NCBI RefSeq assembly: GCF_002798405.1
Contig: NZ_PGGV01000016.1
Coordinates: 248,001 to 312,000 of the forward strand
DNA: 64,000 bases
Reading direction: 5' to 3'
Source of the DNA: Glycomyces xiaoerkulensis
GTDB taxonomy: Bacteria > Actinomycetota > Actinomycetes > Mycobacteriales > Micromonosporaceae
Shown: in pieces, positions 1 through 64,000 of the stretch
Position numbering within the stretch: position 1 is the first letter of the stretch
Layout: each line of letters opens with the position of its first letter
The notes under the pieces: generated by a model
The model's database searches: none
Seen by the model: only the letters and a program-made list of their open reading frames with translations
Told to the model about the DNA's origin: nothing
Position numbers and translations under genes: made by a program

Positions 1-1793
1 TCGTTCTGGATGGCGGTGGCGGCGGTGATCATCTTGAACGTCGACGAGGGCGGGTGCGGTGACTCGGGCCCGGCCTTGTCGATGCCGAAGCCGTCGTCGC
101 CGCCGTAGTAGCCGGCGACGCCGCCGGTGTCGGAGTCGATCGCGACCATCGCGTTGGTCATCGACGGGTCGTAGTCGTAGAGGGTGGCGTCCTCGTTGTC
201 GTTCTCGAACTGCCAGTAGCCGTCGTCGGTCTCGATCTTCGCGGCGTCGTTCGGCGATTCGACGACCTCGCCGTCTTCGTCGACGTAGTCGCCGTCGTCG
301 TTCGTCTCGAGCATGATCTCGCCGCGCGAGCCGGTCTGCTCCAGGGACTCCTGGATCTCCTCGTCGATGGTCAGGACGACCGAGTAGCCGCCTTCCTGGC
401 CCTCGCCGCCGTACAACTGCTCCTTGGCGATGCCGTAGCGGTCGTGGAGCTCGTCGAAGATGTAGCCGTCCTGCTCGTTGACGATGAACCCCAGCGGCGT
501 GTCGCCGCCCCAGGAGCCGCGGACCTCGAAGTCCTCGATGGGAGTGGGGAACTCGAACTCCTCGCGCTCGGACCGGCTGAGGTAGCCGGTCTCGACCATG
601 GAGTCCATGGTGTGGTTCCAGCGGGCCTCGGCGGCCGCGCCCTCGTCGTCGGCGATGAACGGGTCGTAGGCGCCGTTGGGCGATTTCACCTGCATGACGA
701 TGAACGCCGCCTCGGCGTGGTCGAGCTCGTCCAGCGGCTCGTCGAAGTAGACCTGGGCGGCGGCCTCGACGCCGGTGGCGCCGCGGCCGAAGTAGGCAAG
801 GTTGAGATAGAACATCAGGATCTCGTCCTTGCTGTACTCCTGCTCCAGCTTCATCGCCATGACCGCTTCGCGGGCCTTGCGGCCGTATGAGATGTCGTCG
901 CGGATCTCGGCGACCATGCCCGCGTACTGCTGGGTGATGGTCGAGGCGCCCTGGGTGTCGCCGCCGGTGACGTTGTTGACCAGCGCGCGCATCGTGCCCT
1001 GGTAGTCGACGCCGCCGTGGTCGTAGAACTTGCGGTCTTCGAGGCTCACCAGCGCCTGGGCGACGGTGTCGGGGATCTCGTCGGGGGAGTCGACAAGTTT
1101 GCGCAGGGTCTCGCCGTAGCCGCCGGCCTCGCTCGAGCCGTCGGCGTAGTAGAAGGTGCTGGACTCGCCGGCGCGGCGCACGTCCTGCGGCAGCGGCACC
1201 TCCTGGAAGAACCAGGCGCCGACGACGGTGATCGCGGCGACGAACACGACGGCGACGGCGATGAGGCCTGCGTAGATCTTCCGGCGGCGGCGCTTCTTCT
1301 TCAGCTTCTTGCGCTCGGCGAGGTCGTCCTCGCTCAGCGGGCCGGCTCCGGCGCGCCGCCTGCCGGCGGCCCGGCCGTGGCCGGGTCCGGCGGGGCTGAC
1401 CGGTTGCGGCTCGGGTTCGCCGAGGTCGATGGGGCGGGGGGATCCGACAGGGGCGCTGCCGGCGGCACCGCCCACGGAGGCCGAGCCGACCGAGGCGCGC
1501 CCGCCGCCGACCGACGCCGACCCTGAAGCCCGCCCGACCGAGGCGCTGCCGGAGGCCGGGCGGCCGTAGGCCCCGGGCCTGGCGGCGCCGGAGTGGGAGC
1601 CGTGGCGGGGCGGCTGCGGTTGCTGCGGTCCCCAGCCGTAGTCGGCGCCTCCCTGAGGCTGGTTCGGGGCGGCGCCCGGCGAGGCGGAGCCGCGCACCGA
1701 CGCGCTCCCGCGGGAACCTCCCCGAGGGGCGGCGTCGCCGAAGGGTCGTCCGTCCTCTGGGGGTGGAGTCGGACGATAACCGTAGTCGCTCAT
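1..1793 (-). CDS. ponA: Class A penicillin-binding protein, C-terminal part cut by window edge
   Basis: Bifunctional peptidoglycan synthase: a membrane-anchored GT51 glycosyltransferase polymerises lipid II and a transpeptidase cross-links the strands. The 597 visible residues start at ATG 1793. A cytoplasmic tail of about 170 residues is rich in Gly/Ser/Pro, with repeated GSASV-like units at about 80-118. A basic stretch and one membrane helix follow (about 173-195). GT51 motifs are clear: EDRKFYDHGG (catalytic Glu near 252), GASTITQQ, and RKAREAVMAMKLE followed by FGRGATGVEAAA. The transpeptidase SxxK motif (STFK, Ser near 584) lies right at the left edge; SxN and KTG would lie outside. Nearness to padR-ino1 matches ponA1-Rv0047c-ino1 of M. 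tuberculosis, so a PonA1-type protein is likely. Confidence 0.93.
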   Translation of the reverse strand, partial: MSDYGYRPTPPPEDGRPFGDAAPRGGSRGSASVRGSASPGAAPNQPQGGADYGWGPQQPQPPRHGSHSGAARPGAYGRPASGSASVGRASGSASVGGGRASVGSASVGGAAGSAPVGSPRPIDLGEPEPQPVSPAGPGHGRAAGRRRAGAGPLSEDDLAERKKLKKKRRRRKIYAGLIAVAVVFVAAITVVGAWFFQEVPLPQDVRRAGESSTFYYADGSSEAGGYGETLRKLVDSPDEIPDTVAQALVSLEDRKFYDHGGVDYQGTMRALVNNVTGGDTQGASTITQQYAGMVAEIRDDISYGRKAREAVMAMKLEQEYSKDEILMFYLNLAYFGRGATGVEAAAQVYFDEPLDELDHAEAAFIVMQVKSPNGAYDPFIADDEGAAAEARWNHTMDSMVETGYLSRSEREEFEFPTPIEDFEVRGSWGGDTPLGFIVNEQDGYIFDELHDRYGIAKEQLYGGEGQEGGYSVVLTIDEEIQESLEQTGSRGEIMLETNDDGDYVDEDGEVVESPNDAAKIETDDGYWQFENDNEDATLYDYDPSMTNAMVAIDSDTGGVAGYYGGDDGFGIDKAGPESPHPPSSTFKMITAATAIQN

Positions 1794-2059
1794 GCTCAAC
1801 CATCCACGTGATTTGCCAGGTTATGGCCGCACGCCAGCGTCACGGCGCTCGCGAGCCGCCAAACGGCTTCGCCTTGGTCCCGCGCCCAGCGTGGGGGTGC
1901 CCGGTCGCGGCGGCATTTTGTCGATCGGCGGTCGCCTTCGTTCGACGACCCGGTGTCCCGCAGTCTCGCACACGCCAGCCAGGAGAAACCCACCAGATCG
2001 GTTGATCCTGCCGAGCTTAGCGGATGAGAGCCGGCCTGAACAGGGTCTCGAGCCCGCCC

Positions 2060-2116
2060 TTGACGTGATTTGACCCCGTCGCTAAAGTATTCCTAGATGT
2101 ATCGGCTCGATACATC
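2060..2116 (+). promoter_or_regulatory. padR-ino1 promoter with PadR box
   Basis: A -35 TTGACG (2060-2065) and -10 TAAAGT (2083-2088) are separated by 17 bp, placing transcription start near 2095. Immediately downstream is a perfect inverted repeat with 9-bp arms, GATGTATCG (2096-2104) and CGATACATC (2108-2116), around a 3-bp centre. The ATGT...ACAT ends match the general operator form of PadR regulators. A repressor bound here would block initiation, so autoregulation of padR and co-control of ino1 is inferred. The leader to the padR start is about 130 nt. Confidence 0.7.
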
Positions 2117-2227
2117 GAACCGTCAGATCGATCCGCGATGCCGCCGCGAACACGCGGCATCGTACGGCCGACGAGCAGTCGGGCCCGACGGACGGCCCGC
2201 GGCTCACCCGTGGAAGGAGGGACGCCG

Positions 2228-2887
2228 ATGCTCGAGCTCGCCATCCTGGGGCTCCTGCACGAATCCCCCATGCACGGATACGAACTGCGGAAACGCCTGC
2301 TGTCCCTGTTGGGGGCCATCAGGGCCGCCTTCAGCTACGGCTCCCTTTACCCCACCCTCAAACGCATGCGTCAGCGCGGACTCATCGTCGAAGAGGTCCC
2401 AGGAGAGGGCACCGCAGAGAAACCGCTGCTCACCGGTCGCCGCGCCCGCAAGGTCTACCGACTGACCCCGGAGGGCAAGGAACACTTCGCCCAGCTCATG
2501 GCCGAAGCCGGCCCTGAGACCGCGGACGAGGCCCTCTTCGGGGTGCACTTCGCGTTCTTCTCCCGGACCGACCCGGCCACGCGCCTCCGCATCCTGGAGG
2601 CCCGCCGACGCAGGGTCGAAGAGCGCCGCGAGCGGATCCGCGAGGCCCTTGCCCGCACCGCCGAGCGACTCGACGCCTACGGGCTCGAACTGCAGCGGCA
2701 CGGGCTCGAGACCGCCGAGCGGGAAGTGCGGTGGCTCAACGAGCTCATCGCCTCGGAGCAGGAGGGCTATGCCACGGGGCGAAGCGAATTCGGCGACCGG
2801 CTGGCCGGCCGGCAGCGGCCCGTCCAGGCCGCCGCAGAGGATGAAGAACCAGGTAAACAAGACAAAGGAGGCATGCGCGATGGGTAA
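2228..2887 (+). CDS. PadR family transcriptional regulator
   Basis: Winged-helix regulator of 219 residues. The N-terminal domain begins [20 protein letters not shown] and continues through [17 protein letters not shown], the standard PadR recognition fold. The C-terminal half is a long charged helix-rich segment typical of PadR subfamily 1 dimerisation. ATG 2228 is chosen because AAGGAGG (2214-2220) precedes it at good spacing and the PadR homology starts there; a longer in-frame reading from 2138 has no such support. The stop overlaps the ino1 start by 8 nt, so the two genes are almost certainly co-transcribed. PadR next to ino1 is known in mycobacteria (Rv0047c/Rv0046c). The ligand is unknown. 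Confidence 0.9.
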
Positions 2888-3950
2888 GCTACGCGTGGCC
2901 ATTGTCGGCGTGGGCAACTGCGCCTCGTCGCTCGTGCAAGGCGTCGAATACTACCGCGACGCCGCGGTCGAGGACCGGATCCCCGGCCTGATGCATGTGC
3001 AGTTCGGCGACTACCACGTGCGCGACGTCGAGTTCGCCGCGGCGTTCGACGTCGACGCCAAGAAGGTGGGACAGGACCTCTCCAGCGCGATCAACGCCTC
3101 GGAGAACAACACCATCCAGTTCGCCGAAGTCCCGCCGACCGGCGTGAGCGTCCAGCGCGGACCCACCCTGGACGGCCTGGGCCAGTACTACGAGGAGATG
3201 GTGACCGAGTCCTCCGAGTCGCCGGTCGACGTCGCGGCCGCCCTGCGCGAAGCCCAAGCCGACGTGCTCGTCTGCTACCTGCCGGTCGGGAGCGAGGAAG
3301 CCGCCAAGTTCTACGCCCAGGCCGCGATCGACGCCGGCTGCGCGTTCGTCAACGCCCTGCCGGTCTTCATCGCCTCCGACCCCGAGTGGGCCCGGAAATT
3401 CTCCGACGCCGGGCTCCCCATCGTCGGCGACGACATCAAGTCCCAGGTCGGGGCCACGATCGTCCACCGCGTGCTGGCCAAGCTGTTCGAGGACCGCGGG
3501 GTGCGGCTGGACCGCACCTACCAGCTCAACTTCGGCGGCAACATGGACTTCATGAACATGCTGGAGCGCAACCGCCTGGTCTCGAAGAAGGTCTCCAAGA
3601 CCCAGTCGGTGACCTCCCAGATCCCGCACGAGATGCAGGGCGCCGACGTCCACATCGGTCCATCGGACCACGTGCCGTGGCTGTCCGACCGCAAGTGGGC
3701 CTACATCCGCCTGGAGGGCACCACCTTCGGCGACGTACCGCTCAACGCGGAGGTCAAGTTGGAGGTGTGGGACTCGCCGAACTCGGCCGGGGTCATCATC
3801 GACGCCGTCCGCGCGGCGAAGATCGCCAGGGACCGCGGGATCGGCGGCCCGGTGCCGAGCGCCTCGAGCTACTTCATGAAGTCCCCGCCGGAGCAGTTCT
3901 CCGACGAGGACGCCCGCGTCGCCGTCAACGACTTCATCGAAGGCCGGTGA
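2880..3950 (+). CDS. ino1: Inositol-3-phosphate synthase
   Basis: NAD-dependent cyclisation of glucose-6-phosphate to 1L-myo-inositol-3-phosphate, the first committed step to phosphatidylinositol and mycothiol in actinomycetes. The protein has 356 residues, the usual length of the short prokaryotic Ino1. It starts [21 protein letters not shown] (Rossmann NAD-binding loop). Other family landmarks are [11 protein letters not shown], the [11 protein letters not shown] block and the C-terminal [11 protein letters not shown] segment. ATG 2880 follows AAAGGAGG and overlaps the end of padR, implying translational coupling. A strong hairpin terminator follows. Control by the upstream PadR is inferred from the shared promoter. 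Confidence 0.96.
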
Positions 3951-3973
3951 CGGCGGCCCGACCGCTGCGAAAC

Positions 3974-4008
3974 GGGAGGCCCCGAGGGCGCGAACAACGG
4001 GGCCTCCC
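3974..4008 (+). terminator. Terminator after ino1
   Basis: Perfect 11-bp inverted repeat, GGGAGGCCCCG (3974-3984) and CGGGGCCTCCC (3998-4008), with a 13-nt loop, starting 24 nt after the ino1 stop. There is no long T-tract, which is common for actinobacterial hairpin terminators. Confidence 0.75.
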
Positions 4009-4037
4009 TCACCACCCTGTGGAGTTATCCTCGGACA

Positions 4038-5387
4038 ATGCGCACCGACGGACACGTCCGGACCCTCGCTGCGAACCGCCGCTTCCGCAAACTGCTGGCC
4101 GTGCGGCTGACCTCGCAGGCGGGCGACGGCATGTTCCAGGCGTCCCTGGCGCTCAGCGTCTTCTTCAACCCCGCCCTCGGTGACAGCACCGACCCGTTCG
4201 CCTACGCTGCCGCCGTCGCGCTCCTGCTCGGACCGTACTCGCTGCTGGGACCCTACGTCGGCGTCGTGCTCGACCGCTTCAGCCGCCGCCGCCTCATCGG
4301 CGGCGCCAACGTGCTCCGGGCCGCGCTGGTCGTCGTCGTGGCCCTGACCCTCCCCACCGGTCTGGACTGGACCTGGGTGCTGTGCGCGATGGTGGTGCTG
4401 GCGGCCAACCGCTTCGTCCTGGCCGGCCTGGGCGCCTCCCACCCGCACGTGGTCGACCCGCCCGAACTGGTCACCGCGAACTCGCTGGCCTCCACGCTCG
4501 GCGCGCTCGCCTACGGGCTCGGCCTGGCCACCACCGGCGTGGCGCGGCTGGTCGACTCCGGCATCTCCTACTCGATGCTGGCGCTGGCCGCGGGCGTCGG
4601 CTACCTGGTCTCGGCGACGCTGGTCTCGGCCGCGTTCGCCCGCTCCGAACTCGGGCCGGACGCCGAAGACACCGAGCGGACCGGCCTGTGGCGGGGCGTC
4701 GCGGCGACCACGGTCGGCATGCTCCAGGGCTTCAGGCACCTCTCCCGCCGCCGCGGCCCGGCGCTGATCATGGCCCTCCAGGGCACCCACCGGTTCCTGT
4801 ACGGCATCGTGTTCATCATCGCGATCGCGCTGTTCATGGGCTTCTTCTGGAACGTCGAGTCCGACCCGAGCCGGGCCACCACCATCAGTTGGCTGCTGGT
4901 ACTGGCCATCATGGGCAACCTCGGGGTGCTCGCCGCCGCCGTGGTCACGCCGCGGGCGACACGCGTATGGGGGCCCAAGAACTGGGCCGTGATGCTCATG
5001 GCCCTGTGCGCGGTGGTCGTGGCGGCCCTCGCCGGCACCATGAAACCGGTGATGTTCGCGGTCGCCGTGCTGCTGGTCAACATCGCCTCGCAGGGCATCA
5101 AGATCACCGTCGACACCAGCATCCAGCGCGGCGTCGAGGACCGATACCGGGGCCGGGTCTTCAGCGTCAACGACACCATCTACAACGTCGGCTACCTCGC
5201 GGGCCTGTTCGCCGCCGCCGTGGTCGTGCCGCCCGACGGCTATGCGCCCGGGGCGCTCGTGGGTGTGGCGGTCTCTTACGGCCTGATATGCGTCGCATAT
5301 GCGTACCTTGCGCGAGACGACGCACCGTACGATGCACAAGCATGGAGTCCAGCGGCAGCGGAGCCGAGACCGAGTACGAGCCAGTAG
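4038..5387 (+). CDS. Major facilitator superfamily transporter
   Basis: Integral membrane protein of 449 residues with about 12 hydrophobic helices. A motif-A-like loop, GVVLDRFSRRR, lies after the second helix, as in MFS exporters, and the central cytoplasmic segment is long and charged. The N-terminus (about 30 polar residues before the first helix) and total length are normal for the family. No substrate can be assigned. There is no clear Shine-Dalgarno sequence before ATG 4038, so the message may be leaderless. The 3' end overlaps the start of the next gene by 46 nt, suggesting co-transcription with the cyclophilin-like gene. Confidence 0.85.
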   Translation: MRTDGHVRTLAANRRFRKLLAVRLTSQAGDGMFQASLALSVFFNPALGDSTDPFAYAAAVALLLGPYSLLGPYVGVVLDRFSRRRLIGGANVLRAALVVVVALTLPTGLDWTWVLCAMVVLAANRFVLAGLGASHPHVVDPPELVTANSLASTLGALAYGLGLATTGVARLVDSGISYSMLALAAGVGYLVSATLVSAAFARSELGPDAEDTERTGLWRGVAATTVGMLQGFRHLSRRRGPALIMALQGTHRFLYGIVFIIAIALFMGFFWNVESDPSRATTISWLLVLAIMGNLGVLAAAVVTPRATRVWGPKNWAVMLMALCAVVVAALAGTMKPVMFAVAVLLVNIASQGIKITVDTSIQRGVEDRYRGRVFSVNDTIYNVGYLAGLFAAAVVVPPDGYAPGALVGVAVSYGLICVAYAYLARDDAPYDAQAWSPAAAEPRPSTSQ

Positions 5388-6256
5388 CCGCCAACCCCTA
5401 CGGCGGCACGCCCCCTTGGCAGCGCCGAGGAGGATGGAAACGCGGTCTGGCCGGGCTCGGCGCCCTCGCGCTCACCGCCGGATCGGTCGCCGGGGTCGCC
5501 TGGCTGGCCTTCCGCGACGACGGCGACGACGCCCCGGCCGCAGGAGAGGTCATCCACGAGCGGTGCGGTGTGGTCGAGGCCGGCGACGCCGAGCCGACGG
5601 TCGAGCCGCCGCGCCTCGACGAGCCCGCCGACCGCACGATCGTCACCATCGAGACCAGCCACGGCGACATCGACGTCATGCTGTGGGGCGACGTGGCCCC
5701 CTGCGGTGTCGCCGCCTTCCTGCACCTGGCCGAGGCCGGATACTACGACGTCCACGAATGCGACCGGCTCACCACCCGGCAGGAGAACCCGTACGCGATC
5801 CTGCGATGCGGCAGCCCCGCATACGACCCCGAATCGGACGGCACCTTCGGGCCCGGATGGCGACACCGCACCGAGGTCGGCATGGCCGGAGTCGACGTGG
5901 CGGACGTGCTAGCCCTGGTCACCGACGACAAGGGCGACGCCGGCAGCGCCTTCACGCTGATCCGCGGCCAAGCGGTCCCCACCGAAGGCGTGAGCGTCAT
6001 CGGTGGCGTCGTCGACGGCTTCGAAGTGCTCGACGAGCTCGCGGCCGTCCCCGGATCGACCGTCTACGACGGCGAACCGCCCCAGCCGGTCACCGTCTTC
6101 GGGATCACCATCGCCGAGGAATCCGACCTGCCGGCCGGCAACGACGGACCGCCCCCGGACGGCGAGCCGACCCCCGGCGGCGCGGGCGCCGACACCGAGA
6201 CGACCCCCGGGACCGACGACCCGACCACGCCGCCCAACGGCGCCGAACCGTCTTAA
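5342..6256 (+). CDS. Membrane-anchored cyclophilin-like protein, probably inactive
   Basis: 304 residues. A short cytoplasmic N-terminus is followed by one membrane helix (about 34-54), so the rest is predicted outside the membrane. From about 95 to 260 the sequence follows the cyclophilin fold: TIVTIETSHGDIDVMLWGDVAP, then FLHLAEAGYYDVHECDRL and IGGVVDGFEVLDELAAVPG near the end. The catalytic Arg equivalent is kept (DRL), but the FMxQ, second-Phe and WLDGxH positions are not recognisable. The C-terminal about 40 residues are Pro/Gly/Thr-rich. ATG 5342 lies inside the preceding MFS gene and lacks a strong ribosome-binding site, so the exact start is uncertain. It converges with the acyltransferase gene and overlaps it by 4 nt. 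Confidence 0.8.
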   Translation: MESSGSGAETEYEPVAANPYGGTPPWQRRGGWKRGLAGLGALALTAGSVAGVAWLAFRDDGDDAPAAGEVIHERCGVVEAGDAEPTVEPPRLDEPADRTIVTIETSHGDIDVMLWGDVAPCGVAAFLHLAEAGYYDVHECDRLTTRQENPYAILRCGSPAYDPESDGTFGPGWRHRTEVGMAGVDVADVLALVTDDKGDAGSAFTLIRGQAVPTEGVSVIGGVVDGFEVLDELAAVPGSTVYDGEPPQPVTVFGITIAEESDLPAGNDGPPPDGEPTPGGAGADTETTPGTDDPTTPPNGAEPS

Positions 6257-6969
6257 TCGGACTCGGGTTCGTCCTTGCCCGGCCGCTCGCGCTTGGCGTA
6301 CTTGTCGACGTACTCCTGACCGGTGAGCTGCCGGATGGCGTCCATGATCTCGTCGGTCACCGCCCGGATGATCACCCGGTCGTTCTCCATACCCGCATAG
6401 CGGCTGAAATCCAGCGGCCTGCCGATCCGCACGCCCACCGGTGCCACGCGCGGGCGCGACTCCCCGATCGGCAGCACCCGCTCGGTCCCGATCATCCCCA
6501 CCGGGACCACCGGCGCACCCGAGGCCAGCGCCAACCGCGCCACGCCCGGCTTGCCGCGGTAGAGCCGCCCGTCGGGCGAGCGCGTGCCTTCGGGGAAGAT
6601 CGCGAACACCCGGTCCTCCTCGAGCACCTTCAGCGACGGCTCCAGCGAGGCGGCGCTCCGGCGTCCACCGGAGCGGTCCACGGCCACCTGGCCGAGCGCC
6701 TTGACGGTCCTGGAGATGATCCGGCCCTTGACGCCCGCCCCGGTGAAGTACTCCATCTTCGCCATCGTGGCGATGTGGCGCTTGGTGGTGAGACCCAGGA
6801 AGTAGTGGTCGGCGACCGAAAGGTGGTTCGACGCCATGATGACGGGGCCGGTCTCGGGGATGTTCTGCTTGCCGTCGATCCAGGGCCGCCAGATGAGTTT
6901 GATCGTCGGGGCGGCCGTCCATTGCAGCGTCTTGTACAGCACCGTGTTCAGCTCTCCAGTGGTTCTCAC
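6253..6969 (-). CDS. 1-acyl-glycerol-3-phosphate acyltransferase (PlsC family)
   Basis: Transfers an acyl chain to lysophosphatidate or a related lysophospholipid at the cytoplasmic membrane. The 238-residue protein has the HxxxxD catalytic motif (NHLSVADHYF) and the substrate-binding FPEGTRS motif, plus the usual VPVGMIGTERV strand. Length fits single-domain PlsC proteins. The longest reading starts at GTG 6969 with no good ribosome-binding site; an in-frame GTG eight codons later, preceded by GGAGAG, is a credible alternative. The gene faces the cyclophilin-like gene tail to tail. Actinomycetes carry several PlsC paralogues, so the precise acceptor is unknown. Confidence 0.92.
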   Translation of the reverse strand: MRTTGELNTVLYKTLQWTAAPTIKLIWRPWIDGKQNIPETGPVIMASNHLSVADHYFLGLTTKRHIATMAKMEYFTGAGVKGRIISRTVKALGQVAVDRSGGRRSAASLEPSLKVLEEDRVFAIFPEGTRSPDGRLYRGKPGVARLALASGAPVVPVGMIGTERVLPIGESRPRVAPVGVRIGRPLDFSRYAGMENDRVIIRAVTDEIMDAIRQLTGQEYVDKYAKRERPGKDEPESD

Positions 6970-7055
6970 CCCGGCGGTGGGAAGGGTTGGTCGATATCCC
7001 GGGCACGCGGGCCTCGCCGAGAAAAGGCAGGCCGAGTCTATGGCATCGGCCGTGA

Positions 7056-7682
7056 CTACAGGTATTGACCTGGATGGTGATCGTGATCGTCGCCGCGTGC
7101 GGCGCGCTCGGCCATGATCGCCCTCAACTGAGGCGGAAGATCGTTGCCGCCCGAAGGCAGGGCCCGCATGTCGCCCTGCCGCATCTGGTCGAGCTGGAGA
7201 CGGGCCGCCATCTGCTGTGCCACCAGCGCGGCCTGGATGCCGTGGAACAGGCCCTCGAGCCAGCCGACCAACTGCGCCTGGGCGATGCGCAGCTCGGCCT
7301 CGGTGGGCGTCACGTCCTCGGTGAACGGCAGTGAGAGCCTTTCGAGCTCGTCGCGCAGCTCCGGAGCCAGGCCGGACTCGAGCTCGGAGATGGAGCGGGC
7401 GTGGATGTCGCGCAGGCGCTGGCGGCCGCGGTCGTCGAGCTCGGCGGCGCGGACCTCCTCGAGCAACTGCTTGATCATGGAGCCGACGCGCATCACCTTG
7501 GCGGGTTCGGCGACGAGCTTGGACGGGTCGGTCTCGGTCCCCTCCTGCCCGGCGGCCTCGAGCTGCCGTGCGGCCTCGTCGGCCGAGATCGGATTGCCCT
7601 CGGCGTCGACGATGAGCAACTCGTCGTCCGACTCGTGCTCGCTTCGCTCGTCGCGCTCCGGCTCGGTGTTCTCTTCGCTCAT
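7056..7682 (-). CDS. bpa: Bacterial proteasome activator Bpa/PafE
   Basis: ATP-independent ring-forming activator of the actinobacterial 20S proteasome. The protein has 208 residues: an acidic low-complexity N-terminus (about 1-50), then a helical core (IVDAEGNPISADEAARQLE onward, and LVGWLEGLFHGIQAALVAQQ), ending in GQYL. That C-terminal tetrapeptide is the known docking motif of PafE into the proteasome alpha-ring. ATG 7682 is chosen because family similarity begins there; a longer in-frame reading runs back over the tRNA gene and is not credible. The proteasome genes themselves are not in the window. Confidence 0.93.
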   Translation of the reverse strand: MSEENTEPERDERSEHESDDELLIVDAEGNPISADEAARQLEAAGQEGTETDPSKLVAEPAKVMRVGSMIKQLLEEVRAAELDDRGRQRLRDIHARSISELESGLAPELRDELERLSLPFTEDVTPTEAELRIAQAQLVGWLEGLFHGIQAALVAQQMAARLQLDQMRQGDMRALPSGGNDLPPQLRAIMAERAARGDDHDHHPGQYL

Positions 7683-7808
7683 CGTCTGACGCGTCCCCAA
7701 AGTCGTCTCGGCGTGTACTGCTCCCTCTCCCCCGAGCCTAACGCGGAAGCGAACGGCATTGGTCCCTCCGGGAGGTGCGAACGCCCAGGGGAGGGCACGA
7801 ACATACAA

Positions 7809-7837
7809 AAAGCCCGGTGGTCGAACCACCGGGCTTT
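7809..7837 (-). terminator. Terminator after tRNA-Leu
   Basis: Perfect 13-bp stem, AAAGCCCGGTGGT (7809-7821) and ACCACCGGGCTTT (7825-7837), with a 3-nt loop. On the minus strand it is followed by a T-run (TTTTTG), so it terminates the tRNA transcript 7 nt beyond the mature 3' end and separates it from bpa. Confidence 0.9.
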
Positions 7838-7843
7838 GGGCGG

Positions 7844-7926
7844 TGCGCGAGGTGGGAGTTGAACCCACACGTCCTTTCGGACACTGGCACCTGAAGCCAG
7901 CGCGTCTGCCATTCCGCCACTCGCGC
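7844..7926 (-). tRNA. tRNA-Leu (anticodon CAG)
   Basis: An 83-nt class II tRNA read on the minus strand. The acceptor stem GCGCGAG pairs with CTCGCGC, with A as discriminator. The anticodon stem CTGGC/GCCAG holds loop TTCAGGT; anticodon CAG lies at 7891-7893. The extended variable arm GTCC-GAAA-GGAC is typical of tRNA-Leu. The T arm is GTGGG-TTCAACT-CCCAC. CCA is not encoded. A minus-strand -10-like TAGTAT lies at 7995-8000. Confidence 0.96.
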
Positions 7927-8055
7927 CCGCGAGCGGCGGACCTGAGAACCCAGGCGCCACTCGCGTTGAGTACGTCGGCGATGCCGACGCGACGATACTA
8001 CCCTGTCCCGTCCGCAGGTGGCGAGCGGGTATTGCCCGGGTTGAGCGCTGCGCCA

Positions 8056-9033
8056 CTACAGCAGGGTGCGCAGCCTCCCGACCGGCTGGCCGCCGCCGTA
8101 GACCTCCGGCCACGTCAGCGCCTCGACCACCGGCCCGGCCGCCTCCGGGTATTCGAATCCGGCCATCGTCGTCAGCGCCCGGAGCGCCACCGGCAACGAG
8201 GCGCGTCCGGCCCCGTCGTCGATCTTCACCGCCACGGCGCCGACCCCCGGCACCGCCACCGCATGCAGCCCCTCGGCGCCGCCCTTGGCCAGCAGGCCGG
8301 GCACCGCCGCCATCGAGCGGTGGTCGCCCCCTTCGGTGCCGTCGATGAGCATCGGGTTCGCACGCATGGCGTCGACCACGGTGCGCTCGGGCGTACCGGC
8401 CTCGGCCGCGACCAGGTGGGCGTACGCCCGGGCCAGGCCGGCCAGGGTTTCGGCCAGCACCGGCGCGCCGCAGCCGTCGACGCCGATCGCGGTCACCGAC
8501 TCGCCGCACAGTTCCTCCACGGTCGCGGTGATCCGGTCCTGCAGCGGATGGTCGGGTTCGCGGTAGGTGTCGAGGTCCCAGTCGCACGCGGCGCACGCGG
8601 CGAGCATCGCCGAATGCTTGCCCGAGCAGTTCATGTAGACCCGCCGCGCTCCGGCGCCGACAGCGACCACCGCGCGCCGGGCGGCGGGGTCGCCCGGCAG
8701 GTCGGGCGGGCATTGGAGCCGCTCCTCGCCGAGACCGGCGTGGGAGAGCACCGATTCGACCCGGGCGACGTGGAACGGTTCGCCGCGGTGGCTGGCCGCG
8801 GCGATCGCCAGGTCGGGGTCGCTGTCGGGTTTCCAGCCGGCGCGGAGCACGCCCACCGCCTGGAGCGGCTTGTTGGCCGAGCGCGCGAACACGGGGGCGT
8901 GGGCATCGCCGATCGAGCCGACCAGTCGGCCGGCCGCGTCGGTGACGGCGACGCTGCCCCGGTGGATGCTCTCGGTGAAGCCGGAGCGGACGATTTCTGC
9001 GACGGGTTCGCCGCCGCGATAGGAAGCTGCCAT
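8056..9033 (-). CDS. L-asparaginase, thermolabile Rhizobium etli type
   Basis: Hydrolyses L-asparagine to aspartate and ammonia. The 325-residue protein belongs to the family distinct from E. coli AnsA/AnsB. It shows the SxxK motif (RSANKPLQ), the second Ser motif (ASHRGE), the Cys/Lys pair in NCSGKHSAMLA and a second Cys in DGCGAPV; in R. etli enzymes these Cys/Lys residues form the metal-binding active site. Length is typical. ATG 9033 is the first start matching the family N-terminus (AEIVRSGFTESIHRG). It is divergent from the DUF1877 gene with about 140 bp between. No signal peptide is seen, so it is cytoplasmic. Confidence 0.9.
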   Translation of the reverse strand: MAASYRGGEPVAEIVRSGFTESIHRGSVAVTDAAGRLVGSIGDAHAPVFARSANKPLQAVGVLRAGWKPDSDPDLAIAAASHRGEPFHVARVESVLSHAGLGEERLQCPPDLPGDPAARRAVVAVGAGARRVYMNCSGKHSAMLAACAACDWDLDTYREPDHPLQDRITATVEELCGESVTAIGVDGCGAPVLAETLAGLARAYAHLVAAEAGTPERTVVDAMRANPMLIDGTEGGDHRSMAAVPGLLAKGGAEGLHAVAVPGVGAVAVKIDDGAGRASLPVALRALTTMAGFEYPEAAGPVVEALTWPEVYGGGQPVGRLRTLL

Positions 9034-9177
9034 ACCGCGGAGACTAGCCTCGCGCGCGTTCGCTCGCCGCCCGATCGCGGACGATGAGACGCGTCCGGCT
9101 TCGCGGCGGGACCGTCGGACCTCGCCGATACGGTCGTCCGCGCCGGATTCGGAACCCGACGAACAGGAGCATCCGCC

Positions 9178-9645
9178 GTGGGACAGGTCATCTCGTTCAT
9201 CAAGGTCACCCCCGAGGAGCTCGACCGCGCCGAGGCCGATCCAGAGTTCGCCGAGCGCCTGCTGGAGGACGAGAACCGCGCCGAGGCCGATCCCGACGGT
9301 TATCTCGACAAGGCGTGGGCCGGGATCGAATACCTGTTGGACGGGGCCGGCTTCGGCCTCGAGTTCCTCATGGACGGGGGCCTCATCGATGAGGAGGGCA
9401 CGATGTTCTCGTGGCCGCCGGAGTCGGTGCGGGAACTGTCCGAGCGGTTCGGGAAGCTGCCGTTCGAGCGGCTGTCCGCCCACTTCGACCCCGAAGCGAT
9501 GACGTCCGCCGAGGTCTACCCCGGCGTCTGGGGCGACGACGGGGACGACCTGGCCTATCTGGAGTCCTACTACGCCGGTCTGGTGGCGTTCTTCGAGGAC
9601 GCGGCCGCCTCGGAGTCGGCCGCGGTCATGAGCTTCACGTTCTGA
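9178..9645 (+). CDS. DUF1877 (YfbM-like) family protein
   Basis: A 155-residue acidic soluble protein. It starts MGQVISFIKVTPEELDRAEAD and contains the family core KAWAGIEYLLDGAGF and the C-terminal YYAGLVAFFEDAA segment of DUF1877. GTG 9178 is preceded by AGGAG. No catalytic residues are known, and the function of the family is unresolved. It converges on ygfZ with 10 nt between stops and has no obvious functional partner nearby. Confidence 0.8.
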   Translation: MGQVISFIKVTPEELDRAEADPEFAERLLEDENRAEADPDGYLDKAWAGIEYLLDGAGFGLEFLMDGGLIDEEGTMFSWPPESVRELSERFGKLPFERLSAHFDPEAMTSAEVYPGVWGDDGDDLAYLESYYAGLVAFFEDAAASESAAVMSFTF

Positions 9646-9655
9646 GTCTCGTCGG

Positions 9656-10714
9656 TCACTGGGTCGCGATCTGGTCGCCGACGGTCAGGCGCGCCTCGGG
9701 GTCGCCCGCGACGGTGCGTTTGAGCATCGCCAGGGCGATCTGGCCGTCCTCGTAGTGCTGCACGGCCGTGCCTACGAAGCCGACCTCCTTGCCCTCCAGC
9801 GTCACCGGGGTGCGCGGGGCGGGCGGGTGCTCGTCGGTGCCGTCGAGGTGCAGCCGCACCAGCCGCCGCGGCGGCTGGCCCATGTGGTGGACCTTCGCGA
9901 CCGTTTCCTGTCCGCGGTAGCAGCCCTTGTCGAGGTGGATGGCGCCGGTCAGCCAGGCCGGGACCTCGTGCGGGACGGTGCGCTCGTCGGTGTCGGTCCC
10001 GAACCGCGGCAGGCCGGCCTGGACGCGCAGGGCGTCGAAGGCCCACGAGCCGGCGTGGACGGTGTCGGGGCCGGTGAAGTTCTCGGCGACGTCCTCGCGG
10101 CGGATCATCACGTCGTAGGTGCCTTCGCGGAGGGCGTCGGTGCGGCGGGTCCAGCCGGCGGTGTGGTCGAGCGCGGCTCCGGCGTAGACGGCGGTGGGTA
10201 CCGCCTGGAGGTCCTTGGAGGCGAACTTGGCGACCGGCACCGGCTGGCGGGCCGGCTCGGGCGCCTCGGTGGATTCGGAGTAGGTGTAGGTGAGCAGGGC
10301 CCACTCCGAGCTGACTTCGCGGATGTCGACCTCGGTGCGGAACTTCATCAGCTCCAGGAACTTCAGCAGCGGCTCGCCGGCGCCCGGCTCGGTGTCGAGC
10401 CAGGCGGTCTCGCCGTCGTCGTAGACGGCGGCGTGGTGCTCGACGCGGCCGTTGGGCGACAGGAACAGCGTCTCGGTGCCCTGGTGGGGCTCGAGGCTGG
10501 TCAGGTGCTGGGTCGACAGCGAGTGCAGCCATTCGAGGCGCACCTCGCCGCCGACGGTGATGATCTCGCGGTCGGAGCGGTCGAAGATCGCCCCGGCCCC
10601 GGCGGCCTTGCGCTGCTCGACCAGCGGGCTGCCGTAGTGGCGGGCGATGCGCCCGGCGTCGTCGGCGACCGCACCGGGCACCTCCAGCAGCGGGGACGGG
10701 GCTGTCTCGGTCAT
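9656..10714 (-). CDS. ygfZ: Folate-binding YgfZ/GcvT-like protein
   Basis: Tetrahydrofolate-dependent protein that supports repair or assembly of certain Fe-S proteins. The 352-residue protein shows the signature KGCYRGQET (about residue 255) and the GcvT-like beta-barrel C-terminus. ATG 10714 is preceded by GGAG, and its first four bases overlap the stop of the upstream fur gene (ATGA), indicating a two-gene operon with coupled translation. Together with the divergent class IV aminotransferase this matches M. tuberculosis Rv0811c-Rv0812. Confidence 0.93.
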   Translation of the reverse strand: MTETAPSPLLEVPGAVADDAGRIARHYGSPLVEQRKAAGAGAIFDRSDREIITVGGEVRLEWLHSLSTQHLTSLEPHQGTETLFLSPNGRVEHHAAVYDDGETAWLDTEPGAGEPLLKFLELMKFRTEVDIREVSSEWALLTYTYSESTEAPEPARQPVPVAKFASKDLQAVPTAVYAGAALDHTAGWTRRTDALREGTYDVMIRREDVAENFTGPDTVHAGSWAFDALRVQAGLPRFGTDTDERTVPHEVPAWLTGAIHLDKGCYRGQETVAKVHHMGQPPRRLVRLHLDGTDEHPPAPRTPVTLEGKEVGFVGTAVQHYEDGQIALAMLKRTVAGDPEARLTVGDQIATQ

Positions 10715-11151
10715 TGACGATTCTCCAAGCATTCGGCGCAGGTTCCGAACACCGCGACATGGCCGACGTCGAGGACGAAACCGGTCCGGTCGGCCACCTC
10801 CTTGCGCGCGTCCGCGAACACCGCTGGTTCGACTTCGATGATCCGCCCGCAACGGTGGCACACCAGGTGGGCGTGCCCCCGGTCGCCGGGCGGGTGGTAG
10901 GTGGGGGCGCCGTGGGAGAGGTGGGTGTGCGAGACCAGTTGGAGCTCCTCGAGCAGGTCGAGGGTGCGGTAGACGGTGGTGATGTTCACCCCGTCGACGT
11001 GGTCCCTGACGCGTTCGTGGATCTGCTCTGGCGTCGCGTGCCCGAGCTCGTGCACCGCATCGAGCACGAGCTGCCGCTGCGCGGTCATGCGCATGCCTTT
11101 GGAGCGCAGCACCGCCGCCAGTTCGGTATCTGACTCGGCTTCGGTGGGCAT
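10711..11151 (-). CDS. Fur family metalloregulator
   Basis: Metal-responsive DNA-binding repressor of 146 residues. The winged helix (MTAQRQLVLDAVHELGHATPEQI, then VNITTVYRTLDLLEELQLV) is followed by the His-rich hinge GHAHLVCHRCG and a second Cys pair CAEC, giving the structural Zn site. ATG 11151 is preferred over an upstream in-frame ATG at 11196 that would collide with the divergent gene; it has no Shine-Dalgarno sequence and may be leaderless. Which metal it senses (Fe, Zn or Ni, as in Streptomyces Nur) cannot be told from sequence alone. It is coupled to ygfZ. Confidence 0.92.
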   Translation of the reverse strand: MPTEAESDTELAAVLRSKGMRMTAQRQLVLDAVHELGHATPEQIHERVRDHVDGVNITTVYRTLDLLEELQLVSHTHLSHGAPTYHPPGDRGHAHLVCHRCGRIIEVEPAVFADARKEVADRTGFVLDVGHVAVFGTCAECLENRQ

Positions 11152-11189
11152 GGGTGAATCGTACTTCGCGCCGGGAGGAGAATGACTCC

Positions 11190-12044
11190 ATGGCAATGGT
11201 TACTGCAGTACTGCACCGAGGAGTCGTCGACTCCGACGAGCCGATCCTGTGCGCCGACGATCTGGGCGTGCTCCGCGGCGACGGGGTGTTCGAGACGATC
11301 AACGTCCGGGACGGGCGGGCGTTCCTGCTCGACCGGCACCTGGCGCGCATGGTGAATTCGGCGCGCCGGATGGAGTTCGAGCTGCCGCCGGCCGAGGAGC
11401 TGGCGGCCTTGGCCGAGCGGGCGCTGGAGGCGTGGCGCGAGCGCTCGGCCGGAGAGGGCGCGCTGCGCCTGGTCGCTACCCGCGGGCGGGAGCACGGCGG
11501 CCCGCCGACGGTGTTCGCGACGATCGATCCGGTGCCGCGGGAGCGGACCCTGCCGCGGCGGGACGGACTGAGGGTGGTCACGGCTTCGCTGGGGGTGGAC
11601 GCCGACGCGCGGGGCAGAGCCCCGTGGCTTCTAGGCGGGGTCAAGGCGCTGTCGTACGCGACGCAGATGGCGGTCGGCCGCTGGGCCAAGTCGCAGGGTG
11701 CCGACGATGCGCTGTGGGTCTCGGCCGACGGCTACGCGCTGGAGGGGCCGACCTCCTCGCTGCTGTGGCTGGAGGGCGACACGCTGTGCACCACGGATCT
11801 GTCCAGCGGCGTCCTGCCGGGGACGACGAGCGCGTTCCTGCTGGACAACGCGCCGAAGGCGGGGCTGCGGACTGCGGAGCGACTGATCACGGCGGCCGAG
11901 CTCAAGCGGGTCGAGGCGGCGTGGCTGAGCTCGTCGGTCCGTGGTGTGGCGTTTATCACAACAATCGATGGGGCGGCTCTTGATCAACGCCCGGACATCA
12001 CGGCTGAGCTGCACAAACTCGCCGGATTCGAGGTGCCTTCGTAA
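11190..12044 (+). CDS. Class IV PLP aminotransferase, probable 4-amino-4-deoxychorismate lyase
   Basis: Fold-type IV PLP enzyme of 284 residues. The cofactor Lys lies in GGVKALSYATQM, followed by SADGYALEGPTSSLLWLEGD and GVLPGTTSAFLL, the phosphate-binding and substrate loops shared by D-amino acid/branched-chain aminotransferases and PabC. ATG 11190 is preceded by GGGAGGAG. Divergent placement from fur-ygfZ mirrors Rv0812/Rv0811c. ADCL, which makes p-aminobenzoate for folate, is therefore the best guess, since YgfZ is also folate-linked. A general aminotransferase remains possible. Confidence 0.85.
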   Translation: MAMVTAVLHRGVVDSDEPILCADDLGVLRGDGVFETINVRDGRAFLLDRHLARMVNSARRMEFELPPAEELAALAERALEAWRERSAGEGALRLVATRGREHGGPPTVFATIDPVPRERTLPRRDGLRVVTASLGVDADARGRAPWLLGGVKALSYATQMAVGRWAKSQGADDALWVSADGYALEGPTSSLLWLEGDTLCTTDLSSGVLPGTTSAFLLDNAPKAGLRTAERLITAAELKRVEAAWLSSSVRGVAFITTIDGAALDQRPDITAELHKLAGFEVPS

Positions 12045-12241
12045 CGGTTCGGCATCGATTCCCAGGGTTTTCTCAGCCTCGCCACAGGCCGTACTCAGAG
12101 ACGGTCCTCATAGTAAAAATCGTTCCGGTCACGCCGACAAGCCGAACAGATGGACATGGGCAGTCTTCTGGGAGGCACGGAACAATCCGGGGGCACATAA
12201 CCGGTCAGGGCAATCGGGCACAGCCCGACCGGTGCCAATGA
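12045..12241. other. Intergenic stretch with weak small reading frame
   Basis: About 300 bp lie between the aminotransferase and the GlcD-type gene, which converge here. The right part holds two hairpins (listed separately). A minus-strand frame (12095-12307) ends with a Cys-x-x-Cys, FYYEDR tail, but its 5' part runs through both hairpins and it has no convincing ribosome-binding site. I do not call it a gene. Confidence 0.4.
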
Positions 12242-12262
12242 AAAGTGGAGCTCCTCCACTTT
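12242..12262. terminator. Bidirectional hairpin terminator
   Basis: AAAGTGGAG (12242-12250) and CTCCACTTT (12254-12262) form a 9-bp stem with a 3-nt loop. A/T runs flank both sides, so it can act for the aminotransferase (plus) and for the GlcD-type gene (minus). Confidence 0.75.
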
Positions 12263-12265
12263 ATC

Positions 12266-12299
12266 GGGGCCGCAGTGAATGGGCAAGCACTGCGGCCCC
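12266..12299. terminator. Second hairpin between convergent genes
   Basis: Perfect 12-bp stem, GGGGCCGCAGTG (12266-12277) and CACTGCGGCCCC (12288-12299), with a 10-nt loop, followed by ATTAT on the plus strand. It stands in tandem with the preceding hairpin; the pair insulates two convergent transcripts. Confidence 0.8.
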
Positions 12300-12348
12300 A
12301 TTATCATGTAACGGAATCGCTACGGATCGGTATAGGGCCTTCGGCTCG

Positions 12349-13719
12349 TCAGCCGGCCAGAATCTTTCCCGGGTTCAGGATCCCCAGCGGATCGAATGCG
12401 GCCTTGATGCGGCGCTGCGCCGCCAGGTTCACCGGGTCGACTTCCCTCTCGAGCCATTCGCGCTTGAGCGTCCCGACCCCGTGCTCGCCGGTGACGGTGC
12501 CGCCCAGCCCCAGGGCCAGCTCCAGGATCTCGTCGAAGGCGGCCCGGCCCGCCGCCACCGAGTCCCCGTCGTCCGCGTCGACCACGATATTGGGATGGAG
12601 ATTCCCGTCACCGGCGTGTGCGATCACCCCGATGACGACGCCGTGCCGCTCCGAGGCGGCCTGGATCCCATCGAGGGCCTCGGCCAACCGCGAGCGCGGC
12701 ACCGCCACGTCGTCGACCAGGACCGTCCCGAGCCGCTCCATCGCGTGGAGGGCCTGGCGCCGGGACTCCAGCAGTGCGTCGGCCTCGGCGGCGTCGGTCG
12801 CCCGGAAGACCTCGGCGGCCCCGGCGCCGCCGCAGAGCCGCTCGATCTCGGCCAGTTCGAGGTTCGGGTCGGCGTCGGCGGCCACCAGCAGCAGGGCGGC
12901 CGCGTCGGTCGGCAGCCCCATCGGGCGCAGGTCCTCCAGGGCCCGCAGGTGGACGTTGTCGATCAGCTCCAGCAGGCTCGGCTGGGCTCCGGCGGCCATG
13001 ATCGCGGTGACCGCGCGGCCGGCGGCGGCGGTGGTGTCGAAGACGGCGGCCAGGGTCAGCCGGTCGGGCGGGATCGGGGAGAGCTTGACGGTGGCCTCGG
13101 TGATGACCCCGAGCGTGCCCTCGGAGCCGCAGAACAGGTGCACCAGGTCGTAGCCGGCGACGCCCTTGGCGGTGCGCCGCCCGCACCGCATGATCTCGCC
13201 GGAGGCCAGCACCACCTCCAGGCCGAGGACGTATTCGGCGGTGACGCCGTACTTGACGCAGCAGATGCCGCCGGCGGCGGTGGCGATGTTGCCGCCGATC
13301 GTGGAGATCCGCCAGGAGCTCGGGTCGGGGGCGTAGCGCAGGCCGTGCTCGGCGGCGGCGGCCGAGATCTCGGCGTTGTGGACGCCCGGCTGGCACACCG
13401 CGATCCGGTTGACCGGGTCGATCGACAGGATCGAGTCCATGGGTGAGAGGTCGAGCAGGATCGCCCCGTCGACGGCGGTGGCCGAACCGGCCAGGCCGGT
13501 GCGCGCGCCCTGGGGGACCACGGGCACGGCCCGCTCGGCGGCGACGCGCAGGACCGCGGCGACCTCTTCGGTGGAGCGGGCGCGGATCAGTGCGGCGGCG
13601 CGGCCGGGCTCGACGAGGCGGGCGTGGTCGACCGAGTGCGCGGCGATGACGTCGGCGTCGGTGACCGGGGTGAGCCCGGTGTCGGACAGCGCGGAGAAAA
13701 GCTCGCTCATAGCGAGCAT
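12349..13719 (-). CDS. FAD-linked glycolate/D-lactate dehydrogenase (GlcD/Dld type)
   Basis: Flavoprotein oxidising a 2-hydroxy acid (glycolate or D-lactate) to the 2-keto acid. The 456 residues cover the PCMH FAD domain (PQGARTGLAGSA, GGNIATAAGGICCVKYGV) and the C-terminal cap with AHAGDGNLHPN and GEHGVGTLKREWL. Length is normal for a stand-alone enzyme; no GlcE/GlcF partner is adjacent. ATG 13719 (or 13710, four codons in) directly follows a 22-bp palindrome that shares 14 bp with the operator at gntR near 38980. Regulation by that FCD regulator, and thus a role in lactate use, is inferred. D-lactate seems the more fitting substrate from this link, but glycolate is not excluded. Confidence 0.9.
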   Translation of the reverse strand: MLAMSELFSALSDTGLTPVTDADVIAAHSVDHARLVEPGRAAALIRARSTEEVAAVLRVAAERAVPVVPQGARTGLAGSATAVDGAILLDLSPMDSILSIDPVNRIAVCQPGVHNAEISAAAAEHGLRYAPDPSSWRISTIGGNIATAAGGICCVKYGVTAEYVLGLEVVLASGEIMRCGRRTAKGVAGYDLVHLFCGSEGTLGVITEATVKLSPIPPDRLTLAAVFDTTAAAGRAVTAIMAAGAQPSLLELIDNVHLRALEDLRPMGLPTDAAALLLVAADADPNLELAEIERLCGGAGAAEVFRATDAAEADALLESRRQALHAMERLGTVLVDDVAVPRSRLAEALDGIQAASERHGVVIGVIAHAGDGNLHPNIVVDADDGDSVAAGRAAFDEILELALGLGGTVTGEHGVGTLKREWLEREVDPVNLAAQRRIKAAFDPLGILNPGKILAG

Positions 13720-13741
13720 CCTATATCCTATAGGATATAGG
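13720..13741. promoter_or_regulatory. 22-bp palindromic operator of the GlcD-type gene
   Basis: A perfect 22-bp palindrome touches the start codon at 13719. Its core ATCCTATAGGATAT (13725-13738) is identical to 38976-38989 at the gntR/fucose promoter. On the minus strand a TAGGAT -10-like box lies inside it, five bases before the ATG, so a bound repressor would cover the promoter of a near-leaderless message. Confidence 0.8.
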
Positions 13742-13756
13742 GCCCAGGGTTCGCGG

Positions 13757-14722
13757 TCAGGCGTACGGGTCGGTGTCGATGACCTCTCGCGCGATCCGGG
13801 CGAGGTCCTCGGTCAGGGCGATCCCGGCCTCCTCGGAGGCCGAGCCTCCGGTGAGGACGGCGATGCTGACCGGCTCCTCCGATTCGCCCTCGATGATGCC
13901 GACCGAGTTGACGAGCCATTCGCCGCCCAGGTCCGTGCGGGTGTCCCAGCCGTTCTTCATCCACACCGTCTCGCCCGCTTCGGCCGCGGCGCTGACGCCC
14001 CAGTCCTGGAAGTCGGCCAGGTCGCCCATGAGGCCGCGCGCCAGCTCCGCCTGCGCCTCGCTGAGCACGCCTTCGTAGAGCGCGAAGTCGAGGATCAGAA
14101 GCTGGTCGGCGGCGGTGGTCTGGGTCAGGCCCCAGCGCTCGGTCGTGTGCGGCTCGGTGCCGGGCAGACCCAGCAGCTCGTGCGCCTCCCGCATCGTGGC
14201 GTGCCCGTCGAGGATGCCGAACAGGATGCTGTTGGTGGCCTCGTTGTCGGACTCCTTGATCATCCGCTCCGCCTCGCCGATGACCCAGTCCGGGATCGCC
14301 TCCACCGTCTCGTAGTGCCGCAGCAGCATGATCAGGATCTCGACCTTGACGATCGAGGCGGTGTCGTGCTGCTCGTCCCCGTTGTAGCCGAGCTCGAACT
14401 CGCCGTCGCCGACCGCGACCGACACGTACAGGTTCTGGTCCTCGATCTCGGACAGGTAGTCCTCGACGGCCTCGTCGAGCGCCGCCTGCAACTGGTCCTG
14501 CGCGGCCGCGTGCTGCTCGCCCGGGTCCGGGCGCAGCGAGGAGTCGGCGAGCTCGGACTCGCCGACCTGCGATCCCGGGAGCTCTTCCTTCGCGGCGCCG
14601 GCGACGCCCGCGTCCTCGGAGGAGAAGTCGCCCACATAGATGACCGCGGCGACGAGGACGGCGAGCGCCGGGACGGCTAGGAAGGGCCAAAGCCGCCGCG
14701 AGGATTTCGGCTTGGTGGTCAC
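13757..14722 (-). CDS. Class A beta-lactamase-fold serine hydrolase, membrane-anchored
   Basis: 321 residues. An N-terminal helix (about 11-30) acts as an uncleaved anchor, followed by a Ser/Asp-rich linker and a penicillin-recognising domain. Motifs: SIVK (Ser 123, Lys 126), SDN (158-160) and KNG in place of KTG near the C-terminus. No clear class A omega-loop ExxLN motif is evident, so true beta-lactamase activity is doubtful; this family is common in actinomycetes and may act on the cell wall or be a divergent hydrolase. The start is GTG 14722; no strong ribosome-binding site is present. Confidence 0.82.
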   Translation of the reverse strand: MTTKPKSSRRLWPFLAVPALAVLVAAVIYVGDFSSEDAGVAGAAKEELPGSQVGESELADSSLRPDPGEQHAAAQDQLQAALDEAVEDYLSEIEDQNLYVSVAVGDGEFELGYNGDEQHDTASIVKVEILIMLLRHYETVEAIPDWVIGEAERMIKESDNEATNSILFGILDGHATMREAHELLGLPGTEPHTTERWGLTQTTAADQLLILDFALYEGVLSEAQAELARGLMGDLADFQDWGVSAAAEAGETVWMKNGWDTRTDLGGEWLVNSVGIIEGESEEPVSIAVLTGGSASEEAGIALTEDLARIAREVIDTDPYA

Positions 14723-14903
14723 TGTGGGGTACCTGACTTTTGACTGGGGAGGACTGATGACACCGGACTCCGGACCACGCTAAAGCAGGAGGTCTTTCGG
14801 CGACAAGCCGGGTCTGTGCCAATTTACGACCGCGAGGGTGATGACGCGAAGGGCCCCGGCGGTAACACTTGAATAACGCTACACGCGCCGGCGTACGAAA
14901 CGC

Positions 14904-14940
14904 CCGCCGCAGCGGGCCGGATCAACGCCCGCTGCGGCGG
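14904..14940. terminator. Strong hairpin between surface-protein and hydrolase genes
   Basis: Perfect 14-bp stem, CCGCCGCAGCGGGC (14904-14917) and GCCCGCTGCGGCGG (14927-14940), with a 9-nt loop and no T-tract. It lies downstream of the minus-strand surface protein and could end its transcript. Confidence 0.65.
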
Positions 14941-14950
14941 CCGAGGGGGA

Positions 14951-15033
14951 CCGTGAGGCACTGACCAGGGCTCTCGGTGTGGGACCTGGGGAGGAAATGA
15001 CCACCGCGACAGCCCGGGATCAGTGCCTCACGG
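14951..15033. repeat. 83-bp inverted repeat element
   Basis: Perfect 14-bp terminal arms, CCGTGAGGCACTGA (14951-14964) and TCAGTGCCTCACGG (15020-15033). The pairing continues inward with CCAGGGCT against AGCCCGGG (one mismatch, one bulge), so about 22 bp of stem enclose a spacer of under 40 nt. It lies in a 370-bp non-coding stretch together with two other palindromes. It could be a processed RNA structure, a MITE-like element or a compound terminator. Confidence 0.6.
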
Positions 15034-15045
15034 AGACACCGCCGC

Positions 15046-15069
15046 GCGGCGCCGGGGCCCCGGCGCCGC
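15046..15069. terminator. 24-bp GC palindrome after surface-protein gene
   Basis: A continuous 24-bp palindrome of only G and C lies 21 nt beyond the stop of the minus-strand surface protein. It would form a very stable stem with little loop; a role in termination or 3'-end stability is likely. Confidence 0.55.
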
Positions 15070-15089
15070 CGGGATCGCCGACCGGGAGG

Positions 15090-16058
15090 TCATGCCGCCG
15101 CCCGCTGCTTGAGAATGGTGCGCATCGCCGCGGCGGCGACGCCCACCAGGCAGACGATCGCCACCAGCGCGAGCAGCCCGCTCGCGCCGTCCGAGACCGC
15201 CTCGGCGTCGACCGCGGCCACCTCGTCGCTCGCCGGGGTGAAACCGCCGTCGACGCCCGCCTCGTCGCCTTCGGAGGGGGCGAACGCGTCCACCTCGGAC
15301 TCGTCCTGCTCGGTCTGCTCTTCCCGCTCGTCTTCGCCGTCCTCGCCGTCCTCGGCCTCGCGCCCGGTCTGGTCGCTCTGATCGCCGCGGAGGTCGGGAC
15401 CCTCGCCCCGCCGGTCGGACTGTTCGGCGTCCGCCTCGGAGCCCGAAGGCCCGTCCGAGCCGGAATCGGCGCCCGGGTCGGGCAGTTGACCGGTCGAGTC
15501 GCCGTCGCCCTCGGGCCGGTCGGACTCGTCCTCGTCCGCCGGGGCCGCCACGACGTTCACCTGCGCGGAGTCGTACTCGGCGAACAGGCCGGGGCAGTCG
15601 GGGACCATCGCGACCTCGACCGACCGGTTCATGACGAACTGCTCGGTCGAGTCCGCGCCGACCTCGTAGACACTGTCGCCTACGTGGAGCTCGGCGCCGA
15701 CGCCGAGGTCGTTGCGGTAGCTCACCCGCGAGCCCTCGGTGACGGTGATCTCCTCGGAGTCGGGCTGCGAGCTGGGGCCGACCAGGCTGAGCGTGCCGCA
15801 GCCGCCGCTGAATGCGATCTCCCCGCTCGAGGAGGCCTCGGGTTCATCGGCGGTCGCCATGCTCACGCCGGCCGCGCCGCCGACGGCGAGCATCGAGGCG
15901 GCCGACAGCGCCGCCAGGCGCGACCGGCGGCGCCGGGACCGGCGTTCCATCGCCGACCGCGACGAAGGGCCGATGCGCCCGTCGCCCACCGGATAGGGCA
16001 GCGGCGGACGCGCCTCAGCTCGCGACGACTCCCCCGGCTTCGTGGTGTGTCTTCCCAT
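15090..16058 (-). CDS. Secreted, C-terminally anchored surface protein of unknown function
   Basis: 322 residues from ATG 16058 (GGAGAG upstream). A long basic N-region (RRSRRRRSR) precedes a signal helix ending near ATADEPEA. Next comes a beta-rich domain of about 95 residues (GEIAFSGGCGTLSLVG, ITVTEGSRVSYRND, EVAMVPDCPG) with two Cys and spacing reminiscent of a cupredoxin-like fold. A highly acidic Asp/Glu/Ser/Gly linker of about 110 residues reaches a C-terminal membrane helix (SGLLALVAIVCLVGVAAAA) and a basic tail. There is no LPxTG motif, so anchoring is by the helix rather than sortase. Function unknown. Confidence 0.75.
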   Translation of the reverse strand: MGRHTTKPGESSRAEARPPLPYPVGDGRIGPSSRSAMERRSRRRRSRLAALSAASMLAVGGAAGVSMATADEPEASSSGEIAFSGGCGTLSLVGPSSQPDSEEITVTEGSRVSYRNDLGVGAELHVGDSVYEVGADSTEQFVMNRSVEVAMVPDCPGLFAEYDSAQVNVVAAPADEDESDRPEGDGDSTGQLPDPGADSGSDGPSGSEADAEQSDRRGEGPDLRGDQSDQTGREAEDGEDGEDEREEQTEQDESEVDAFAPSEGDEAGVDGGFTPASDEVAAVDAEAVSDGASGLLALVAIVCLVGVAAAAMRTILKQRAAA

Positions 16059-16280
16059 GCCTGCGTCTCTCCAACTGCGTATCCGGATGCGTACGGCTCC
16101 GCGGCGATCGCGGGATTCAGGTCTCAACACCGTTCAACGAGCGAGCCGGGCGGAGGTGACGGGCGGCACCGGGACTCATTGCCCGATCCGGCGCGGCGCC
16201 GACGCTTCCGAGCCGCACGTGCCGACCGACCGTAGGATGAGCCGAGACACCACTATCCGAGACGGCGAGAATCCTCCCTC

Positions 16281-18200
16281 ATGGCGATCACCGACAAAGC
16301 ACCCGAAGCCGAGGAGCCCGAGCCCGGGGCCGACGGGTCCCCGGCCGACTCCGCGCCCGAGACCGCGGACCGGACCGACCCCGAGGCCGACGCCGCGCGC
16401 TGGCAGCGGTTCGCGGCCGCCGGCGACACCCTCGCCGACGAGACCGGCCCGGGCCGCCCCGGGTGGCTTCGCCGCCTCGCCCGCCTCGCCCGCCGCGCCG
16501 CCACCTCCGAACGGACCGCCGCCGCGTTCGTCGGCGCCCTCCTCGCCACCGCCATGACCTGGCCGCTCGCCCGCGACATCCACAAGGTCGTCCCCCACGA
16601 CACCGGCGACCCGCTGCTGCTGACCTACACCCTCGGATGGCTCGGCCATTCCCTGCGCGAGGACCCGGCCGGCCTCTGGACCAGCAACAGCTTCTGGCCC
16701 TCCGCCGACTCCTACCTGTTCACCGACACCCTCCTCGGCTACGCCCCCGCGGCGCTGCTGGCCACCGACACCACCAGTGCCCTGGTCGTCTATAACGTCC
16801 TCTACATGGGATCGTTCGCGCTGGCGTTCCTCGGCGCCTACGCTCTGCTGCGACAGCTCGGCGCCCGCGTCGCCGGATCCGCCGTCGGCGCCGCCGCCTT
16901 CGCCTACGCGCCCTGGAAACTCGGCCAGGCCGGGCACCTCCAGGTCCTCTCCTGCGGCGGCATCGCACTGGCGCTGGCGATGCTCGCCCGCGGCCACGGC
17001 TGGTCGCTGCGCGACGGGTTCAGGCCCGAACGCCGGCGCCCCGGGTGGATCGTCGCCGGATGGCTGACCGCGCTGTGGCAGTTCAGCATCGGCGCCGGAC
17101 TCGGCGTCCCGTTCGTATACCTGCTGCTCGTGATCGGCGTGGTCGTGGGCATGTTCTGGCTGACCAAGCGGCCCCGGCTGCGCTGGCAGACGCTCACCGC
17201 CGACGGCGCCGGCGGCGTCGTCTTCAGCCTCGGGGTGCTGTGGCTCGCCGACAAGCACGCCGTGGTCGCCCGCGCCCACCCGGAGGCGATCCGGGACCTG
17301 GACTACATCTCCTGGTTCAGTCCCACCTGGCAGAGCTTCATCATCGGCCCGCCCGAGTCGCGGCTGTGGGGCGAGGCCCACGCCGCGGCCCGCGAGGACA
17401 TGACCTGGCCGCCGGAGCAGGCGATGCTGGTCGGCTTCACCCTGCTCTCGCTCGCGCTGGCCGGACTGATGTGGTCGTCGTGGCGCCGCCGGCAGCGGGC
17501 CTGGCTGGCACTGGGCCTCGGCGTCGCGTTCGCGCTGGCTATGGGCCCGAACTTCCTCGACGACGGCGCCTGGACGTGGGTGCTGCTCTACGACTACGTG
17601 CCCGGGTTCGACGCGATCCGGACGCCCGGGCGGCTGGTCATCTACATGACGCTGCTGCTGGCGGTCCTCGCCGCCGGGATCCTGACCCGCATCGCCGACG
17701 ACGCCGACGCGATCGCCCACAGCCAGCGGGTCGACCGGCGGCTGGTGGTCAAGGCGCCGAAGCGCGCGCACGCGCTGCTGTTCCTGCCGCTGATGCTGGT
17801 CCTGCTGGAGGGCCTGACGGTCGCCGACGACCACGAGCCGGAACCGGCCCCGGTGGCGATGTCGGAGTTGGACGGGCCGGTGCTGTTCCTGCCGTCGGAC
17901 GGCCGCGACACGCAGGTCCAGTATTGGAGCATCGACGGCTTCCCCGAGATGGCCAACGGCGTCTCCGCCTTCACTCCGGACGAGCAGGCCGGCATCAGGG
18001 AGCTGTCGACGACCTTCCCGGACCCGGGCGCGATCGAAGCGCTCCGGGAGGCCGGCATCGAGACGGTGGTGGTGATCCCGGACTGGCTGCCTGGTAGTGA
18101 CTGGGACCGCCTGGATCTCGAGACCGATCCGCCCGGCGTGGAGGTCGAGCGCTCCGACGACGCGGTGATCTACCGCCTGGGCGAGACCGAGATGCTCTAG
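16281..18200 (+). CDS. Polytopic membrane protein, GT-C glycosyltransferase-like
   Basis: 639 residues. An acidic disordered N-terminus (about 1-65) is followed by about ten or more membrane helices and a soluble C-terminal domain of about 140 residues. The first extracytoplasmic loop contains HDTGDPLLLTYTLGW, with acidic residues placed as in GT-C polyprenyl-phosphate-sugar glycosyltransferases; FWPSADSYLFTDTLLGYAP follows. The layout suggests transfer of a sugar to a cell-envelope acceptor, but no subfamily is recognised. ATG 16281 has no Shine-Dalgarno sequence. The stop overlaps the convergent neighbour by 4 nt. Confidence 0.7.
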   Translation: MAITDKAPEAEEPEPGADGSPADSAPETADRTDPEADAARWQRFAAAGDTLADETGPGRPGWLRRLARLARRAATSERTAAAFVGALLATAMTWPLARDIHKVVPHDTGDPLLLTYTLGWLGHSLREDPAGLWTSNSFWPSADSYLFTDTLLGYAPAALLATDTTSALVVYNVLYMGSFALAFLGAYALLRQLGARVAGSAVGAAAFAYAPWKLGQAGHLQVLSCGGIALALAMLARGHGWSLRDGFRPERRRPGWIVAGWLTALWQFSIGAGLGVPFVYLLLVIGVVVGMFWLTKRPRLRWQTLTADGAGGVVFSLGVLWLADKHAVVARAHPEAIRDLDYISWFSPTWQSFIIGPPESRLWGEAHAAAREDMTWPPEQAMLVGFTLLSLALAGLMWSSWRRRQRAWLALGLGVAFALAMGPNFLDDGAWTWVLLYDYVPGFDAIRTPGRLVIYMTLLLAVLAAGILTRIADDADAIAHSQRVDRRLVVKAPKRAHALLFLPLMLVLLEGLTVADDHEPEPAPVAMSELDGPVLFLPSDGRDTQVQYWSIDGFPEMANGVSAFTPDEQAGIRELSTTFPDPGAIEALREAGIETVVVIPDWLPGSDWDRLDLETDPPGVEVERSDDAVIYRLGETEML

Positions 18201-18811
18201 TCGAGCGAGCCGCAGACGAGCCAGGCCCCGTCCTCTTCGGTGACGACGAGCGGGTCGGTCGTTTCGACCTCGTCGGCGACGTTCAAGGCCATGACGACGT
18301 GGATGTCGTCGCCCTCGTAATACGAGTCGTGGACGCGGATGTCGTCCAGGAAGGCCATTTCGGGGTTGTCCTGGAGCTCGGCGGCGGCCTGGTCGATGTC
18401 GTCGGCTTCGACCTCGCTGCAGGCGAACTCCGCGACGTCCGCGTCGCTCCAGCCGACCATGTACTCCATGAAGCTTGTCGCCGCGGCCTCGGCCGCCGCG
18501 AACGGGTCCTCCGCCTCGCCGGAGTCGTCCGCCGCGGGATCGGTGGAGGAACGGGGCGGGGAGCTCGAACCGCCGGCGGCCTCTGCCGTGGTCTCCGGAT
18601 CGGTCGGTCCGGGGCCGCCGGACAGCGATTGCGCGATCCACAGGATCGCGCCCAGGACCAGGCCGAGCCCGATGACGACTCCACCGCCGATCAGCCAGAG
18701 TCCCGGCCCGCGTCCTTGCGGGGCTCCGGCTTCGGGCAGCACCGACCCGATCGTGAAGGCGTCGGGGCGACGGCCTTCGGAGTCGCCGGGCCGGTAGGGG
18801 GACGGAGCCAT
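18197..18811 (-). CDS. Single-pass membrane protein with extracytoplasmic NTF2-like domain
   Basis: 204 residues. A proline/glycine-rich cytoplasmic N-terminus, one helix (about 38-62, LWLIGGGVVIGLGLVLGAILW) and a Ser/Pro/Glu linker lead to an external domain of about 100 residues. That domain begins AAEAAATSFMEYMVGWSDADVAEFACSE and ends GAWLVCGSLD; the helix-first, sheet-last pattern with one Cys at each end resembles DUF4878/NTF2-like accessory domains. Function unknown. Start ATG 18811. It converges with the GT-C-like gene. Confidence 0.7.
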   Translation of the reverse strand: MAPSPYRPGDSEGRRPDAFTIGSVLPEAGAPQGRGPGLWLIGGGVVIGLGLVLGAILWIAQSLSGGPGPTDPETTAEAAGGSSSPPRSSTDPAADDSGEAEDPFAAAEAAATSFMEYMVGWSDADVAEFACSEVEADDIDQAAAELQDNPEMAFLDDIRVHDSYYEGDDIHVVMALNVADEVETTDPLVVTEEDGAWLVCGSLD

Positions 18812-18889
18812 GCCTACAGGGTAGGGACCGGTCGCAAGTGAGCGTTCGCGTATGGACGGTGATGGTGGACGTCCGGTGCGCGCCGCGGC

Positions 18890-19348
18890 CTACAGGCCGA
18901 CCGCGGTGACGAAGGCGAGCGAGCCGATCGCGTCGAGCTGCGGCGGGGAGTGCAGCGGGGAGGCGATCACGTCGAACGTCCGGTGGCTCCCGCCCTGCTC
19001 CAGGCGCATCAGGCCGTGCTCCAGGGCGTCGGTCTGCAGCGCCTGGATCGGCGCCAGCCGCGCCAGCTCGGCCTCGCCCAGCGGATTCGCGTCCGCGGTG
19101 AAGTCCAGAAAGCTCAATCCGGCGTTGAGGAATCGGGGGCGGGCCGTCTCCACGTCTACCGGCAGTCGCAGCATCTCCTTGGCCGCCTCGGCGACCGCCA
19201 CGATGCGCGTGTCGGCCGCGAGCAGCAGGCAGGGATCGGTGCTCGCGCACACCGCGGCACGCCACGGAACCAGCCCGGGATGAAGCCGCCTGCCATCGGT
19301 GCCGGGTGCCGGGGCGCGAAGGGGGATGACCAATTCCAGTTGTGTCAT
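18890..19348 (-). CDS. PAS-like domain protein
   Basis: 152 residues, soluble. The centre ([22 protein letters not shown] ... [21 protein letters not shown] ... [21 protein letters not shown]) follows the strand-helix-strand order of a small PAS fold. No output domain is attached, so it may sense a ligand and act by protein contact. ATG 19348 lies 90 bp from the divergent arginine deiminase start; the shared promoter region may link the two, but that is inference. Confidence 0.6.
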
Positions 19349-19402
19349 GGATATCCCGGGGGTTGTCGTCACGCTGGGTCTATCCACGATAACAGGGAAA
19401 AG

Positions 19403-19438
19403 TTGATCTTCGGTGGCAGTGCCTCTATTGTCTGGATC
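19403..19438 (+). promoter_or_regulatory. Probable leaderless promoter of arcA
   Basis: A -35 TTGATC (19403-19408) and -10 TATTGT (19426-19431) with 17-bp spacing put the transcript start at about 19438-19439, the A of the ATG. No Shine-Dalgarno sequence is present, so the arcA message is probably leaderless. Confidence 0.6.
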
Positions 19439-20659
19439 ATGAGTTCGACTGAACGATCGTTCGGGATCAATTCCGAAGTCGGCCGGTTGCGGAGCGTCAT
19501 CCTGCACCGGCCCGGCGGAGAGCTGCGCCGCCTGACGCCCCGCAACAACGGCGCCCTCCTGTTCGACGGCGTCCCCTGGGTCGAGCGCGCCCAGGCCGAG
19601 CACGACCGGTTCGCCCGGACCCTGCTCGACCACGGCGTGGAGGTCCTCTACGTCGGCGCCCTGCTCACCGAGTGCCTCTACCTCCCCGAGGCGCGGGAGG
19701 AGGCGATCGCCTCGGCCGCCGCCGACCCCCGCCTGGGCCAGACCCTCGGACGCGAACTGCGGGCCTACCTCTCCGATCTCGGCCCCGAGCGGCTGGCCGC
19801 GGTCCTCGTCGAGGGTCTGACCAAAGAGGAGTTCGGCTCGGGAGGGAGCCTGCGCGGCAAGCTGATGCGCGGCACCGACTTCGTCATCGAGCCGCTCCCC
19901 AACATGATGTTCACCCGCGACTCGTCGGTGTGGATCGGCGACGCGGTGGCCGTCACCAGCCTCGCCATGCCCGCGCGCCGCCGCGAGACGTCCCTGACCA
20001 GCGTCATCTACCGGCACCACCATCGCTTCGCCGACGTGCCCAAGATCTACGACCCGTCGCTGGAGCACCTCGAGGGCGGCGACGTCCTCGCGCTGGCGCC
20101 CGGGGTCCTCGCCGTCGGCGTCGGCGAGCGCACCACCCCGGCCGGCGTCGAGCGCCTGGCCCGGCGGGTGTTCGAGCGGGGCACCGTCCGCACCGTCCTG
20201 GCCGTCCCCATCGCCCAGCGGCGCGCGACCATGCACCTCGACACCGTCTGCACCATGGTCGACGTCGACCGCATGGTGATGTACGCGCCGGCCGAGAACC
20301 GGCTCGACGCCTACACGATCACCCCCGGCGACGGCGAGGACCCGGCCATCGACGGGCCGAGGAGCTTCCTCGACGCCGCCGCCGAGGCGATCGGGGTCGA
20401 GCGGATCGAGATCATCCACACCGGCGCCCGCGACGTGGTCACCGCCGAGCGCGAGCAGTGGGACGACGGCAACAACACCCTCGCCCTCGCCCCGGCGGTC
20501 GCGGTCGCCTACGAGCGCAACACGGTCACCAACGGCCGTCTCGAACGGGCGGGGATCAAGACCATGACCATTCCCGGTTCCGAGCTCGGCAGCGGACGCG
20601 GCGGCCCCAGGTGCATGTCGTGCCCGATCGCCAGGGACCCGCTTCCCATTGAGTCGTGA
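19439..20659 (+). CDS. arcA: Arginine deiminase
   Basis: Hydrolyses L-arginine to citrulline and ammonia in the cytoplasm. The 406 residues contain the full guanidine-modifying active site: NMMFTRDSS (Asp), EGGD (Glu), [10 protein letters not shown] (His) and the nucleophile Cys in GGPRCMSCP at the C-terminus. Length is typical of bacterial ArcA. ATG 19439 sits at the predicted transcription start. No ornithine carbamoyltransferase (arcB), carbamate kinase (arcC) or antiporter (arcD) is adjacent, so this is not a classical ATP-generating ADI operon. Confidence 0.95.
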
Positions 20660-21082
20660 AACACAGCCGTTCCTGAGCCAAGCATTACGACGGAATAGCA
20701 CGGCCCTACGAAAATCTGATGTGACCGAAGGGCACCATCAAGGACTGTTGAGACGGGAGCGGCGCGCGTGTCGCTGGTCGTCCGAGCCGCGAACCTGTGC
20801 GACCGTCGAATGAAGCGCCACGCGCAGCCGACAAAAGCAAATGGACCGGTGGGCCGCCCACCTATGAGCAAAACAGAACGGCGGCCCACCTCCCAATACC
20901 AACGGAAGGAAACCTCCCTTGGTCTGTTTCAGCGTACGCCAAAACCGCCCCGCCACCGGAGAGCGAAACTCCCGGCCGCATCAGGACCCGGCCCGTACGG
21001 CTCGCCGGGCTGGAGGCCCGACCGCCGCACCCGAGCCGGGCCGTACTCCGGCCCCCGGCCGCGCGGTCGGCGAGCGGGATCG
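20660..21082. other. Non-coding gap with one hairpin
   Basis: About 420 bp between arcA and the acetyltransferase, less GC-rich in its first half than the surroundings. Frames crossing it lack starts, ribosome-binding sites and family similarity. The only structure I see is the hairpin at 20848-20890. Confidence 0.5.
20848..20890. terminator. Hairpin with alternative pairing
   Basis: GGTGGGCCGCC (20848-20858) pairs with GGCGGCCCACC (20880-20890) across a 21-nt A-rich loop. The first arm can instead fold locally as GGTGGGC/GCCCACC (20848-20854 with 20856-20862). The two structures exclude each other, as in attenuators, but no leader peptide or adjacent gene is obvious. It could equally be a plain terminator. 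Confidence 0.45.
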
Positions 21083-21559
21083 TCATCCGTCGTCGGACGC
21101 GGACGGCTCGGCGATCAGCAATCCGGCCGTCGCGGCGAAGCCCTGCCGGGTGTAGAACGGGACCGACTCGCTGCCCGCCTGGACCGTTACCCGGAAGAGC
21201 CCGAGGTCCCGCGCCAGCTCGAGCACGGCCGCGACGAGGCGGCCCCCGACGCCGCGGCCGCGCTCGTCGGGCAGCACGTACACCGACTGGAGGTCGCCGC
21301 AGGCCCGATCGAAGTCCCGCGGGGTCGGCGGGCGCGAGGCGACCGCCAGCCACGCCATGCCCACGACCTGGCCGTCGCGCGCCGCGACCAGGCACCGGTG
21401 CGATTCGGTGTGCCGGGCCGCCCACTCGGCGAAGGCCTCCACGTACCGCTCGCGGTCGATGCGGGGGACCGGCGGGTGCTCGTGCTCCCAGGACCACCGC
21501 AGGCCCGCCGCGTCCCGGAGCTCGGCCGGGAGGGCGGGTCGAATGTCGATTGCGCTCAT
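21083..21559 (-). CDS. GNAT family N-acetyltransferase
   Basis: 158 residues with one GCN5-type acetyltransferase domain. The acetyl-CoA pyrophosphate loop is VYVLPDERGRGVGGRLVAA; the C-terminal FYTRQGF motif contributes a Tyr typical of the family. The N-terminus MSAIDIRPALPAEL is a normal GNAT start at ATG 21559. It lies 35 bp after purD on the same strand and may be read through from it. The acceptor substrate is unknown. Confidence 0.88.
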   Translation of the reverse strand: MSAIDIRPALPAELRDAAGLRWSWEHEHPPVPRIDRERYVEAFAEWAARHTESHRCLVAARDGQVVGMAWLAVASRPPTPRDFDRACGDLQSVYVLPDERGRGVGGRLVAAVLELARDLGLFRVTVQAGSESVPFYTRQGFAATAGLLIAEPSASDDG

Positions 21560-21594
21560 TCCTCATTGTGGCGCGAACGCGCCGCGAGCGCGGT

Positions 21595-22815
21595 TCAGAG
21601 ACCGGCGGCGATGTCCCGGCGGTGGTAGCCGCCTTCGAGTTTCACGCCGTCGGCCAGCTCGTATGCCTCGACGCGGGCCTGCGCCACCGAGTCGCCGGTG
21701 CCGACGCAGTTGACGACGCGTCCGCCGGTGGCGATGAGCTGCCCCGAGGCGTCGAGGGCGGTCCCGGCGTGGAGCACGCCCGCCTCGTCGGCGCCGTAGA
21801 CCGGCCGGCCCTTGACGACCTCGCCGGGGTATCCCTCGTTGGCGATCACCACGTTCACCGCCGCGCCCTCGCGCCACCACAGCGGCCCGAAGTCCTCGAG
21901 CTTCCCGGTCGCTGCGGCGTAGAGCAGCTCGCCCAGCGGGCTCTCCAGCAGCGCGAGGATCGGCTGGACCTCCGGGTCGCCGAAGCGGGCGTTGAGCTCG
22001 ACGACCTTGAGGCCCTTCGAGGTGAGCGCCAGGCCGCAGTAGAGGGTGCCGACGAACGGCGTCCCGCGGGCGGCCAGCTCGGCGAGCGTCGGCTCGGCGA
22101 CGCGCCCCATGATGTCGGCCACCAGGTCGTCCGGGGCCCACGGCAGCGGCGTGTAGGCGCCCATGCCTCCGGTGTTCGGCCCCAGCCCGTCCTCGCCGAT
22201 GCGCTTGTAGTCCTGCGCCGGGAGCATCGCGCGAGCGCTCTTGCCGTCGGCGATCACGAACAGCGAGACCTCGGGGCCGTCGAGGTACTCCTCGATCACG
22301 ACCCGCTCGCAGTCGAGCGCGTGCGTCAGGGCCTCCTCGCGGTCCTCGGTGACGACGACGCCCTTGCCGGCGGCCAGCCCGTCGTCCTTGACCACGTGCG
22401 GTGCACCGAACTCGTCGAGTGCGGCCTCGATCGCCTCCCGCGTCCCGCACGAGCGAGCCCGTGCGGTCGGCACCCCGGCGGCGGCCATGACGTCCTTGGC
22501 GAACGACTTCGAACCCTCGATGCGGGCGGCCTCGCGGCCCGGTCCGTATACGGGAATCCCCTTGGCGCGCACCGCGTCCGCCACTCCGGCGACCAGCGGG
22601 GCCTCGGGTCCGACCACCACCAGGTCCGCGGCGGAGGTCACCGCGAGCGACGCGACCGCGGCCGGGTCGCTCTGGTTGATCCGGACGCACTCGCCGAGCC
22701 GGGCCATGCCCGGGTTCCCGGGGGCGCAGATGAGCGTTTCCACGGATTCGTCGGCGGCCAGCGCCGCCGCCACGGCGTGCTCGCGGCCGCCGGAGCCGAT
22801 CAGGAGTACTCGCAC
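21595..22815 (-). CDS. purD: Phosphoribosylamine-glycine ligase
   Basis: ATP-grasp ligase for the second step of purine synthesis, joining phosphoribosylamine and glycine to GAR. The 406 residues begin MRVLLIGSGGREHA (GTG 22815), with the GARS N-domain, ATP-grasp core (KDDGLAAGKGVVV, IEEYLDGPEVS, VVELNARFGDPE) and C-domain. All landmarks and the length are typical. It is divergent from purB with an 88-bp shared promoter region, the first part of a purine cluster extending to 33 kb. Confidence 0.97.
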   Translation of the reverse strand: MRVLLIGSGGREHAVAAALAADESVETLICAPGNPGMARLGECVRINQSDPAAVASLAVTSAADLVVVGPEAPLVAGVADAVRAKGIPVYGPGREAARIEGSKSFAKDVMAAAGVPTARARSCGTREAIEAALDEFGAPHVVKDDGLAAGKGVVVTEDREEALTHALDCERVVIEEYLDGPEVSLFVIADGKSARAMLPAQDYKRIGEDGLGPNTGGMGAYTPLPWAPDDLVADIMGRVAEPTLAELAARGTPFVGTLYCGLALTSKGLKVVELNARFGDPEVQPILALLESPLGELLYAAATGKLEDFGPLWWREGAAVNVVIANEGYPGEVVKGRPVYGADEAGVLHAGTALDASGQLIATGGRVVNCVGTGDSVAQARVEAYELADGVKLEGGYHRRDIAAGL

Positions 22816-22903
22816 GGGGCCAGTTTACGGGGCCGGTGCGGGCCGGCCTACAGGCGCGCCGACGCTGCGCGGGCGAGCGCGTGCCCGATGTCATGATGGG
22901 CCG

Positions 22904-24322
22904 GTGATTCCGAATGTGCTCGCCGAGCGGTACGCGTCCCAGCGGATGCGCGAGATCTGGGACCCGGTCGGCAAGATCAAGGCCGAACGCCGGCTGTGGC
23001 TCGCCGTGCTCCGGGCGCAGCACGACCTGGGCGTGACCGTGCCCGACGGCGTCATCGCCGACTACGAGCGGGTCCTCGACACCGTCGACCTCGAGTCGAT
23101 CGCCGCGCGCGAGCGCGTCACCCGGCACGACGTCAAGGCCCGCATCGAGGAGTTCTCGGAGCTGGCCGGCCATCAGCACATCCACAAGGGCATGACCAGC
23201 CGCGACCTGACCGAGAACGTCGAGCAGATGCAGGTCAGGCAGTCGCTCGAGCTGGTCCGCGACCGGCTGGTGGCGGCGCTGGTGCGGCTGGGCGCGCGCG
23301 CCGAGCAGCACCGCGGGTTGGTGATGGCCGGACGCAGCCACAACGTCCCGGCCCAGGCCACGACGCTCGGGAAGCGGTTCTCCTCGTGGGCCGAGGAGCT
23401 GCTGGCGGCCTACGACCGGATCGAGGACCTGCTGCGCCGCTACCCGCTGCGGGGCATCAAGGGCCCGGTCGGGACCGCGCAGGACCAGCTCGACCTGTTC
23501 GGCGGCGACGCCGACCGGCTCGGTGAGCTGGAGCGGCGCGTCGCCTCCCACCTCGGCTTCGAGCGGGTGATGGACTCGGTCGGCCAGGTCTATCCGCGTT
23601 CGCTCGACTACGAGGTCGCCACCGCGCTGGTCCAGGCCGTGGGCGCGCCTTCGAGCGCGGCGGTCACGGTCCGGCTCATGGCCGGAGCCGAGCTCGCCAC
23701 CGAGGGGTTCGCCGAGGGCCAGGTCGGTTCCTCGGCCATGCCGCACAAGATGAACACCCGCTCCTCCGAGCGGGTGAACGGACTGGCCGCGATCGCCCGC
23801 GGCTACGCGGGGATGCTCGGCGAGCTGGCCGGCGACCAGTGGAACGAGGGCGACGTGTCCTGCTCGGTGGTCCGCCGCGTCGCGCTGCCGGACCTGTGCT
23901 TCGCCGTCGACGGGCTCTATGAGACGTTTCTCACCATTGTCGATGACTTCGGGGCCTACCCGGCGGTCGTCGGCGCCGAGCTCGACCGGTACCTGCCGTT
24001 CCTGGCGTCGACGAAAGTCCTGATGGAGGCCGTGAAGCGCGGCGCGGGCCGCGAAGACGCGCACGAGGCGATCAAGGAGCACGCGGTCGCCGTCGCCCGC
24101 GCGATGCGGGAGGAGGGGCGCCGCGAGAACGACCTGTTCGACCGGCTCGCCGCCGACGACCGGCTCCCGCTCGACCGCGACGCGCTCTCGGGTCTCGTAG
24201 CCGATCCGGGTGAATTCGCCGGTGCCGCAAGGAGTCAGATCGACCGGGTCGCCGATCGGGTGGCCGAGGCCGCGAAAGCCCACCCAGAGGCGGCCGCCTA
24301 CCGGCCCGGAGACATCCTATGA
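22904..24322 (+). CDS. purB: Adenylosuccinate lyase
   Basis: Fumarase-superfamily enzyme that cleaves SAICAR and adenylosuccinate, releasing fumarate. The 472 residues contain the superfamily signature GSSAMPHKMNTRSSER, catalytic-loop Ser included, and the upstream HKGMTSRDLTEN and AGRSHNVPAQ motifs carrying the active-site His residues. GTG 22904 is the best start: nearby ATG codons are out of frame and similarity begins with VLAERYASQRMREIW. It is divergent from purD and about 100 bp ahead of purSQL. Confidence 0.96.
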   Translation: MIPNVLAERYASQRMREIWDPVGKIKAERRLWLAVLRAQHDLGVTVPDGVIADYERVLDTVDLESIAARERVTRHDVKARIEEFSELAGHQHIHKGMTSRDLTENVEQMQVRQSLELVRDRLVAALVRLGARAEQHRGLVMAGRSHNVPAQATTLGKRFSSWAEELLAAYDRIEDLLRRYPLRGIKGPVGTAQDQLDLFGGDADRLGELERRVASHLGFERVMDSVGQVYPRSLDYEVATALVQAVGAPSSAAVTVRLMAGAELATEGFAEGQVGSSAMPHKMNTRSSERVNGLAAIARGYAGMLGELAGDQWNEGDVSCSVVRRVALPDLCFAVDGLYETFLTIVDDFGAYPAVVGAELDRYLPFLASTKVLMEAVKRGAGREDAHEAIKEHAVAVARAMREEGRRENDLFDRLAADDRLPLDRDALSGLVADPGEFAGAARSQIDRVADRVAEAAKAHPEAAAYRPGDIL

Positions 24323-24428
24323 CTTCCTGTGACTCAGAACCGAGCCGCTGCGCGCGCGACTGGCCCGGGCCAAAGGCGCTGAATATGCTAGGTCCCGTCC
24401 CGTCCAAGTGACCGACAGGAGTGCGATC

Positions 24429-24683
24429 GTGGCCCGAGTAGTGGTCGACGTGATGCTGAAACCCGAAATCCTCGACCCGCAGGGCGAGGCCGTGCTCGGG
24501 GCGCTGCCCCGCATCGGTGTGAACGGAGTGTCCTCGGTGAGGATCGGCAGGCGCGTCGAGCTCGATTTCGACGACGACGCGACCGACCTCGAGCGCCAGA
24601 CGCGGATCATCGCCGACAAGCTCCTGGCCAACCCCGTTATCGAGGACTTCCACATCTCGGTGGCCGCGGAGGACGCCGCATGA
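24429..24683 (+). CDS. purS: FGAM synthase subunit PurS
   Basis: Small structural subunit (84 residues) that bridges PurL and PurQ in formylglycinamidine ribonucleotide synthase. It starts [22 protein letters not shown] at GTG 24429, which has AGGAG at ideal distance; an earlier in-frame GTG at 24408 lacks this. Residues LGVNGV-like [12 protein letters not shown] and VIEDFHIS are family positions. The stop overlaps purQ by 4 nt. Confidence 0.95.
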
Positions 24684-25402
24684 GCGGCGTCGTGCCCGAG
24701 GAGCGCCGGGACCGCGGGACCGGCGCCCGCGTCGGCGTGGTCACCTTCCCCGGCTCGCTCGACGACCGGGACGCGGCCCGCGCCGTGCGCCTGTCCGGCG
24801 CCGAACCGGTCTCGCTGTGGCACGACGAGGCCGCACTGCGCAGCGTGGACGCGGTGATCCTGCCCGGCGGCTTCTCCTACGGCGACTACCTGCGCTGCGG
24901 CGCGATCGCCCGCTTCAGCGAGGTGATGGGCCTGATCGCCGACGCCGCGAAGTCCGGCCTGCCGGTCCTGGGCGTCTGCAACGGATTCCAGGTGCTGTGC
25001 GAGTCCCACCTCCTGCCCGGCGCGCTGGTGCGCAACGCCCACCTGCGGTACCGCAACCGGCCCGCGCGGATGCGCGTCGAGACCGCGAAGACCGCCTGGA
25101 CCCGCGCCTACGGCGAGGGCGCCGAGGTGGTGTTCCCGGCCAAGCACGGCGAGGGCCGCTATGTGGCCGATGAGGCCACGCTCGACGAACTCGAGTCCGC
25201 CGGCCGGGTCGTGTTCCGCTACCTCGACAACCCCAACGGCGCGATGCGCGACATCGCCGGGGTCTGCAACGAGGCGGGCAACGTCGTCGGACTCATGCCC
25301 CACCCCGAGCACGCCGTAGAGGCGCTGACCGGCCCGTCCACCGACGGGCTCGGCGTCGTCGCCTCGGTCCTGGCCCACCTGAACGAGGGAGCCGTCAGAT
25401 GA
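24680..25402 (+). CDS. purQ: FGAM synthase subunit PurQ (glutaminase)
   Basis: Class I glutamine amidotransferase subunit that feeds ammonia to PurL. The 240 residues show [18 protein letters not shown], the nucleophile Cys in GVCNGFQVL and the His/Glu pair in LMPHPEHA. The start ATG overlaps the purS stop (ATGA) and its own stop overlaps purL in the same way, so the three subunits are translationally coupled. There is an unusual 16-residue polar N-terminal extension before [10 protein letters not shown]. Confidence 0.97.
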
Positions 25403-27678
25403 CCAGCCGGTTCAACGTCGTCGTCGACAGCGTCGGCGTCGCCTCGGCGACGCCGGACGAGAAGCAGCCGTACGCCGAACTGGGGCTCAAGGAAGACGAG
25501 TACGAACGCATCCGCGACGTGCTCGGCCGCCGGCCCACCCAGTCGGAGCTGGCGATGTACTCCATCATGTGGTCCGAGCACTGCTCGTACAAGTCCAGCA
25601 AGGTCCACCTGCGCCAGTTCGCGCGGAAGAACCCGAAGACCGACCGCCTGCTGGCCGGGATCGGCGAGAACGCCGGCGTGGTCGCCGTCGACGACGAGAT
25701 CGCGGTGACCTTCAAGGTCGAGTCCCACAACCACCCGTCCTACGTCGAACCCAAGCAGGGGGCGGCGACCGGCGTCGGCGGCATCATCCGCGACATCCTC
25801 GCCATGGGCGCCCGCCCGGTCGCGGTGATGGACTCGCTGCGCTTCGGCGACGCCGACCACCCCGACACCGCCCGCGTCCTGCCCGGCGTGGTCGACGGCG
25901 TCGGCCACTACGGCAACTGCGTCGGTCTGCCCAACATCGGCGGCGAGACCGTCTTCGACCCCAGCTACCAGGGCAACCCGCTCGTCAACGCGCTCAGCGT
26001 CGGCATCATGCCGCGGCGCCGCCTCCAGTCGATGCAGGCCAGCGGCGTCGGCAACGCGGTGATCCTGCTGGGCGCCAAGACCGGCCGCGACGGCATCGGC
26101 GGCGTCTCGGTCCTCGCCAGCGCCACCTTCGACGAGGACGGCGACGCCGACTCGCGACCCTCGGTGCAGGTCGGCGACCCGTTCACCGAGAAACTCCTCA
26201 TCGAATCCTGCCTGGAACTGTTCGACGCCGGACTCGTGGTCGGCATCCAGGACCTCGGCGGCGCCGGGCTCACCTGCGCCCTGTCGGAGACGGCCGCGGC
26301 CGGCGACGGCGGCATGCACGTCGACCTCGAACGGGTTCCGCTGCGCGCGGCCGGCATGGAGCCGCACGACATCCTCGCGTCCGAGTCCCAGGAGCGGATG
26401 CTCCTCATCGTCGACCCGGCCCACGCCGAGACCGTCCTGAAACGCGCCCACCGCTGGGGCCTGCTGGCCACCGAGATCGGCACCGTCACCGACAGCGGCC
26501 GGCTCGTGGTCGACTACCACGGCCAGACCGTCGTCGACGTGCCGCCGGCGAGCCTGGCCGACGAGGGCCCGGTCTACGAGCGGCCCATCGCCGAACCGAA
26601 CGACCGGGCGCTCGTCGCCGTCGACCGGGCCGAGACGCTGTCGCGCCCGTCCGGCGACGACGAGTTGCGGCAGACCGTCCTCGACATGGCCGCCTCCCCG
26701 AACCTGTGCGACCGCACCTGGGTCACCGAGCAGTACGACTCCTCGGTGTTCGGAAACACCGTCCTGGCCGCCCCGCACGACGCCGGGGTGCTGCGCCTGG
26801 ACGAGCGGACCGGCGTCGGCATCGCGATCTCCCTGGACGGCAACGGCCGCTACGCCCGCCTCGACCCGTACTCGGGGGCGCAGTCGGCGCTCGCCGAGGC
26901 CTACCGCAACGTCGCGACCACCGGTGCGACCCCGATCGCGGTCACCGACTGCCTGAACTTCGGCTCGCCGGAGGACCCGCACGTGATGTGGCAGTTCGAG
27001 CGCGCCGTGACCGGCATCGCCGACGGCTGCGAGCGCCTGGGCATCCCCGTGACCGGCGGCAACGTCTCCTTCTACAACCAGACCGGGCGCGAGGCCGTCC
27101 ACCCGACGCCCGTGATCGGCGTGCTCGGCGTCATCGACGACGTGCGGGGCCGGATCCCGGTCGGGCTGGGGGAGGCCGGCGACACCATCGCGCTGCTCGG
27201 CACGACCGCCGAGGAGCTCTCGGGCTCGGAGTGGGCCTGGGCCGCCCACCGCCACCTCGGCGGGGTCCCCCCGAAGGTCGACCTCGACCACGAGATGAAG
27301 CTGGCCGAACTGCTCGCGCGCCTGGCCTCGACCGAGCAGATCGCGGCCGCGCACGACCTGTCCGAAGGCGGGCTGTCGCAGGCGCTGGTGGAGGCGATCA
27401 TGCGCTCGGAGCTCGGCGCCCAGGTCCTGCTGCCCGAGGGCGTCGACCCGTTCACCTACCTGTTCAGCGAATCGACCGGGCGGGTGCTCATCGTGATCCC
27501 GCGCGGCCAGGAGGTGGCCGTGCGCGGGGCGTGCGAGCAGCGGGGAGTGCCGATCACGCCGTTGGGCGTGACCGACTCGAGCACCGACGGGCTGCACCTG
27601 CGCGACCACTTCGACATCACCCGCGACGACCTCGCGGCGGCCTGGAAGGGCCGCATCGGCGCGGGCCTGGGCGAATAG
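25399..27678 (+). CDS. purL: FGAM synthase subunit PurL
   Basis: ATP-dependent synthase subunit converting FGAR to FGAM using ammonia from PurQ. The 759 residues are the size of the small (bacterial/archaeal) PurL, with [26 protein letters not shown] and [18 protein letters not shown] in the first half, and [14 protein letters not shown] [11 protein letters not shown] and [15 protein letters not shown] in the second. It is coupled to purQ by an ATGA overlap. A hairpin terminator follows the stop. Confidence 0.98.
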
Positions 27679-27689
27679 CGTCGACGAGG

Positions 27690-27717
27690 CGGTCCCGCTC
27701 CGGCCGGTGCGGGACCG
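27690..27717. terminator. Terminator between purL and the sterol-carrier gene
   Basis: CGGTCCCGC (27690-27698) and GCGGGACCG (27709-27717) form a 9-bp stem with a 10-nt loop, 12 nt after the purL stop. It sits between convergent genes and could serve both. Confidence 0.75.
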
Positions 27718-27736
27718 TTCACCGAGAATTCATGCT

Positions 27737-28072
27737 TCAGATGAGCGGCAACTGCTCCGACAGGTCGGCGCGCTGCCCGGAGGCCGTGGCCCGGCCCGAT
27801 GCGACCGCTTCGTCGAAGCGGATCCGCCCGGCGGCCAGTTCGAGGAAGACCAGCGGCGGGCATTCGACGACGTTCGGCGGGGTCCCGCGGCGATGCCTGG
27901 GGCCGGCGACGCACTGCACCGCCCCGTACGGTGGCACCCGCACTTCCACCGAATGCCCGGGTGCGCGCTCTGCCAGTCGCCCCAGCAGTTCGCGCACCGC
28001 GCCCTTGAGCGTCTCGCGATCCGGTGCCCTGTCGTCGTCCAACGCGGCGATGGCGTCGGCCACAGCATCCAT
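27737..28072 (-). CDS. Sterol carrier (SCP-like) family protein
   Basis: 111 residues. The conserved core RGTPPNVVECPPLVFLELAAG and the C-terminal GQRADLSEQLPLI are hallmarks of the actinobacterial sterol-carrier family protein found next to purL/purF (the Rv0807 position in M. tuberculosis). ATG 28072 has AAGGA upstream and gives a normal length. The family is thought to bind hydrophobic ligands, but its link to purine synthesis is unexplained. Confidence 0.85.
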   Translation of the reverse strand: MDAVADAIAALDDDRAPDRETLKGAVRELLGRLAERAPGHSVEVRVPPYGAVQCVAGPRHRRGTPPNVVECPPLVFLELAAGRIRFDEAVASGRATASGQRADLSEQLPLI

Positions 28073-28244
28073 GGAGATTCCTTCATGCAAGGTTAGAATT
28101 CGCGGGGTGGCGCCGAGCCGTTCGGCGCGCGCCGCTGTGCCCATACCCGCGTCCCGTAACCGAATTGAGACCAGGCATAGTGGCGTCGACGACCCGCGAC
28201 AGTGGGTGAACAGTGCCCTTGGGCATGCCCAGGAGGGGATGTAG

Positions 28245-30140
28245 ATGACTGCCGCAGAGGCCGATCGGAGCTGGGCCAAGAGTAGCCTCTCCCCGTCTCG
28301 GCCGAGGCCACGGGGTCGCCTGCGCACACGCCTGGTCGGACTCGCCGCGCTCTTCGGCGTCCTGCTCGGCGCCTTCGCTCTTCCGCAGGCCGCTCACGCC
28401 GCCGACTTCGAGCATTGGATCTCCACCGGTCACGACCAGTGGGTCGACGTCGGCGGTGCCCCCGCGTACGTCACCCACGAAGTCAAGGCGACCTTCGACG
28501 GCGACAAGGGTCCGCAGGACGTCGTCATCACCGCCGAACTCTCGGGCCTCGACGAACTCGCGAGCATCGACGTTCAGGAGGGCGCCTGCACCCGAACCAA
28601 CGTCGCCCAGGCCACCTGCTCGGGCATGACGCCGAACGAGCAGCGCCAGATCCAGTTCGTGATCGCCCCGGTCGGCGAGTCGGACTTGCCCGAAGGAGAG
28701 ACGAAGACCGGGGAACTCAAGATCAACGCCGGTGGCCGGGGCAACGGCGAGCAGAAGACCAGCGTCACCGTCGCCGGCCACGCCCAGGCCGGGCCGAGCT
28801 CGGTCACCGAGGTCGCCGGCCAGGTCACCTCGAACGCCGAACCGATCGACGGCGCCAAGGTCGTGCTCACCGACGGCGAAGGCACCGACCACGAGACCAG
28901 CACCGACGGCTCCGGTCAGTTCCGCTTCGAGGGCAGCGACGACGGCACCTTCATCGCGCCCGGCACGTTGAAACTCACCGTTTCCAAAGAGGGTTTCGAA
29001 GACCGCGAGACGGAGTTCGACGTCGCCGAGGGGACCGGCTTCAGCCAGAACATGACCATCGACCCGGTGGAAGAAGAAGCCGAGGAGACCACCGAAGCGG
29101 CTACCAGTGAGGCGGCCAGCGAGGAGCCCACGCCGTCGGTGGCCGCCGCCGAGGGCGGCGGCATGTCCGGGACGCTGCTCTTCCTCCTGATCGTCGGCGG
29201 CCTGCTGGTCGTCGGCGGCATCGTCGGCATCATCTTCCTGCTGCGCGGCGGCAAGGACGACGATGAAGTGGGCGCCGAGGACCGCTTCCCCGAAGGGCCC
29301 CCCGACCACCAGCCGACCGCCGCCCAGGTCGGCAGCCCCGGTGTCTACCAGTCGGGGCCGGCTCCGGGGGCCGAGGCCCCCACCATGGTTCACAACGGAC
29401 CGCTCGTCCAGGACGGCCAGGCCGGCGCTCCGGGGGCTCCCGGCGCCCCCGGCTCGGCGTTCGGCCCCGCCTACGGCTCCGGCGACGACTCCACGCAGGT
29501 GATGCCGCAGGCCGGCGGGCCCGGCGGCCCGCCCCCGGAGGACGACACCCGGATCCTCTCCACCGTCCAGGGACCCGGCGGGCCCGGTCGACCGGGAGCC
29601 CCCGGCGGCCCCCCGAACGTCCCCGGCGCCCCCCAGGGCCCCGGCGGCGACTCCACGCAGGTGATGCCGCAGGCCGGCGGGCCCGGCGGCCCGCCCCCGG
29701 CGCGGCCCCCGCAGAGCTCGTTCGGCGATCCGGCCGCCACTCAGCCGCATCCGTCGCCGACGCCGCCGCCGACCGGTTCGTCGATGTTCGAGCCGCCTCG
29801 GCCGAGCCCGTCGCCGCAGCCGCCAGCCGGACACGACCCGTACGCGCCGCCGCCGCAGCCGAGCCCGTCGCCGCAGCCGAGCCCGCAGCAGTCGCCGTAC
29901 CCGCCGCAGGGCGGGCGTGACCCGTATGCGCCGCCGCCTGCGACGGACGAGCCGTACGCGCCCGGGCAGGCCCAGGGCATGCCGCAGGGCGGCTACGGAT
30001 CGCAGCCGCCGGCCTCCCCGTACGGGGCCGACCGGCCGCAGCGCCCCGAGGACGAGGACCCGCCGACCCCCTCGCGCTACCGCCGCGACGACGAGCGCCG
30101 AGGCTGGGGCGAGTGGGACGACCGGCCCCGCTCCTGGTGA
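28245..30140 (+). CDS. Surface protein with carboxypeptidase-regulatory-like domain and long Pro/Gly cytoplasmic tail
   Basis: 631 residues from ATG 28245 (AGGAGGGG upstream). Basic N-region and signal helix (about 28-52, cleavage near AHA-ADF); extracellular part to about 300 with a beta domain holding two Cys (ACTRTNVAQATC), a CarboxypepD_reg-like domain (VAGQVTSNAEPIDGAKVVLTDG) and an acidic Glu/Thr linker. One membrane helix (about 309-331) is followed by RGGK, so the 300-residue tail should be cytoplasmic. The tail is Pro/Gly-rich, with collagen-like GAPGAPGAPG and three Asp-Thr-[Gln/Arg]-[Val/Ile] sites (Thr 417, 435, 471). Placement between purL and purF is odd. Function unknown; kinase or FHA signalling is speculation. 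Confidence 0.75.
   Translation: MTAAEADRSWAKSSLSPSRPRPRGRLRTRLVGLAALFGVLLGAFALPQAAHAADFEHWISTGHDQWVDVGGAPAYVTHEVKATFDGDKGPQDVVITAELSGLDELASIDVQEGACTRTNVAQATCSGMTPNEQRQIQFVIAPVGESDLPEGETKTGELKINAGGRGNGEQKTSVTVAGHAQAGPSSVTEVAGQVTSNAEPIDGAKVVLTDGEGTDHETSTDGSGQFRFEGSDDGTFIAPGTLKLTVSKEGFEDRETEFDVAEGTGFSQNMTIDPVEEEAEETTEAATSEAASEEPTPSVAAAEGGGMSGTLLFLLIVGGLLVVGGIVGIIFLLRGGKDDDEVGAEDRFPEGPPDHQPTAAQVGSPGVYQSGPAPGAEAPTMVHNGPLVQDGQAGAPGAPGAPGSAFGPAYGSGDDSTQVMPQAGGPGGPPPEDDTRILSTVQGPGGPGRPGAPGGPPNVPGAPQGPGGDSTQVMPQAGGPGGPPPARPPQSSFGDPAATQPHPSPTPPPTGSSMFEPPRPSPSPQPPAGHDPYAPPPQPSPSPQPSPQQSPYPPQGGRDPYAPPPATDEPYAPGQAQGMPQGGYGSQPPASPYGADRPQRPEDEDPPTPSRYRRDDERRGWGEWDDRPRSW
29486..29538 (+). repeat. 53-bp direct repeat, copy 1
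   Basis: Identical over 53 bp to 29648-29700 inside the Pro/Gly tail. It encodes DSTQVMPQAGGPGGPPP. The copies are in the same frame, 162 bp apart. Confidence 0.9.
29648..29700 (+). repeat. 53-bp direct repeat, copy 2
   Basis: Second copy of the repeat at 29486-29538. Complete identity at every codon position, including wobble bases, points to recent duplication or gene conversion rather than only protein-level selection. Confidence 0.9.
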
Positions 30141-30257
30141 CCGAACCCTCGCCTCGCCGCGCGTGATCGCCTGATCGGGATGGTGGAGTTCGCCGCCGCT
30201 TCGGATAGACTGTGACAAGGCGCCTCCCGCCCGCCACACACCAACCGAGGAGTTGCA

Positions 30258-31763
30258 GTGACCCGAGGTGACGGTCAACTCACCACGGAACTCGATCCCG
30301 ACCAGCCCGGCCCCCGCGACGCCTGCGGCGTCGTGGGCGTGTGGGCACCGGGGGAAGAGGTCTCCAAGCTCACCTACTTCGGGCTGTACGCGCTGCAGCA
30401 CCGCGGCCAGGAAGCGGCCGGGATCGCCGTCTCCGACGGCTCCCGCACCGTGGTTTACAAGGACCTCGGCCTGGTGGCCCAGGTCTTCGACGAGTCCACG
30501 CTCGCCCCGCTCCAGGGCCACATGGCCATCGGCCACGCCCGGTACTCCACCACCGGGGCCTCCACCTGGGATAACGCCCAGCCGACCATCAGGTCGACCA
30601 CCACGGGCACCGCTATCGCCTTGGCCCACAACGGGAATCTCGTCAACACCGCCGACCTGCTCGAGGAGGTCGACCGGCTCGGCGTCGAGATGGGCGAGAA
30701 CACCTCCGACACGCACCTGATCACCGCGCTGCTGACCGCCCGCCCCGACGAGTCGGTCACCGCCGCCGCCGAGCGCGTCCTGCCGCAACTGCGCGGCGCT
30801 TTCTGCCTGGTGTTCACCGACGAGAACACGCTGTACGCCGCCCGCGATCCGCAGGGCGTCCACCCGCTGGTCCTGGGCCGGCTGGCCTCGGGGTGGGCCG
30901 TCGCCAGCGAGACGGCCGCGCTCGACACCATCGGCGCGCAGTTCGTGCGCGAGGTCGAGCCCGGCGAGATGGTCGCGATCGACGAATACGGGCTGCGTTC
31001 GACCCGGTTCGCCAACCCCGAGCCGAAGAACTGCCTGTTCGAGTACGTCTACCTGGCCCGCCCCGACTCGAACCTCGCCGGGCGCAACGTATACGCCACC
31101 CGCGTCGAGGTCGGGCGCGTCCTCGCCGACGAGCATCCGGTCGAGGCCGACCTGGTGATCGGGGTGCCCGAGTCCGGCATCCCCGCCGCGATCGGCTACG
31201 CCGAGGCGTCCGGCACCCCGTACGGGCAGGGCTTCACCAAGAACTCCTATGTGGGGCGCACCTTCATCCAGCCGTCGCAGTCGCTGCGCCAGCTCGGCAT
31301 CCGCCTCAAGCTCAATCCCCTGGTCGACCAGATCCGCGGCAAGCGCCTGGTCATCGTCGACGACACCATCGTGCGCGGCAACACCCAGCGGGCGCTGGTG
31401 CGGATGCTGCGCGAGGCCGGGGCGGTCGAGGTCCACATCCGGATCTCGGCGCCGCCGGTCAAGTGGCCGTGCTTCTACGGCATCGACTTCGCCACCCGCG
31501 CCGAGCTGATCGCCGGCAGTCTCGACGTAGACGGCATCCGCGCCCAGATCGGCGCCGACAGCCTCGGCTACGTCTCCCAGCAGGGCCTCGTGCGGGCCAC
31601 CGAGCAGCCGGCCTCCCGGTTGTGCATGGCCTGCTTCGACGGCCGGTACCCGATCGAACTCCCCGCCGCCGACCTCATCGGCAAGCACCTCCTGGAATCG
31701 CAGTCTCCAACACCGCAACCCACCGAAGCGAGCACGCAAGTGCGGGAAGGGACCACAGCGTGA
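30258..31763 (+). CDS. purF: Amidophosphoribosyltransferase
   Basis: First step of purine synthesis: PRPP plus glutamine gives phosphoribosylamine. 501 residues; the 21-residue leader before Cys (RDACGVVGVW) would be removed so that Cys becomes the N-terminal glutaminase nucleophile. The Ntn domain has LQHRGQEAAGIAV and GHARYSTTG; the PRTase domain has the PRPP loop VIVDDTIVRGNTQ. Cys residues in KNCLFEYVY and LCMACFDG fit Fe-S-containing PurF. GTG 30258 has GAGGAG upstream. The stop overlaps the purM start (GTGA). Confidence 0.97.
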   Translation: MTRGDGQLTTELDPDQPGPRDACGVVGVWAPGEEVSKLTYFGLYALQHRGQEAAGIAVSDGSRTVVYKDLGLVAQVFDESTLAPLQGHMAIGHARYSTTGASTWDNAQPTIRSTTTGTAIALAHNGNLVNTADLLEEVDRLGVEMGENTSDTHLITALLTARPDESVTAAAERVLPQLRGAFCLVFTDENTLYAARDPQGVHPLVLGRLASGWAVASETAALDTIGAQFVREVEPGEMVAIDEYGLRSTRFANPEPKNCLFEYVYLARPDSNLAGRNVYATRVEVGRVLADEHPVEADLVIGVPESGIPAAIGYAEASGTPYGQGFTKNSYVGRTFIQPSQSLRQLGIRLKLNPLVDQIRGKRLVIVDDTIVRGNTQRALVRMLREAGAVEVHIRISAPPVKWPCFYGIDFATRAELIAGSLDVDGIRAQIGADSLGYVSQQGLVRATEQPASRLCMACFDGRYPIELPAADLIGKHLLESQSPTPQPTEASTQVREGTTA

Positions 31764-32842
31764 GCAGCGGCACCTCCACCAGACGGGGCAGCATCTCCTA
31801 CGCCTCCGCGGGCGTCGACATCGCCGCGGGCGACCAGGCCGTCGAGGCCCTCGAACCATCGATCCGCAAGACCGCCAGGCCCGAGGTCGTCGGCGGCATC
31901 GGCGGCTTCGCGGGGCTGTTCGCCCTCGACGTCGACAAGTACACCAAGCCCCTGCTGGCCTCCTCGACCGACGGCGTGGGCACCAAGCTCGTCATCGCCC
32001 AGCGGCTGGACATCCACGACACGGTCGGCATCGACCTGGTCGCGATGGTCGTCGACGACCTCGTGGTGTGCGGCGCCGAGCCGCTGTTCCTGCTCGACTA
32101 CATCGCCACCGGCCAGGTGGTGCCCGAGCGGATCGCCGACATCGGCGCCGGCATCGCCGACGGCTGCCGCTACGCCGGCTGCTCCCTGATCGGCGGCGAG
32201 ATCGCCGAGCACCCCGGGGTGATGAAGGCCGACGACTACGACATCTCCGCCACCGGCGTCGGCGTGGTGGAGGCCGACGCGCTGCTGGGTCCCGAGCGGG
32301 TCAAGCCCGGCGACGTCGCGATCGCCATGCGCGCTTCGGGCCTGCACTCCAACGGCTTCTCGCTGGTGCGGGAGGCCCTGTTCGGCGACGGCGGGATGGA
32401 GCTGACGACCGAGGTGCCCGAGTTCGGCAGGCAGCGCACCCTGGGCGAGGAGCTGCTGACGCCGACGCACATCTACGCCAAGGAGTGCCTGGAGCTGGCC
32501 AAGGAGTGCGACGTGCACGCCTTCGCCCACATCACCGGCGGCGGCATCGCGGGCAACCTGGTCCGATCGATCCCGGACGGCTTGACCGTCCAGGTCGACC
32601 GCTCGACCTGGACCCCGAACCCGGTGTTCGACGTGGTCCAGCGCATCGGCGGCATCAGCGACCAGGAGATGGAGCGCACCTTCAACATGGGCGTGGGCAT
32701 GATCGCCGTGGTGGCCCCCGACCAGGTCGACCGTTCGCTGGCGGTGCTGACCGCCCGCCACCTCGAGTCGTGGGTGATCGGCGAGGTCGCCGAGGGCGAC
32801 GACGCGGTCAAGCTGACCGGGAACTACCGGAAGCCTGCCTAG
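31760..32842 (+). CDS. purM: Phosphoribosylformylglycinamidine cyclo-ligase
   Basis: ATP-dependent closure of the imidazole ring (FGAM to AIR). The 360 residues show SYASAGVDIAAGD at the N-terminus, SSTDGVGTKLVIAQ, GGEIAEHPG and the C-terminal HITGGGIAGNLVR and FNMGVGM motifs. GTG 31760 overlaps the purF stop by 4 nt, so purF-purM form one operon. The last 35 bp overlap the convergent PAP2 gene. Confidence 0.97.
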   Translation: MSSGTSTRRGSISYASAGVDIAAGDQAVEALEPSIRKTARPEVVGGIGGFAGLFALDVDKYTKPLLASSTDGVGTKLVIAQRLDIHDTVGIDLVAMVVDDLVVCGAEPLFLLDYIATGQVVPERIADIGAGIADGCRYAGCSLIGGEIAEHPGVMKADDYDISATGVGVVEADALLGPERVKPGDVAIAMRASGLHSNGFSLVREALFGDGGMELTTEVPEFGRQRTLGEELLTPTHIYAKECLELAKECDVHAFAHITGGGIAGNLVRSIPDGLTVQVDRSTWTPNPVFDVVQRIGGISDQEMERTFNMGVGMIAVVAPDQVDRSLAVLTARHLESWVIGEVAEGDDAVKLTGNYRKPA

Positions 32843-33857
32843 GCACGGCAGCGGCCTCCCGCCGCCTCGCCGACCGGGTGGTCAGCAGCAGCCACGCCAG
32901 TCCCAGGACCGGCAGGACCGCCGCCGAGATCAGCGCCGGTACCAGTGGCAGGGTGGGCGTGATCATCACGCCCACGATCAGGATGGTGAGGATCAGGATC
33001 GTGCTGCGCCGCGCCGGGTCGAACACCCGCAGCGGCCCGAGCGGCAGGTCGTGCCAGTCGACGCGTTTGGCCGCGCGGAGGATGACGATCCCCAGCATGA
33101 AACCGGCCGGCTCGTCCAGCAGCCAGTGCTGGCCGGTGTAGACCTGTCCGACCGCGACCAGCACCGGCGGTGCGATCAGCAGCGTCAAGCGCAGCCACCT
33201 GGGAAGCAGCCCGCCGATGAGCATGACGATGAGGCCGAACAGCAGGATCGAGTTGACCGCGTGGCCCGACGGGTAGGCGGTCGCGTCGGTGATGGCGCCG
33301 CCGCCCTCCGGGTGGTAGGTGAACAGCATCGGCCCCTCCGGCGAGACCTTCCCCAGGGCGAACGGATGCTGGGAGAGCGGGCGGCCCAGCAGGTGCTTCA
33401 TGCCCAGGATGACCGCCAGGGTGATGAACGACAGCACGTACATCAGCATCGGGCGGATGGACCTCGACCGCAGTGCGCACCAGACGGCGAAGGCGAGTGT
33501 GAGCGGCGCGACGTACTTCGCCTGGCCCAGCAGCACGACCGTGCGTCCGGCATCCCAAAGCCACTGTACTTTGTGCTCTATCACCCACAGACGCAGTTCG
33601 TAGTCGAGCTCGACCAGCGGCGAGGGGAAGGTGAGCAGCGCCGACATGACCAGGAACGCGGCGAGCAGCCACAGGTCGGGCCGCAGGCTCCGGGGCCGCT
33701 CGGCGTACGGTTCCCAGTCGAACCAATCGACGGGGATGTAGCGGCGCATCGGCCGGAGGAGCTGCTCGACGACGGCGTCGTCGGCAACGGTCACACCCCG
33801 GTCCTTGATGCCCGCGCTTCGGCGCCCGGTCCCGGCCCGGTTCGTTTCGGATGGCAT
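32808..33857 (-). CDS. PAP2 family membrane phosphatase
   Basis: Integral membrane acid phosphatase, likely acting on lipid phosphates or pyrophosphates on the outer face. About 349 residues, with a 40-residue cytoplasmic N-terminus and roughly eight helices. The three PAP2 motifs are present: KHLLGRPL, YPSGHAVN and GQHWLLDEPAG (catalytic His residues in the last two). ATG 33857 is one choice; GTG 33796 (GVTVADD) is an alternative with a better purine-rich leader. The C-terminus is basic and its last codons lie antisense to the end of purM. Confidence 0.85.
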   Translation of the reverse strand: MPSETNRAGTGRRSAGIKDRGVTVADDAVVEQLLRPMRRYIPVDWFDWEPYAERPRSLRPDLWLLAAFLVMSALLTFPSPLVELDYELRLWVIEHKVQWLWDAGRTVVLLGQAKYVAPLTLAFAVWCALRSRSIRPMLMYVLSFITLAVILGMKHLLGRPLSQHPFALGKVSPEGPMLFTYHPEGGGAITDATAYPSGHAVNSILLFGLIVMLIGGLLPRWLRLTLLIAPPVLVAVGQVYTGQHWLLDEPAGFMLGIVILRAAKRVDWHDLPLGPLRVFDPARRSTILILTILIVGVMITPTLPLVPALISAAVLPVLGLAWLLLTTRSARRREAAAVPRQASGSSRSA

Positions 33858-34231
33858 ATCTGGATATTCGCTTGTGAACCTTAAATCCGGCGGCTCCACT
33901 TCCGAAATGGGCTTGAGTTGTTATCAGGTCGGTATAAATGCTGCAGTTTGCGACGCACGGGTATTGCGCCCATTCGGCATCGATCGGCACAGCGGGCTCA
34001 GGAGCCGCAGACATGCGCCTCAATGGTCACCCTGATCGCTTTCCCTTTCGGCCAAAGGAGAGAGTGACGGGCGCAACAGAAACATCGATCCCGATGTCCA
34101 TCCCGCAACGATGAATCGGTGACCGGGTCCACACCGCACCGTGGGCACTGCATGCGACGGCGCCGCCGAGGGGTTCGGCGTCCACTTCGAGGTGTGGAGC
34201 CACGGGTCGGGAGATCGCCGCGCGGGTGCCG
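33858..34231. other. Non-coding gap before the fucose operon end
   Basis: About 370 bp between the PAP2 start and the last gene of the fucose operon, both on the minus strand. It should hold the PAP2 promoter. I see no credible gene, no long hairpin and no T-rich terminator for the fucose operon. Confidence 0.4.
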
Positions 34232-34969
34232 TCAGCGGACGAGGCGGAGGCCGGACATGCCTCCGTCGACGGCGACGCTGGTGCCGGTCAGCGACTTGTT
34301 GACCGGGGAGGCGAGGTAGACGATCGCCTCGGCGACCTCCTCGGGGCCCACCAGGCGGCCGGTCGGTTGGCGCGCTTCCAGTTTCCGGCGTTCGTCCTCG
34401 GGGTCCTCGGCCTGGTCGAGCAGGCGGCCGATCCACGGGGTGTCGGCCGTGCCGGGGGCCACCGAGTTCACCCGGATGCCTTCGGCCACATGGTCGGCGG
34501 CCATCGCCTGGGTCAGGGAGTGCACCGCGCCCTTCGACGCCGAGTACAGGGCCCGCTTCACCAGGCCGGCGGTGGCGGCGATCGAGGAGGTGTTCACGAT
34601 CGCAGGCGACTCGGAGGCGCGCAGGTGCGGCAGGCACGCCCGCGCCAGTCGGACCATGCCGAGCAGATTGACGTCGAGCACCCGGACCCACTGCTTGTCG
34701 GAGTTGTCCTCGACGGTGCCGACCGCCCCGATCCCGGCGTTGTTGACCAGGACGTCGATGCCGCCGAAGTGATCGACGACGGCCTCGACCGCCTGGCGCA
34801 CCCGGTGGTCGTCGGCCACGTCGCACCGGGCCGACCAGTGCTTCGGGCTCTCGTTCAGATCGAGGACGGCGACGTTCGCGCCGCGGGCGGCGAAGGCGTC
34901 GGCGGCGGCCTCGCCGATGCCGGACGACCCGCCGGAGACGGCGACGGTGAGTCCCTTGAAATCAGCCAT
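34232..34969 (-). CDS. SDR oxidoreductase, probable 2-keto-3-deoxy-L-fuconate 4-dehydrogenase
   Basis: NAD(P)-dependent short-chain dehydrogenase of 245 residues. The cofactor loop is [10 protein letters not shown], followed by NNAG, the active-site Ser region NTSSIAA, YSASK and the C-terminal [12 protein letters not shown]. It is the last gene of a five-gene operon for oxidation of L-fucose; the expected reaction is 2-keto-3-deoxy-L-fuconate to 2,4-diketo-3-deoxy-L-fuconate. The start overlaps the dehydratase stop by 8 nt. The substrate is assigned from context because SDR sequences do not reveal it. Confidence 0.85.
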
Positions 34970-36245
34970 GGTGTTGTCTCCATTCAGGACCGTTCGGGAA
35001 GGCGTGGCGATGCAGGCTCTCCCGCTTCATCTCGGCCGAGAACCCCGGCGCGTCCGGCGCCCGGTAGCGGCCGTTCTCGACGACGGCGGGCGCGACGAAG
35101 TGCTCGTGCAGGTGGTCGACGTACTCGATCACCCGGTCTTTCATGGTCGCACTGACCGAGGCGTAGTCGAACATCGACAGGTGGCAGACCAGTTCGCACA
35201 GGCCCACCCCGCCGGCGTGCGGGCACACCGGGACGTCGAAGCGCCGGGCCAGCAGCAGGACGGCGAGGTTCTCGTTGACCCCGGCCACCCGGGCGGCGTC
35301 GAGCTGGAGGACATCGACGGCCCCGGCCTGCAGCAACTGCTTGAACATGACCCGGTTGTGGACGTGCTCGCCGGTGGCGACCTTGATCGGCGCCACCCGG
35401 CGCCGGATCGCCGCGTGGCCGAGCACGTCGTCGGGGCTGGTCGGCTCCTCGATCCACCACGGGTCGAACTCGGCCAGCGCACCGGCCCATTCGACGGCCC
35501 GGTCCACGTCCCAGCGCTGGTTGGCGTCCACGGCGATGCGCACGTCGGGCCCGACCGCCTCGCGGGCGGCGGCCAGGCGCCGCCGGTCGTCGGCCAGGTC
35601 GGCGCCGACCTTGAGCTTGATCTGGCCGTAGCCGTCGGCGACGGCCTCGCGGGCGAGCCGAACGACCTTCTCGTCGGAGTACCCCAGCCAGCCGGGCGAG
35701 GTGGTGTAGGCCGGGTAGCCGTCCCGCTCGAGCTCGGCGATCCGGGCGGCCTTGCCCGGCTCGGCCGCGCGCAGCAGGTCGAGCGCCTCGCCGGGGGTGA
35801 GGGCGTCGCTGAGGTAGCGCCAGTCGACGCAGTCGACGATCTGCTCGGGGGTCAGCCCCGAGAGGTACTTCCACACTGGGACTCCCGCGCGCCGGGCGGC
35901 GAGGTCCCAGGCGGCGTTGACGAGCGCGGCCGCGGCCAGGTGCATGACCCCCTTCTCGGGGCCGAGCCAGCGGATCTGGGAATCGTGGGTCAGGCGCCGG
36001 TGGAACTCGCCGAGGTCGTCGACGTCCCGGCCGATCACGTGATCGGCCAGCGCCTCGATGGCGGCGCAGCAGACGTCGTTGCCGCGGCCGATGGTGAAGG
36101 TGAACCCGTGGCCTTCGAAGCCGTCGTCGGCGTGGAGGACCACGTAGGCGGCCGAGTAGTCCGGGTCGGGGTTCATCGCGTCGGAGCCGTCGAGGCTCGC
36201 AGAGGTGGGGAAGCGGACGTCGAGCACGTCGACGGCCGTGATCAC
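34962..36245 (-). CDS. L-fuconate dehydratase (enolase superfamily)
   Basis: Removes water from L-fuconate to give 2-keto-3-deoxy-L-fuconate. The 427 residues closely match the FucD/ENOSF1 group: [18 protein letters not shown] near the start, [14 protein letters not shown], catalytic KLKVGAD, metal ligands DANQRW and EEPTSPDDV and GEH, and [21 protein letters not shown] plus [12 protein letters not shown] at the end. These blocks distinguish it from rhamnonate or mandelate relatives. GTG 36245 overlaps the stop of the preceding hydrolase (GTGA). This is the most diagnostic gene of the operon. Confidence 0.93.
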
Positions 36246-37072
36246 GCCGGCGCCAGGGGGTTCTCGGTGGCGCCGAGGCCGTCGACGCCGACCTCGACGA
36301 CGTCCCCGGCCCGGAGGTAGGGGAAGCGGCCGGACAGGGCCACGCCCTCGGGGGTGCCGGTCAGGAGCAGGTCGCCGGGGTCGAAGGCCATGAACTGCGA
36401 CATGTGGTGGATGATGCGCGCGACCGGGAAGATCATGTCCGACGTGTTGGAGTCCTGCCGGATCCGGCCGTTGACCTTGGACCACATGCGGAGCTTCTGG
36501 ACGTCTTCGATCTCGTCGGGGGTCACCAGGTGCGGGCCGAGCGGGGAGAAGGTGGGGCAGGCCTTGCCCTTGGAGAACTGGCCGCCGGAGCGGTCGATCT
36601 GGAACTCCCGTTCGGACATGTCGTTGGCGACCACGAAGCCGGCGACGCAGTCGAGGGCGTCCGCCTCGGATTCCAGGTAGGAGGCGCGCTTGCCGAAGAC
36701 GACCCCGAGTTCGACCTCCCAGTCGGTCTTGGTCGAACCGCGCGGGATCCGGACCTGGTCGGCCGGGCCGACGATGGTGTTGGGGTGCTTGTAGAACACC
36801 ACCGGTTCGGCGGGCGGCCGCGCCCCGGATTCGGCGCAGTGGGCGGCGTAGTTCATGCCGATGCACACGATCGCGCCGGGCCGGGAGATCGGCGGCGCGA
36901 TCCGCTCGCCGGCGATGTCGACCTCGGCGAATCCGGACACGCTCGAGACGCCGCCGCGGGCGAGGAAGTCGCCGTCGATGTCGCCGTAGTGCCCCGAGAC
37001 GTCGTAGTGCTTCCCGCCGTGGGCGACGATCGGGGTCTCCAGGCCGGGAGCGCCGATGCGAAGGTATTTCAT
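36242..37072 (-). CDS. FAH family hydrolase, probable 2,4-diketo-3-deoxy-L-fuconate hydrolase
   Basis: C-C bond hydrolase that would split the diketo acid into pyruvate and L-lactate. The 276 residues carry the fumarylacetoacetate hydrolase fold: [14 protein letters not shown], the metal-binding acidic set [23 protein letters not shown] and the [11 protein letters not shown] loop. ATG 37072 overlaps the lactonase stop (ATGA), and the stop overlaps the dehydratase start. Both neighbours fix its place at the end of the L-fucose pathway; L-lactate made here is the substrate of lutABC next door. Confidence 0.9.
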
Positions 37073-37920
37073 ACAATTCCCAACTTGTAGGTCCTCGCGG
37101 CGGTGCCGGAGAAGACGTCGGGGTCCTCGTGGCCGACGATCTCGGTCAGCACTTCCTTGACGCGAGTGTAGGTGGCGGCCAGTTCGCATACGGGCCAATC
37201 GGAACCGAACATGAGGCGGTCGGGTCCGAACAGTTCGAGGGCGGTCTGCACGAACGGCCGCAGGTCGTCGGCGGTCCACACCCGCCAGTCGGCCTCGGTG
37301 ACCAGGCCGGAGAGCTTGGCGGTCACGTTGGGCTGCGCCGCGAGCGAGGCGAGCGCCTCGCGCCAGGACCACAGCCCGTCGGAGCCGTCGCGGATCGGCG
37401 GCTTGCCAAGGTGGTCGAGGACGAAGGTCAGTTCGGGCACCGCCTGGGCGGCCTTGGCCGCGGCCGGAATCTGGTCGGCCCTGACCACCAGGTCGAAGGT
37501 GGGGACCGCCGCGGCGATGCGCCCCAGGGCGGCGATGACCTCGGGGCGGGCCGGGAAGTCGGCCTCGGGTCGGGCCTGGATCTGGTCGCGCAGGCCCGCG
37601 AGGTACCGCGAGCGCGGGTGGGCCTGGTAGCGGGCCAGGACCGACGGCAGGTCGGGGTCGAGCAGGTCGATGTACCCGACGACGCCGGCGATCTCGTCCA
37701 CGGCGCCGGCCAGGTGCAGGAACTCGACGGTCTCGGAGGGGTGCCCCCAGCCCGCCTCGACCAGCACGGTCCGGTCGACTCCGGCGGCGGAGAGGTTGGC
37801 GCGCAGGTCGGCTATGCCGTAGTCGCGCCGGATGGTCGCGAACTCGGGTTTGCTCGCGAGCCACGGGTAGTCGGCGGTCCAGACGTGGTGATGCGCGTCT
37901 ATGACCAGGCGGGATGTCAT
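37069..37920 (-). CDS. Amidohydrolase, probable L-fucono-1,5-lactonase
   Basis: TIM-barrel amidohydrolase (COG3618 type) of 283 residues, expected to open L-fuconolactone to L-fuconate. It starts with the metal-binding IDAHHHVW motif; [20 protein letters not shown] (His/Lys) and [11 protein letters not shown] (Asp) follow in family order. ATG 37920 overlaps the aldo/keto reductase stop by 4 nt. The cytoplasmic location and single-domain length match characterised fuconolactonases. Confidence 0.9.
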
Positions 37921-38903
37921 GGTAGGGGAGCCTCCTCGGCCAGCAGCCCGGTCCGCTTGAGGTCATGCCACAGCGCTCCGGGGATGGGGTGGGCGAACAT
38001 CGCGAGGGCGTCTTCGACCTCGGCCGGGGTGCGGGCGCCGATGAGGATCGACGCCACCGCGGGATGGGCGGCGGGGAACTGGAGCGCCGCGGCTCGCAAT
38101 GGTACGTCGTGCTTCGCGCAGATTCGGGCGACGGCCCGGGCGCGCGCGAGGACGCCGGGGTCGGCGGCGGTGTACTGGTAGGTGGCGCCGGGGCGGGGGT
38201 CGGCGAGGATGCCGGAGTTGAAGACTCCGGCGGCGATGACGGAGACGCCCCGATCCCGGCACAGCGGGTAGAGCTCGGCGAGGGCGGACTGGTCGAGCAG
38301 GGTGTAGCGCCCGGCGATGAGGGCGACGTCGAAGTCGGCGCGGGCGAGCATGTCGGCGGCGGCGCCGGTGGAGTTCATGCCGATGCCGATCGCGCCGACC
38401 GCCCCGTCGCGCTTGAGCTCGGCGAGCCTCCGGTAGGTGCCGGCGACGGCCTCGTCCCGGTGGTCGTCGGGGTCGTGGATCAGGCCGATGTCGATCCGGT
38501 CGAGCCCGAGCCGCGCCAGGCTGCCGCGGTGGGCTTCGTCGGCGGCGCCGTAGGAGAAGTCGAAGGCCGAGGCCTTGCCGTTGTCCTCGGCCCACAGGTC
38601 CCAGGGGCCTTCGTGGTCGACCAGGACGCGGCCCAGTTTGGTCGAGACCGCGGCCTCGCCGCGCCGCAAATTTGTGAGAGCGCTCCCGAGACGTTCCTCG
38701 GAGAGCCCGGCGCCGTAGTGCGGGGCGGTGTCGAAGTGGCGGATGCCGCCGTCCCAGGCGGCCTTGACGGTGGCCTCGGCGACGGCGGGGTCGACGGGGG
38801 TGAAGAGCCCGCCGAGCGGCGCGCACCCCAGGCCCACGGCGGTGACCGACACGTCGGTGTCACCGAGGCGGCGCCGCGCTAGGGCGGGGCGTTCATCGGC
38901 CAC
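37917..38903 (-). CDS. Aldo/keto reductase, probable L-fucose dehydrogenase
   Basis: NAD(P)-dependent oxidoreductase of 328 residues, first gene of the fucose operon, expected to oxidise L-fucose to the 1,5-lactone (D-threo-aldose 1-dehydrogenase type). The AKR catalytic tetrad is visible: Asp and Tyr in FDTAPHYGAGLSEERLG, Lys in STKLGR, His in IGLIHDPDDH. GTG 38903 is preceded by GGAG. The 91-bp region to gntR contains the shared operator, so the operon and gntR-lutABC are divergently controlled. Confidence 0.9.
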   Translation of the reverse strand: MADERPALARRRLGDTDVSVTAVGLGCAPLGGLFTPVDPAVAEATVKAAWDGGIRHFDTAPHYGAGLSEERLGSALTNLRRGEAAVSTKLGRVLVDHEGPWDLWAEDNGKASAFDFSYGAADEAHRGSLARLGLDRIDIGLIHDPDDHRDEAVAGTYRRLAELKRDGAVGAIGIGMNSTGAAADMLARADFDVALIAGRYTLLDQSALAELYPLCRDRGVSVIAAGVFNSGILADPRPGATYQYTAADPGVLARARAVARICAKHDVPLRAAALQFPAAHPAVASILIGARTPAEVEDALAMFAHPIPGALWHDLKRTGLLAEEAPLP

Positions 38904-38975
38904 GGAGCAACTCCAATGCGGACATGTGCGACGCTTCGGGGCGATCGGCGTGTGTGTCGAAGCGGTCTCGACGAC

Positions 38976-38996
38976 ATCCTATAGGATATATCCTAT
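38976..38996. promoter_or_regulatory. Overlapping palindromes: operator of gntR-lut and fucose operons
   Basis: ATCCTATAGGAT (38976-38987) and the 16-bp palindrome ATAGGATATATCCTAT (38981-38996) overlap; the first 14 bp equal the core of the site at 13725-13738. A TAGGAT -10 box (38982-38987) sits inside, exactly 7 nt before the gntR ATG. Binding of the FCD regulator here would repress its own leaderless promoter and could affect the fucose operon that starts 73 bp to the left. Confidence 0.8.
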
Positions 38997-39696
38997 GGGA
39001 GAAGCACTGGTGTGGCCCGAGCGGCAGACGCTCGCCGATGAGGCGTACACCGAGCTGAAATCGCGGATCATGCAGAGCGGTCTCGAGCCCGGGGCGAAAC
39101 TCAGCATCGACGGGTTGGCCAAGCGCCTCGAGATCTCGCAGACGCCGATCCGCGAGGCCCTGGCCCGCCTGGAGATCGAGGGCCTGGTGGAGCGCAGGCC
39201 CTTGAGCGGGTACAAGGTCACCTCCCTGCTGACCGAGGACGAGTTCGAGGACCTGTTCGACATGCGCGGGCTCCTCGAGCCCGTCGCCGCCGCTCGCGCC
39301 GCCGGGCGCGATCCGGACCGGCACGAGGGCGACCTCGAGCAGAACCTGCGGGCGCTGGCGCGCACCCCCGAGTTCAGCGCCGACGCCCCGCTGAGCCGGC
39401 TCGAGTTCACCGAGGCCGACAAGCGGTTCCACAACTGCGTCGGGCGGCTCAGCGGCAGCCGGATGCTGGCGCAGGCCATCGACCGCCTCGACGCCCACCT
39501 CCACCTCCACCGCTCCCACATCGGGTCGAAGGCGATCGAGGAGACCGAGGCCGAGCATCTGGCGATCGCGGAGGCTATCATCGAGCGGAAACCGCTTACA
39601 GCCGAGGAGGCGATGCGTCGCCACCTCAACGGCTCCCACGCGCGGCACGCCGCGGCCTTCGGCCGCGCCGACGCGGCCGTGGGGCCCCGGGAGTGA
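38995..39696 (+). CDS. GntR family regulator, FCD subfamily
   Basis: 233 residues. Winged helix: LADEAYTELKSRIMQSGLEPGAKL, LAKRLEISQTPIREALARLEIEGLV. The FCD effector domain has FTEADKRFHNCVGRLSG and EAEHLAIAEAI and HLNGSHARH, whose His/Asp positions usually bind a metal plus an organic acid. ATG 38995 suits a leaderless message from the TAGGAT box; GTG 39010, preceded by GGGAGAAG, is an alternative start. It leads lutABC by 15 nt and faces the fucose operon. Likely ligands are lactate or a fuconate derivative; this is inference. Confidence 0.9.
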   Translation: MGEALVWPERQTLADEAYTELKSRIMQSGLEPGAKLSIDGLAKRLEISQTPIREALARLEIEGLVERRPLSGYKVTSLLTEDEFEDLFDMRGLLEPVAAARAAGRDPDRHEGDLEQNLRALARTPEFSADAPLSRLEFTEADKRFHNCVGRLSGSRMLAQAIDRLDAHLHLHRSHIGSKAIEETEAEHLAIAEAIIERKPLTAEEAMRRHLNGSHARHAAAFGRADAAVGPRE

Positions 39697-39711
39697 GGTG
39701 AACCGTACCCC

Positions 39712-40422
39712 TTGAACCGCATAGGTCTCTTCATCACCTGCGTCAACGACGCCCTCTATCCGGAGACGCCGAAAGCCGTCGTGACCGTGCTGGAGCGCCT
39801 GGGATACGAGGTCGACTTCCCGCAGGCGCAGACCTGCTGCGGCCAGATGCACGCCAACTCCGGCTACCGCGACCACGCCACCGGGCTCGCCCGCGGCTTC
39901 GAGCGCGCCTTCGGCGAATACGAGGCGATCGTGACCCCCTCGGGCTCGTGCGCCGCGATGGCCCGCGACCAGTACCCGGACCTCATCGGCGGCGGCATCG
40001 GCGCCCGCGTGTACGAGCTGTCGGAGTTCCTGATCGACCAGGCGGGCGTCGACGACGTCGGAGCCCGCTTCCCGCACACCGTCACCTACCACCCCACCTG
40101 CCACGGCACCCGCGCACTCGGCCTGGGCGACAAGCCGCTGCGCCTGCTCAGGGCCGTCGGCGGCATCGAGCTGATCGACCTGCCCGAGCCCGACCAGTGC
40201 TGCGGGTTCGGCGGCACCTTCGCGCTCAAGAACGCCGAGGTCTCCTCGGCGATGCTCGACGACAAGTGCCGCAACGCCGCCGGCACCGGCGCCGAATACC
40301 TGGCCGCGGCCGACAACTCGTGCCTGAGCCACATCGGCGGCGGCCTGTCCCGCGCCGCGCGCGCCAGCCGCGGCGTGCCGAAACCGATCCACTACGCCGA
40401 AATCCTTGCGAGCGCCCCATGA
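39712..40422 (+). CDS. lutA: L-lactate utilisation protein LutA
   Basis: Cys-rich subunit of the LutABC L-lactate dehydrogenase system (236 residues). Two CCG domains carry TCCGQMHANSG and QCCGFGGTFALKN, and YHPTCHGTRALG supplies further conserved His/Cys. The start is TTG 39712, supported by the family N-terminus (RIGLFITCVNDALYPETPKAVV); no better start exists. It follows gntR by 15 nt and its stop overlaps lutB (ATGA). Confidence 0.94.
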   Translation: MNRIGLFITCVNDALYPETPKAVVTVLERLGYEVDFPQAQTCCGQMHANSGYRDHATGLARGFERAFGEYEAIVTPSGSCAAMARDQYPDLIGGGIGARVYELSEFLIDQAGVDDVGARFPHTVTYHPTCHGTRALGLGDKPLRLLRAVGGIELIDLPEPDQCCGFGGTFALKNAEVSSAMLDDKCRNAAGTGAEYLAAADNSCLSHIGGGLSRAARASRGVPKPIHYAEILASAP

Positions 40423-41801
40423 GCACCGCGTTCCCGAAGGCCGCCAAGGTCGCCCTCGGCATGCCGCAACTGAGGTCCAACCTCGCGCACGCCACCGGCG
40501 CCATCCGCGCCAAGCGCACCGACGTCGCCGGCGAGCTCGACGACTGGGAGGAGCTGCGCAGCACCGCGGCGGCGGTCAAGGCCGACGTCCAGCACCGCCT
40601 CCCCGAACTGGCGCTCGAATTCGAGCGCAACGCCCGGGCCGCCGGCGCCCGGGTGCACTGGGCGCGCGACGCCGCCGAGGCCAACCGGATCGCCGCGCGG
40701 ATCACCTGCGAGGCCGGCGCCGACGAGGTGGTCAAGGTCAAGTCGATGGCCACCCAGGAGATCGAGCTGAACGAGCACTTCGAGGCCGAGGGTCTGGCGG
40801 CCTGGGAGACCGACCTGGCCGAGCTGATCGTGCAATTGGCCGAGGACCGGCCGAGCCACATCCTGGTCCCGGCGATCCACTACAACCGCACCGAGATCCG
40901 CGAGATCTTCAACGAGCGGATGCCCGACGCTCCCTCGGACCTGACCGACGACCCGGCCGCGCTCGCCGAGGCGGCCCGGCTGCATCTGCGCCGCCGCTTC
41001 CTGTCGGCGAAGGTCGCCGTCTCGGGCGCGAACTTCGCGATCGCCGAGTCGGGTGCGCTGGTCGTGGTCGAATCCGAGGGCAACGGCCGGATGTGCCTGA
41101 CCATGCCCGAGACCCTCATCAGCGTCGTCGGGATCGAGAAGCTCCTGCCCCGCTTCGACGACCTCGAGGTGTTCATGCAGTTGCTGCCCCGGTCCTCGAC
41201 CGGGGAGCGGATGAACCCGTACACCTCGGTCTGGACCGGTGCGACCGAGGGCGACGGCCCCGAGGACGTGCACATCATCCTGCTCGACAACGGCCGCAGC
41301 GGCGTCCTGGCCGACGAGGTCGGACGGCAGGCGCTGTCGTGCATCCGCTGCTCGGCGTGCCTGAACGTGTGCCCGGTGTACGAGCGCACCGGCGGCCACG
41401 CCTACGGCCACGTCTACCCCGGGCCGATCGGAGCCATCCTCGCCCCGCAGCTCGAACCGGGCGAGCACGACGACCTCCCGTACGCCTCGAGCCTGTGCGG
41501 GGCCTGCTACGAGGTCTGCCCGGTCAAGATCAACATCCCCGAGGTCCTGGTGCACCTGCGCCGGCAGGGGCCGCACGGCGCCGGGGAGCGGGCGGTCATG
41601 GGCGCGGCTCAGCGTGTGATGGCGCGCCCGCGGCTCTGGCGGGCGGCGCTGCGGGCGGCCCGGTTCCTCTCGCGGCCGTGGCGGGGGCGCGGACACGTGC
41701 GCCGGCTGCCGTGGCCGGGGTCGAAGTGGACCGGCAGCCGGGACATGAGCGTGCCGCCGCGGCTGAGCTTCAGAGACTGGTGGAAGGAGCGGGAGCGGTG
41801 A
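40419..41801 (+). CDS. lutB: L-lactate utilisation protein LutB (Fe-S)
   Basis: Central iron-sulfur subunit of the LutABC complex, 460 residues. An N-terminal LUD (DUF162) domain (VVKVKSMATQEIELNEHFE, GANFAIAESGALVVVESEGNGR) is followed by two 4Fe-4S motifs, CIRCSACLNVCPVY and CGACYEVCPVKI, and a basic C-terminal helix. The start overlaps lutA and the stop overlaps lutC (GTGA), so all three subunits are coupled. The complex passes electrons from L-lactate to the respiratory chain. Confidence 0.96.
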   Translation: MSTAFPKAAKVALGMPQLRSNLAHATGAIRAKRTDVAGELDDWEELRSTAAAVKADVQHRLPELALEFERNARAAGARVHWARDAAEANRIAARITCEAGADEVVKVKSMATQEIELNEHFEAEGLAAWETDLAELIVQLAEDRPSHILVPAIHYNRTEIREIFNERMPDAPSDLTDDPAALAEAARLHLRRRFLSAKVAVSGANFAIAESGALVVVESEGNGRMCLTMPETLISVVGIEKLLPRFDDLEVFMQLLPRSSTGERMNPYTSVWTGATEGDGPEDVHIILLDNGRSGVLADEVGRQALSCIRCSACLNVCPVYERTGGHAYGHVYPGPIGAILAPQLEPGEHDDLPYASSLCGACYEVCPVKINIPEVLVHLRRQGPHGAGERAVMGAAQRVMARPRLWRAALRAARFLSRPWRGRGHVRRLPWPGSKWTGSRDMSVPPRLSFRDWWKERER

Positions 41802-42391
41802 ACGCCCGCGAGGAGATCCTGGCGCGGCTGCGCGAATCCCTGGAGGGCGCGGGCCCGGCGCCGGAGGTGCCGCGCGACTACCGGCGCGCGCTCGAACCCG
41901 GGACCGACGTGGTCGATCTGCTCATAGACCGCTTGGAGGACTACCGGGCCCGGGTCCACCGCGGCACCGGGGCGATCGCCGACGCGCTCGGCGACGCGAG
42001 GCGGGTGGTGGTCCCGGCCGACCTCCCCGCCGAATGGCGGACGGGTGGCGCGGAGTTCGTCGAGGACGACCGGCTGCCGACCGCCGATCTCGATGCGGCC
42101 GACGCGGTGCTGACCGGCTGCGCGGCGGCCGTGGCCGTCTCGGGGACGATCATGCTCGACGCCGGCCCCGCCCAGGGCCGGCGGGCGGTCAGCCTCGTGC
42201 CCGACCACCACGTGATCGTCGTCGAGCGCGAGCGGATCGTGGGCCACCTCGCCGAGGCGCTGCCCCGGCTGCACCGTTCCAATCCCCAGACCTGGATCTC
42301 GGGCCCCTCGGCCACCAGCGACATCGAGCTCCAGCGGGTGGAAGGGGTCCACGGCCCCCGGCGGCTCGATGTCGTGATTTCGGATGATTGA
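41798..42391 (+). CDS. lutC: L-lactate utilisation protein LutC
   Basis: LUD-domain subunit of 197 residues. It starts MNAREEILARLRESL (GTG 41798) and contains AAVAVSGTIMLDAGPAQGRRAVSLVPDHHVIVV and the C-terminal GPSATSDIELQRVEGVHGPRRL. This ending, which resembles the substrate/cofactor loop of LUD proteins, is intact. Last gene of the gntR-lutABC unit. Its presence completes the set, so L-lactate oxidation is predicted to be functional. Confidence 0.94.
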   Translation: MNAREEILARLRESLEGAGPAPEVPRDYRRALEPGTDVVDLLIDRLEDYRARVHRGTGAIADALGDARRVVVPADLPAEWRTGGAEFVEDDRLPTADLDAADAVLTGCAAAVAVSGTIMLDAGPAQGRRAVSLVPDHHVIVVERERIVGHLAEALPRLHRSNPQTWISGPSATSDIELQRVEGVHGPRRLDVVISDD

Positions 42392-42413
42392 GACCCATTG
42401 CTGGTGAATTCGT

Positions 42414-42459
42414 GGCACTCAGCCCTATTAAATCGAAGTAGATCGATGTATTCTGAGTG
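42414..42459. repeat. Inverted repeat in AT-rich gap after lutC
   Basis: GCACTCAG (42414-42421) and CTGAGTGC (42452-42459) flank a 30-bp AT-rich interval that itself contains ATCGA/TCGAT. The interval is among the least GC-rich in the window. It may be the lut terminator or a promoter/operator for the membrane protein at 42651; the rest of the 260-bp gap shows nothing else. Confidence 0.4.
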
Positions 42460-42650
42460 CGACCGCGGGCGAACCCCGCGTTGACCGTCCGGCCGACACG
42501 CTGCCCGAGTCGCGGCCGCCGGCGCCTCCACTCCCCCCTCTCACGCCATGCCCGCGTCCGTGCACGGGGAGCACTCCGCATCGATTGGGAGCGCTCCAAT
42601 GCACCGTCGCCGCGCCAGGGCCGCACCGCTCCCCGATGAAAGGAATCCCG

Positions 42651-43310
42651 ATGCGCTCCCCCGACCACACCGCGGCCGTCCGCGCCGTCTTCGACCCCCG
42701 GGCCCGCCGACCGGAGGCCGGAACGATGCCGCCGCCGACACCGCGGAGCCTGCTGACCCACTGCCGCGACTACTACCGCGACCCGCTCTCGGCGCTGACC
42801 CTGCTGCTCATCAGCGCCGCCTACTGCTACGGGGCCGGCCTGGCGCTCTTCTGGTACCACTCGACCGCGCTCGAGAAGGGAGGCCCGCCGATTCCCTGGT
42901 ACGTGCACTGGCTCCTCGACGACACCATCGCCTTCCTCACCCTGACCCCGGTGCTGGCGGTTACGCTGCCGTTCCTGACCGGCTGGTCGGTCCGGATCGC
43001 ACGGCGGCGACGCGCCGGACCGCAGCGGCCCCGGCGGGCGTGGCCCTGGTTCGCACTGCTCACAGGGGTGGCGTTCGCGCTGGTCACCGCCCCCGGTCCG
43101 CTGGTCCACGACGCGCTGGTCGGGCGCGGCACGCCGCTGTCCGATGCCGCGACGCGCGCCTTCGGCGACCCGGCGCTCCAGATCGACCACGTCCACCACT
43201 ACGGACCGGTCGCCCAGATGCTCCAGCAACTGGCCGTCGGGGCGGTCCTCTACCCGGTCTTCGCGGTGCTCACGGTCCTGGCCGTCCGCGGCGTCCTCCG
43301 TACGCGCTAG
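42651..43310 (+). CDS. Four-helix membrane protein of unknown function
   Basis: 219 residues from ATG 42651 (AAGGA upstream). About 50 polar residues precede four predicted helices: ALTLLLISAAYCYGAGLALF, TIAFLTLTPVLAVTLPFL, FALLTGVAFALVTAPGPL and the C-terminal AVLYPVFAVLTVLAV. Two His-bearing loops stand out (WYHSTALEKGG with WYVHWLLDD, and IDHVHHYGPV), which could bind metal or haem, but no known family is recognised. Convergent with the GT2 gene. Confidence 0.65.
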   Translation: MRSPDHTAAVRAVFDPRARRPEAGTMPPPTPRSLLTHCRDYYRDPLSALTLLLISAAYCYGAGLALFWYHSTALEKGGPPIPWYVHWLLDDTIAFLTLTPVLAVTLPFLTGWSVRIARRRRAGPQRPRRAWPWFALLTGVAFALVTAPGPLVHDALVGRGTPLSDAATRAFGDPALQIDHVHHYGPVAQMLQQLAVGAVLYPVFAVLTVLAVRGVLRTR

Positions 43311-43350
43311 CACCCGGCCATCGGTCCGCGCGGCCGCGGTCCGAGAGCGC

Positions 43351-44040
43351 TCAGCGCCGCCGGAGGCGCTCCCTGCCGAGCAGCCAGAGGGCGTGGACGC
43401 CGTCGGACCAGGTGATCTTCTTGCCGTCCTCGCGGGTGCGGGCGGTGTAGGAGATCGGGACCTCGAAGGGCCGCACGCCGCGTCTGAGGAGCTTGGCGGT
43501 CAATTCCGCCTCCATGCCGAACCCCGCCGAGCGCACCCGCAGGTCCAGGTACAGCCTGCGCGGCATCAGCTTGTAGCAGGTCTCCAGGTCGGAGATATAG
43601 GAATTGAACAGGAGGTTGGCCGCGAGCGTGATGCCCTTATTGCCCATTACATACCAGAACGAATAGGCCGAATGGGAGCCGAACGAGCGCGAGCCGTACA
43701 CCACCTCGGCCCGGCCGTCGAGCACCGGCGCCAAGAGCCGCGGCAGATCACTCGCCTCGTACTCGCCGTCCGCGTCGTACACCACCACGTAATCGCCCGA
43801 GGCGGACTCGGCCGCCGTGCGGATCGCGGCGCCCTTCCCCCGATTCCTGGTGTGGCGGATCAGCTTCACCCGGGGCTGATCGTCGAAGATCTGCAGCACC
43901 TGCCAGGAGCGGTCGCGCGATCCGTCGTCCACGACCACGATCTCGGTCTCGCAGGGGAACTCCACGCCCAGGAGGTCCTTCATCGTTCCGGCGGCGAGGT
44001 GCGCCTCATTGAATACCGGAACGAGAATCGACAACAACAT
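43351..44040 (-). CDS. Family 2 glycosyltransferase (polyprenyl-phosphate type)
   Basis: 229 residues, cytosolic GT-A fold. Motifs: LSILVPVFNEAHLA, EIVVVDDGSRDRSW, the metal-binding VVYDADGEYEASD, and DLETCYKLMPRR near the active site, as in dolichol/polyprenyl-phosphate mannosyl- or glucosyltransferases. ATG 44040 has GGAG upstream and matches the family start. Divergent from a GT-C-like membrane protein; GT2 enzymes of this type make the lipid-linked sugar donors GT-C enzymes use, so a functional pair is plausible. Confidence 0.9.
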   Translation of the reverse strand: MLLSILVPVFNEAHLAAGTMKDLLGVEFPCETEIVVVDDGSRDRSWQVLQIFDDQPRVKLIRHTRNRGKGAAIRTAAESASGDYVVVYDADGEYEASDLPRLLAPVLDGRAEVVYGSRSFGSHSAYSFWYVMGNKGITLAANLLFNSYISDLETCYKLMPRRLYLDLRVRSAGFGMEAELTAKLLRRGVRPFEVPISYTARTREDGKKITWSDGVHALWLLGRERLRRR

Positions 44041-44116
44041 TGCTGCTCCGTCCCCCGCGTCTGAACACGACTCGATTACCATAACGCCTCAACTCGGCGG
44101 CGGCATCGGCCGGAGG

Positions 44117-46249
44117 GTGAGGTTCAATGGAGCCGTGCTGCTCGTTCTGTGGCTCCTGGTCCTGCTGCCCGCGCTCGCCTATGCCCTCCGCCCCTTCGAA
44201 GGCTCCTTCGTCGCGCCGATGCGGCTGGCCGTCATCCGCGCCGCCGTCCTATTGGGCGCCTGGGCGATCGGCACCGTCGAACTCCTCTCGGCCCTCGGCG
44301 CCCTCGCGCCCGGCCCCCTGGCCGCCGCCTGGATCGCCGCCACCGCCGCCGTCGCTGCGGCCGTGGCCGCCCGCCTCCTGCGCGACGCCGCACCCGTCCG
44401 CGCCATCGGCGACCGCCTGCGCGGCGGACGCGGTGCCACCCGCCGCACCTGGCGGCGGACCCGGTCGGCCGCGGCCGCCGCCCCGGCCTGGCAGTGGGCG
44501 CTGGCCTGCATCATCGCCATCCTGCTCCTCAGCGCCGGAGTGCTCGCGGTCGCCGCCTCTCCGGGCAACTTCGACTCCCAGACCTACCACCTGCCCCGCA
44601 TCGAGCACTGGGTCCAGAACGGCTCGGTCGCGCCCTACGCCACCGAGATCCACCGCCAGGTCGACATCAGCCCCGGCGCCGAATACCTCCTCACCCACCT
44701 GCGGCTCCTGACCGGCGGCGACGCCGCCTACAACCTGCTCCAGTACTTCGCCGCCATCGGCGCCGCCCTGGCCGCCTCCCGCCTGACCGCCCAGCTCGGC
44801 GGCGGCCCGATGGCCCAGGTCGCCACCGTCTTCCTCCTCGCCACCACCCCCGAGATCCTGCTCCAGGCCTCCAGCACCCAGGTCGACCTGGTCGCCGCCG
44901 CCTGGGTCGCCTGCCTGGCCACCCTCGTCCTCGACGAGTTCACCCGACCCGGCGAACACGGCGGCCCGGGCCTGCTCGGCGCGGGCCGCGGCGCGGCCGC
45001 ACCGCCGCGCTCCGACGCGCTCTTCCTCGGCCTCGCGCTCGGCCTGATCGCCGTCACCAAGACCACCGGCCTGCTCGCCGCCGGCCCGCTCCTGCTGCTG
45101 TGGGGCATCGGTCGGCTCCGCCGCGACCGCCACCGCAGGCGGCGCTGCGCGTGCGGCCACGAGCCCGAGGAGTGCTCGCGCGACTTCATGCCGACCGCCC
45201 GAGTCGACCGGCTGCGCACCGTGCTCGCCTCGGTCGCCGTCATCGTCCTGGCGATCGCCCTGGTCGGGCCGTTCCTGGCCCGCATGCATTCGACGTTCGG
45301 GCACCCGCTCGGGCCGCCGGTGCTGCGCGACTCGGTCGGCACCGAGACCGCCGATCCCCGCCTGTTGGCCGTCAACGGGCTGCGCATCGCCCACACCGCC
45401 CTCGACACCCCGATCCGGCCGCTCGCCGACGCTCTCGCCTCCGGCGTGGACGGATTTGCCGACCTGGTCGGCGTCGAGGTCAACGACCCGGCCGTCACTT
45501 TCGAAGGCACGGCGTTCCCGGTCCCGGCCTGGTATCCCGACGAGGACCGGGCCGCGTTCCCGCTGACCGCGCTGGCCGTCCTGGCAGGGCTGGCCCGGTT
45601 CCTGTGGCAGGGCCCGGGCCTGCGGCGCGCCTACGCCTCGGCGCTGGTGGCGGCGTTCGTCCTGCTGGCGGCCACCGTCGCTTGGCAGCCGTGGATCAAC
45701 CGCCTGGTGATGTTCCTGGTCGTCCTCGCCGCCCCCGCCGGGGGCATCCTGCTGGCCGTCCTCTCCCGCGGCCTGTACCGGCGCCGGCGCCGGGTCATCG
45801 CCTGCGGCCTGGTCTCGGTCTTCGCCGTCACCGCCGCCCTGGCGGGACTGCTGACGGTCGCCTACGGGTATCCGCGCCGCCTGACCGGCGCCTGGTCGGT
45901 GTTCACCATCGACGATCGGGAGGAGCAGTTCGTCCGCCGGCTCGAATGGCTCCCGCAGTACGAGGAGGCGGCCGCGGCCGTGGCCGGCTCCGGCGTGGAG
46001 ACGGTCGGCCTCGTCCAGGGCAACGACTCCTGGGAGTACCCGTGGTGGATCCTGCTGCCCGACGAGGTCGAGCTGGTGGCGCTCCGGTCGGTCGTCCCCG
46101 GCCGTCCCGGAGCCGAGGTGAGCGAGGTCGACGCCGTCGTCTGCGCCGAAGAGATCGACGATTGCGACGCGATCGTCCCGGACGACTGGGACCTGGTCGA
46201 GCTGGGGACCGTGGCCTACGCGGTACGGCCGGACGAGGCGTTAGCCTGA
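44117..46249 (+). CDS. Large polytopic membrane protein, GT-C glycosyltransferase-like
   Basis: About 710 residues with a dozen or so helices and an external C-terminal domain. The first large loop contains [23 protein letters not shown], with Asp and His residues in the place of GT-C catalytic residues. A basic cytoplasmic loop holds a small Cys cluster ([10 protein letters not shown]). GTG 44117 is my choice because an upstream ATG at 44009 would overlap the divergent GT2 gene; the true start is uncertain. The stop lies 4 nt before dcd. The likely job is transfer of a lipid-linked sugar at the outer membrane face. Confidence 0.72.
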
Positions 46250-46253
46250 GGCC

Positions 46254-46829
46254 ATGCTGCTAAGCGACCGCGACATCGCCGGCGCCGTCAAGGCCGGGCG
46301 GCTCGGCATCGAGCCGTTCGAGCCCGAGCTGATCCAGCCCTCGAGCGTCGACGTGCGTCTGGACCGGCGCTTCCGGGTGTTCAACAATCAGAAGTACACC
46401 CACATCGACCCCGCGGAACGCCAGGACGAGCTCACCGAATCGGCGGAGGTCGCCCCGGACCAACCGTTCGTGCTGCACCCCGGGGAATTCGTGCTCGCCT
46501 CGACCTTGGAGATATTCACGCTGCCCGAGGATCTGGCCGCGCGCCTCGAGGGCAAGTCGAGCCTCGGCCGCCTGGGGCTGCTGACCCACTCGACGGCCGG
46601 ATTCATCGATCCCGGTTTCTCCGGGCACGTCACTCTGGAACTGTCCAACGTCGCGAATCTGCCGATCACCCTGTGGCCGGGAATGAAGATCGGGCAGTTG
46701 TGCGTTTTCAGGCTGTCGTCCCCGGCCGAGCACCCTTACGGTTCGAGCGTGAATGCGTCTCGTTATCAGGGCCAGCGCGGTCCGACTCCGAGTAAATCCT
46801 GGAAAAGCTGGCGCGTTTGGCCCACCTGA
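46254..46829 (+). CDS. dcd: dCTP deaminase, bifunctional dUMP-forming type
   Basis: 191 residues, trimeric dUTPase-fold enzyme. Active-site blocks are [34 protein letters not shown] (split here: Ser/Arg of SSLGR, Glu of TLELS). The GFIDPGF and STAG segments match M. tuberculosis Dcd, which both deaminates dCTP and hydrolyses dUTP; bifunctionality is inferred from that match. ATG 46254 follows the GT-C-like gene by 4 nt. The C-terminus ([15 protein letters not shown]) is the usual lid. Confidence 0.95.
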
Positions 46830-46888
46830 TCGAGCGACATTTATCGGAAAGTCGACGGAGTCGCCGATTGTTGTCTTATTCTGCGCTC

Positions 46889-47674
46889 ATGGATATTATG
46901 CAGAGCCTCCAGAATGCATTCGACGACATCGTGCAATTCGTGCCCAGAGCCCTCGCGTTCCTTGCCATCCTGCTCATCGGCTGGTTCATCGCAAAATGGA
47001 TCGGCAAGTTGGTGGGCAAGCTACTGGCCAAGGTCGGGCTCGACCGGCTCGGCGAGAGGTCCGGCCTGCGACGCTTCACCGGCAGTTACGAGATGAGTGG
47101 GCTGTTCGGCAAGCTGATCTACTACATGCTGCTGCTGTTCGTGCTGCAGGTGGCGTTCGGCTCCTTCGGGCCCAACCCGGTGTCGGAGCTGCTGACGGCC
47201 CTGGTCGCCTGGCTGCCGAGCCTGTTCGTCGCGATCCTGATCCTGGTGGTGGCCTTCGCGGTCGCCAATGCGGTGTTCGGTCTGATCAGCGGCGTGCTCT
47301 CGGAAACGGCCTACGGCAAGACGCTCGCGCGGATCGCCCAGGTCGCGATCATCTTCATCGGCGCCGTGGCCGCGACCGGCCAGGCCGGCATCGCCGACAC
47401 CGTCACCGAGCCGATCATGTGGACCGTGTTCGCCTCGATCGCCGGAGTGATCATCGTCGGCGTCGGCGGCGGCCTCATCGGCCCGATGCGCGATCGCTGG
47501 GAGCGGATGCTCAGCAGCGCCGAGACCGAGACCGCCCGTGCCAAGGAGTCCGTCTCCAGCCGGCAGCAGCCCGCCGATCCCATGGGGCAGAGCTATTCCT
47601 CGGGCCGCTACGGCTCGGGCACCGACGCCCAGACCGAGGCCAGGTCCGAGACCGGCCGCTCGGAACAGCCGTAA
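46889..47674 (+). CDS. TM-helix-repeat mechanosensitive channel-like protein
   Basis: 261 residues with four or five helices. The first, FVPRALAFLAILLIGWFIAKWIGKLVGKLL, and the repeated pattern LLTALVAWLPSLFVAILILVVAFAVANAV match the conserved TM-helix repeat of small CmpX/MscS-related channels. No MscS beta domain is present. The C-terminal 50 residues are polar Ser/Gln-rich. ATG 46889 lies 7 nt after TATTCT (46877-46882), suggesting a leaderless start. A second, true MscS follows; the two may respond to osmotic shock together. Confidence 0.8.
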   Translation: MDIMQSLQNAFDDIVQFVPRALAFLAILLIGWFIAKWIGKLVGKLLAKVGLDRLGERSGLRRFTGSYEMSGLFGKLIYYMLLLFVLQVAFGSFGPNPVSELLTALVAWLPSLFVAILILVVAFAVANAVFGLISGVLSETAYGKTLARIAQVAIIFIGAVAATGQAGIADTVTEPIMWTVFASIAGVIIVGVGGGLIGPMRDRWERMLSSAETETARAKESVSSRQQPADPMGQSYSSGRYGSGTDAQTEARSETGRSEQP

Positions 47675-47717
47675 TGACCTTACGGCGCAAGAAGAATCGA
47701 ATTCCGCTGCTCGACCG

Positions 47718-47751
47718 CCGGCCGTATTCCGGGAAACCGGAATACGGCCGG
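47718..47751 (+). terminator. Terminator with GAAA tetraloop
   Basis: Perfect 15-bp stem, CCGGCCGTATTCCGG (47718-47732) and CCGGAATACGGCCGG (47737-47751), closed by a GAAA tetraloop (47733-47736) and followed by TTCC. It separates the two channel genes. Confidence 0.85.
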
Positions 47752-47795
47752 TTCCATTCGGCGGCCCCGTGATGAGTGCATCTCATGCGCGGACC

Positions 47796-47809
47796 TATAA
47801 CCTGTCTCC
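47796..47809 (+). promoter_or_regulatory. -10 box of leaderless mscS
   Basis: TATAAC (47796-47801) lies 8 nt before ATG 47810, with no ribosome-binding sequence between. The -35 is not clear. This arrangement implies a leaderless or nearly leaderless transcript. Confidence 0.45.
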
Positions 47810-48982
47810 ATGCGCAACCTCGACCCCTGGATGATGATCATCGCGGTGGCGTTCCTCTCCGCCCTGGTAGTGAGCCTCGCCCGCCTTCTGGTGAAATGGC
47901 TGCTGCTGCGCCACGCCTCCCAGGGCTGGTCGGAATTGATCGGAAAGGCCCTGCGCCCGGCCCAGGTCATGGCCGCCACCGGCGGCGTCCAGATCCTGCT
48001 GTTCGTCCAGCAGGACGAATCGGGCTGGGGCGGAGGCGAGGACGGATGGAACGCCGACCTCAGCCAGGGGCTGCTGTTCGGCACCGTCGCCAGCGGCGCG
48101 TGGCTCGTGTCCAACCTGCTCAGCGCCGCCAAGAGTCCGGTGCAGGACCGCTGGGGCTCCCTCCAGCAGGACGATGTGGACGGCCGCAAGCGCCGGACGC
48201 AGGTCATCGTCCTCTACCGGCTCATCTCGGCCGGAGTGTGGCTGGTCGCGGTCGGCATCGTCCTGTTCAACATCCCCGAGCTGAAGGCCCTGGGCACCAC
48301 CATGCTCGGCGCCGCCGGCGTCGCCGGTGTCGTCGCCGCCCTGGCCGCCCAGGCGATGCTGTCGAACGTGTTCGCCGGCATGGCGCTCGCGTTCGGCGAC
48401 GCGCTGCGGCTCGAGGACGTGGTGGTCATCGAGGGCGAATGGGGGCGCATCGAGGAGATCACCCTGTCGTACGTGGTCGTCCGGATCTGGGACGAGCGCC
48501 GCATGGTCATGCCGACCTCTTATTTCAAGGACAAGCCCTACGTCAACTGGACCCGCAACAATCCCGCGGTCCTGGGGACGATCTCGATCGACGTCGACTG
48601 GCGGCTGCCGGTCACCGAGGCGCGCGCTGAACTGCGGCGCTTCCTGACGGTCAACCCGCTCTGGGACGGACGCTACTCCGGGATCGACGTGATCGACGCG
48701 GTCGGCCCCTACATGCGCATCCGCCTGACCATCTCGGCGGAGAACCCCTCCAACCAGTGGAGCCTGCGCTGCGAGGTGCGCGAACACCTCATCGCCTGGA
48801 TCGTCAAGGAATACCCGCACTGCATCCCCCGCATGCGCGTCAACTCCTACCAGTCGATCATGGACGTGCGCAACGGGAACTTCGCGCTCGCCGAGGCCGA
48901 CACCGAGAACGCGGAGATGCAGGGCGAAATCCAGAACCTGCTCAGCGACAGCCCCGTCGAACAGCGGAGGCCCTCCGACTGA
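47810..48982 (+). CDS. Mechanosensitive ion channel, MscS family
   Basis: 390 residues. Three N-terminal helix groups lead into the pore helix GAAGVAGVVAALAAQAMLSNVFAGMALA, then the MscS beta domain (LEDVVVIEGEWGRIEEITLSYVVVRIWDERRMVMPTSYF is one continuous block here, read in parts) and an alpha/beta C-terminus. The Gly/Ala-rich pore helix and GxWGxVEEI-type motif are diagnostic. Opens under membrane tension to release solutes. The 3' end is 17 nt from the TetR start. Confidence 0.92.
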   Translation: MRNLDPWMMIIAVAFLSALVVSLARLLVKWLLLRHASQGWSELIGKALRPAQVMAATGGVQILLFVQQDESGWGGGEDGWNADLSQGLLFGTVASGAWLVSNLLSAAKSPVQDRWGSLQQDDVDGRKRRTQVIVLYRLISAGVWLVAVGIVLFNIPELKALGTTMLGAAGVAGVVAALAAQAMLSNVFAGMALAFGDALRLEDVVVIEGEWGRIEEITLSYVVVRIWDERRMVMPTSYFKDKPYVNWTRNNPAVLGTISIDVDWRLPVTEARAELRRFLTVNPLWDGRYSGIDVIDAVGPYMRIRLTISAENPSNQWSLRCEVREHLIAWIVKEYPHCIPRMRVNSYQSIMDVRNGNFALAEADTENAEMQGEIQNLLSDSPVEQRRPSD

Positions 48983-48999
48983 ACGGTACCCTGGAGCTG

Positions 49000-49629
49000 G
49001 TGAACTTCGAACCAGACGATGCCGTCGGACGGCTCGCCGGCTTCGCCGCAGGCGGCCGCGCCGGCTCCAAGCGCCGCCGCGAGATCCTCGACGTCGCGGT
49101 GAAACTCCTGGCCAAACACGGGTACCACGGGGTCTCAATGGACGACATCGGGGCCGCGGCGAACATCACCGGCCCCGCCCTCTACCACCACTTCAAGGGC
49201 GGCAAGGAGCAGATGCTCGCCGACGCCCTCATCCCGGTCTCCGAGCGCCTGCTCACCGGCGGCCGCCACTACGCCTCCCTCCACTCGGCCGACCCCCGGG
49301 CCGCGCTCGAGGCCCTGGTCGACTTCCACCTGGCGGTCACCGTCGACTCCCCCGAGATCGTCATCCTCCACCTGCACGAGCTGGACCGGCTCCCCGAGGA
49401 GCCCCGCCGCGAGGTCCGCAAGCTGCAGCGGCTCTACGTCGAGGAATGGGTGCGGGTGCTGTGCGAGCTGACCGACGGCCTCAAGCCCCAGCAGGCGCGG
49501 GTGCTCGCGCACGGGGCGTTCGGCCTGATGAACTCCACCCCGTTCCTGGCCCTGGGCGACCAGGTCGGCCCCGACGAGGTCAGGGACCTGCTTCGCGAGG
49601 CCGCGCTCCGCTCGCTCGCTCCCGGATAG
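49000..49629 (+). CDS. TetR family transcriptional regulator
   Basis: 209 residues. The N-terminal helix-turn-helix is ILDVAVKLLAKHGYHGVSMDDIG ... ITGPALYHHFKGGKEQMLADAL (about 28-75), followed by an all-helical ligand domain rich in His/Leu/Glu. GTG 49000 is the likely start; GGAG lies only 3 nt before it, so the boundary is uncertain. It precedes HMG-CoA lyase by 37 nt on the same strand, suggesting control of branched-chain amino acid or acyl-CoA catabolism. Confidence 0.87.
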   Translation: MNFEPDDAVGRLAGFAAGGRAGSKRRREILDVAVKLLAKHGYHGVSMDDIGAAANITGPALYHHFKGGKEQMLADALIPVSERLLTGGRHYASLHSADPRAALEALVDFHLAVTVDSPEIVILHLHELDRLPEEPRREVRKLQRLYVEEWVRVLCELTDGLKPQQARVLAHGAFGLMNSTPFLALGDQVGPDEVRDLLREAALRSLAPG

Positions 49630-49666
49630 TGGGATAGCATGGGCTGAGTCGAAGGGAGGGACGCCC

Positions 49667-50572
49667 GTGCACCGCCCCGATCGCGTCTCGCTGCGGGAGG
49701 TCGCCCCGCGCGACGGCCTCCAGAACGAACCGCCCGTGCCCACCGCCGACAAGGTCCGCCTGATCGACGCTCTGGCGCGCACCGGACTGGCCCGCATCGA
49801 AACGGTGAGCTTCGTCCACCCGGGGGCGGTGCCGCAGATGGCCGACGCCGACGAGGTGTGGCGGTCGGTCGAGCGCCACCCGGGCATCCACTACAGCGCG
49901 CTCGCCCCGAACCTCAAGGGCGTCCACCGGGCCCTCGAGGCCGGATTCAACGCCGTCGAAGTCGTGGTCTCGGCCTCGGATACCCACAACCGGGCCAACG
50001 TGGGCCGCTCGACCGACGACTCGCTCACCGAACTGCGCGACATCGTCCAGCTCGCCCACGAACACCTGGCCGGAGTCGAGGCGATCATCGCGACCAGCTT
50101 CGGCTGCCCCTTCGAGGGCGACGTCGACCCGGCGCGAGTGGCCGGCATCGTCGACCGGGCCGCCGAGGCCGGGGCCGACCGCGTCGCATTCGGCGACACC
50201 ACCGGCATGGCCACCCCCAGGAGGGTGACCGACCTGCTGGACGCGGTCGAGACCGACCTGCCGATGCTGATGCACTTCCACGACACCCGCGGTACCGCCC
50301 TGGCGAACCTGCTGACGGCGATGGACCGCGGCGTCACCGAGTTCGACGCCAGCGTCGGCGGCCTCGGCGGCTGCCCCTTCGCCCCCGGAGCCACCGGGAA
50401 CGTCGCCACCGAAGCGGTCGTCCACATGCTCCACGACATGGGCGTCGAGACCGGCGTCGACCTCGAGGCACTGCTCGAAGTGGCGGGACTGGCCCAGGAC
50501 ATCATGGGCCGCGAACTCGAATCCGGCCTCCTGCGAGCGGGCCCGAGAACACGCCTGACCCAGCGCCCGTGA
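49667..50572 (+). CDS. Hydroxymethylglutaryl-CoA lyase
   Basis: Splits HMG-CoA into acetyl-CoA and acetoacetate, the last step of leucine degradation. The 301 residues form a DRE-TIM barrel: substrate Arg/Asp in REVAPRDGLQNE, metal-binding MHFHDTRG, and the signature GGLGGCPFAPGATGN with catalytic Cys. GTG 49667 has GGGAGGG upstream. No other leucine-pathway gene is in the window. A hairpin terminator follows. Confidence 0.94.
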   Translation: MHRPDRVSLREVAPRDGLQNEPPVPTADKVRLIDALARTGLARIETVSFVHPGAVPQMADADEVWRSVERHPGIHYSALAPNLKGVHRALEAGFNAVEVVVSASDTHNRANVGRSTDDSLTELRDIVQLAHEHLAGVEAIIATSFGCPFEGDVDPARVAGIVDRAAEAGADRVAFGDTTGMATPRRVTDLLDAVETDLPMLMHFHDTRGTALANLLTAMDRGVTEFDASVGGLGGCPFAPGATGNVATEAVVHMLHDMGVETGVDLEALLEVAGLAQDIMGRELESGLLRAGPRTRLTQRP

Positions 50573-50580
50573 AACCGAAA

Positions 50581-50616
50581 CGGGGCCCGGGTGTCTCGAA
50601 CCTCACCCAGGCCCCG
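50581..50616. terminator. Terminator after HMG-CoA lyase
   Basis: CGGGGCCCGGGTG (50581-50593) and CACCCAGGCCCCG (50604-50616) pair over 13 positions with one mismatch and a 10-nt loop, 8 nt after the stop. It stands between convergent genes. Confidence 0.75.
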
Positions 50617-50691
50617 AGCCGGGCGCCGGCCACAGGATGGATGGCGAATCGGCGCCCGTACAGCCGGGCAAACCTCCGAATACCCGGCAGC

Positions 50692-51276
50692 TCACTCCGG
50701 CGGGGCGTGCTCGGCGAACTTCCACGCCGCCAGCCCCGCCGCCACCACGACCAGCCCGAACACGCCCCGCCAGCCGAAAGCCGGCAGCGCCGCCAGCGCC
50801 CCTGCACCGGCCCCGACCCCGGCCAGCGCCGCCAGCGCCGACAGCGCCACCGAACCGGTCCCGTCCCCGACCCGCGCGGCCACCAGCACCCGGCCCGCGA
50901 TCGCGATCACCAGCCCGGCCGCGACTCCCATCGGCAGGGACACGACCAGCAGGAACGCGAAACTCGGCGCCAGCGCGACCGCGGCCGCCGACAGCGTCAA
51001 CCCGGCCAGGGCCGCCGACCCGCTGTACCGGGCCCGGCCGACCGGCCCGGCCTGGCGCGTGGCGTTGGCCGCGGCCGCCAGCCCGAGCGCGTACACGCCC
51101 AACGGCCACAGCCGGGATCCGCCGGCGGCCCCGAAGGCCGCGCTCGCGTCGGTCACCAGGAAGGCGAGCACGGCCGCCGATGCGAAGGCGGCCGCCTGCG
51201 CGTAAGCGGCCGACGCGACCGGCACCCAGCCGATCGCGTCGGCCGTCGTGTGCTTCGAACGAGCGGTGGTTTCCAT
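50692..51276 (-). CDS. Half-length MFS-like membrane protein
   Basis: 194 residues with about six hydrophobic helices, very Ala/Val/Gly-rich; the pattern (loop TRQAGPVGRARYSG, helix pair LLVVSLPMGVAAGLVIAIAGR, then FGWRGVFGLVVVAAGL) is that of one six-helix half of an MFS transporter, about half normal length. It could be a relic or a genuine half-transporter that dimerises. ATG 51276 lies 7 nt after a TAGCTT box, implying a leaderless message. The upstream region carries the shared motif also found at the second MFS locus. Confidence 0.65.
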   Translation of the reverse strand: METTARSKHTTADAIGWVPVASAAYAQAAAFASAAVLAFLVTDASAAFGAAGGSRLWPLGVYALGLAAAANATRQAGPVGRARYSGSAALAGLTLSAAAVALAPSFAFLLVVSLPMGVAAGLVIAIAGRVLVAARVGDGTGSVALSALAALAGVGAGAGALAALPAFGWRGVFGLVVVAAGLAAWKFAEHAPPE

Positions 51277-51283
51277 GGCCCCG

Positions 51284-51327
51284 AAGCTATGGCGGCCCGC
51301 CCGCGCGGGAGTAGGTCGATCGACTGG
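51284..51327 (-). promoter_or_regulatory. Promoter of half-MFS gene with motif site 1
   Basis: On the minus strand a degenerate copy of the shared motif (51309-51327; CCAGTCG and GAC conserved, 14 of 19 positions equal to the site at 56435) is followed after 19 nt by -10 TAGCTT (51284-51289), then 7 nt to the ATG. Confidence 0.6.
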
Positions 51328-51385
51328 TGCGGATGACTGGGAATCGGCCGGTCGCCGAGCCAAGTCGGGCCCGCCCCGGCAGACC

Positions 51386-51429
51386 CCAGTCGAATGACGG
51401 ATGCGTCCCCACCGGTCCGCGGTTACCCT
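51386..51429 (+). promoter_or_regulatory. Promoter of LAL regulator gene 1 with motif site 2
   Basis: CCAGTCGAATGACGGATGC (51386-51404) points toward the regulator gene. A TANNNT box, TACCCT (51424-51429), follows after 19 nt, giving a 5' leader of about 30 nt before GTG 51466. The flanks CCAGTCG and GACGGATGC are identical to those at 56435-56453 in reverse. Confidence 0.7.
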
Positions 51430-51465
51430 GGTGGGAGCCCTGTCGCGACGAGGACTGGAGTCGAC

Positions 51466-54297
51466 GTGAAGTCCACCGCCCGCCCCGCAATCGGGGTCAT
51501 GACGAGCAAAGCCGCGGTGGAATGCCGAGTCGACGGCACGGCCCCCACCTACTGCGACGCGCCGAACCACGCCTCCCGCACCGTCCTGTACGGACGCGAT
51601 GCGGAGGTCGACGCCGTCCAGGCCCGGCTCGACGGTGCCCGCCTCGGCCACGGCGGCGCGCTGGTGGTCCGGGGCGAACCGGGCATCGGCAAATCCGCGA
51701 TCGTCGACGCCATGGTCGACCGCGCCGACGGGTTCACCGTCCTGCGCACCCTCGGCGTCGAGGCCGAGCACACCTGGTCGTACGCCGGTCTGCAGATGCT
51801 GCTGCACCCCCTGCTCGACCGCATCGACAACCTCCCGGCCGCCCAGGCCGAGGCCCTGCGCACCGCGCTCGGCATGGGCGACGGCGCCGGCCGCGCCCAG
51901 CGCCTCCAGGTCGGCCTGGCGGTGCTGAACCTGCTGGTGGACGCCTCGGCGCAGCGCCCGGTGTACGTGGTGATCGACGACGCCCACTGGCTGGACTGCG
52001 ACTCCACCGACGCGCTCCTGTTCGCCGCCCGGCGCCTGACCACCGAGTCGGTCGCGATGGTCATGGTCGTCCGCGACGGCTTCGCCCCGGTCTTCCCCGC
52101 CCCCGGCATCGCCGAACTCACGCTCGGCCCGCTCGACGCCGAAGCCTCCCAGGCCCTGCTGGACACCCGCGCCGACGCCGTGCCGTTCACCAGCCGGGAC
52201 TGGATCCTCCGCCTCGCCGAGGGCAACCCGCTCGCGCTCCTCGAGCTCCCGGTCGCCGACCACGAGGACCCGATGCACCGCCCCGAGGCCTCCAACAGCC
52301 GCTACACCACCACCTCGCGAATCAAGCAGGCGTTCACCGAGCGGATCATCGCCCTCCCCGAGAGCACCCGCACCATCATGCTGGTCGCCGCCGCCGAGGA
52401 GACCGGCGAGACGGCCGTGATCACCGAGGCCGCCGCGCGGCTCGGCGCGAACCTGTCCGACCTGGAGCCCGCCGAGATCGACGACCTGGTCCGCTACCAC
52501 ATGGGGCGCATCGAGTTCGTCCACCCGCTGATCCGTTCGGCCGCCTACCACTCGGCGCCGCGGACCCGCCGCATCGACGCCCACCGGGCCCTGTCCGAGG
52601 CGTTCGGCGAGGGCGACATCCGCCACGCCCGCCACCTGGCCGCGGCCACCACCGGCCCCGACGAGAAGGCCGCCGCCGCACTCGAATCGATCGCGTCCTA
52701 TGAGGCCGAACGCGGCGGATGCGTAGCGGAGATGGCCGCGCTCGAACGGTCGGCGTCCTTCACCCCGGAGGCTGAGGAGCGCGCCCGCCGCCTGGTCGAG
52801 GCCTCCCACACCGCCTACGCCGCCGGCCTGGTCGAGAAGGCCCTGGAGCTGGCCGAGAAGGCCGAGCGGCTCACCGAGGACCACGTGCTGCTGGCGCGGA
52901 CCGCGCTCATCCGGGCCACCATCCTGTCGTGGGCCGGGGACGCGGGCGCGTTCGAGGTGTGGATGGAGTCGGCCGAGCACTACGCGGTGACCGGCCACGA
53001 GAACACCGGCTACCCGCTGCTGCGCGGGGTGTGGAACGCGTGGGAGACCGGCGATTTCGCGAAGGTCGAGTACGCGAACGAGCTGGCCACCCGCTTCGGC
53101 GGCTCGAACAACACTTGGGCCAAGCGCCTCGCCCGCGCCGCCGCCGGGCTGAACCGGCGCCCGTGGGTGACCGCCGGGGAGGCCGTGGACGCCCTGCGGA
53201 GCCTCTACGACTACTACCAGCCGCTCCACGACGACTTCCGCCGCTTCGACCAGGTGCTGGCCGCGCGCTGGCGGCTGCTGGCCGGGGACGTGCCGGCCGC
53301 GCACCTGACCGCGAGCGAGAAGGTCCGCGACTGCCGCGAGGCGGGCGCGACGAGCCCGCTCATCCAGGCGCTGCTGGTGCAGGCGCAGACGCAGTTGCAT
53401 TACGGCCGCTACGCGGACGCGCAGGCGGCGGCGACCAGCGTGATCGAGCTGGCTGCGGAGACGAACGACCGCCGGGCGCTCATGCAGGGCCGCGTCTGGG
53501 TGCTGCTACCGATCGCGGCGATCCGCGGCGAGGAGCGGCGATGCCGCGAGCTGATCGCCGCCGCGATCGAGGACGCCCCGGAGGATTCGGTGATCCCGGC
53601 CGACACGTCGCTGGGGCTGCTCGATCTCGGGCTGGGCCGGTACGAGGCCGCGTTCGACCGGCTGCACCGCCTGGTCGAGGGTTCGACGCCGATGGAGCTG
53701 CTCACGCAGGTGCCGACGCTGGTGGAGACCGCCTTCCGGGCCGGCCGGGCCGAGGAGGTCAAGGAGGCGTTCGGCTGGTTCGCCGACTGGGCCGACGCGA
53801 CCGGGCGCCCTTACTGGGAGGCGCTGGTGGAGCGGTGCCGCGGGCTGCTGGATGCCGACGCGGAGGCGGGCGCGCACTTCGCGCGGGCGGTGGAGCTGCA
53901 CCACGCCGACGACATCGACCCGTTCGAGCGGGCGCGCACCGAGCTGGTGTTCGGCGAGTGGCTGCGGCGCGAGCGCCGGATCAACGAGGCCCGGGCGCAT
54001 CTGCGCGAGGCGACCGAGGTCTTCGAGCGGCTGGGCGCGAACCCGTGGACCGAGCGGGCGCAGGGCGAGCTGCGTGCGGCCGGGGACTCGACGGCGATCA
54101 AGACCGGCCCGGACCTGGCCGAGCGGCTGACCCCGCAGGAGCTGCAGGTAGTGCGGCTGGCCGCCGAGGGCCTGACCAACCGCCAGATCGGCGAGCAGTT
54201 GTTCGTCAGCCCGAGGACGGTGGGCTACCACCTCTACAACGCCTACCCGAAGCTCGGGGTCTCCTCCAGGACCGAACTGGCCAAGCTCAACCTGTAG
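51466..54297 (+). CDS. LAL-type LuxR family regulator, paralogue 1
   Basis: Large ATP-binding LuxR regulator, 943 residues. AAA-type NTPase at the N-terminus: Walker A GEPGIGKSAIVD, Walker B VYVVIDDAHWLD. A long helical TPR-like middle is followed by a C-terminal LuxR helix-turn-helix, LTPQELQVVRLAAEGLTNRQ and SPRTVGYHLYNAYPKLGVSS. GTG 51466 has GGAG at 5 nt; ATG 51499 is an alternative. Clearly paralogous to the regulator at 57295. Its own promoter carries the shared motif, so autoregulation is possible. Confidence 0.92.
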   Translation: MKSTARPAIGVMTSKAAVECRVDGTAPTYCDAPNHASRTVLYGRDAEVDAVQARLDGARLGHGGALVVRGEPGIGKSAIVDAMVDRADGFTVLRTLGVEAEHTWSYAGLQMLLHPLLDRIDNLPAAQAEALRTALGMGDGAGRAQRLQVGLAVLNLLVDASAQRPVYVVIDDAHWLDCDSTDALLFAARRLTTESVAMVMVVRDGFAPVFPAPGIAELTLGPLDAEASQALLDTRADAVPFTSRDWILRLAEGNPLALLELPVADHEDPMHRPEASNSRYTTTSRIKQAFTERIIALPESTRTIMLVAAAEETGETAVITEAAARLGANLSDLEPAEIDDLVRYHMGRIEFVHPLIRSAAYHSAPRTRRIDAHRALSEAFGEGDIRHARHLAAATTGPDEKAAAALESIASYEAERGGCVAEMAALERSASFTPEAEERARRLVEASHTAYAAGLVEKALELAEKAERLTEDHVLLARTALIRATILSWAGDAGAFEVWMESAEHYAVTGHENTGYPLLRGVWNAWETGDFAKVEYANELATRFGGSNNTWAKRLARAAAGLNRRPWVTAGEAVDALRSLYDYYQPLHDDFRRFDQVLAARWRLLAGDVPAAHLTASEKVRDCREAGATSPLIQALLVQAQTQLHYGRYADAQAAATSVIELAAETNDRRALMQGRVWVLLPIAAIRGEERRCRELIAAAIEDAPEDSVIPADTSLGLLDLGLGRYEAAFDRLHRLVEGSTPMELLTQVPTLVETAFRAGRAEEVKEAFGWFADWADATGRPYWEALVERCRGLLDADAEAGAHFARAVELHHADDIDPFERARTELVFGEWLRRERRINEARAHLREATEVFERLGANPWTERAQGELRAAGDSTAIKTGPDLAERLTPQELQVVRLAAEGLTNRQIGEQLFVSPRTVGYHLYNAYPKLGVSSRTELAKLNL

Positions 54298-54351
54298 GTG
54301 CGGACCGTCGCCCGGTAGCCCCACGTGTCCCGCGGTGCTATCGTACTCCGT

Positions 54352-54633
54352 ATGGAGACGATCACCCAGCGCGAATTCCGCAACAACTCTGCGGCCGTGA
54401 TGACTGCCGTTGAGAACGGGGAAACCTACGTCATCACGCGGAACGGTATCGAGGTGGCGGAGGTGCGCCCTCGCAGTCGGCGCCGGAAGGTCTCCTCCGC
54501 GGAACTGATGGAGCGGCACCGGAGGCTCCCTCCGGTCGACTACGCGGAGATGCGCAGAGAAGCCGACGAATTCTTCGGCGAGAACCGAGTCGGTGACGAC
54601 GACCCCTGGGAGCGGGCCGATGCACGAGACTGA
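54352..54633 (+). CDS. Phd/YefM-type antitoxin
   Basis: 93 residues. It starts [23 protein letters not shown], the standard Phd/YefM DNA-binding fold, with [15 protein letters not shown] next. The C-terminal half ([22 protein letters not shown]) is the toxin-wrapping tail. ATG 54352 lies about 7 nt after TATCGT (54339-54344), so it may be leaderless. It overlaps the PIN toxin by 14 nt. The whole pair is antisense to the C-terminal extension of the MFS gene at 56401. Confidence 0.9.
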
Positions 54634-56401
54634 GCCTCGAGGAGTGCTCGACACCTGCGTGTACATCGACCTTCAGGACGTCGAACTGGATCTGCTTCCC
54701 GACGTCCCCGAACTGACCGCCGTCACTATGACCGAACTGCACCAAGGCATTGCGATGGCGAGGTCGTCCTCGCAGCGCGCGGTGCGTCTGGAGAAACTCA
54801 GCGCCGCGGTCGCTGACTTCGAACCGTTGCCGTACGACGGTGAGGCCGCGAGTCGATTCGGCACCCTTGCGGCACTTGTGCTGTCGCAGGGCCGGTCTCC
54901 GAAGCCGCGCCAAATGGATCTGATGATCGCGGCGATCGCTTCGGTTCACGAGATCCCGCTCTACACCCGGAATCCGGATGACTTCCTCGGCCTGGAATCG
55001 ACACTTCGGGTCGTCGCCGTATAACGGGCGACCGCTTCGAGTGCGGGACCGCCACGGTTTCGTAGTAGCCATGGCGGCTGCTCCCAGCAGCATGGTCGCG
55101 GCGACGGTCCAAGCCGAGAGCCGGTACCCGTCGATCGCCGTCGCCCCCAGGCCCCAGGCCAGCGCCGCCAGGACCGGTCCCAGCGAGGTGCCGATCGTGC
55201 GGGTGGTGGCCATGAACGCCCCGGCCGTGCCCGACTGGTCCTTCGGAGCGGTGGCGAGCAGATAAGTGTTCATCGGGGTGTTGAACACGCCGAAGGCCAG
55301 GCCGATCGCCGCGATCCGGACGCCGATGCCCGCCGGGGAGGTCGACTCGTCGACCAGCAGGAGCGGGACGATCCCGGCCAGGAGCAGGCCCGCCCCGCCC
55401 AGTGAGACGCGCCCGGCCCCGAACCGGTCGGCCAGCCAGCCCGAGACGGGCGTCATGACCGCCAGGCCCCCGACGAAGGCCAGCAGCACGGTGCTGACCA
55501 GGTCCGGACTGACCCCGTGGACGTCGGTGAGCAGGAACGGCAGGCTGAAGTTCAGCAGGCCGGTCAACGCGGACATGAGCGTCAGGCTCAGCAGCGCACC
55601 GGCCATCGCCGGGTTCCGCAGCATCGCCACGGTCGGCGCCGAGTCGGGCCGACGGACCCACACGGCCCCCAGCGCGACGCTGGCTGCCAGCGCCGCGAGC
55701 GCGATCCACGGGGCCCGGTCGAGGTATTCGAACGCCAGCAGGAACGTGAAGATCGCGCCGCCGGAGGTCGCCAGGTCGATCAGGATCGTCCGGTCCACCC
55801 GCGGCAGGCCGGTGCCGTTGCTCGGCACCGTCGCCCGCAGGGCGATGACGGCGCCGGCCCCGGCGACGGCGAAGATCCAGAACAGCCCCCGCCAGTCGAA
55901 GGCGGCGACGATGAAGCCGCCGAGGGCGATCATGCCCATGCCGCCGATGGTCATCATCAGGGTGATCGCCGACATCGCGCGGCCGCGCTGCGTTTCGATC
56001 GAGCAGGTCACCACGATCCGGCCGGTCATCCCGAACAGCAGCCCTCCCAGCAGCCCTTGGGCGGCTCTGGCCGCGACCAGGGCCGCGAAGTTCGGTGCCA
56101 GAGCGGCCGCGGCGGAGAAGACGGTGAGGCCGCCGATCGAGAACACCGCGACCGCGCGGAGGTCGGCGCGGTCGGCCAGCCGCCCGGCGGCGATGGCGAC
56201 CGCGCCCATCGGCAGTGCGTAGGCCAGCAGGACCCAGGCGGTGGCGGCCTCGCTGACGCCGAGGGCGGTGCGGATCGGCGGGAGCCCCACCGCGACGCCG
56301 GACATGCCGCCGGCGACGACGAGCTGGGCGAAGCCGACGGCGAGGATCGTCCCCCACCGGGTGCGCTCGGCCTCCGGGGCCGGGTCGAGTGTGTTCGTCA
56401 T
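54434..56401 (-). CDS. MFS drug-efflux-type transporter with abnormal C-terminal extension
   Basis: The first about 455 residues are a complete MFS domain of roughly 12 to 14 helices: [23 protein letters not shown] (motif-A region), [19 protein letters not shown] (motif C-like) and [25 protein letters not shown]. After [15 protein letters not shown] the frame stays open for about 195 polar Arg/His-rich residues that are antisense to the whole toxin-antitoxin pair. The domain would normally end near 55030. Either the original stop was lost when the pair was inserted, or the long frame is real. ATG 56401 lies 7 nt after TACGTT (leaderless). The promoter carries the shared 19-nt motif. Confidence 0.82.
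54620..55024 (+). CDS. PIN-domain toxin (VapC-like)
   Basis: 134-residue PIN ribonuclease. Acidic active-site residues are in place: Asp in [10 protein letters not shown], Glu in TMTELHQGI, Asp in [12 protein letters not shown] and the final Asp in [14 protein letters not shown] 54620 follows GGGAG and overlaps the antitoxin. A Phd-type antitoxin with a VapC toxin is a common hybrid pairing. It would cleave RNA when the antitoxin is lost. Confidence 0.92.
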
Positions 56402-56408
56402 GGTCCCG

Positions 56409-56453
56409 AACGTACGGACGGGCCGACGCGTGCGGCATCCGTCGACCGACTGG
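56409..56453 (-). promoter_or_regulatory. Promoter of MFS gene with motif site 3
   Basis: Read on the minus strand: CCAGTCGGTCGACGGATGC (56453 to 56435), 20 nt, -10 TACGTT (56414 to 56409), 7 nt, ATG 56401. It has the same layout as the half-MFS promoter at 51276. Confidence 0.7.
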
Positions 56454-56488
56454 CTCAGCCCGGCGGGGCCGACTGGACCGGTCGGCCG

Positions 56489-56533
56489 CCGGTCGGCCGA
56501 CGGATGCGCCTCCAGTCGGTCCGTCCGTAGCTT
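56489..56533 (+). promoter_or_regulatory. Promoter of FMN reductase gene with motif site 4
   Basis: CCGGTCGGCCGACGGATGC (56489-56507), 20 nt, then -10 TAGCTT (56528-56533). With site 3 it forms an inverted pair (arms 56435-56450 and 56492-56507, one mismatch). An additional CCAGTCGG half-site lies at 56511-56518. Confidence 0.7.
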
Positions 56534-56574
56534 CGTTCCCGAACCCGTACCGAACCGATGAAAGTTGGAACGAC

Positions 56575-57168
56575 ATGTCAGAGAGGCTGAAGCTGGCCGT
56601 CATCATCGGCTCGACGCGCGAGGGCCGCTGGGGCCCGGTGCCGTCCGAGTGGATCGCCGAGCAGGCGGAGGCGCACGGGGACTTCGAGGTCGACCTGGTG
56701 GACCTGCGCGAGGCGGGCCTGCCGCAGTACCTGGGCGAGCGGGACATGTGGGCGACGCCGGAGCGGCCTTCCGAGCCGGTCGCCGGCCTGGGCGAACGCC
56801 TGCACCGGGCCGACGCCTTCGTGGTCGTGACTCCCGAGTACAACCACTCCTACCCGGCCCAGTTGAAGCACGCCATCGACTACTTCATGCACGAGTGGCA
56901 CGCCAAGCCGGTGGGGCTGATCTCGTACGGCGCCGGATCCGGGGGCGTGCGCGCGGTCGAGCACCTGCGGCAGATCTTCCCCGAGGTGCGCGCCATGACG
57001 ATCCGGCATTCGCTGGCCTTCCCGATGTACTGGGAGAAGCTCGATGAGAACGGCGAGTTCACCGGGTTCGCCGACTCGGAGCCGTTCGCCAAGGCGTTCC
57101 TCGACGAGCTCCGGTGGTGGGCGCGGGCGCTGGTCAGTGCCCGCAAGGAGGCCCCGCTGCCGGCGTGA
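56575..57168 (+). CDS. NADPH-dependent FMN reductase-like flavoprotein
   Basis: 197 residues, flavodoxin fold. The FMN phosphate loop is IIGSTREGRWG; VVVTPEYNHSYPAQLKHAID supplies the isoalloxazine-binding segment typical of FMN_red proteins, and YGAGSGGVRAVEHLR follows. ATG 56575 has only a weak purine tract before it. It is divergent from the MFS gene; both share the motif-bearing promoter region, suggesting joint response to a redox-active compound. A terminator separates it from the second LAL regulator. Confidence 0.9.
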   Translation: MSERLKLAVIIGSTREGRWGPVPSEWIAEQAEAHGDFEVDLVDLREAGLPQYLGERDMWATPERPSEPVAGLGERLHRADAFVVVTPEYNHSYPAQLKHAIDYFMHEWHAKPVGLISYGAGSGGVRAVEHLRQIFPEVRAMTIRHSLAFPMYWEKLDENGEFTGFADSEPFAKAFLDELRWWARALVSARKEAPLPA

Positions 57169-57171
57169 GGG

Positions 57172-57201
57172 GGCGGTCCGGCGCCGCCGCGCCGGACCGC
57201 C
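57172..57201 (+). terminator. Terminator after FMN reductase gene
   Basis: Perfect 13-bp stem, GGCGGTCCGGCGC (57172-57184) and GCGCCGGACCGCC (57189-57201), with a 4-nt loop, starting 3 nt after the stop. Confidence 0.85.
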
Positions 57202-57294
57202 GGCCTTCGGCGGCGCCGCGGCAGCGGCACCGAGAAGGTCCGACCTGGGATTCGGGGGGTTCTGCGGCCTTTGCGCAGAGCTAGGCTTGGAGCC

Positions 57295-60021
57295 ATGCTG
57301 CACGGACGCGCCGCCGAGACCGCCGCCCTCGAGTCCCTTCTCGACGACGCACGCGCATCGCGCGGTGCCGCGCTGGTGGTCCGCGGCGAGGCCGGCATCG
57401 GCAAGTCGAGCCTGATCGACTCCGCCGCCGATTCCGCCGGGGACTTCAACGTGCTGCGCTGCGTCGGGGTCGAGAGCGAGACCACCTGGTCGTTCGCGGG
57501 CCTCCAGGCCCTCCTCCATCCGCTCGCCGGCCACCTCGACGCCCTCCCCGAACCCCAGGCCCGGACCCTGCGCATCCTCCTGGGCCTGATCGAAATCCCC
57601 AAAGGGCAGGCCCGTCCCGGCAGCGACCGCTTCGCCGTGGGTCTGGCCGTGCTCGGCCTCCTCTCCGAGGCCGCCGACGACCGCCCCGTCCTCTGCATCG
57701 TCGACGACGCCCACTGGCTCGACCGCGATTCCGCCGACGTCCTCCTCTTCACCGCCCGCCGCCTCGCCGCCGAACGCGTCGCCATGGTCTTCGTCGCCCG
57801 CGACGGCTACGCCCCCGACTTCCCCGCCCCGGGCCTGGACGAGCTCAACCTCGGCCCCCTCGGCGAAGACGCCTCCACCGACCTGCTCGGCAAGCGCATG
57901 ACCGGTCTGTCGCCCTCCACCCGCGAACGCATCCTCCAAGCCGCCCAAGGCAACCCGCTCGCGCTCCTCGAACTGCCGCCGGTCGAGACCGACCCTCGCC
58001 TGGCCGCGGCCTTCCCCGGCCACCGCCGCTCCACCACCGTCCGCCTCAAGCAGACCTTCACCGACCGCATCGAGCGCCTGCCGGAGGCCACCCGTACCCT
58101 CCTGCTCCTGGTGGCCGCCGAAGACTCCGGCGACAGCGGACTCATCCTCGCCGCCGCAGAGAAACTCGGCTCCACCCTCGCCGATCTCGCCCCCGCCGAA
58201 GCCGACGACCTCATCCGGCACCACCAGGGCCGCTTCGAATTCGGCCACCCCCTCATCCGCAACGCCGCCTACCGGAGCGCGCCGAGCTACCGCCGCCTGG
58301 AGGCGCACCGGACCCTCGCCGAGTCCTACGCCCCCGAGGACCACCGTCGCTATTTCCACCTCGCCGCCGCCGCGACCGGGCCCGACGAGCAGATCGCCGA
58401 GAACCTGGAGGTCGCGGCCGAATGCGCCGCCGGGTGCGGCGGACACTCGGTCGAATACTCCATCTTCGAGCGCGCCGCCTCCTTCAGCCCGGAAGGCTCC
58501 CAGAAAGGCCGCCGCCTGATGCGCGCGGCCGAAGCCGCCCTGACCGCCGGCAACGGCCCGAAGGCCGCCGAACTGGCCTTCCAGGTCGGCCGCTTCACCG
58601 GCGACCGGACCGTCCTCGGGCGCGCCTACACCGTCGCCGCCTCGGTCGCCTCCTGGAGCGGCGACGGCCGCGAGGCCTACCGGCTGTGGATGGAGGCCGC
58701 CGACCATTTCATGGCCGGGCGGCACGAAGCGGCGGGATACCCGCTGTTCCGCGCCGTCGAGCTGGCCTGGCAGAGCGGCGACTTCTCCCGCGCCGAAGTG
58801 GCCGCCGAGCACGCCGAACGCCTCGGCCTCGACCATGCGCCGCTGGTCCGCGACCTCGCGATCGCCTCGGCCGGATTCAACCGCTCGTGCTCGGTCACCG
58901 TCGCCGAAGGCGTGGACTCCCTGCGCCGCCTCATCGACGTGCACCTGGGATTCCAGAGCCAGAACTCGCTGTCCAACCGTGCCATGATGATCTGGTGGCA
59001 CACCATGATCGGGGACATGGCCGCCGCCGAACGCGACGCCGCCGACCTCGTGCGCGAGTGCCGCGAGATCGGCGCCTCCGGCCCGCTGCCGAGGGTCCTC
59101 GTCCTCAACGGCATCACCGAGTTCCACCGGGGGCGCTGGCGGGAGGCCGAAGCCCTCGCCGACCGCGCCGTCGACATCTCCGACGAACTGGGCCAGAGGA
59201 TCTGGCCGGTGCGGGCCCGCGCCCACGTGCTCGCCCCGATCGCCGCGCTGCGCGGCGACGAAACCCGCGCCCGCGACATCATCGAGCGGGCCACCGACGG
59301 CGCCCCGGAAACGTCGGTCTCCACCGACACGGCGCTGGCGCTGCTGGACTTCAGCTCCGGCCGCTACGGGAACGCGCTCGAGCGGTACCTGGCCCACCTC
59401 GATTCGCAGGCGCCAGGGGACGCCCTCACGCACGTGCCGGTCGTGGTCGAGGCGGCCGTGCGCGCGGGCCGTCCCGAACGGATCGGCGACGCCTGGTCCT
59501 GGTTCCAGACCTGGGCCGCGGCGACCGGGAAGCCGCATTGGGCGGCGATGGTCGAGCGCTGTCGGGGGCTGCTGTCGGACGAGGCCGACTCGGGCAAGCA
59601 CTTCGAGCGCGCCGCCGACCTGCACCGCGAAGACGACCCGTTCCCGTTCGAGACGGCCAGGACCGACCTGCTGCTCGGCGAATGGCTCAGGCGCGCCAGA
59701 AGAGTCAACGAGGCCAAGGCGCGGCTGCGCACGGCCGCGGAGGTGTTCGAGCGGCTGGGCGCGAAACCGTGGGCCGACAGGGTCCGCCGCGAGCTCCGAG
59801 CGGCCGGGGACTCCGGCCCGATCGAGGCCGAGCCCGACCTGTCCGAGCGGCTGACACCCCAGGAGCTGCAGGTGGTGAAGCTCGCCGCCGCGGGTCTGAG
59901 CAACCGCGAGATCGGCGAGCAGCTCTACCTCAGCCCGCGCACGGCCGGATACCACCTGTACAAGGCCTACCCCAAACTCGGCGTCGCCTCGAGGAACGAC
60001 CTGGTGAAGCTCGGCCTCTAG
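57295..60021 (+). CDS. LAL-type LuxR family regulator, paralogue 2
   Basis: 908 residues with the same layout as paralogue 1: Walker A GEAGIGKSSLID (about 30), Walker B LCIVDDAHWLD, a long helical repeat region and C-terminal helix-turn-helix LTPQELQVVKLAAAGLSNRE and SPRTAGYHLYKAYPKLGVAS. ATG 57295 lies 7 nt after TAGGCT (57282-57287), pointing to a leaderless transcript. Unlike paralogue 1, its upstream region has no copy of the 19-nt motif. It may therefore be the constant sensor of the system; this is inference. Confidence 0.92.
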   Translation: MLHGRAAETAALESLLDDARASRGAALVVRGEAGIGKSSLIDSAADSAGDFNVLRCVGVESETTWSFAGLQALLHPLAGHLDALPEPQARTLRILLGLIEIPKGQARPGSDRFAVGLAVLGLLSEAADDRPVLCIVDDAHWLDRDSADVLLFTARRLAAERVAMVFVARDGYAPDFPAPGLDELNLGPLGEDASTDLLGKRMTGLSPSTRERILQAAQGNPLALLELPPVETDPRLAAAFPGHRRSTTVRLKQTFTDRIERLPEATRTLLLLVAAEDSGDSGLILAAAEKLGSTLADLAPAEADDLIRHHQGRFEFGHPLIRNAAYRSAPSYRRLEAHRTLAESYAPEDHRRYFHLAAAATGPDEQIAENLEVAAECAAGCGGHSVEYSIFERAASFSPEGSQKGRRLMRAAEAALTAGNGPKAAELAFQVGRFTGDRTVLGRAYTVAASVASWSGDGREAYRLWMEAADHFMAGRHEAAGYPLFRAVELAWQSGDFSRAEVAAEHAERLGLDHAPLVRDLAIASAGFNRSCSVTVAEGVDSLRRLIDVHLGFQSQNSLSNRAMMIWWHTMIGDMAAAERDAADLVRECREIGASGPLPRVLVLNGITEFHRGRWREAEALADRAVDISDELGQRIWPVRARAHVLAPIAALRGDETRARDIIERATDGAPETSVSTDTALALLDFSSGRYGNALERYLAHLDSQAPGDALTHVPVVVEAAVRAGRPERIGDAWSWFQTWAAATGKPHWAAMVERCRGLLSDEADSGKHFERAADLHREDDPFPFETARTDLLLGEWLRRARRVNEAKARLRTAAEVFERLGAKPWADRVRRELRAAGDSGPIEAEPDLSERLTPQELQVVKLAAAGLSNREIGEQLYLSPRTAGYHLYKAYPKLGVASRNDLVKLGL

Positions 60022-60176
60022 GCGCACCGACGCCCGAGTCGGGAACGATTCGGACTTCGACCTCCCCAGGTCACATCGTGTCGCAGCGCCCGCGGCCGCC
60101 CGTCCATGGCCGGGTTGACGCCACCGACTAGGTTTCTTGACCAGAGCCGACGACCGCACGAGAGGACCCGATTCGC

Positions 60177-61334
60177 ATGGCACTCAACTCCCTCCGCAGG
60201 CCGGTCGCCGCCGCGACCGGTGTGGTGCTCGCCGGGGCGCTCGCCGCCTGCGGCGACGACCCGGCCGATGAAGCGACCATCGATCCGACCGGCGAGACCA
60301 CCGGTGAATCCACCGGATCCGGCAGCGGAGCGGATCCGGCCGCAGCCTCCATGCGCGCCATCCCCTCCTTCGAAGACGCCGACCTGGACTCGCTCGGCGA
60401 GCAGATCGGCGAGACCTGGTCTCTCGGGATGGCCGGAGCCTCGGCGATGACCGTAGCCGAGCTCGACGGCACTCCGGTCGTGCTGTCCGGCACCCGCGAC
60501 GGCGACGTCGAGATCTACGACCTCGACACCGGCGAAGAGGCCGCGCCGCCGCTGTCCGAGCACGAGAACGCCGTCACCGAACTCCACGCGGCCGAGGTCG
60601 ACGGCGAGGTCGTGGTCATCTCCGTCGAAGTCGGACTGGCGCACGCTTGGGACCTCGCCTCGGGCGAGAATCTCGGCGAGATCGACCTGGGCGGCGACTA
60701 CGACATCACCACCGTCACCGAATACCGGGGGCAGCCGGTGTTCGTCAACGCCGGCAAGGAGATCACCGTGACCGATCTGGCGACCCTCGACCCGATCGAG
60801 CACTACACCTACGACCTGGGACTCTCGGTCGGCTACGGCGACGTCATCGACATCGGCGAGCAGTCGGTACTGGTCGCCGCCAACGTCGTCGGCGGCGAGT
60901 ACGGCGTCGGCGCCTGGGACCTCGGCACCGGATCCCTCTTCCACGACTACCCCATGTACGAGCACGAGGACCGAAGCGTCAGCGAGTTCGCCGTGGGCTA
61001 CCTCGGCGAGACCGTCCTGGTGGTGTCCGGCGACTTCGGCGGCAACGCGGTCGCCTGGGACGTGGCCGCGAACCGGGAGTACGGCCCCGAGGTCAACATC
61101 GACGGCAGCACCGTCAAGGCGATGACGGTCGTCGAGATCGGCGGGACCCTGGTCGGTGCGGCAGGCACCCTCGACCGCACGATGGCGTTCTGGGACGTCG
61201 CCTCCGGCGAGATCCTGCTCGAGACCGACATGCCCGGACTCGGATTCGAACACATCGCCGTCTCCGAACTCGACGGACGGCCGGTGCTGGTCACCGCCGG
61301 CTCGGGCGAGGTCAATCGGTTCTGGCTCGGCTGA
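60177..61334 (+). CDS. Lipoprotein with beta-propeller (WD40-like) repeats
   Basis: 385 residues. The signal peptide ends in a lipobox, LAAC with Cys 25, so it is anchored outside the membrane. An acidic Thr/Ser/Gly linker (about 26-58) leads to a series of about six or seven repeats with patterns such as GDVEIYDLDTGEE, AHAWDLASGENLG, VAWDVAANREYG and MAFWDVASGEIL, the blade ends of a WD40 or PQQ-like propeller. ATG 60177 has AGAGGA upstream. No partner is evident nearby; a scaffold or ligand-binding role is possible. Confidence 0.85.
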   Translation: MALNSLRRPVAAATGVVLAGALAACGDDPADEATIDPTGETTGESTGSGSGADPAAASMRAIPSFEDADLDSLGEQIGETWSLGMAGASAMTVAELDGTPVVLSGTRDGDVEIYDLDTGEEAAPPLSEHENAVTELHAAEVDGEVVVISVEVGLAHAWDLASGENLGEIDLGGDYDITTVTEYRGQPVFVNAGKEITVTDLATLDPIEHYTYDLGLSVGYGDVIDIGEQSVLVAANVVGGEYGVGAWDLGTGSLFHDYPMYEHEDRSVSEFAVGYLGETVLVVSGDFGGNAVAWDVAANREYGPEVNIDGSTVKAMTVVEIGGTLVGAAGTLDRTMAFWDVASGEILLETDMPGLGFEHIAVSELDGRPVLVTAGSGEVNRFWLG

Positions 61335-61370
61335 ACCCGGACGCCCCGCAGGACGGTTCGATCGCTCCGA

Positions 61371-62303
61371 TCAGATCGAGGCCTCCGGGGCGAGCGCGTC
61401 GAGCTCCTCCCACAGCGACGCGGGAATGTCGACGGCCATCAGGTCCAGCGACTCCCGCACCCGCTCGGGACGCGTGACGCCCACCACCGTCGAGTCCACC
61501 AGCGGCGAGCGCATGGAGAACTGCAGCGCCGCAGCGGCCGGCGGAACTCCGGCGCGTTCGCAGGCCGCCGCCATCGCGACCGCGCTCTCGCGGAAGGCGT
61601 CCTCGCGCACCCTGTAGGCGTACTTCGGCTGCGCCTCAGGCCCCTTCACCAGCATGCCTCCGCCGTACGGCGCGGCGTTCAGCACGCCGATGCCCTGCTC
61701 GCGCGCCTTCGCGTAGAGCGCCTCCGCGGAGCGGTTCAGCAGCGTGAAGCGGTTGTGGTTGAGCACCACGTCGAACTCGCCGGTGTCCAGGTAGCGCTCG
61801 CTCAGCTCGAGCGCGCCGGACGCCACCGCCAGGTGGTCGGCGACGCCGCCGTCCCGCAACTCGACGAGCGCTTCGAGCGCGCCTCCGGGCGCGAACCCGT
61901 CCTGCGACATGAACTCCGGGTCGTGGAGCGCGAGGATCGGCAGGTGGTCCACGCCGAGCCTCTCGAGGCTCTCCTCGACCGAGGCGCGGACGCGCGCCCC
62001 GGAGTAGTCCTTCGTGACCGGATCCGGATCGACCTTCGTCTGCAGGACGAAGCCTTCGGGCAGGCCGCCGAGTTTCCGGACGGCTGCGCCGACGCGCTGC
62101 TCGGCGATGCCGTAGCCGTTCGAGGTGTCGAGGAAGTTGACCGGGCTGTCGAACACCGCCTCGACGGTCGCGACGGCGCGTGCGTCGGCGCTGTCGAAAT
62201 CACCGGGGTCTTCGAGTCGGCCGAGCGGACTCGTCCCGATGCACAGGGGCGTGACCTCGATGCCGGTGCGGCCGAGTTTCCGGCGTTCGTTCGGGATGCT
62301 CAC
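61371..62303 (-). CDS. Aldo/keto reductase
   Basis: 310 residues, NADPH-dependent AKR barrel. Catalytic residues: Asp and Tyr in FLDTSNGYGIAEQRVG, Lys in LQTKVD, His in LALHDPEF; C-terminal cofactor loop VVGVTRPERVRESLD. GTG 62303 has AAGGAG at good spacing. Related to, but distinct from, the fucose dehydrogenase-like AKR at 37917. It lies downstream of an AraC regulator on the same strand, with a 263-bp gap. The substrate is unknown. Confidence 0.9.
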   Translation of the reverse strand: MSIPNERRKLGRTGIEVTPLCIGTSPLGRLEDPGDFDSADARAVATVEAVFDSPVNFLDTSNGYGIAEQRVGAAVRKLGGLPEGFVLQTKVDPDPVTKDYSGARVRASVEESLERLGVDHLPILALHDPEFMSQDGFAPGGALEALVELRDGGVADHLAVASGALELSERYLDTGEFDVVLNHNRFTLLNRSAEALYAKAREQGIGVLNAAPYGGGMLVKGPEAQPKYAYRVREDAFRESAVAMAAACERAGVPPAAAALQFSMRSPLVDSTVVGVTRPERVRESLDLMAVDIPASLWEELDALAPEASI

Positions 62304-62475
62304 ATCGTCTCCTTCGGGGTGCGGTCGACCCTCGGGATCTGGCGTTGTACTGACATTGCCGACACGCATCCGTTCGGTTCGAAGTCGTCTGCGCGGGCAT
62401 CGAAGCGCCACCGGGCGTTGCCGTAGGGGCATACGTTCCGGACGGGGCGGATGTGCTTCGACGCATGGTCTCCAG

Positions 62476-62510
62476 GGTAGGCGGGGCTCGGGGCCGAACG
62501 GCCCGCTACC
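62476..62510. terminator. Hairpin in the gap between AraC and AKR genes
   Basis: GGTAG-CGGG (from 62476, one bulged G) pairs with CCCGCTACC (62502-62510), and the loop itself contains GGCC/GGCC. It lies about 60 bp beyond the AraC stop on the minus strand and probably ends that transcript. The rest of the 263-bp gap should hold the AKR promoter; nothing else is seen. Confidence 0.5.
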
Positions 62511-62566
62511 GGGCGGCTGCCTTGAGCGGGACCGGCATGCGCGAGGAACGGCTCCGGGGCGGGCGC

Positions 62567-63448
62567 TCAGCCGTGTCGAGTCCGGAAGTCCCTCGGACTC
62601 ATGCCCCGGTGCCGCTTGAAAGCCGTGCTGAAGGCGAACGGGTCGGAGTATCCGACCGCTGCGGCCACTTCCCGCACGCTCGGATTCGGATCCGACAGAA
62701 GCTCCTCGGCGAGGTCCATACGCCATTCGGTCAGATACCGCAGGGGCGCCTGGCCCATGGCCTCGGTGAATCGCCGAGCGAAGTACGCGCGGGAGACGTG
62801 CGCCTCCGCCGCCAGGGAACCGACGGTCCACGGTTCGGCGGGATACTGGTGGATGGTCTCGAGCGCAGGTCCGACGACCGGGTCGGTCACCGCCAGGTAC
62901 CACGGTGGGGCCTCTCGGCCCTGCATGTCGAACCAGCAGCCCAGAGTGCAGACGAGCCCCCAGTCCAGCACGCGGTCGATCATGGCCTGGCCTCCGGCCC
63001 GGTCGCTGCGGCGCAGGGCGTCCTCGAGCGACTGGAGCCAGAGCACGTCGTCGGTCTCCTCGTGGAGCACCAGGGCCTGCGGCAGTGCTCGCAGCAGGCG
63101 CTCGTGGCCGGCCCGCGTGGACCGGTAGGCGCCCACGACCGCGGTGGTCCGCTCCTCGCCCTGGTCCGGCCACCGGTCGCCGAGGCGGGTGCCCTCACCG
63201 GTCCGCAGCGAATCCCCGGGGACGGCGGCGGCCAGTCGGAACGGCTCGGGGCCCTTGACCAGGGCGGTGTCGCCGGCGTTCATCACGTATTCGGAGCCGT
63301 CGCCGAGGATCACCGAGCCGCCGCCGACGACGAGCGTGAGCATGGTCAGCGAGGACTCGTGGGCGAAGCGGGTCGTCCACGACGGTTCCAGGGAGATCCG
63401 GCTCACCGACGCGCCCTCGGCGCGGATACCGCCGAGCATGTGACTCAT
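62567..63448 (-). CDS. AraC family regulator with cupin N-terminal domain
   Basis: 293 residues. The N-terminal half is a cupin-type sensor (RISLEPSWTTRFAHES, MLTLVVGGGSVILGDGS). The C-terminal AraC domain has two helix-turn-helix units: WTVGSLAAEAHVSRAYFARRFTE and VREVAAAVGYSDPFAFSTAFKRHRGMSPRDFR (read in parts). ATG 63448 is preferred over far upstream starts. Divergent from a flavodoxin-fold oxidoreductase with 90 bp between; GGATCC palindromes flank both starts. Such regulators usually control the divergent redox gene. Confidence 0.9.
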   Translation of the reverse strand: MSHMLGGIRAEGASVSRISLEPSWTTRFAHESSLTMLTLVVGGGSVILGDGSEYVMNAGDTALVKGPEPFRLAAAVPGDSLRTGEGTRLGDRWPDQGEERTTAVVGAYRSTRAGHERLLRALPQALVLHEETDDVLWLQSLEDALRRSDRAGGQAMIDRVLDWGLVCTLGCWFDMQGREAPPWYLAVTDPVVGPALETIHQYPAEPWTVGSLAAEAHVSRAYFARRFTEAMGQAPLRYLTEWRMDLAEELLSDPNPSVREVAAAVGYSDPFAFSTAFKRHRGMSPRDFRTRHG

Positions 63449-63538
63449 GGGATCCACGCGCGCAAGAGTAGACGATGACCAAGGAACAGGTGGTCCTCGG
63501 CCATGGCCCGTCCAGCGAATCCGGACTGTACTGGATCC

Positions 63539-64000
63539 ATGAGCGAACACACCGAAGACCGCGCCACCGATGCCGAACTCACCGCCCTGGTCGTCGTATC
63601 CCACCATCGCTCGGATGCGCTGACCGCGGCCGTGGCCGACCGGGCGGCGACGCGACTGGAGGCCGCCGGATACCGGATCGACCTCCTGAACCTCCACGCC
63701 GAGGGATTCGATCCCAGGAACAACGTTGCCGACGAGCCGGATTACGGCAACCGCGACAAGCGCTACTCCGAGGAGGTCCACGCTCAGGTCGACCGCGTCC
63801 ACGCGGCCGATGTGATCGTCCCGGTCTTCCCGGTCTGGTGGTTCGGGCTGCCTGCCCTCCTCAAGGGATGGTTCGATCGGGTCTGGAACTACGGTCTGAC
63901 CTACGGCCGGAGCAAGTCCCCGATGGCGGGAAAGCGGATGCTGTGGCTCGGCCTGGCCGGGCTCACTCAGGACGACCCGAACTCCGATCTGGTGATCACG
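63539..64000 (+). CDS. NAD(P)H oxidoreductase, flavodoxin-2 type, 3' end beyond window
   Basis: 154 residues visible, open at the right edge. ALVVVSHHRSDALTAAVADRA is the FMN phosphate loop; VIVPVFPVWWFGLPALLKGWFDRVW is the strongly conserved flavin-binding block of quinone reductases of the MdaB/YwrO group (read in parts). ATG 63539 has no Shine-Dalgarno sequence and may be leaderless. Divergent from the AraC-family gene, its probable regulator. Confidence 0.88.
   Translation, partial: MSEHTEDRATDAELTALVVVSHHRSDALTAAVADRAATRLEAAGYRIDLLNLHAEGFDPRNNVADEPDYGNRDKRYSEEVHAQVDRVHAADVIVPVFPVWWFGLPALLKGWFDRVWNYGLTYGRSKSPMAGKRMLWLGLAGLTQDDPNSDLVIT

Follow-up and report, generated by a model that had tools for sequence, protein, structure and literature searches.

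Does a 19-nt motif that recurs in two divergent intergenic regions of Glycomyces xiaoerkulensis act as the operator of LAL1 and LAL2, two neighbouring genes for regulators of the ATP-binding LAL family? Actinomycetes have many LAL regulators, several of them in antibiotic gene clusters, but little is known of the DNA that they target. If an operator can be defined and its geometry is fixed, binding, regulon and inducer become testable and targets assignable from sequence. Judging from sequence comparison, this short element, which precedes several detoxification genes, appears to be a docking site of LAL family regulators, and since the same site at the same distance from the inferred transcript start recurs beside related actinobacterial regulators, LAL DNA targets become predictable and open to test. 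Among the literature matches listed, no description of this LAL operator was found.

Motif copies and promoters at the LAL1/LAL2 locus

Within the window (the whole 64,000-nt stretch of DNA analysed), the initial annotation had described four motif copies, each 19–20 nt before a TANNNT -10 box. Two full copies, one near-full copy and one degenerate copy were indeed located (Table 1), at measured gaps of 19, 20, 20 and 19 nt. The form of the motif had to be revised, however: the form conserved in relatives is CCAGTCGNNNGACRGATGC, at whose R position A is commoner than G before LAL1 in the relatives, and the copy at 51309–51327 retains only the CCAGTCG-N3-GAC part, the GATGC half being absent. 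Read as a putative operator, the motif is an imperfect dyad (inverted repeat), GTC-N4-GACRGATGC, and the dyad is perfect in one related locus (L032). Both membrane-protein genes begin 7 nt past the -10 box, as had been noted, and each is probably leaderless. No operator was seen in front of the LAL2 promoter.

Table 1. Features of the LAL1/LAL2 locus, in window positions; operators and -10 boxes are predicted
Feature	Position	Strand	Remarks
Small membrane protein	50692..51276	-	194 aa; conserved beside LAL1 in Glycomyces loci
-10 box TAGCTT, small membrane protein gene	51284..51289	-	ATG 7 nt downstream
Operator toward small membrane protein	51309..51327	-	Degenerate, CCAGTCGATCGACCTACTC; 19 nt to TAGCTT
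Operator toward LAL1	51386..51404	+	CCAGTCGAATGACGGATGC; 0 mismatches; 19 nt to TACCCT
-10 box TACCCT, LAL1	51424..51429	+	
LAL1	51466..54297	+	943 aa; AAA_16 ATPase and C-terminal GerE/LuxR HTH
MFS transporter (MFS_1)	55025..56401	-	Range is the stretch read; 3' end not fixed
-10 box TACGTT, MFS gene	56409..56414	-	ATG 7 nt downstream
Operator toward MFS gene	56435..56453	-	CCAGTCGGTCGACGGATGC; 0 mismatches; 20 nt to TACGTT
Operator toward FMN reductase	56489..56507	+	CCGGTCGGCCGACGGATGC; 1 mismatch; 20 nt to TAGCTT
Extra half-site CCAGTCG	56512..56518	+	FMN reductase promoter, spacer between operator and -10
-10 box TAGCTT, FMN reductase gene	56528..56533	+	
NADPH-dependent FMN reductase (FMN_red)	56575..57168	+	
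-10 box TAGGCT, LAL2	57282..57287	+	ATG 7 nt downstream
LAL2	57295..60021	+	908 aa

LAL1 and LAL2 share 51% identity and are sisters in the LAL tree, with profile matches to AAA_16 (1.4e-20 and 6.1e-17, respectively) and GerE (4.9e-17 and 4.2e-13). Their recognition helices, TVGYHLYNAY in LAL1 and TAGYHLYKAY in LAL2, are nearly the same, so LAL2 probably binds the operator too. The label 'half-MFS' given earlier to the 194-aa protein was dropped, as no family matched it in the Pfam or NCBIfam profiles, those of MFS included; its predicted structure (mean pLDDT 48) has an unreliable fold, too poor for a fold search.

Random scatter of the motif through the genome had been named as an outcome that would speak against a regulon. 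The exact motif CAGTCNNNNGACRGATG occurs twice in the window, against 0.01 expected, and nowhere else in the 4.37-Mb genome, and is thus not scattered genome-wide. With three mismatches allowed, 5 places were found in the window against 2.46 expected, and 93 in the genome against 98 for a backwards control; this search being no better than its control, the exact core was used instead. Two one-mismatch sites elsewhere in the genome (C20 and C38) were taken as chance, because the sequence printed holds no TANNNT at 19–21 nt and the sites lie under long ORFs. A further match, CAGTCTAGGGACGGATG (L075 in G002), was likewise counted as chance, TANNNT being absent at 20 nt.

Conservation in Glycomyces and a predicted remote target

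The site is retained at the LAL1, FMN reductase and MFS promoters in 19 other Glycomyces loci each, plus neighbouring genera. All 21 loci carry it before LAL1 (0–1 mismatch, gap 19/20), before the MFS gene (0–3 mismatches, gap 19/20) and before the FMN reductase gene (0–2 mismatches, gap 20), and FMN_red promoters of three other genera have it as well. For the small membrane protein, the best match has 3–5 mismatches at a 19-nt gap in 18/21 loci. The short distance from -10 box to start codon is conserved too: 7 nt in 19/21 and 6 nt in 2/21 small membrane protein genes (window included), 6–7 nt in 18 of 19 loci for LAL2, and, counted as 6–8 nt past the hexamer, 21/21 for both the small membrane protein and the MFS genes. 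GTC stands at the position of the extra half-site in 20/21 FMN reductase and 18/21 MFS promoters.

Across the genus, the exact core gave 57 matches in 22/22 genomes, compared with 2 for the backwards control. Forty-three lie in the LAL1/LAL2 locus, and 12 of the other 14 precede a remote quinone-oxidoreductase (QOR) gene. This gene is present in 19/22 Glycomyces genomes and absent from G. xiaoerkulensis; all 19 orthologues have the site 20 nt before TANNNT, with GTC at the extra half-site position (19/19), and its paralogues have no site in the 250 nt read upstream (0/11). In relatives, the predicted regulon would therefore reach beyond the LAL1/LAL2 locus. That the repeats are conserved for a reason other than operator function, such as RNA structure or the shared ancestry of a single intergenic region, is very improbable. 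Its two intergenic regions at the LAL1/LAL2 locus might be mutual duplicates, but the motif precedes unrelated genes at remote loci (18 of 33 listed ORFs scanned), and it ends upstream of the inferred transcript start, so that it would lie outside the RNA.

Site geometry and box classes at other actinobacterial LAL loci

A matrix built from Glycomyces-type sites was used to scan 75 LAL loci of other actinobacteria, none of which had gone into it. Of 40 matches, 27 had TANNNT at gap 19/20, the arrangement of a class II-type promoter (activator site overlapping -35 at a fixed -10 distance), which predicts an activator site. Only 1 match had TANNNT across 34 other gaps, and 40 shuffled matrices gave 0 TANNNT matches at gap 19/20 in these loci. 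In 25 genomes, most of them picked because the site had already been found there, 58 core places were counted versus 4 for the control; TANNNT stood at 19/20 in 38 of 57 sites and at any other gap in 1. When the box was generalized to ACNGAKNC, 49 occurrences at gap 19/20 were found, spread over 42/75 LAL loci; the other gaps had 0.5 each on average, and reversed sequence gave 2. Shorter cores were too unspecific and were rejected (GAKGC, 38 at gap 19/20 vs 32 in reversed sequence; GATNC, 65 vs 21).

The same spacing was recovered in fresh LAL loci. The first set comprised 80 loci (89 minus 9 overlapping earlier loci or each other, with the window's own locus excluded beforehand) and gave 16 boxes at gap 19/20 versus 0.15 per other gap, though the generic box was present in only 13/80 loci and a class could be assigned by rules in 14/80. 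In the second set (30 loci minus 8 overlapping earlier loci or each other), 9/22 loci had the box and 13 shifted positions had 0. Many fresh LALs, including those with VEWHLRKVF-, IEAHLRNIF- and similar helices, had no box in the sequence read (1.5 kb either side for some loci), which makes the box a property of a subfamily.

Other LAL subclasses have different boxes in the same geometry, the variants of the upstream half being GTC-N4-GAC-N-GAKGC, GTCAN2TGTCCG, TACNGATTC, TGACNGATTC and GACNGATGC. In the 47 of 75 loci to which a single box class was assigned, mutual information with helix residue x1 was 1.29 (shuffle 0.22) and with genus 1.07 (shuffle 0.88), an association with the helix that is partly post hoc, as classes B–E were discovered in groups pre-sorted by helix. 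LAL type thus appears to predict box class better than genus does. In the window's LAL clade, in a tree built without the HTH, class A was found in 11/11 other members, and VGHH-type LALs, which had initially looked siteless, had class D or E boxes in 10/17 cases and class A in 1/17. The link to the helix has exceptions: class A beside VGHH helices (L163, L275 and L279), class E beside VAYHLYKAY (L296) and VEYHLYKIY (L286), A and D together beside VASHLYKAF (L299) and, in the second fresh set, C and D beside VAYHLYKAY and D beside IGYHLYKAY. No class was assigned in 5/14 loci with helix residue E (another has both A and C), in 3/9 with residue S, or in 4/6 VGYHLYKAY LALs of the second fresh set. 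The fresh loci contradicted a simple rule of Y versus H at the helix position preceding HL, which was dropped, and since the association also tracks the LAL tree, single helix residues are not proven causes. On balance, we lean towards one operator architecture for a large actinobacterial LAL clade, in which a MalT-box-like half-site, ACNGAKNC (or TCNGATNC), lies 19–20 nt before TANNNT and the upstream half varies with LAL lineage and recognition helix. If true, this would be a readable protein–DNA code, and regulons could be predicted for many orphan LALs.

These distributions also bear on whether the motif is read by some other regulator, not linked to it, or by an alternative sigma factor, with GATGC as -35 and TANNNT as -10. 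Several -10 boxes read TAGCGT(C), a form reminiscent of ECF promoters, and the same genomes have further copies of the motif at a distance from the LAL locus. Twenty nucleotides is long for a -35/-10 spacer, however; the site has dyad symmetry, which is perfect in L032; the LAL2 promoter lacks the motif yet has this type of -10; box class tracks LAL type rather than genus; and only 5 of 55 generic box–TANNNT matches in LAL loci lie in the outer flanks. We therefore regard this explanation as unlikely. Three proposals of the initial annotation, namely the regulon, a class II-like geometry in which the site overlaps -35, and a LAL protein as candidate binder, all gained strong comparative support from genus-wide conservation, the same promoter arrangement at the remote QOR gene, the recurrence beside LAL genes in other families and the tracking of LAL type by box class.

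Proposed mechanism and relation to known regulators

Inferring binding, activation and inducer from these comparisons, we consider it likely that LAL1, and probably LAL2 too, binds the dyad across the -35 position and activates a regulon of efflux and flavin/quinone-reductase genes, its own among them. The 19-nt motif would be the operator of the adjacent LAL genes' products, with the downstream half of the inverted repeat at about -41 to -33 standing in for a -35 element. LAL1 would bind when its ATPase/sensor part meets an inducer, as a dimer or possibly as a larger STAND-type oligomer via extra CCNGTCG half-sites, and the bound LAL would recruit RNA polymerase to the -10 box, which lies at a fixed 19–20 nt. 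Predicted targets are the small membrane protein, the MFS transporter, the FMN reductase and LAL1 itself, whose autoregulation is suggested by the site at its own promoter; in the 19/22 Glycomyces genomes that have it, the QOR gene would be a further target. Such a regulon would probably serve to export and reduce a small molecule that is redox-active or electrophilic.

Alternatively, the LAL proteins could bind the operator and repress, covering the -35 region and spacer and releasing on a signal. The extra half-site does sit in the spacer, and the available text of PMC9628970 reports the Streptomyces coelicolor LAL SCO6993 as a repressor of antibiotic regulators. But the downstream half-site keeps a constant 19–20 nt from the -10 box, a spacing that repressor sites do not need, and no -35 can be seen in these promoters, which is typical of activator dependence. 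We give repression a low probability and favour activation.

Among known systems, MalT of the E. coli maltose regulon resembles LAL1 in having an N-terminal ATPase and a C-terminal LuxR HTH, and its promoters, like those of Glycomyces, hold several half-sites each. The MalT box, quoted as GGA[TG]GA in the available text of PMC9628970, shares the GAK core and its degeneracy with the downstream half RGAKGC. This half-site stands at a fixed position; its last base differs from that of the MalT box, and class C/D boxes read GATTC. Unlike in MalT, the half-site here belongs to an inverted repeat whose upstream half is specific to the LAL subclass, and the target genes differ; LAL1 (37.5 bits) and LAL2 (29.5 bits) do not reach the NCBIfam MalT equivalog cut-off of 537.

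S. coelicolor has 14 putative LAL regulators (PMC3282765). SCO6993 binds its own promoter at short palindromic sites, as proposed here, but is 606 aa long; according to the available text of that 2022 study (PMC9628970), its footprints had no common consensus and a consensus was not predictable. SCO0877 and SCO7173 are, like LAL1, actinomycete LAL regulators, with broad effects, and no operator is defined for them in the available text of PMC3282765; that of PMC10100954 holds nothing on LAL operators. The SARP-LAL PimR, as far as described in the available text of PMC5930380, is also a large ATP-binding regulator with repeated short elements upstream of its promoter, but it is without a LuxR HTH, its SARP domain binds CGGCAAG direct repeats with 4-nt spacers, and its operator is clear of the -35, unlike the operator here; the CGGCAAG heptamer is not in the Glycomyces site, which is an inverted repeat. 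MilO, in the available text of PMC11784345, is an activator with a LuxR-type HTH whose repeats, TGTC(N)3CGGT, hold a TGTC element; with 356 aa and an unannotated N-terminal part it is not LAL-sized, and its sites differ: they are direct repeats, three in all, and lie 142 bp ahead of the start.

Putative operator copies in the window and across Glycomyces

Direct inspection of the sequence recovered all four copies of the 19-nt motif proposed in the initial annotation, with gaps of 19, 19, 20 and 20 nt to the TANNNT -10 boxes as it had claimed; the MFS gene and the gene of the small membrane protein likewise each start 7 nt after the -10 box. Two exact copies of the core CAGTCNNNNGACRGATG lie in the window (C8:248001-312000), where 0.01 would be expected, and a scan of the 4.37-Mb genome for scattered copies returned only these two. 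Pfam assigned AAA_16 and GerE to LAL1 and LAL2 alike, MFS_1 to the transporter and FMN_red to the reductase, with no match for the 194-aa small membrane protein. Literature searches, covering open-licence papers only, listed no description of this operator.

Features of the locus (positions in the window)
Feature	Position	Strand	Remark
Putative operator	51309-51327		small-protein/LAL1 region; degenerate copy
Putative operator	51386-51404		small-protein/LAL1 region
PhdYefM-type antitoxin and weakly VapC-like PIN toxin	54352-55024	+	between LAL1 and MFS gene
Putative operator	56435-56453		MFS/FMN region
Putative operator	56489-56507		MFS/FMN region
LAL2 -10 box to start codon	57282-57297		TANNNT ahead of start codon

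Of 21 same-genus genomes, 20 have a LAL1 counterpart (82-89% identity), and in the other, the fragmented genome G020, the best LAL1 match is a LAL2-type protein. Contigs of sufficient length mostly keep the gene order, small membrane protein / LAL1 ... MFS / FMN reductase ... LAL2. At one locus (L040, genome G015) no MFS gene was found between LAL1 and the FMN reductase, and the FMN-reductase operator is still present. The antitoxin/toxin pair appears to have been inserted into this conserved locus, because tblastn detected it in the window and in three other Glycomyces loci (L041, L048 and L054), two of them partial.

We compared 21 small-protein/LAL1 regions (the window, 19 Glycomyces and genome G033) and 21 MFS/FMN regions (the window, 19 Glycomyces and genome G025), the two sets differing partly in genomes. 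The LAL1-facing operator was present in 21/21 regions (0-1 mismatch, gap 19/20), as were the FMN-reductase-facing (0-2 mismatches, gap 20) and MFS-facing (0-3 mismatches, gap 19/20) operators, and the small membrane protein side carried a degenerate copy (3-5 mismatches, gap 19) in 18/21. The full dyad is revealed by the MFS/FMN intergenic region of the G020 locus L032, where a lone perfect palindrome, GGCATCCGTC-N4-GACGGATGCC, serves both divergent promoters at 20 nt from the -10 box on each side. Additional GTC half-sites are seen 11-13 nt upstream at the FMN (20/21), small-protein (17 of 18 aligned) and MFS (11/21) promoters, and others within the spacer of the FMN (20/21), MFS (18/21) and QOR (19/19) promoters, QOR being a remote quinone oxidoreductase gene.

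If the -10 hexamer spans -12 to -7, GACRGATGC would occupy roughly -41 to -33, with the dyad centred near -43, close to the class II activator position (classical centre -41.5) and slightly more upstream. LAL1 has the site in its own promoter. For LAL2, a TANNNT box stands 6-7 nt ahead of the start codon in 18/19 loci and no operator was seen upstream in the window; LAL2 thus seems to have a leaderless promoter lacking the operator, an arrangement that would fit a constitutively expressed partner or sensor.

Dispersed sites in Glycomyces and other genera

The exact core was found in 22 of 22 Glycomyces genomes, at 57 places versus 2 for the backwards control. Fourteen of the 57 lie away from the LAL locus: 12 precede a zinc-type quinone oxidoreductase gene, one precedes an erythromycin-esterase-family gene (L072, G009) and one looks like a chance match. 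Close QOR orthologues (71-100% identity to the query) had the site in 19/19 genomes, with 0-2 mismatches and gap 20; distant paralogues had it in 0/11 within 250 nt upstream, and the window species, G001 and G009 have no close orthologue. Erythromycin-esterase-family genes follow the operator in two genera (L072; L243 of G033).

The FMN_red promoters of G033, G034 and G025 carry the site with 1-3 mismatches and gap 20. A weight matrix built from 63 sites gave 40 matches above 10 bits in a set of 75 LAL loci from other actinobacteria; 27 of these had TANNNT at gap 19/20, versus 1 across the other gaps between 5 and 40, in 20 loci, and 40 column-shuffled matrices gave none at 19/20 in the same scan. 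In 25 whole genomes, most of them picked for a known near-LAL site, the core motif occurred at 58 places, compared with 4 for the control, and among 57 sites inspected TANNNT stood at 19/20 in 38, at another gap in 1 and was absent in the rest. Long ORFs downstream include those for FMN_red, NmrA-like reductases, isochorismatase, antibiotic-biosynthesis-monooxygenase and SnoaL-like domains, together with questin-oxidase-like, SDR, patatin and erythromycin-esterase-family proteins; 3 of 18 scanned had no family match. The families encoded behind the sites point to a putative regulon role in handling aromatic or quinone-like small molecules. Several loci of Nonomuraea-type genomes (L231-L237; G069, G068, G079) carry a CAGTCAN2TGACNGAGGC-like variant, often as divergent pairs, adjoining a small protein (HXXEE family in L237, the one scanned) and a secreted-looking protein (no family in L236, the one scanned).

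Box classes and the LAL recognition helix

LAL loci without the GTC-N4-GAC form (class A) have alternative boxes in the equivalent position: GTCAN2TGTCC, TACNGATTC, TGACNGATTC, or GACNGATGC, which lacks GTC. The common part ACNGAKNC occurred 49 times at 19/20 nt before TAVNNT, versus 0.5 for each other gap and 2 when the sequence was reversed, and was found there in 42/75 loci. A slightly wider form gave 55 matches, only 5 in outer locus flanks; the shorter core GAKGC was unspecific (38 vs 32 in reversed sequence).

The HTH can be aligned to solved LuxR-type domains. Recognition-helix residue x1 (T-V-x1-x2-H) would correspond to a base-contacting residue in NarL. Among 47 loci carrying exactly one class, E at x1 went with TACNGATTC (8/8), S with GTCAN2TGTC (6/6) and A with class A (6/6), while G was mixed (13 class A, 8 class E, 6 class D). 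Mutual information with class in these loci was 1.29 bits for x1 (shuffles 0.22) versus 1.07 for genus (shuffles 0.88). Over all 75 loci, a class was missing from 5/14 with E and 3/9 with S; one E locus had two. With the HTH left out of the tree, LAL1 and LAL2 group as sisters, the other 11 members of their 13-row clade all have class A, and class A is also found outside it.

A fresh set of 80 LAL loci gave 16 occurrences of ACNGAKNC at gap 19/20, spread over 13 loci, versus 0.15 per other gap, and none where the LAL has a VEWHLRKVF- or IEAHLRNIF-type helix; L286, L296 and L299 had classes unexpected from the helix. A further 22 loci showed a class at the right geometry in 9 and none at 13 shifted positions. 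There, VGYHLYKAF went with TGACNGATTC (2/2), VSYHLYRAF with GTCAN2TGTC (1/1), VEYHLYKAY with TACNGATTC (1/2, the other without a box class) and VGYHLYKAY with class A (2/6, the remaining without a class); VAYHLYKAY LALs had TACNGATTC, TGACNGATTC or no box, and one IGYHLYKAY LAL had TGACNGATTC. Contrary to what earlier loci had suggested, two VGHH LALs among the 80 loci had class A. The fresh loci show that the gap geometry is reproducible and that the box is a property of a LAL subfamily, its link to the helix being a tendency among lineages rather than a strict code.
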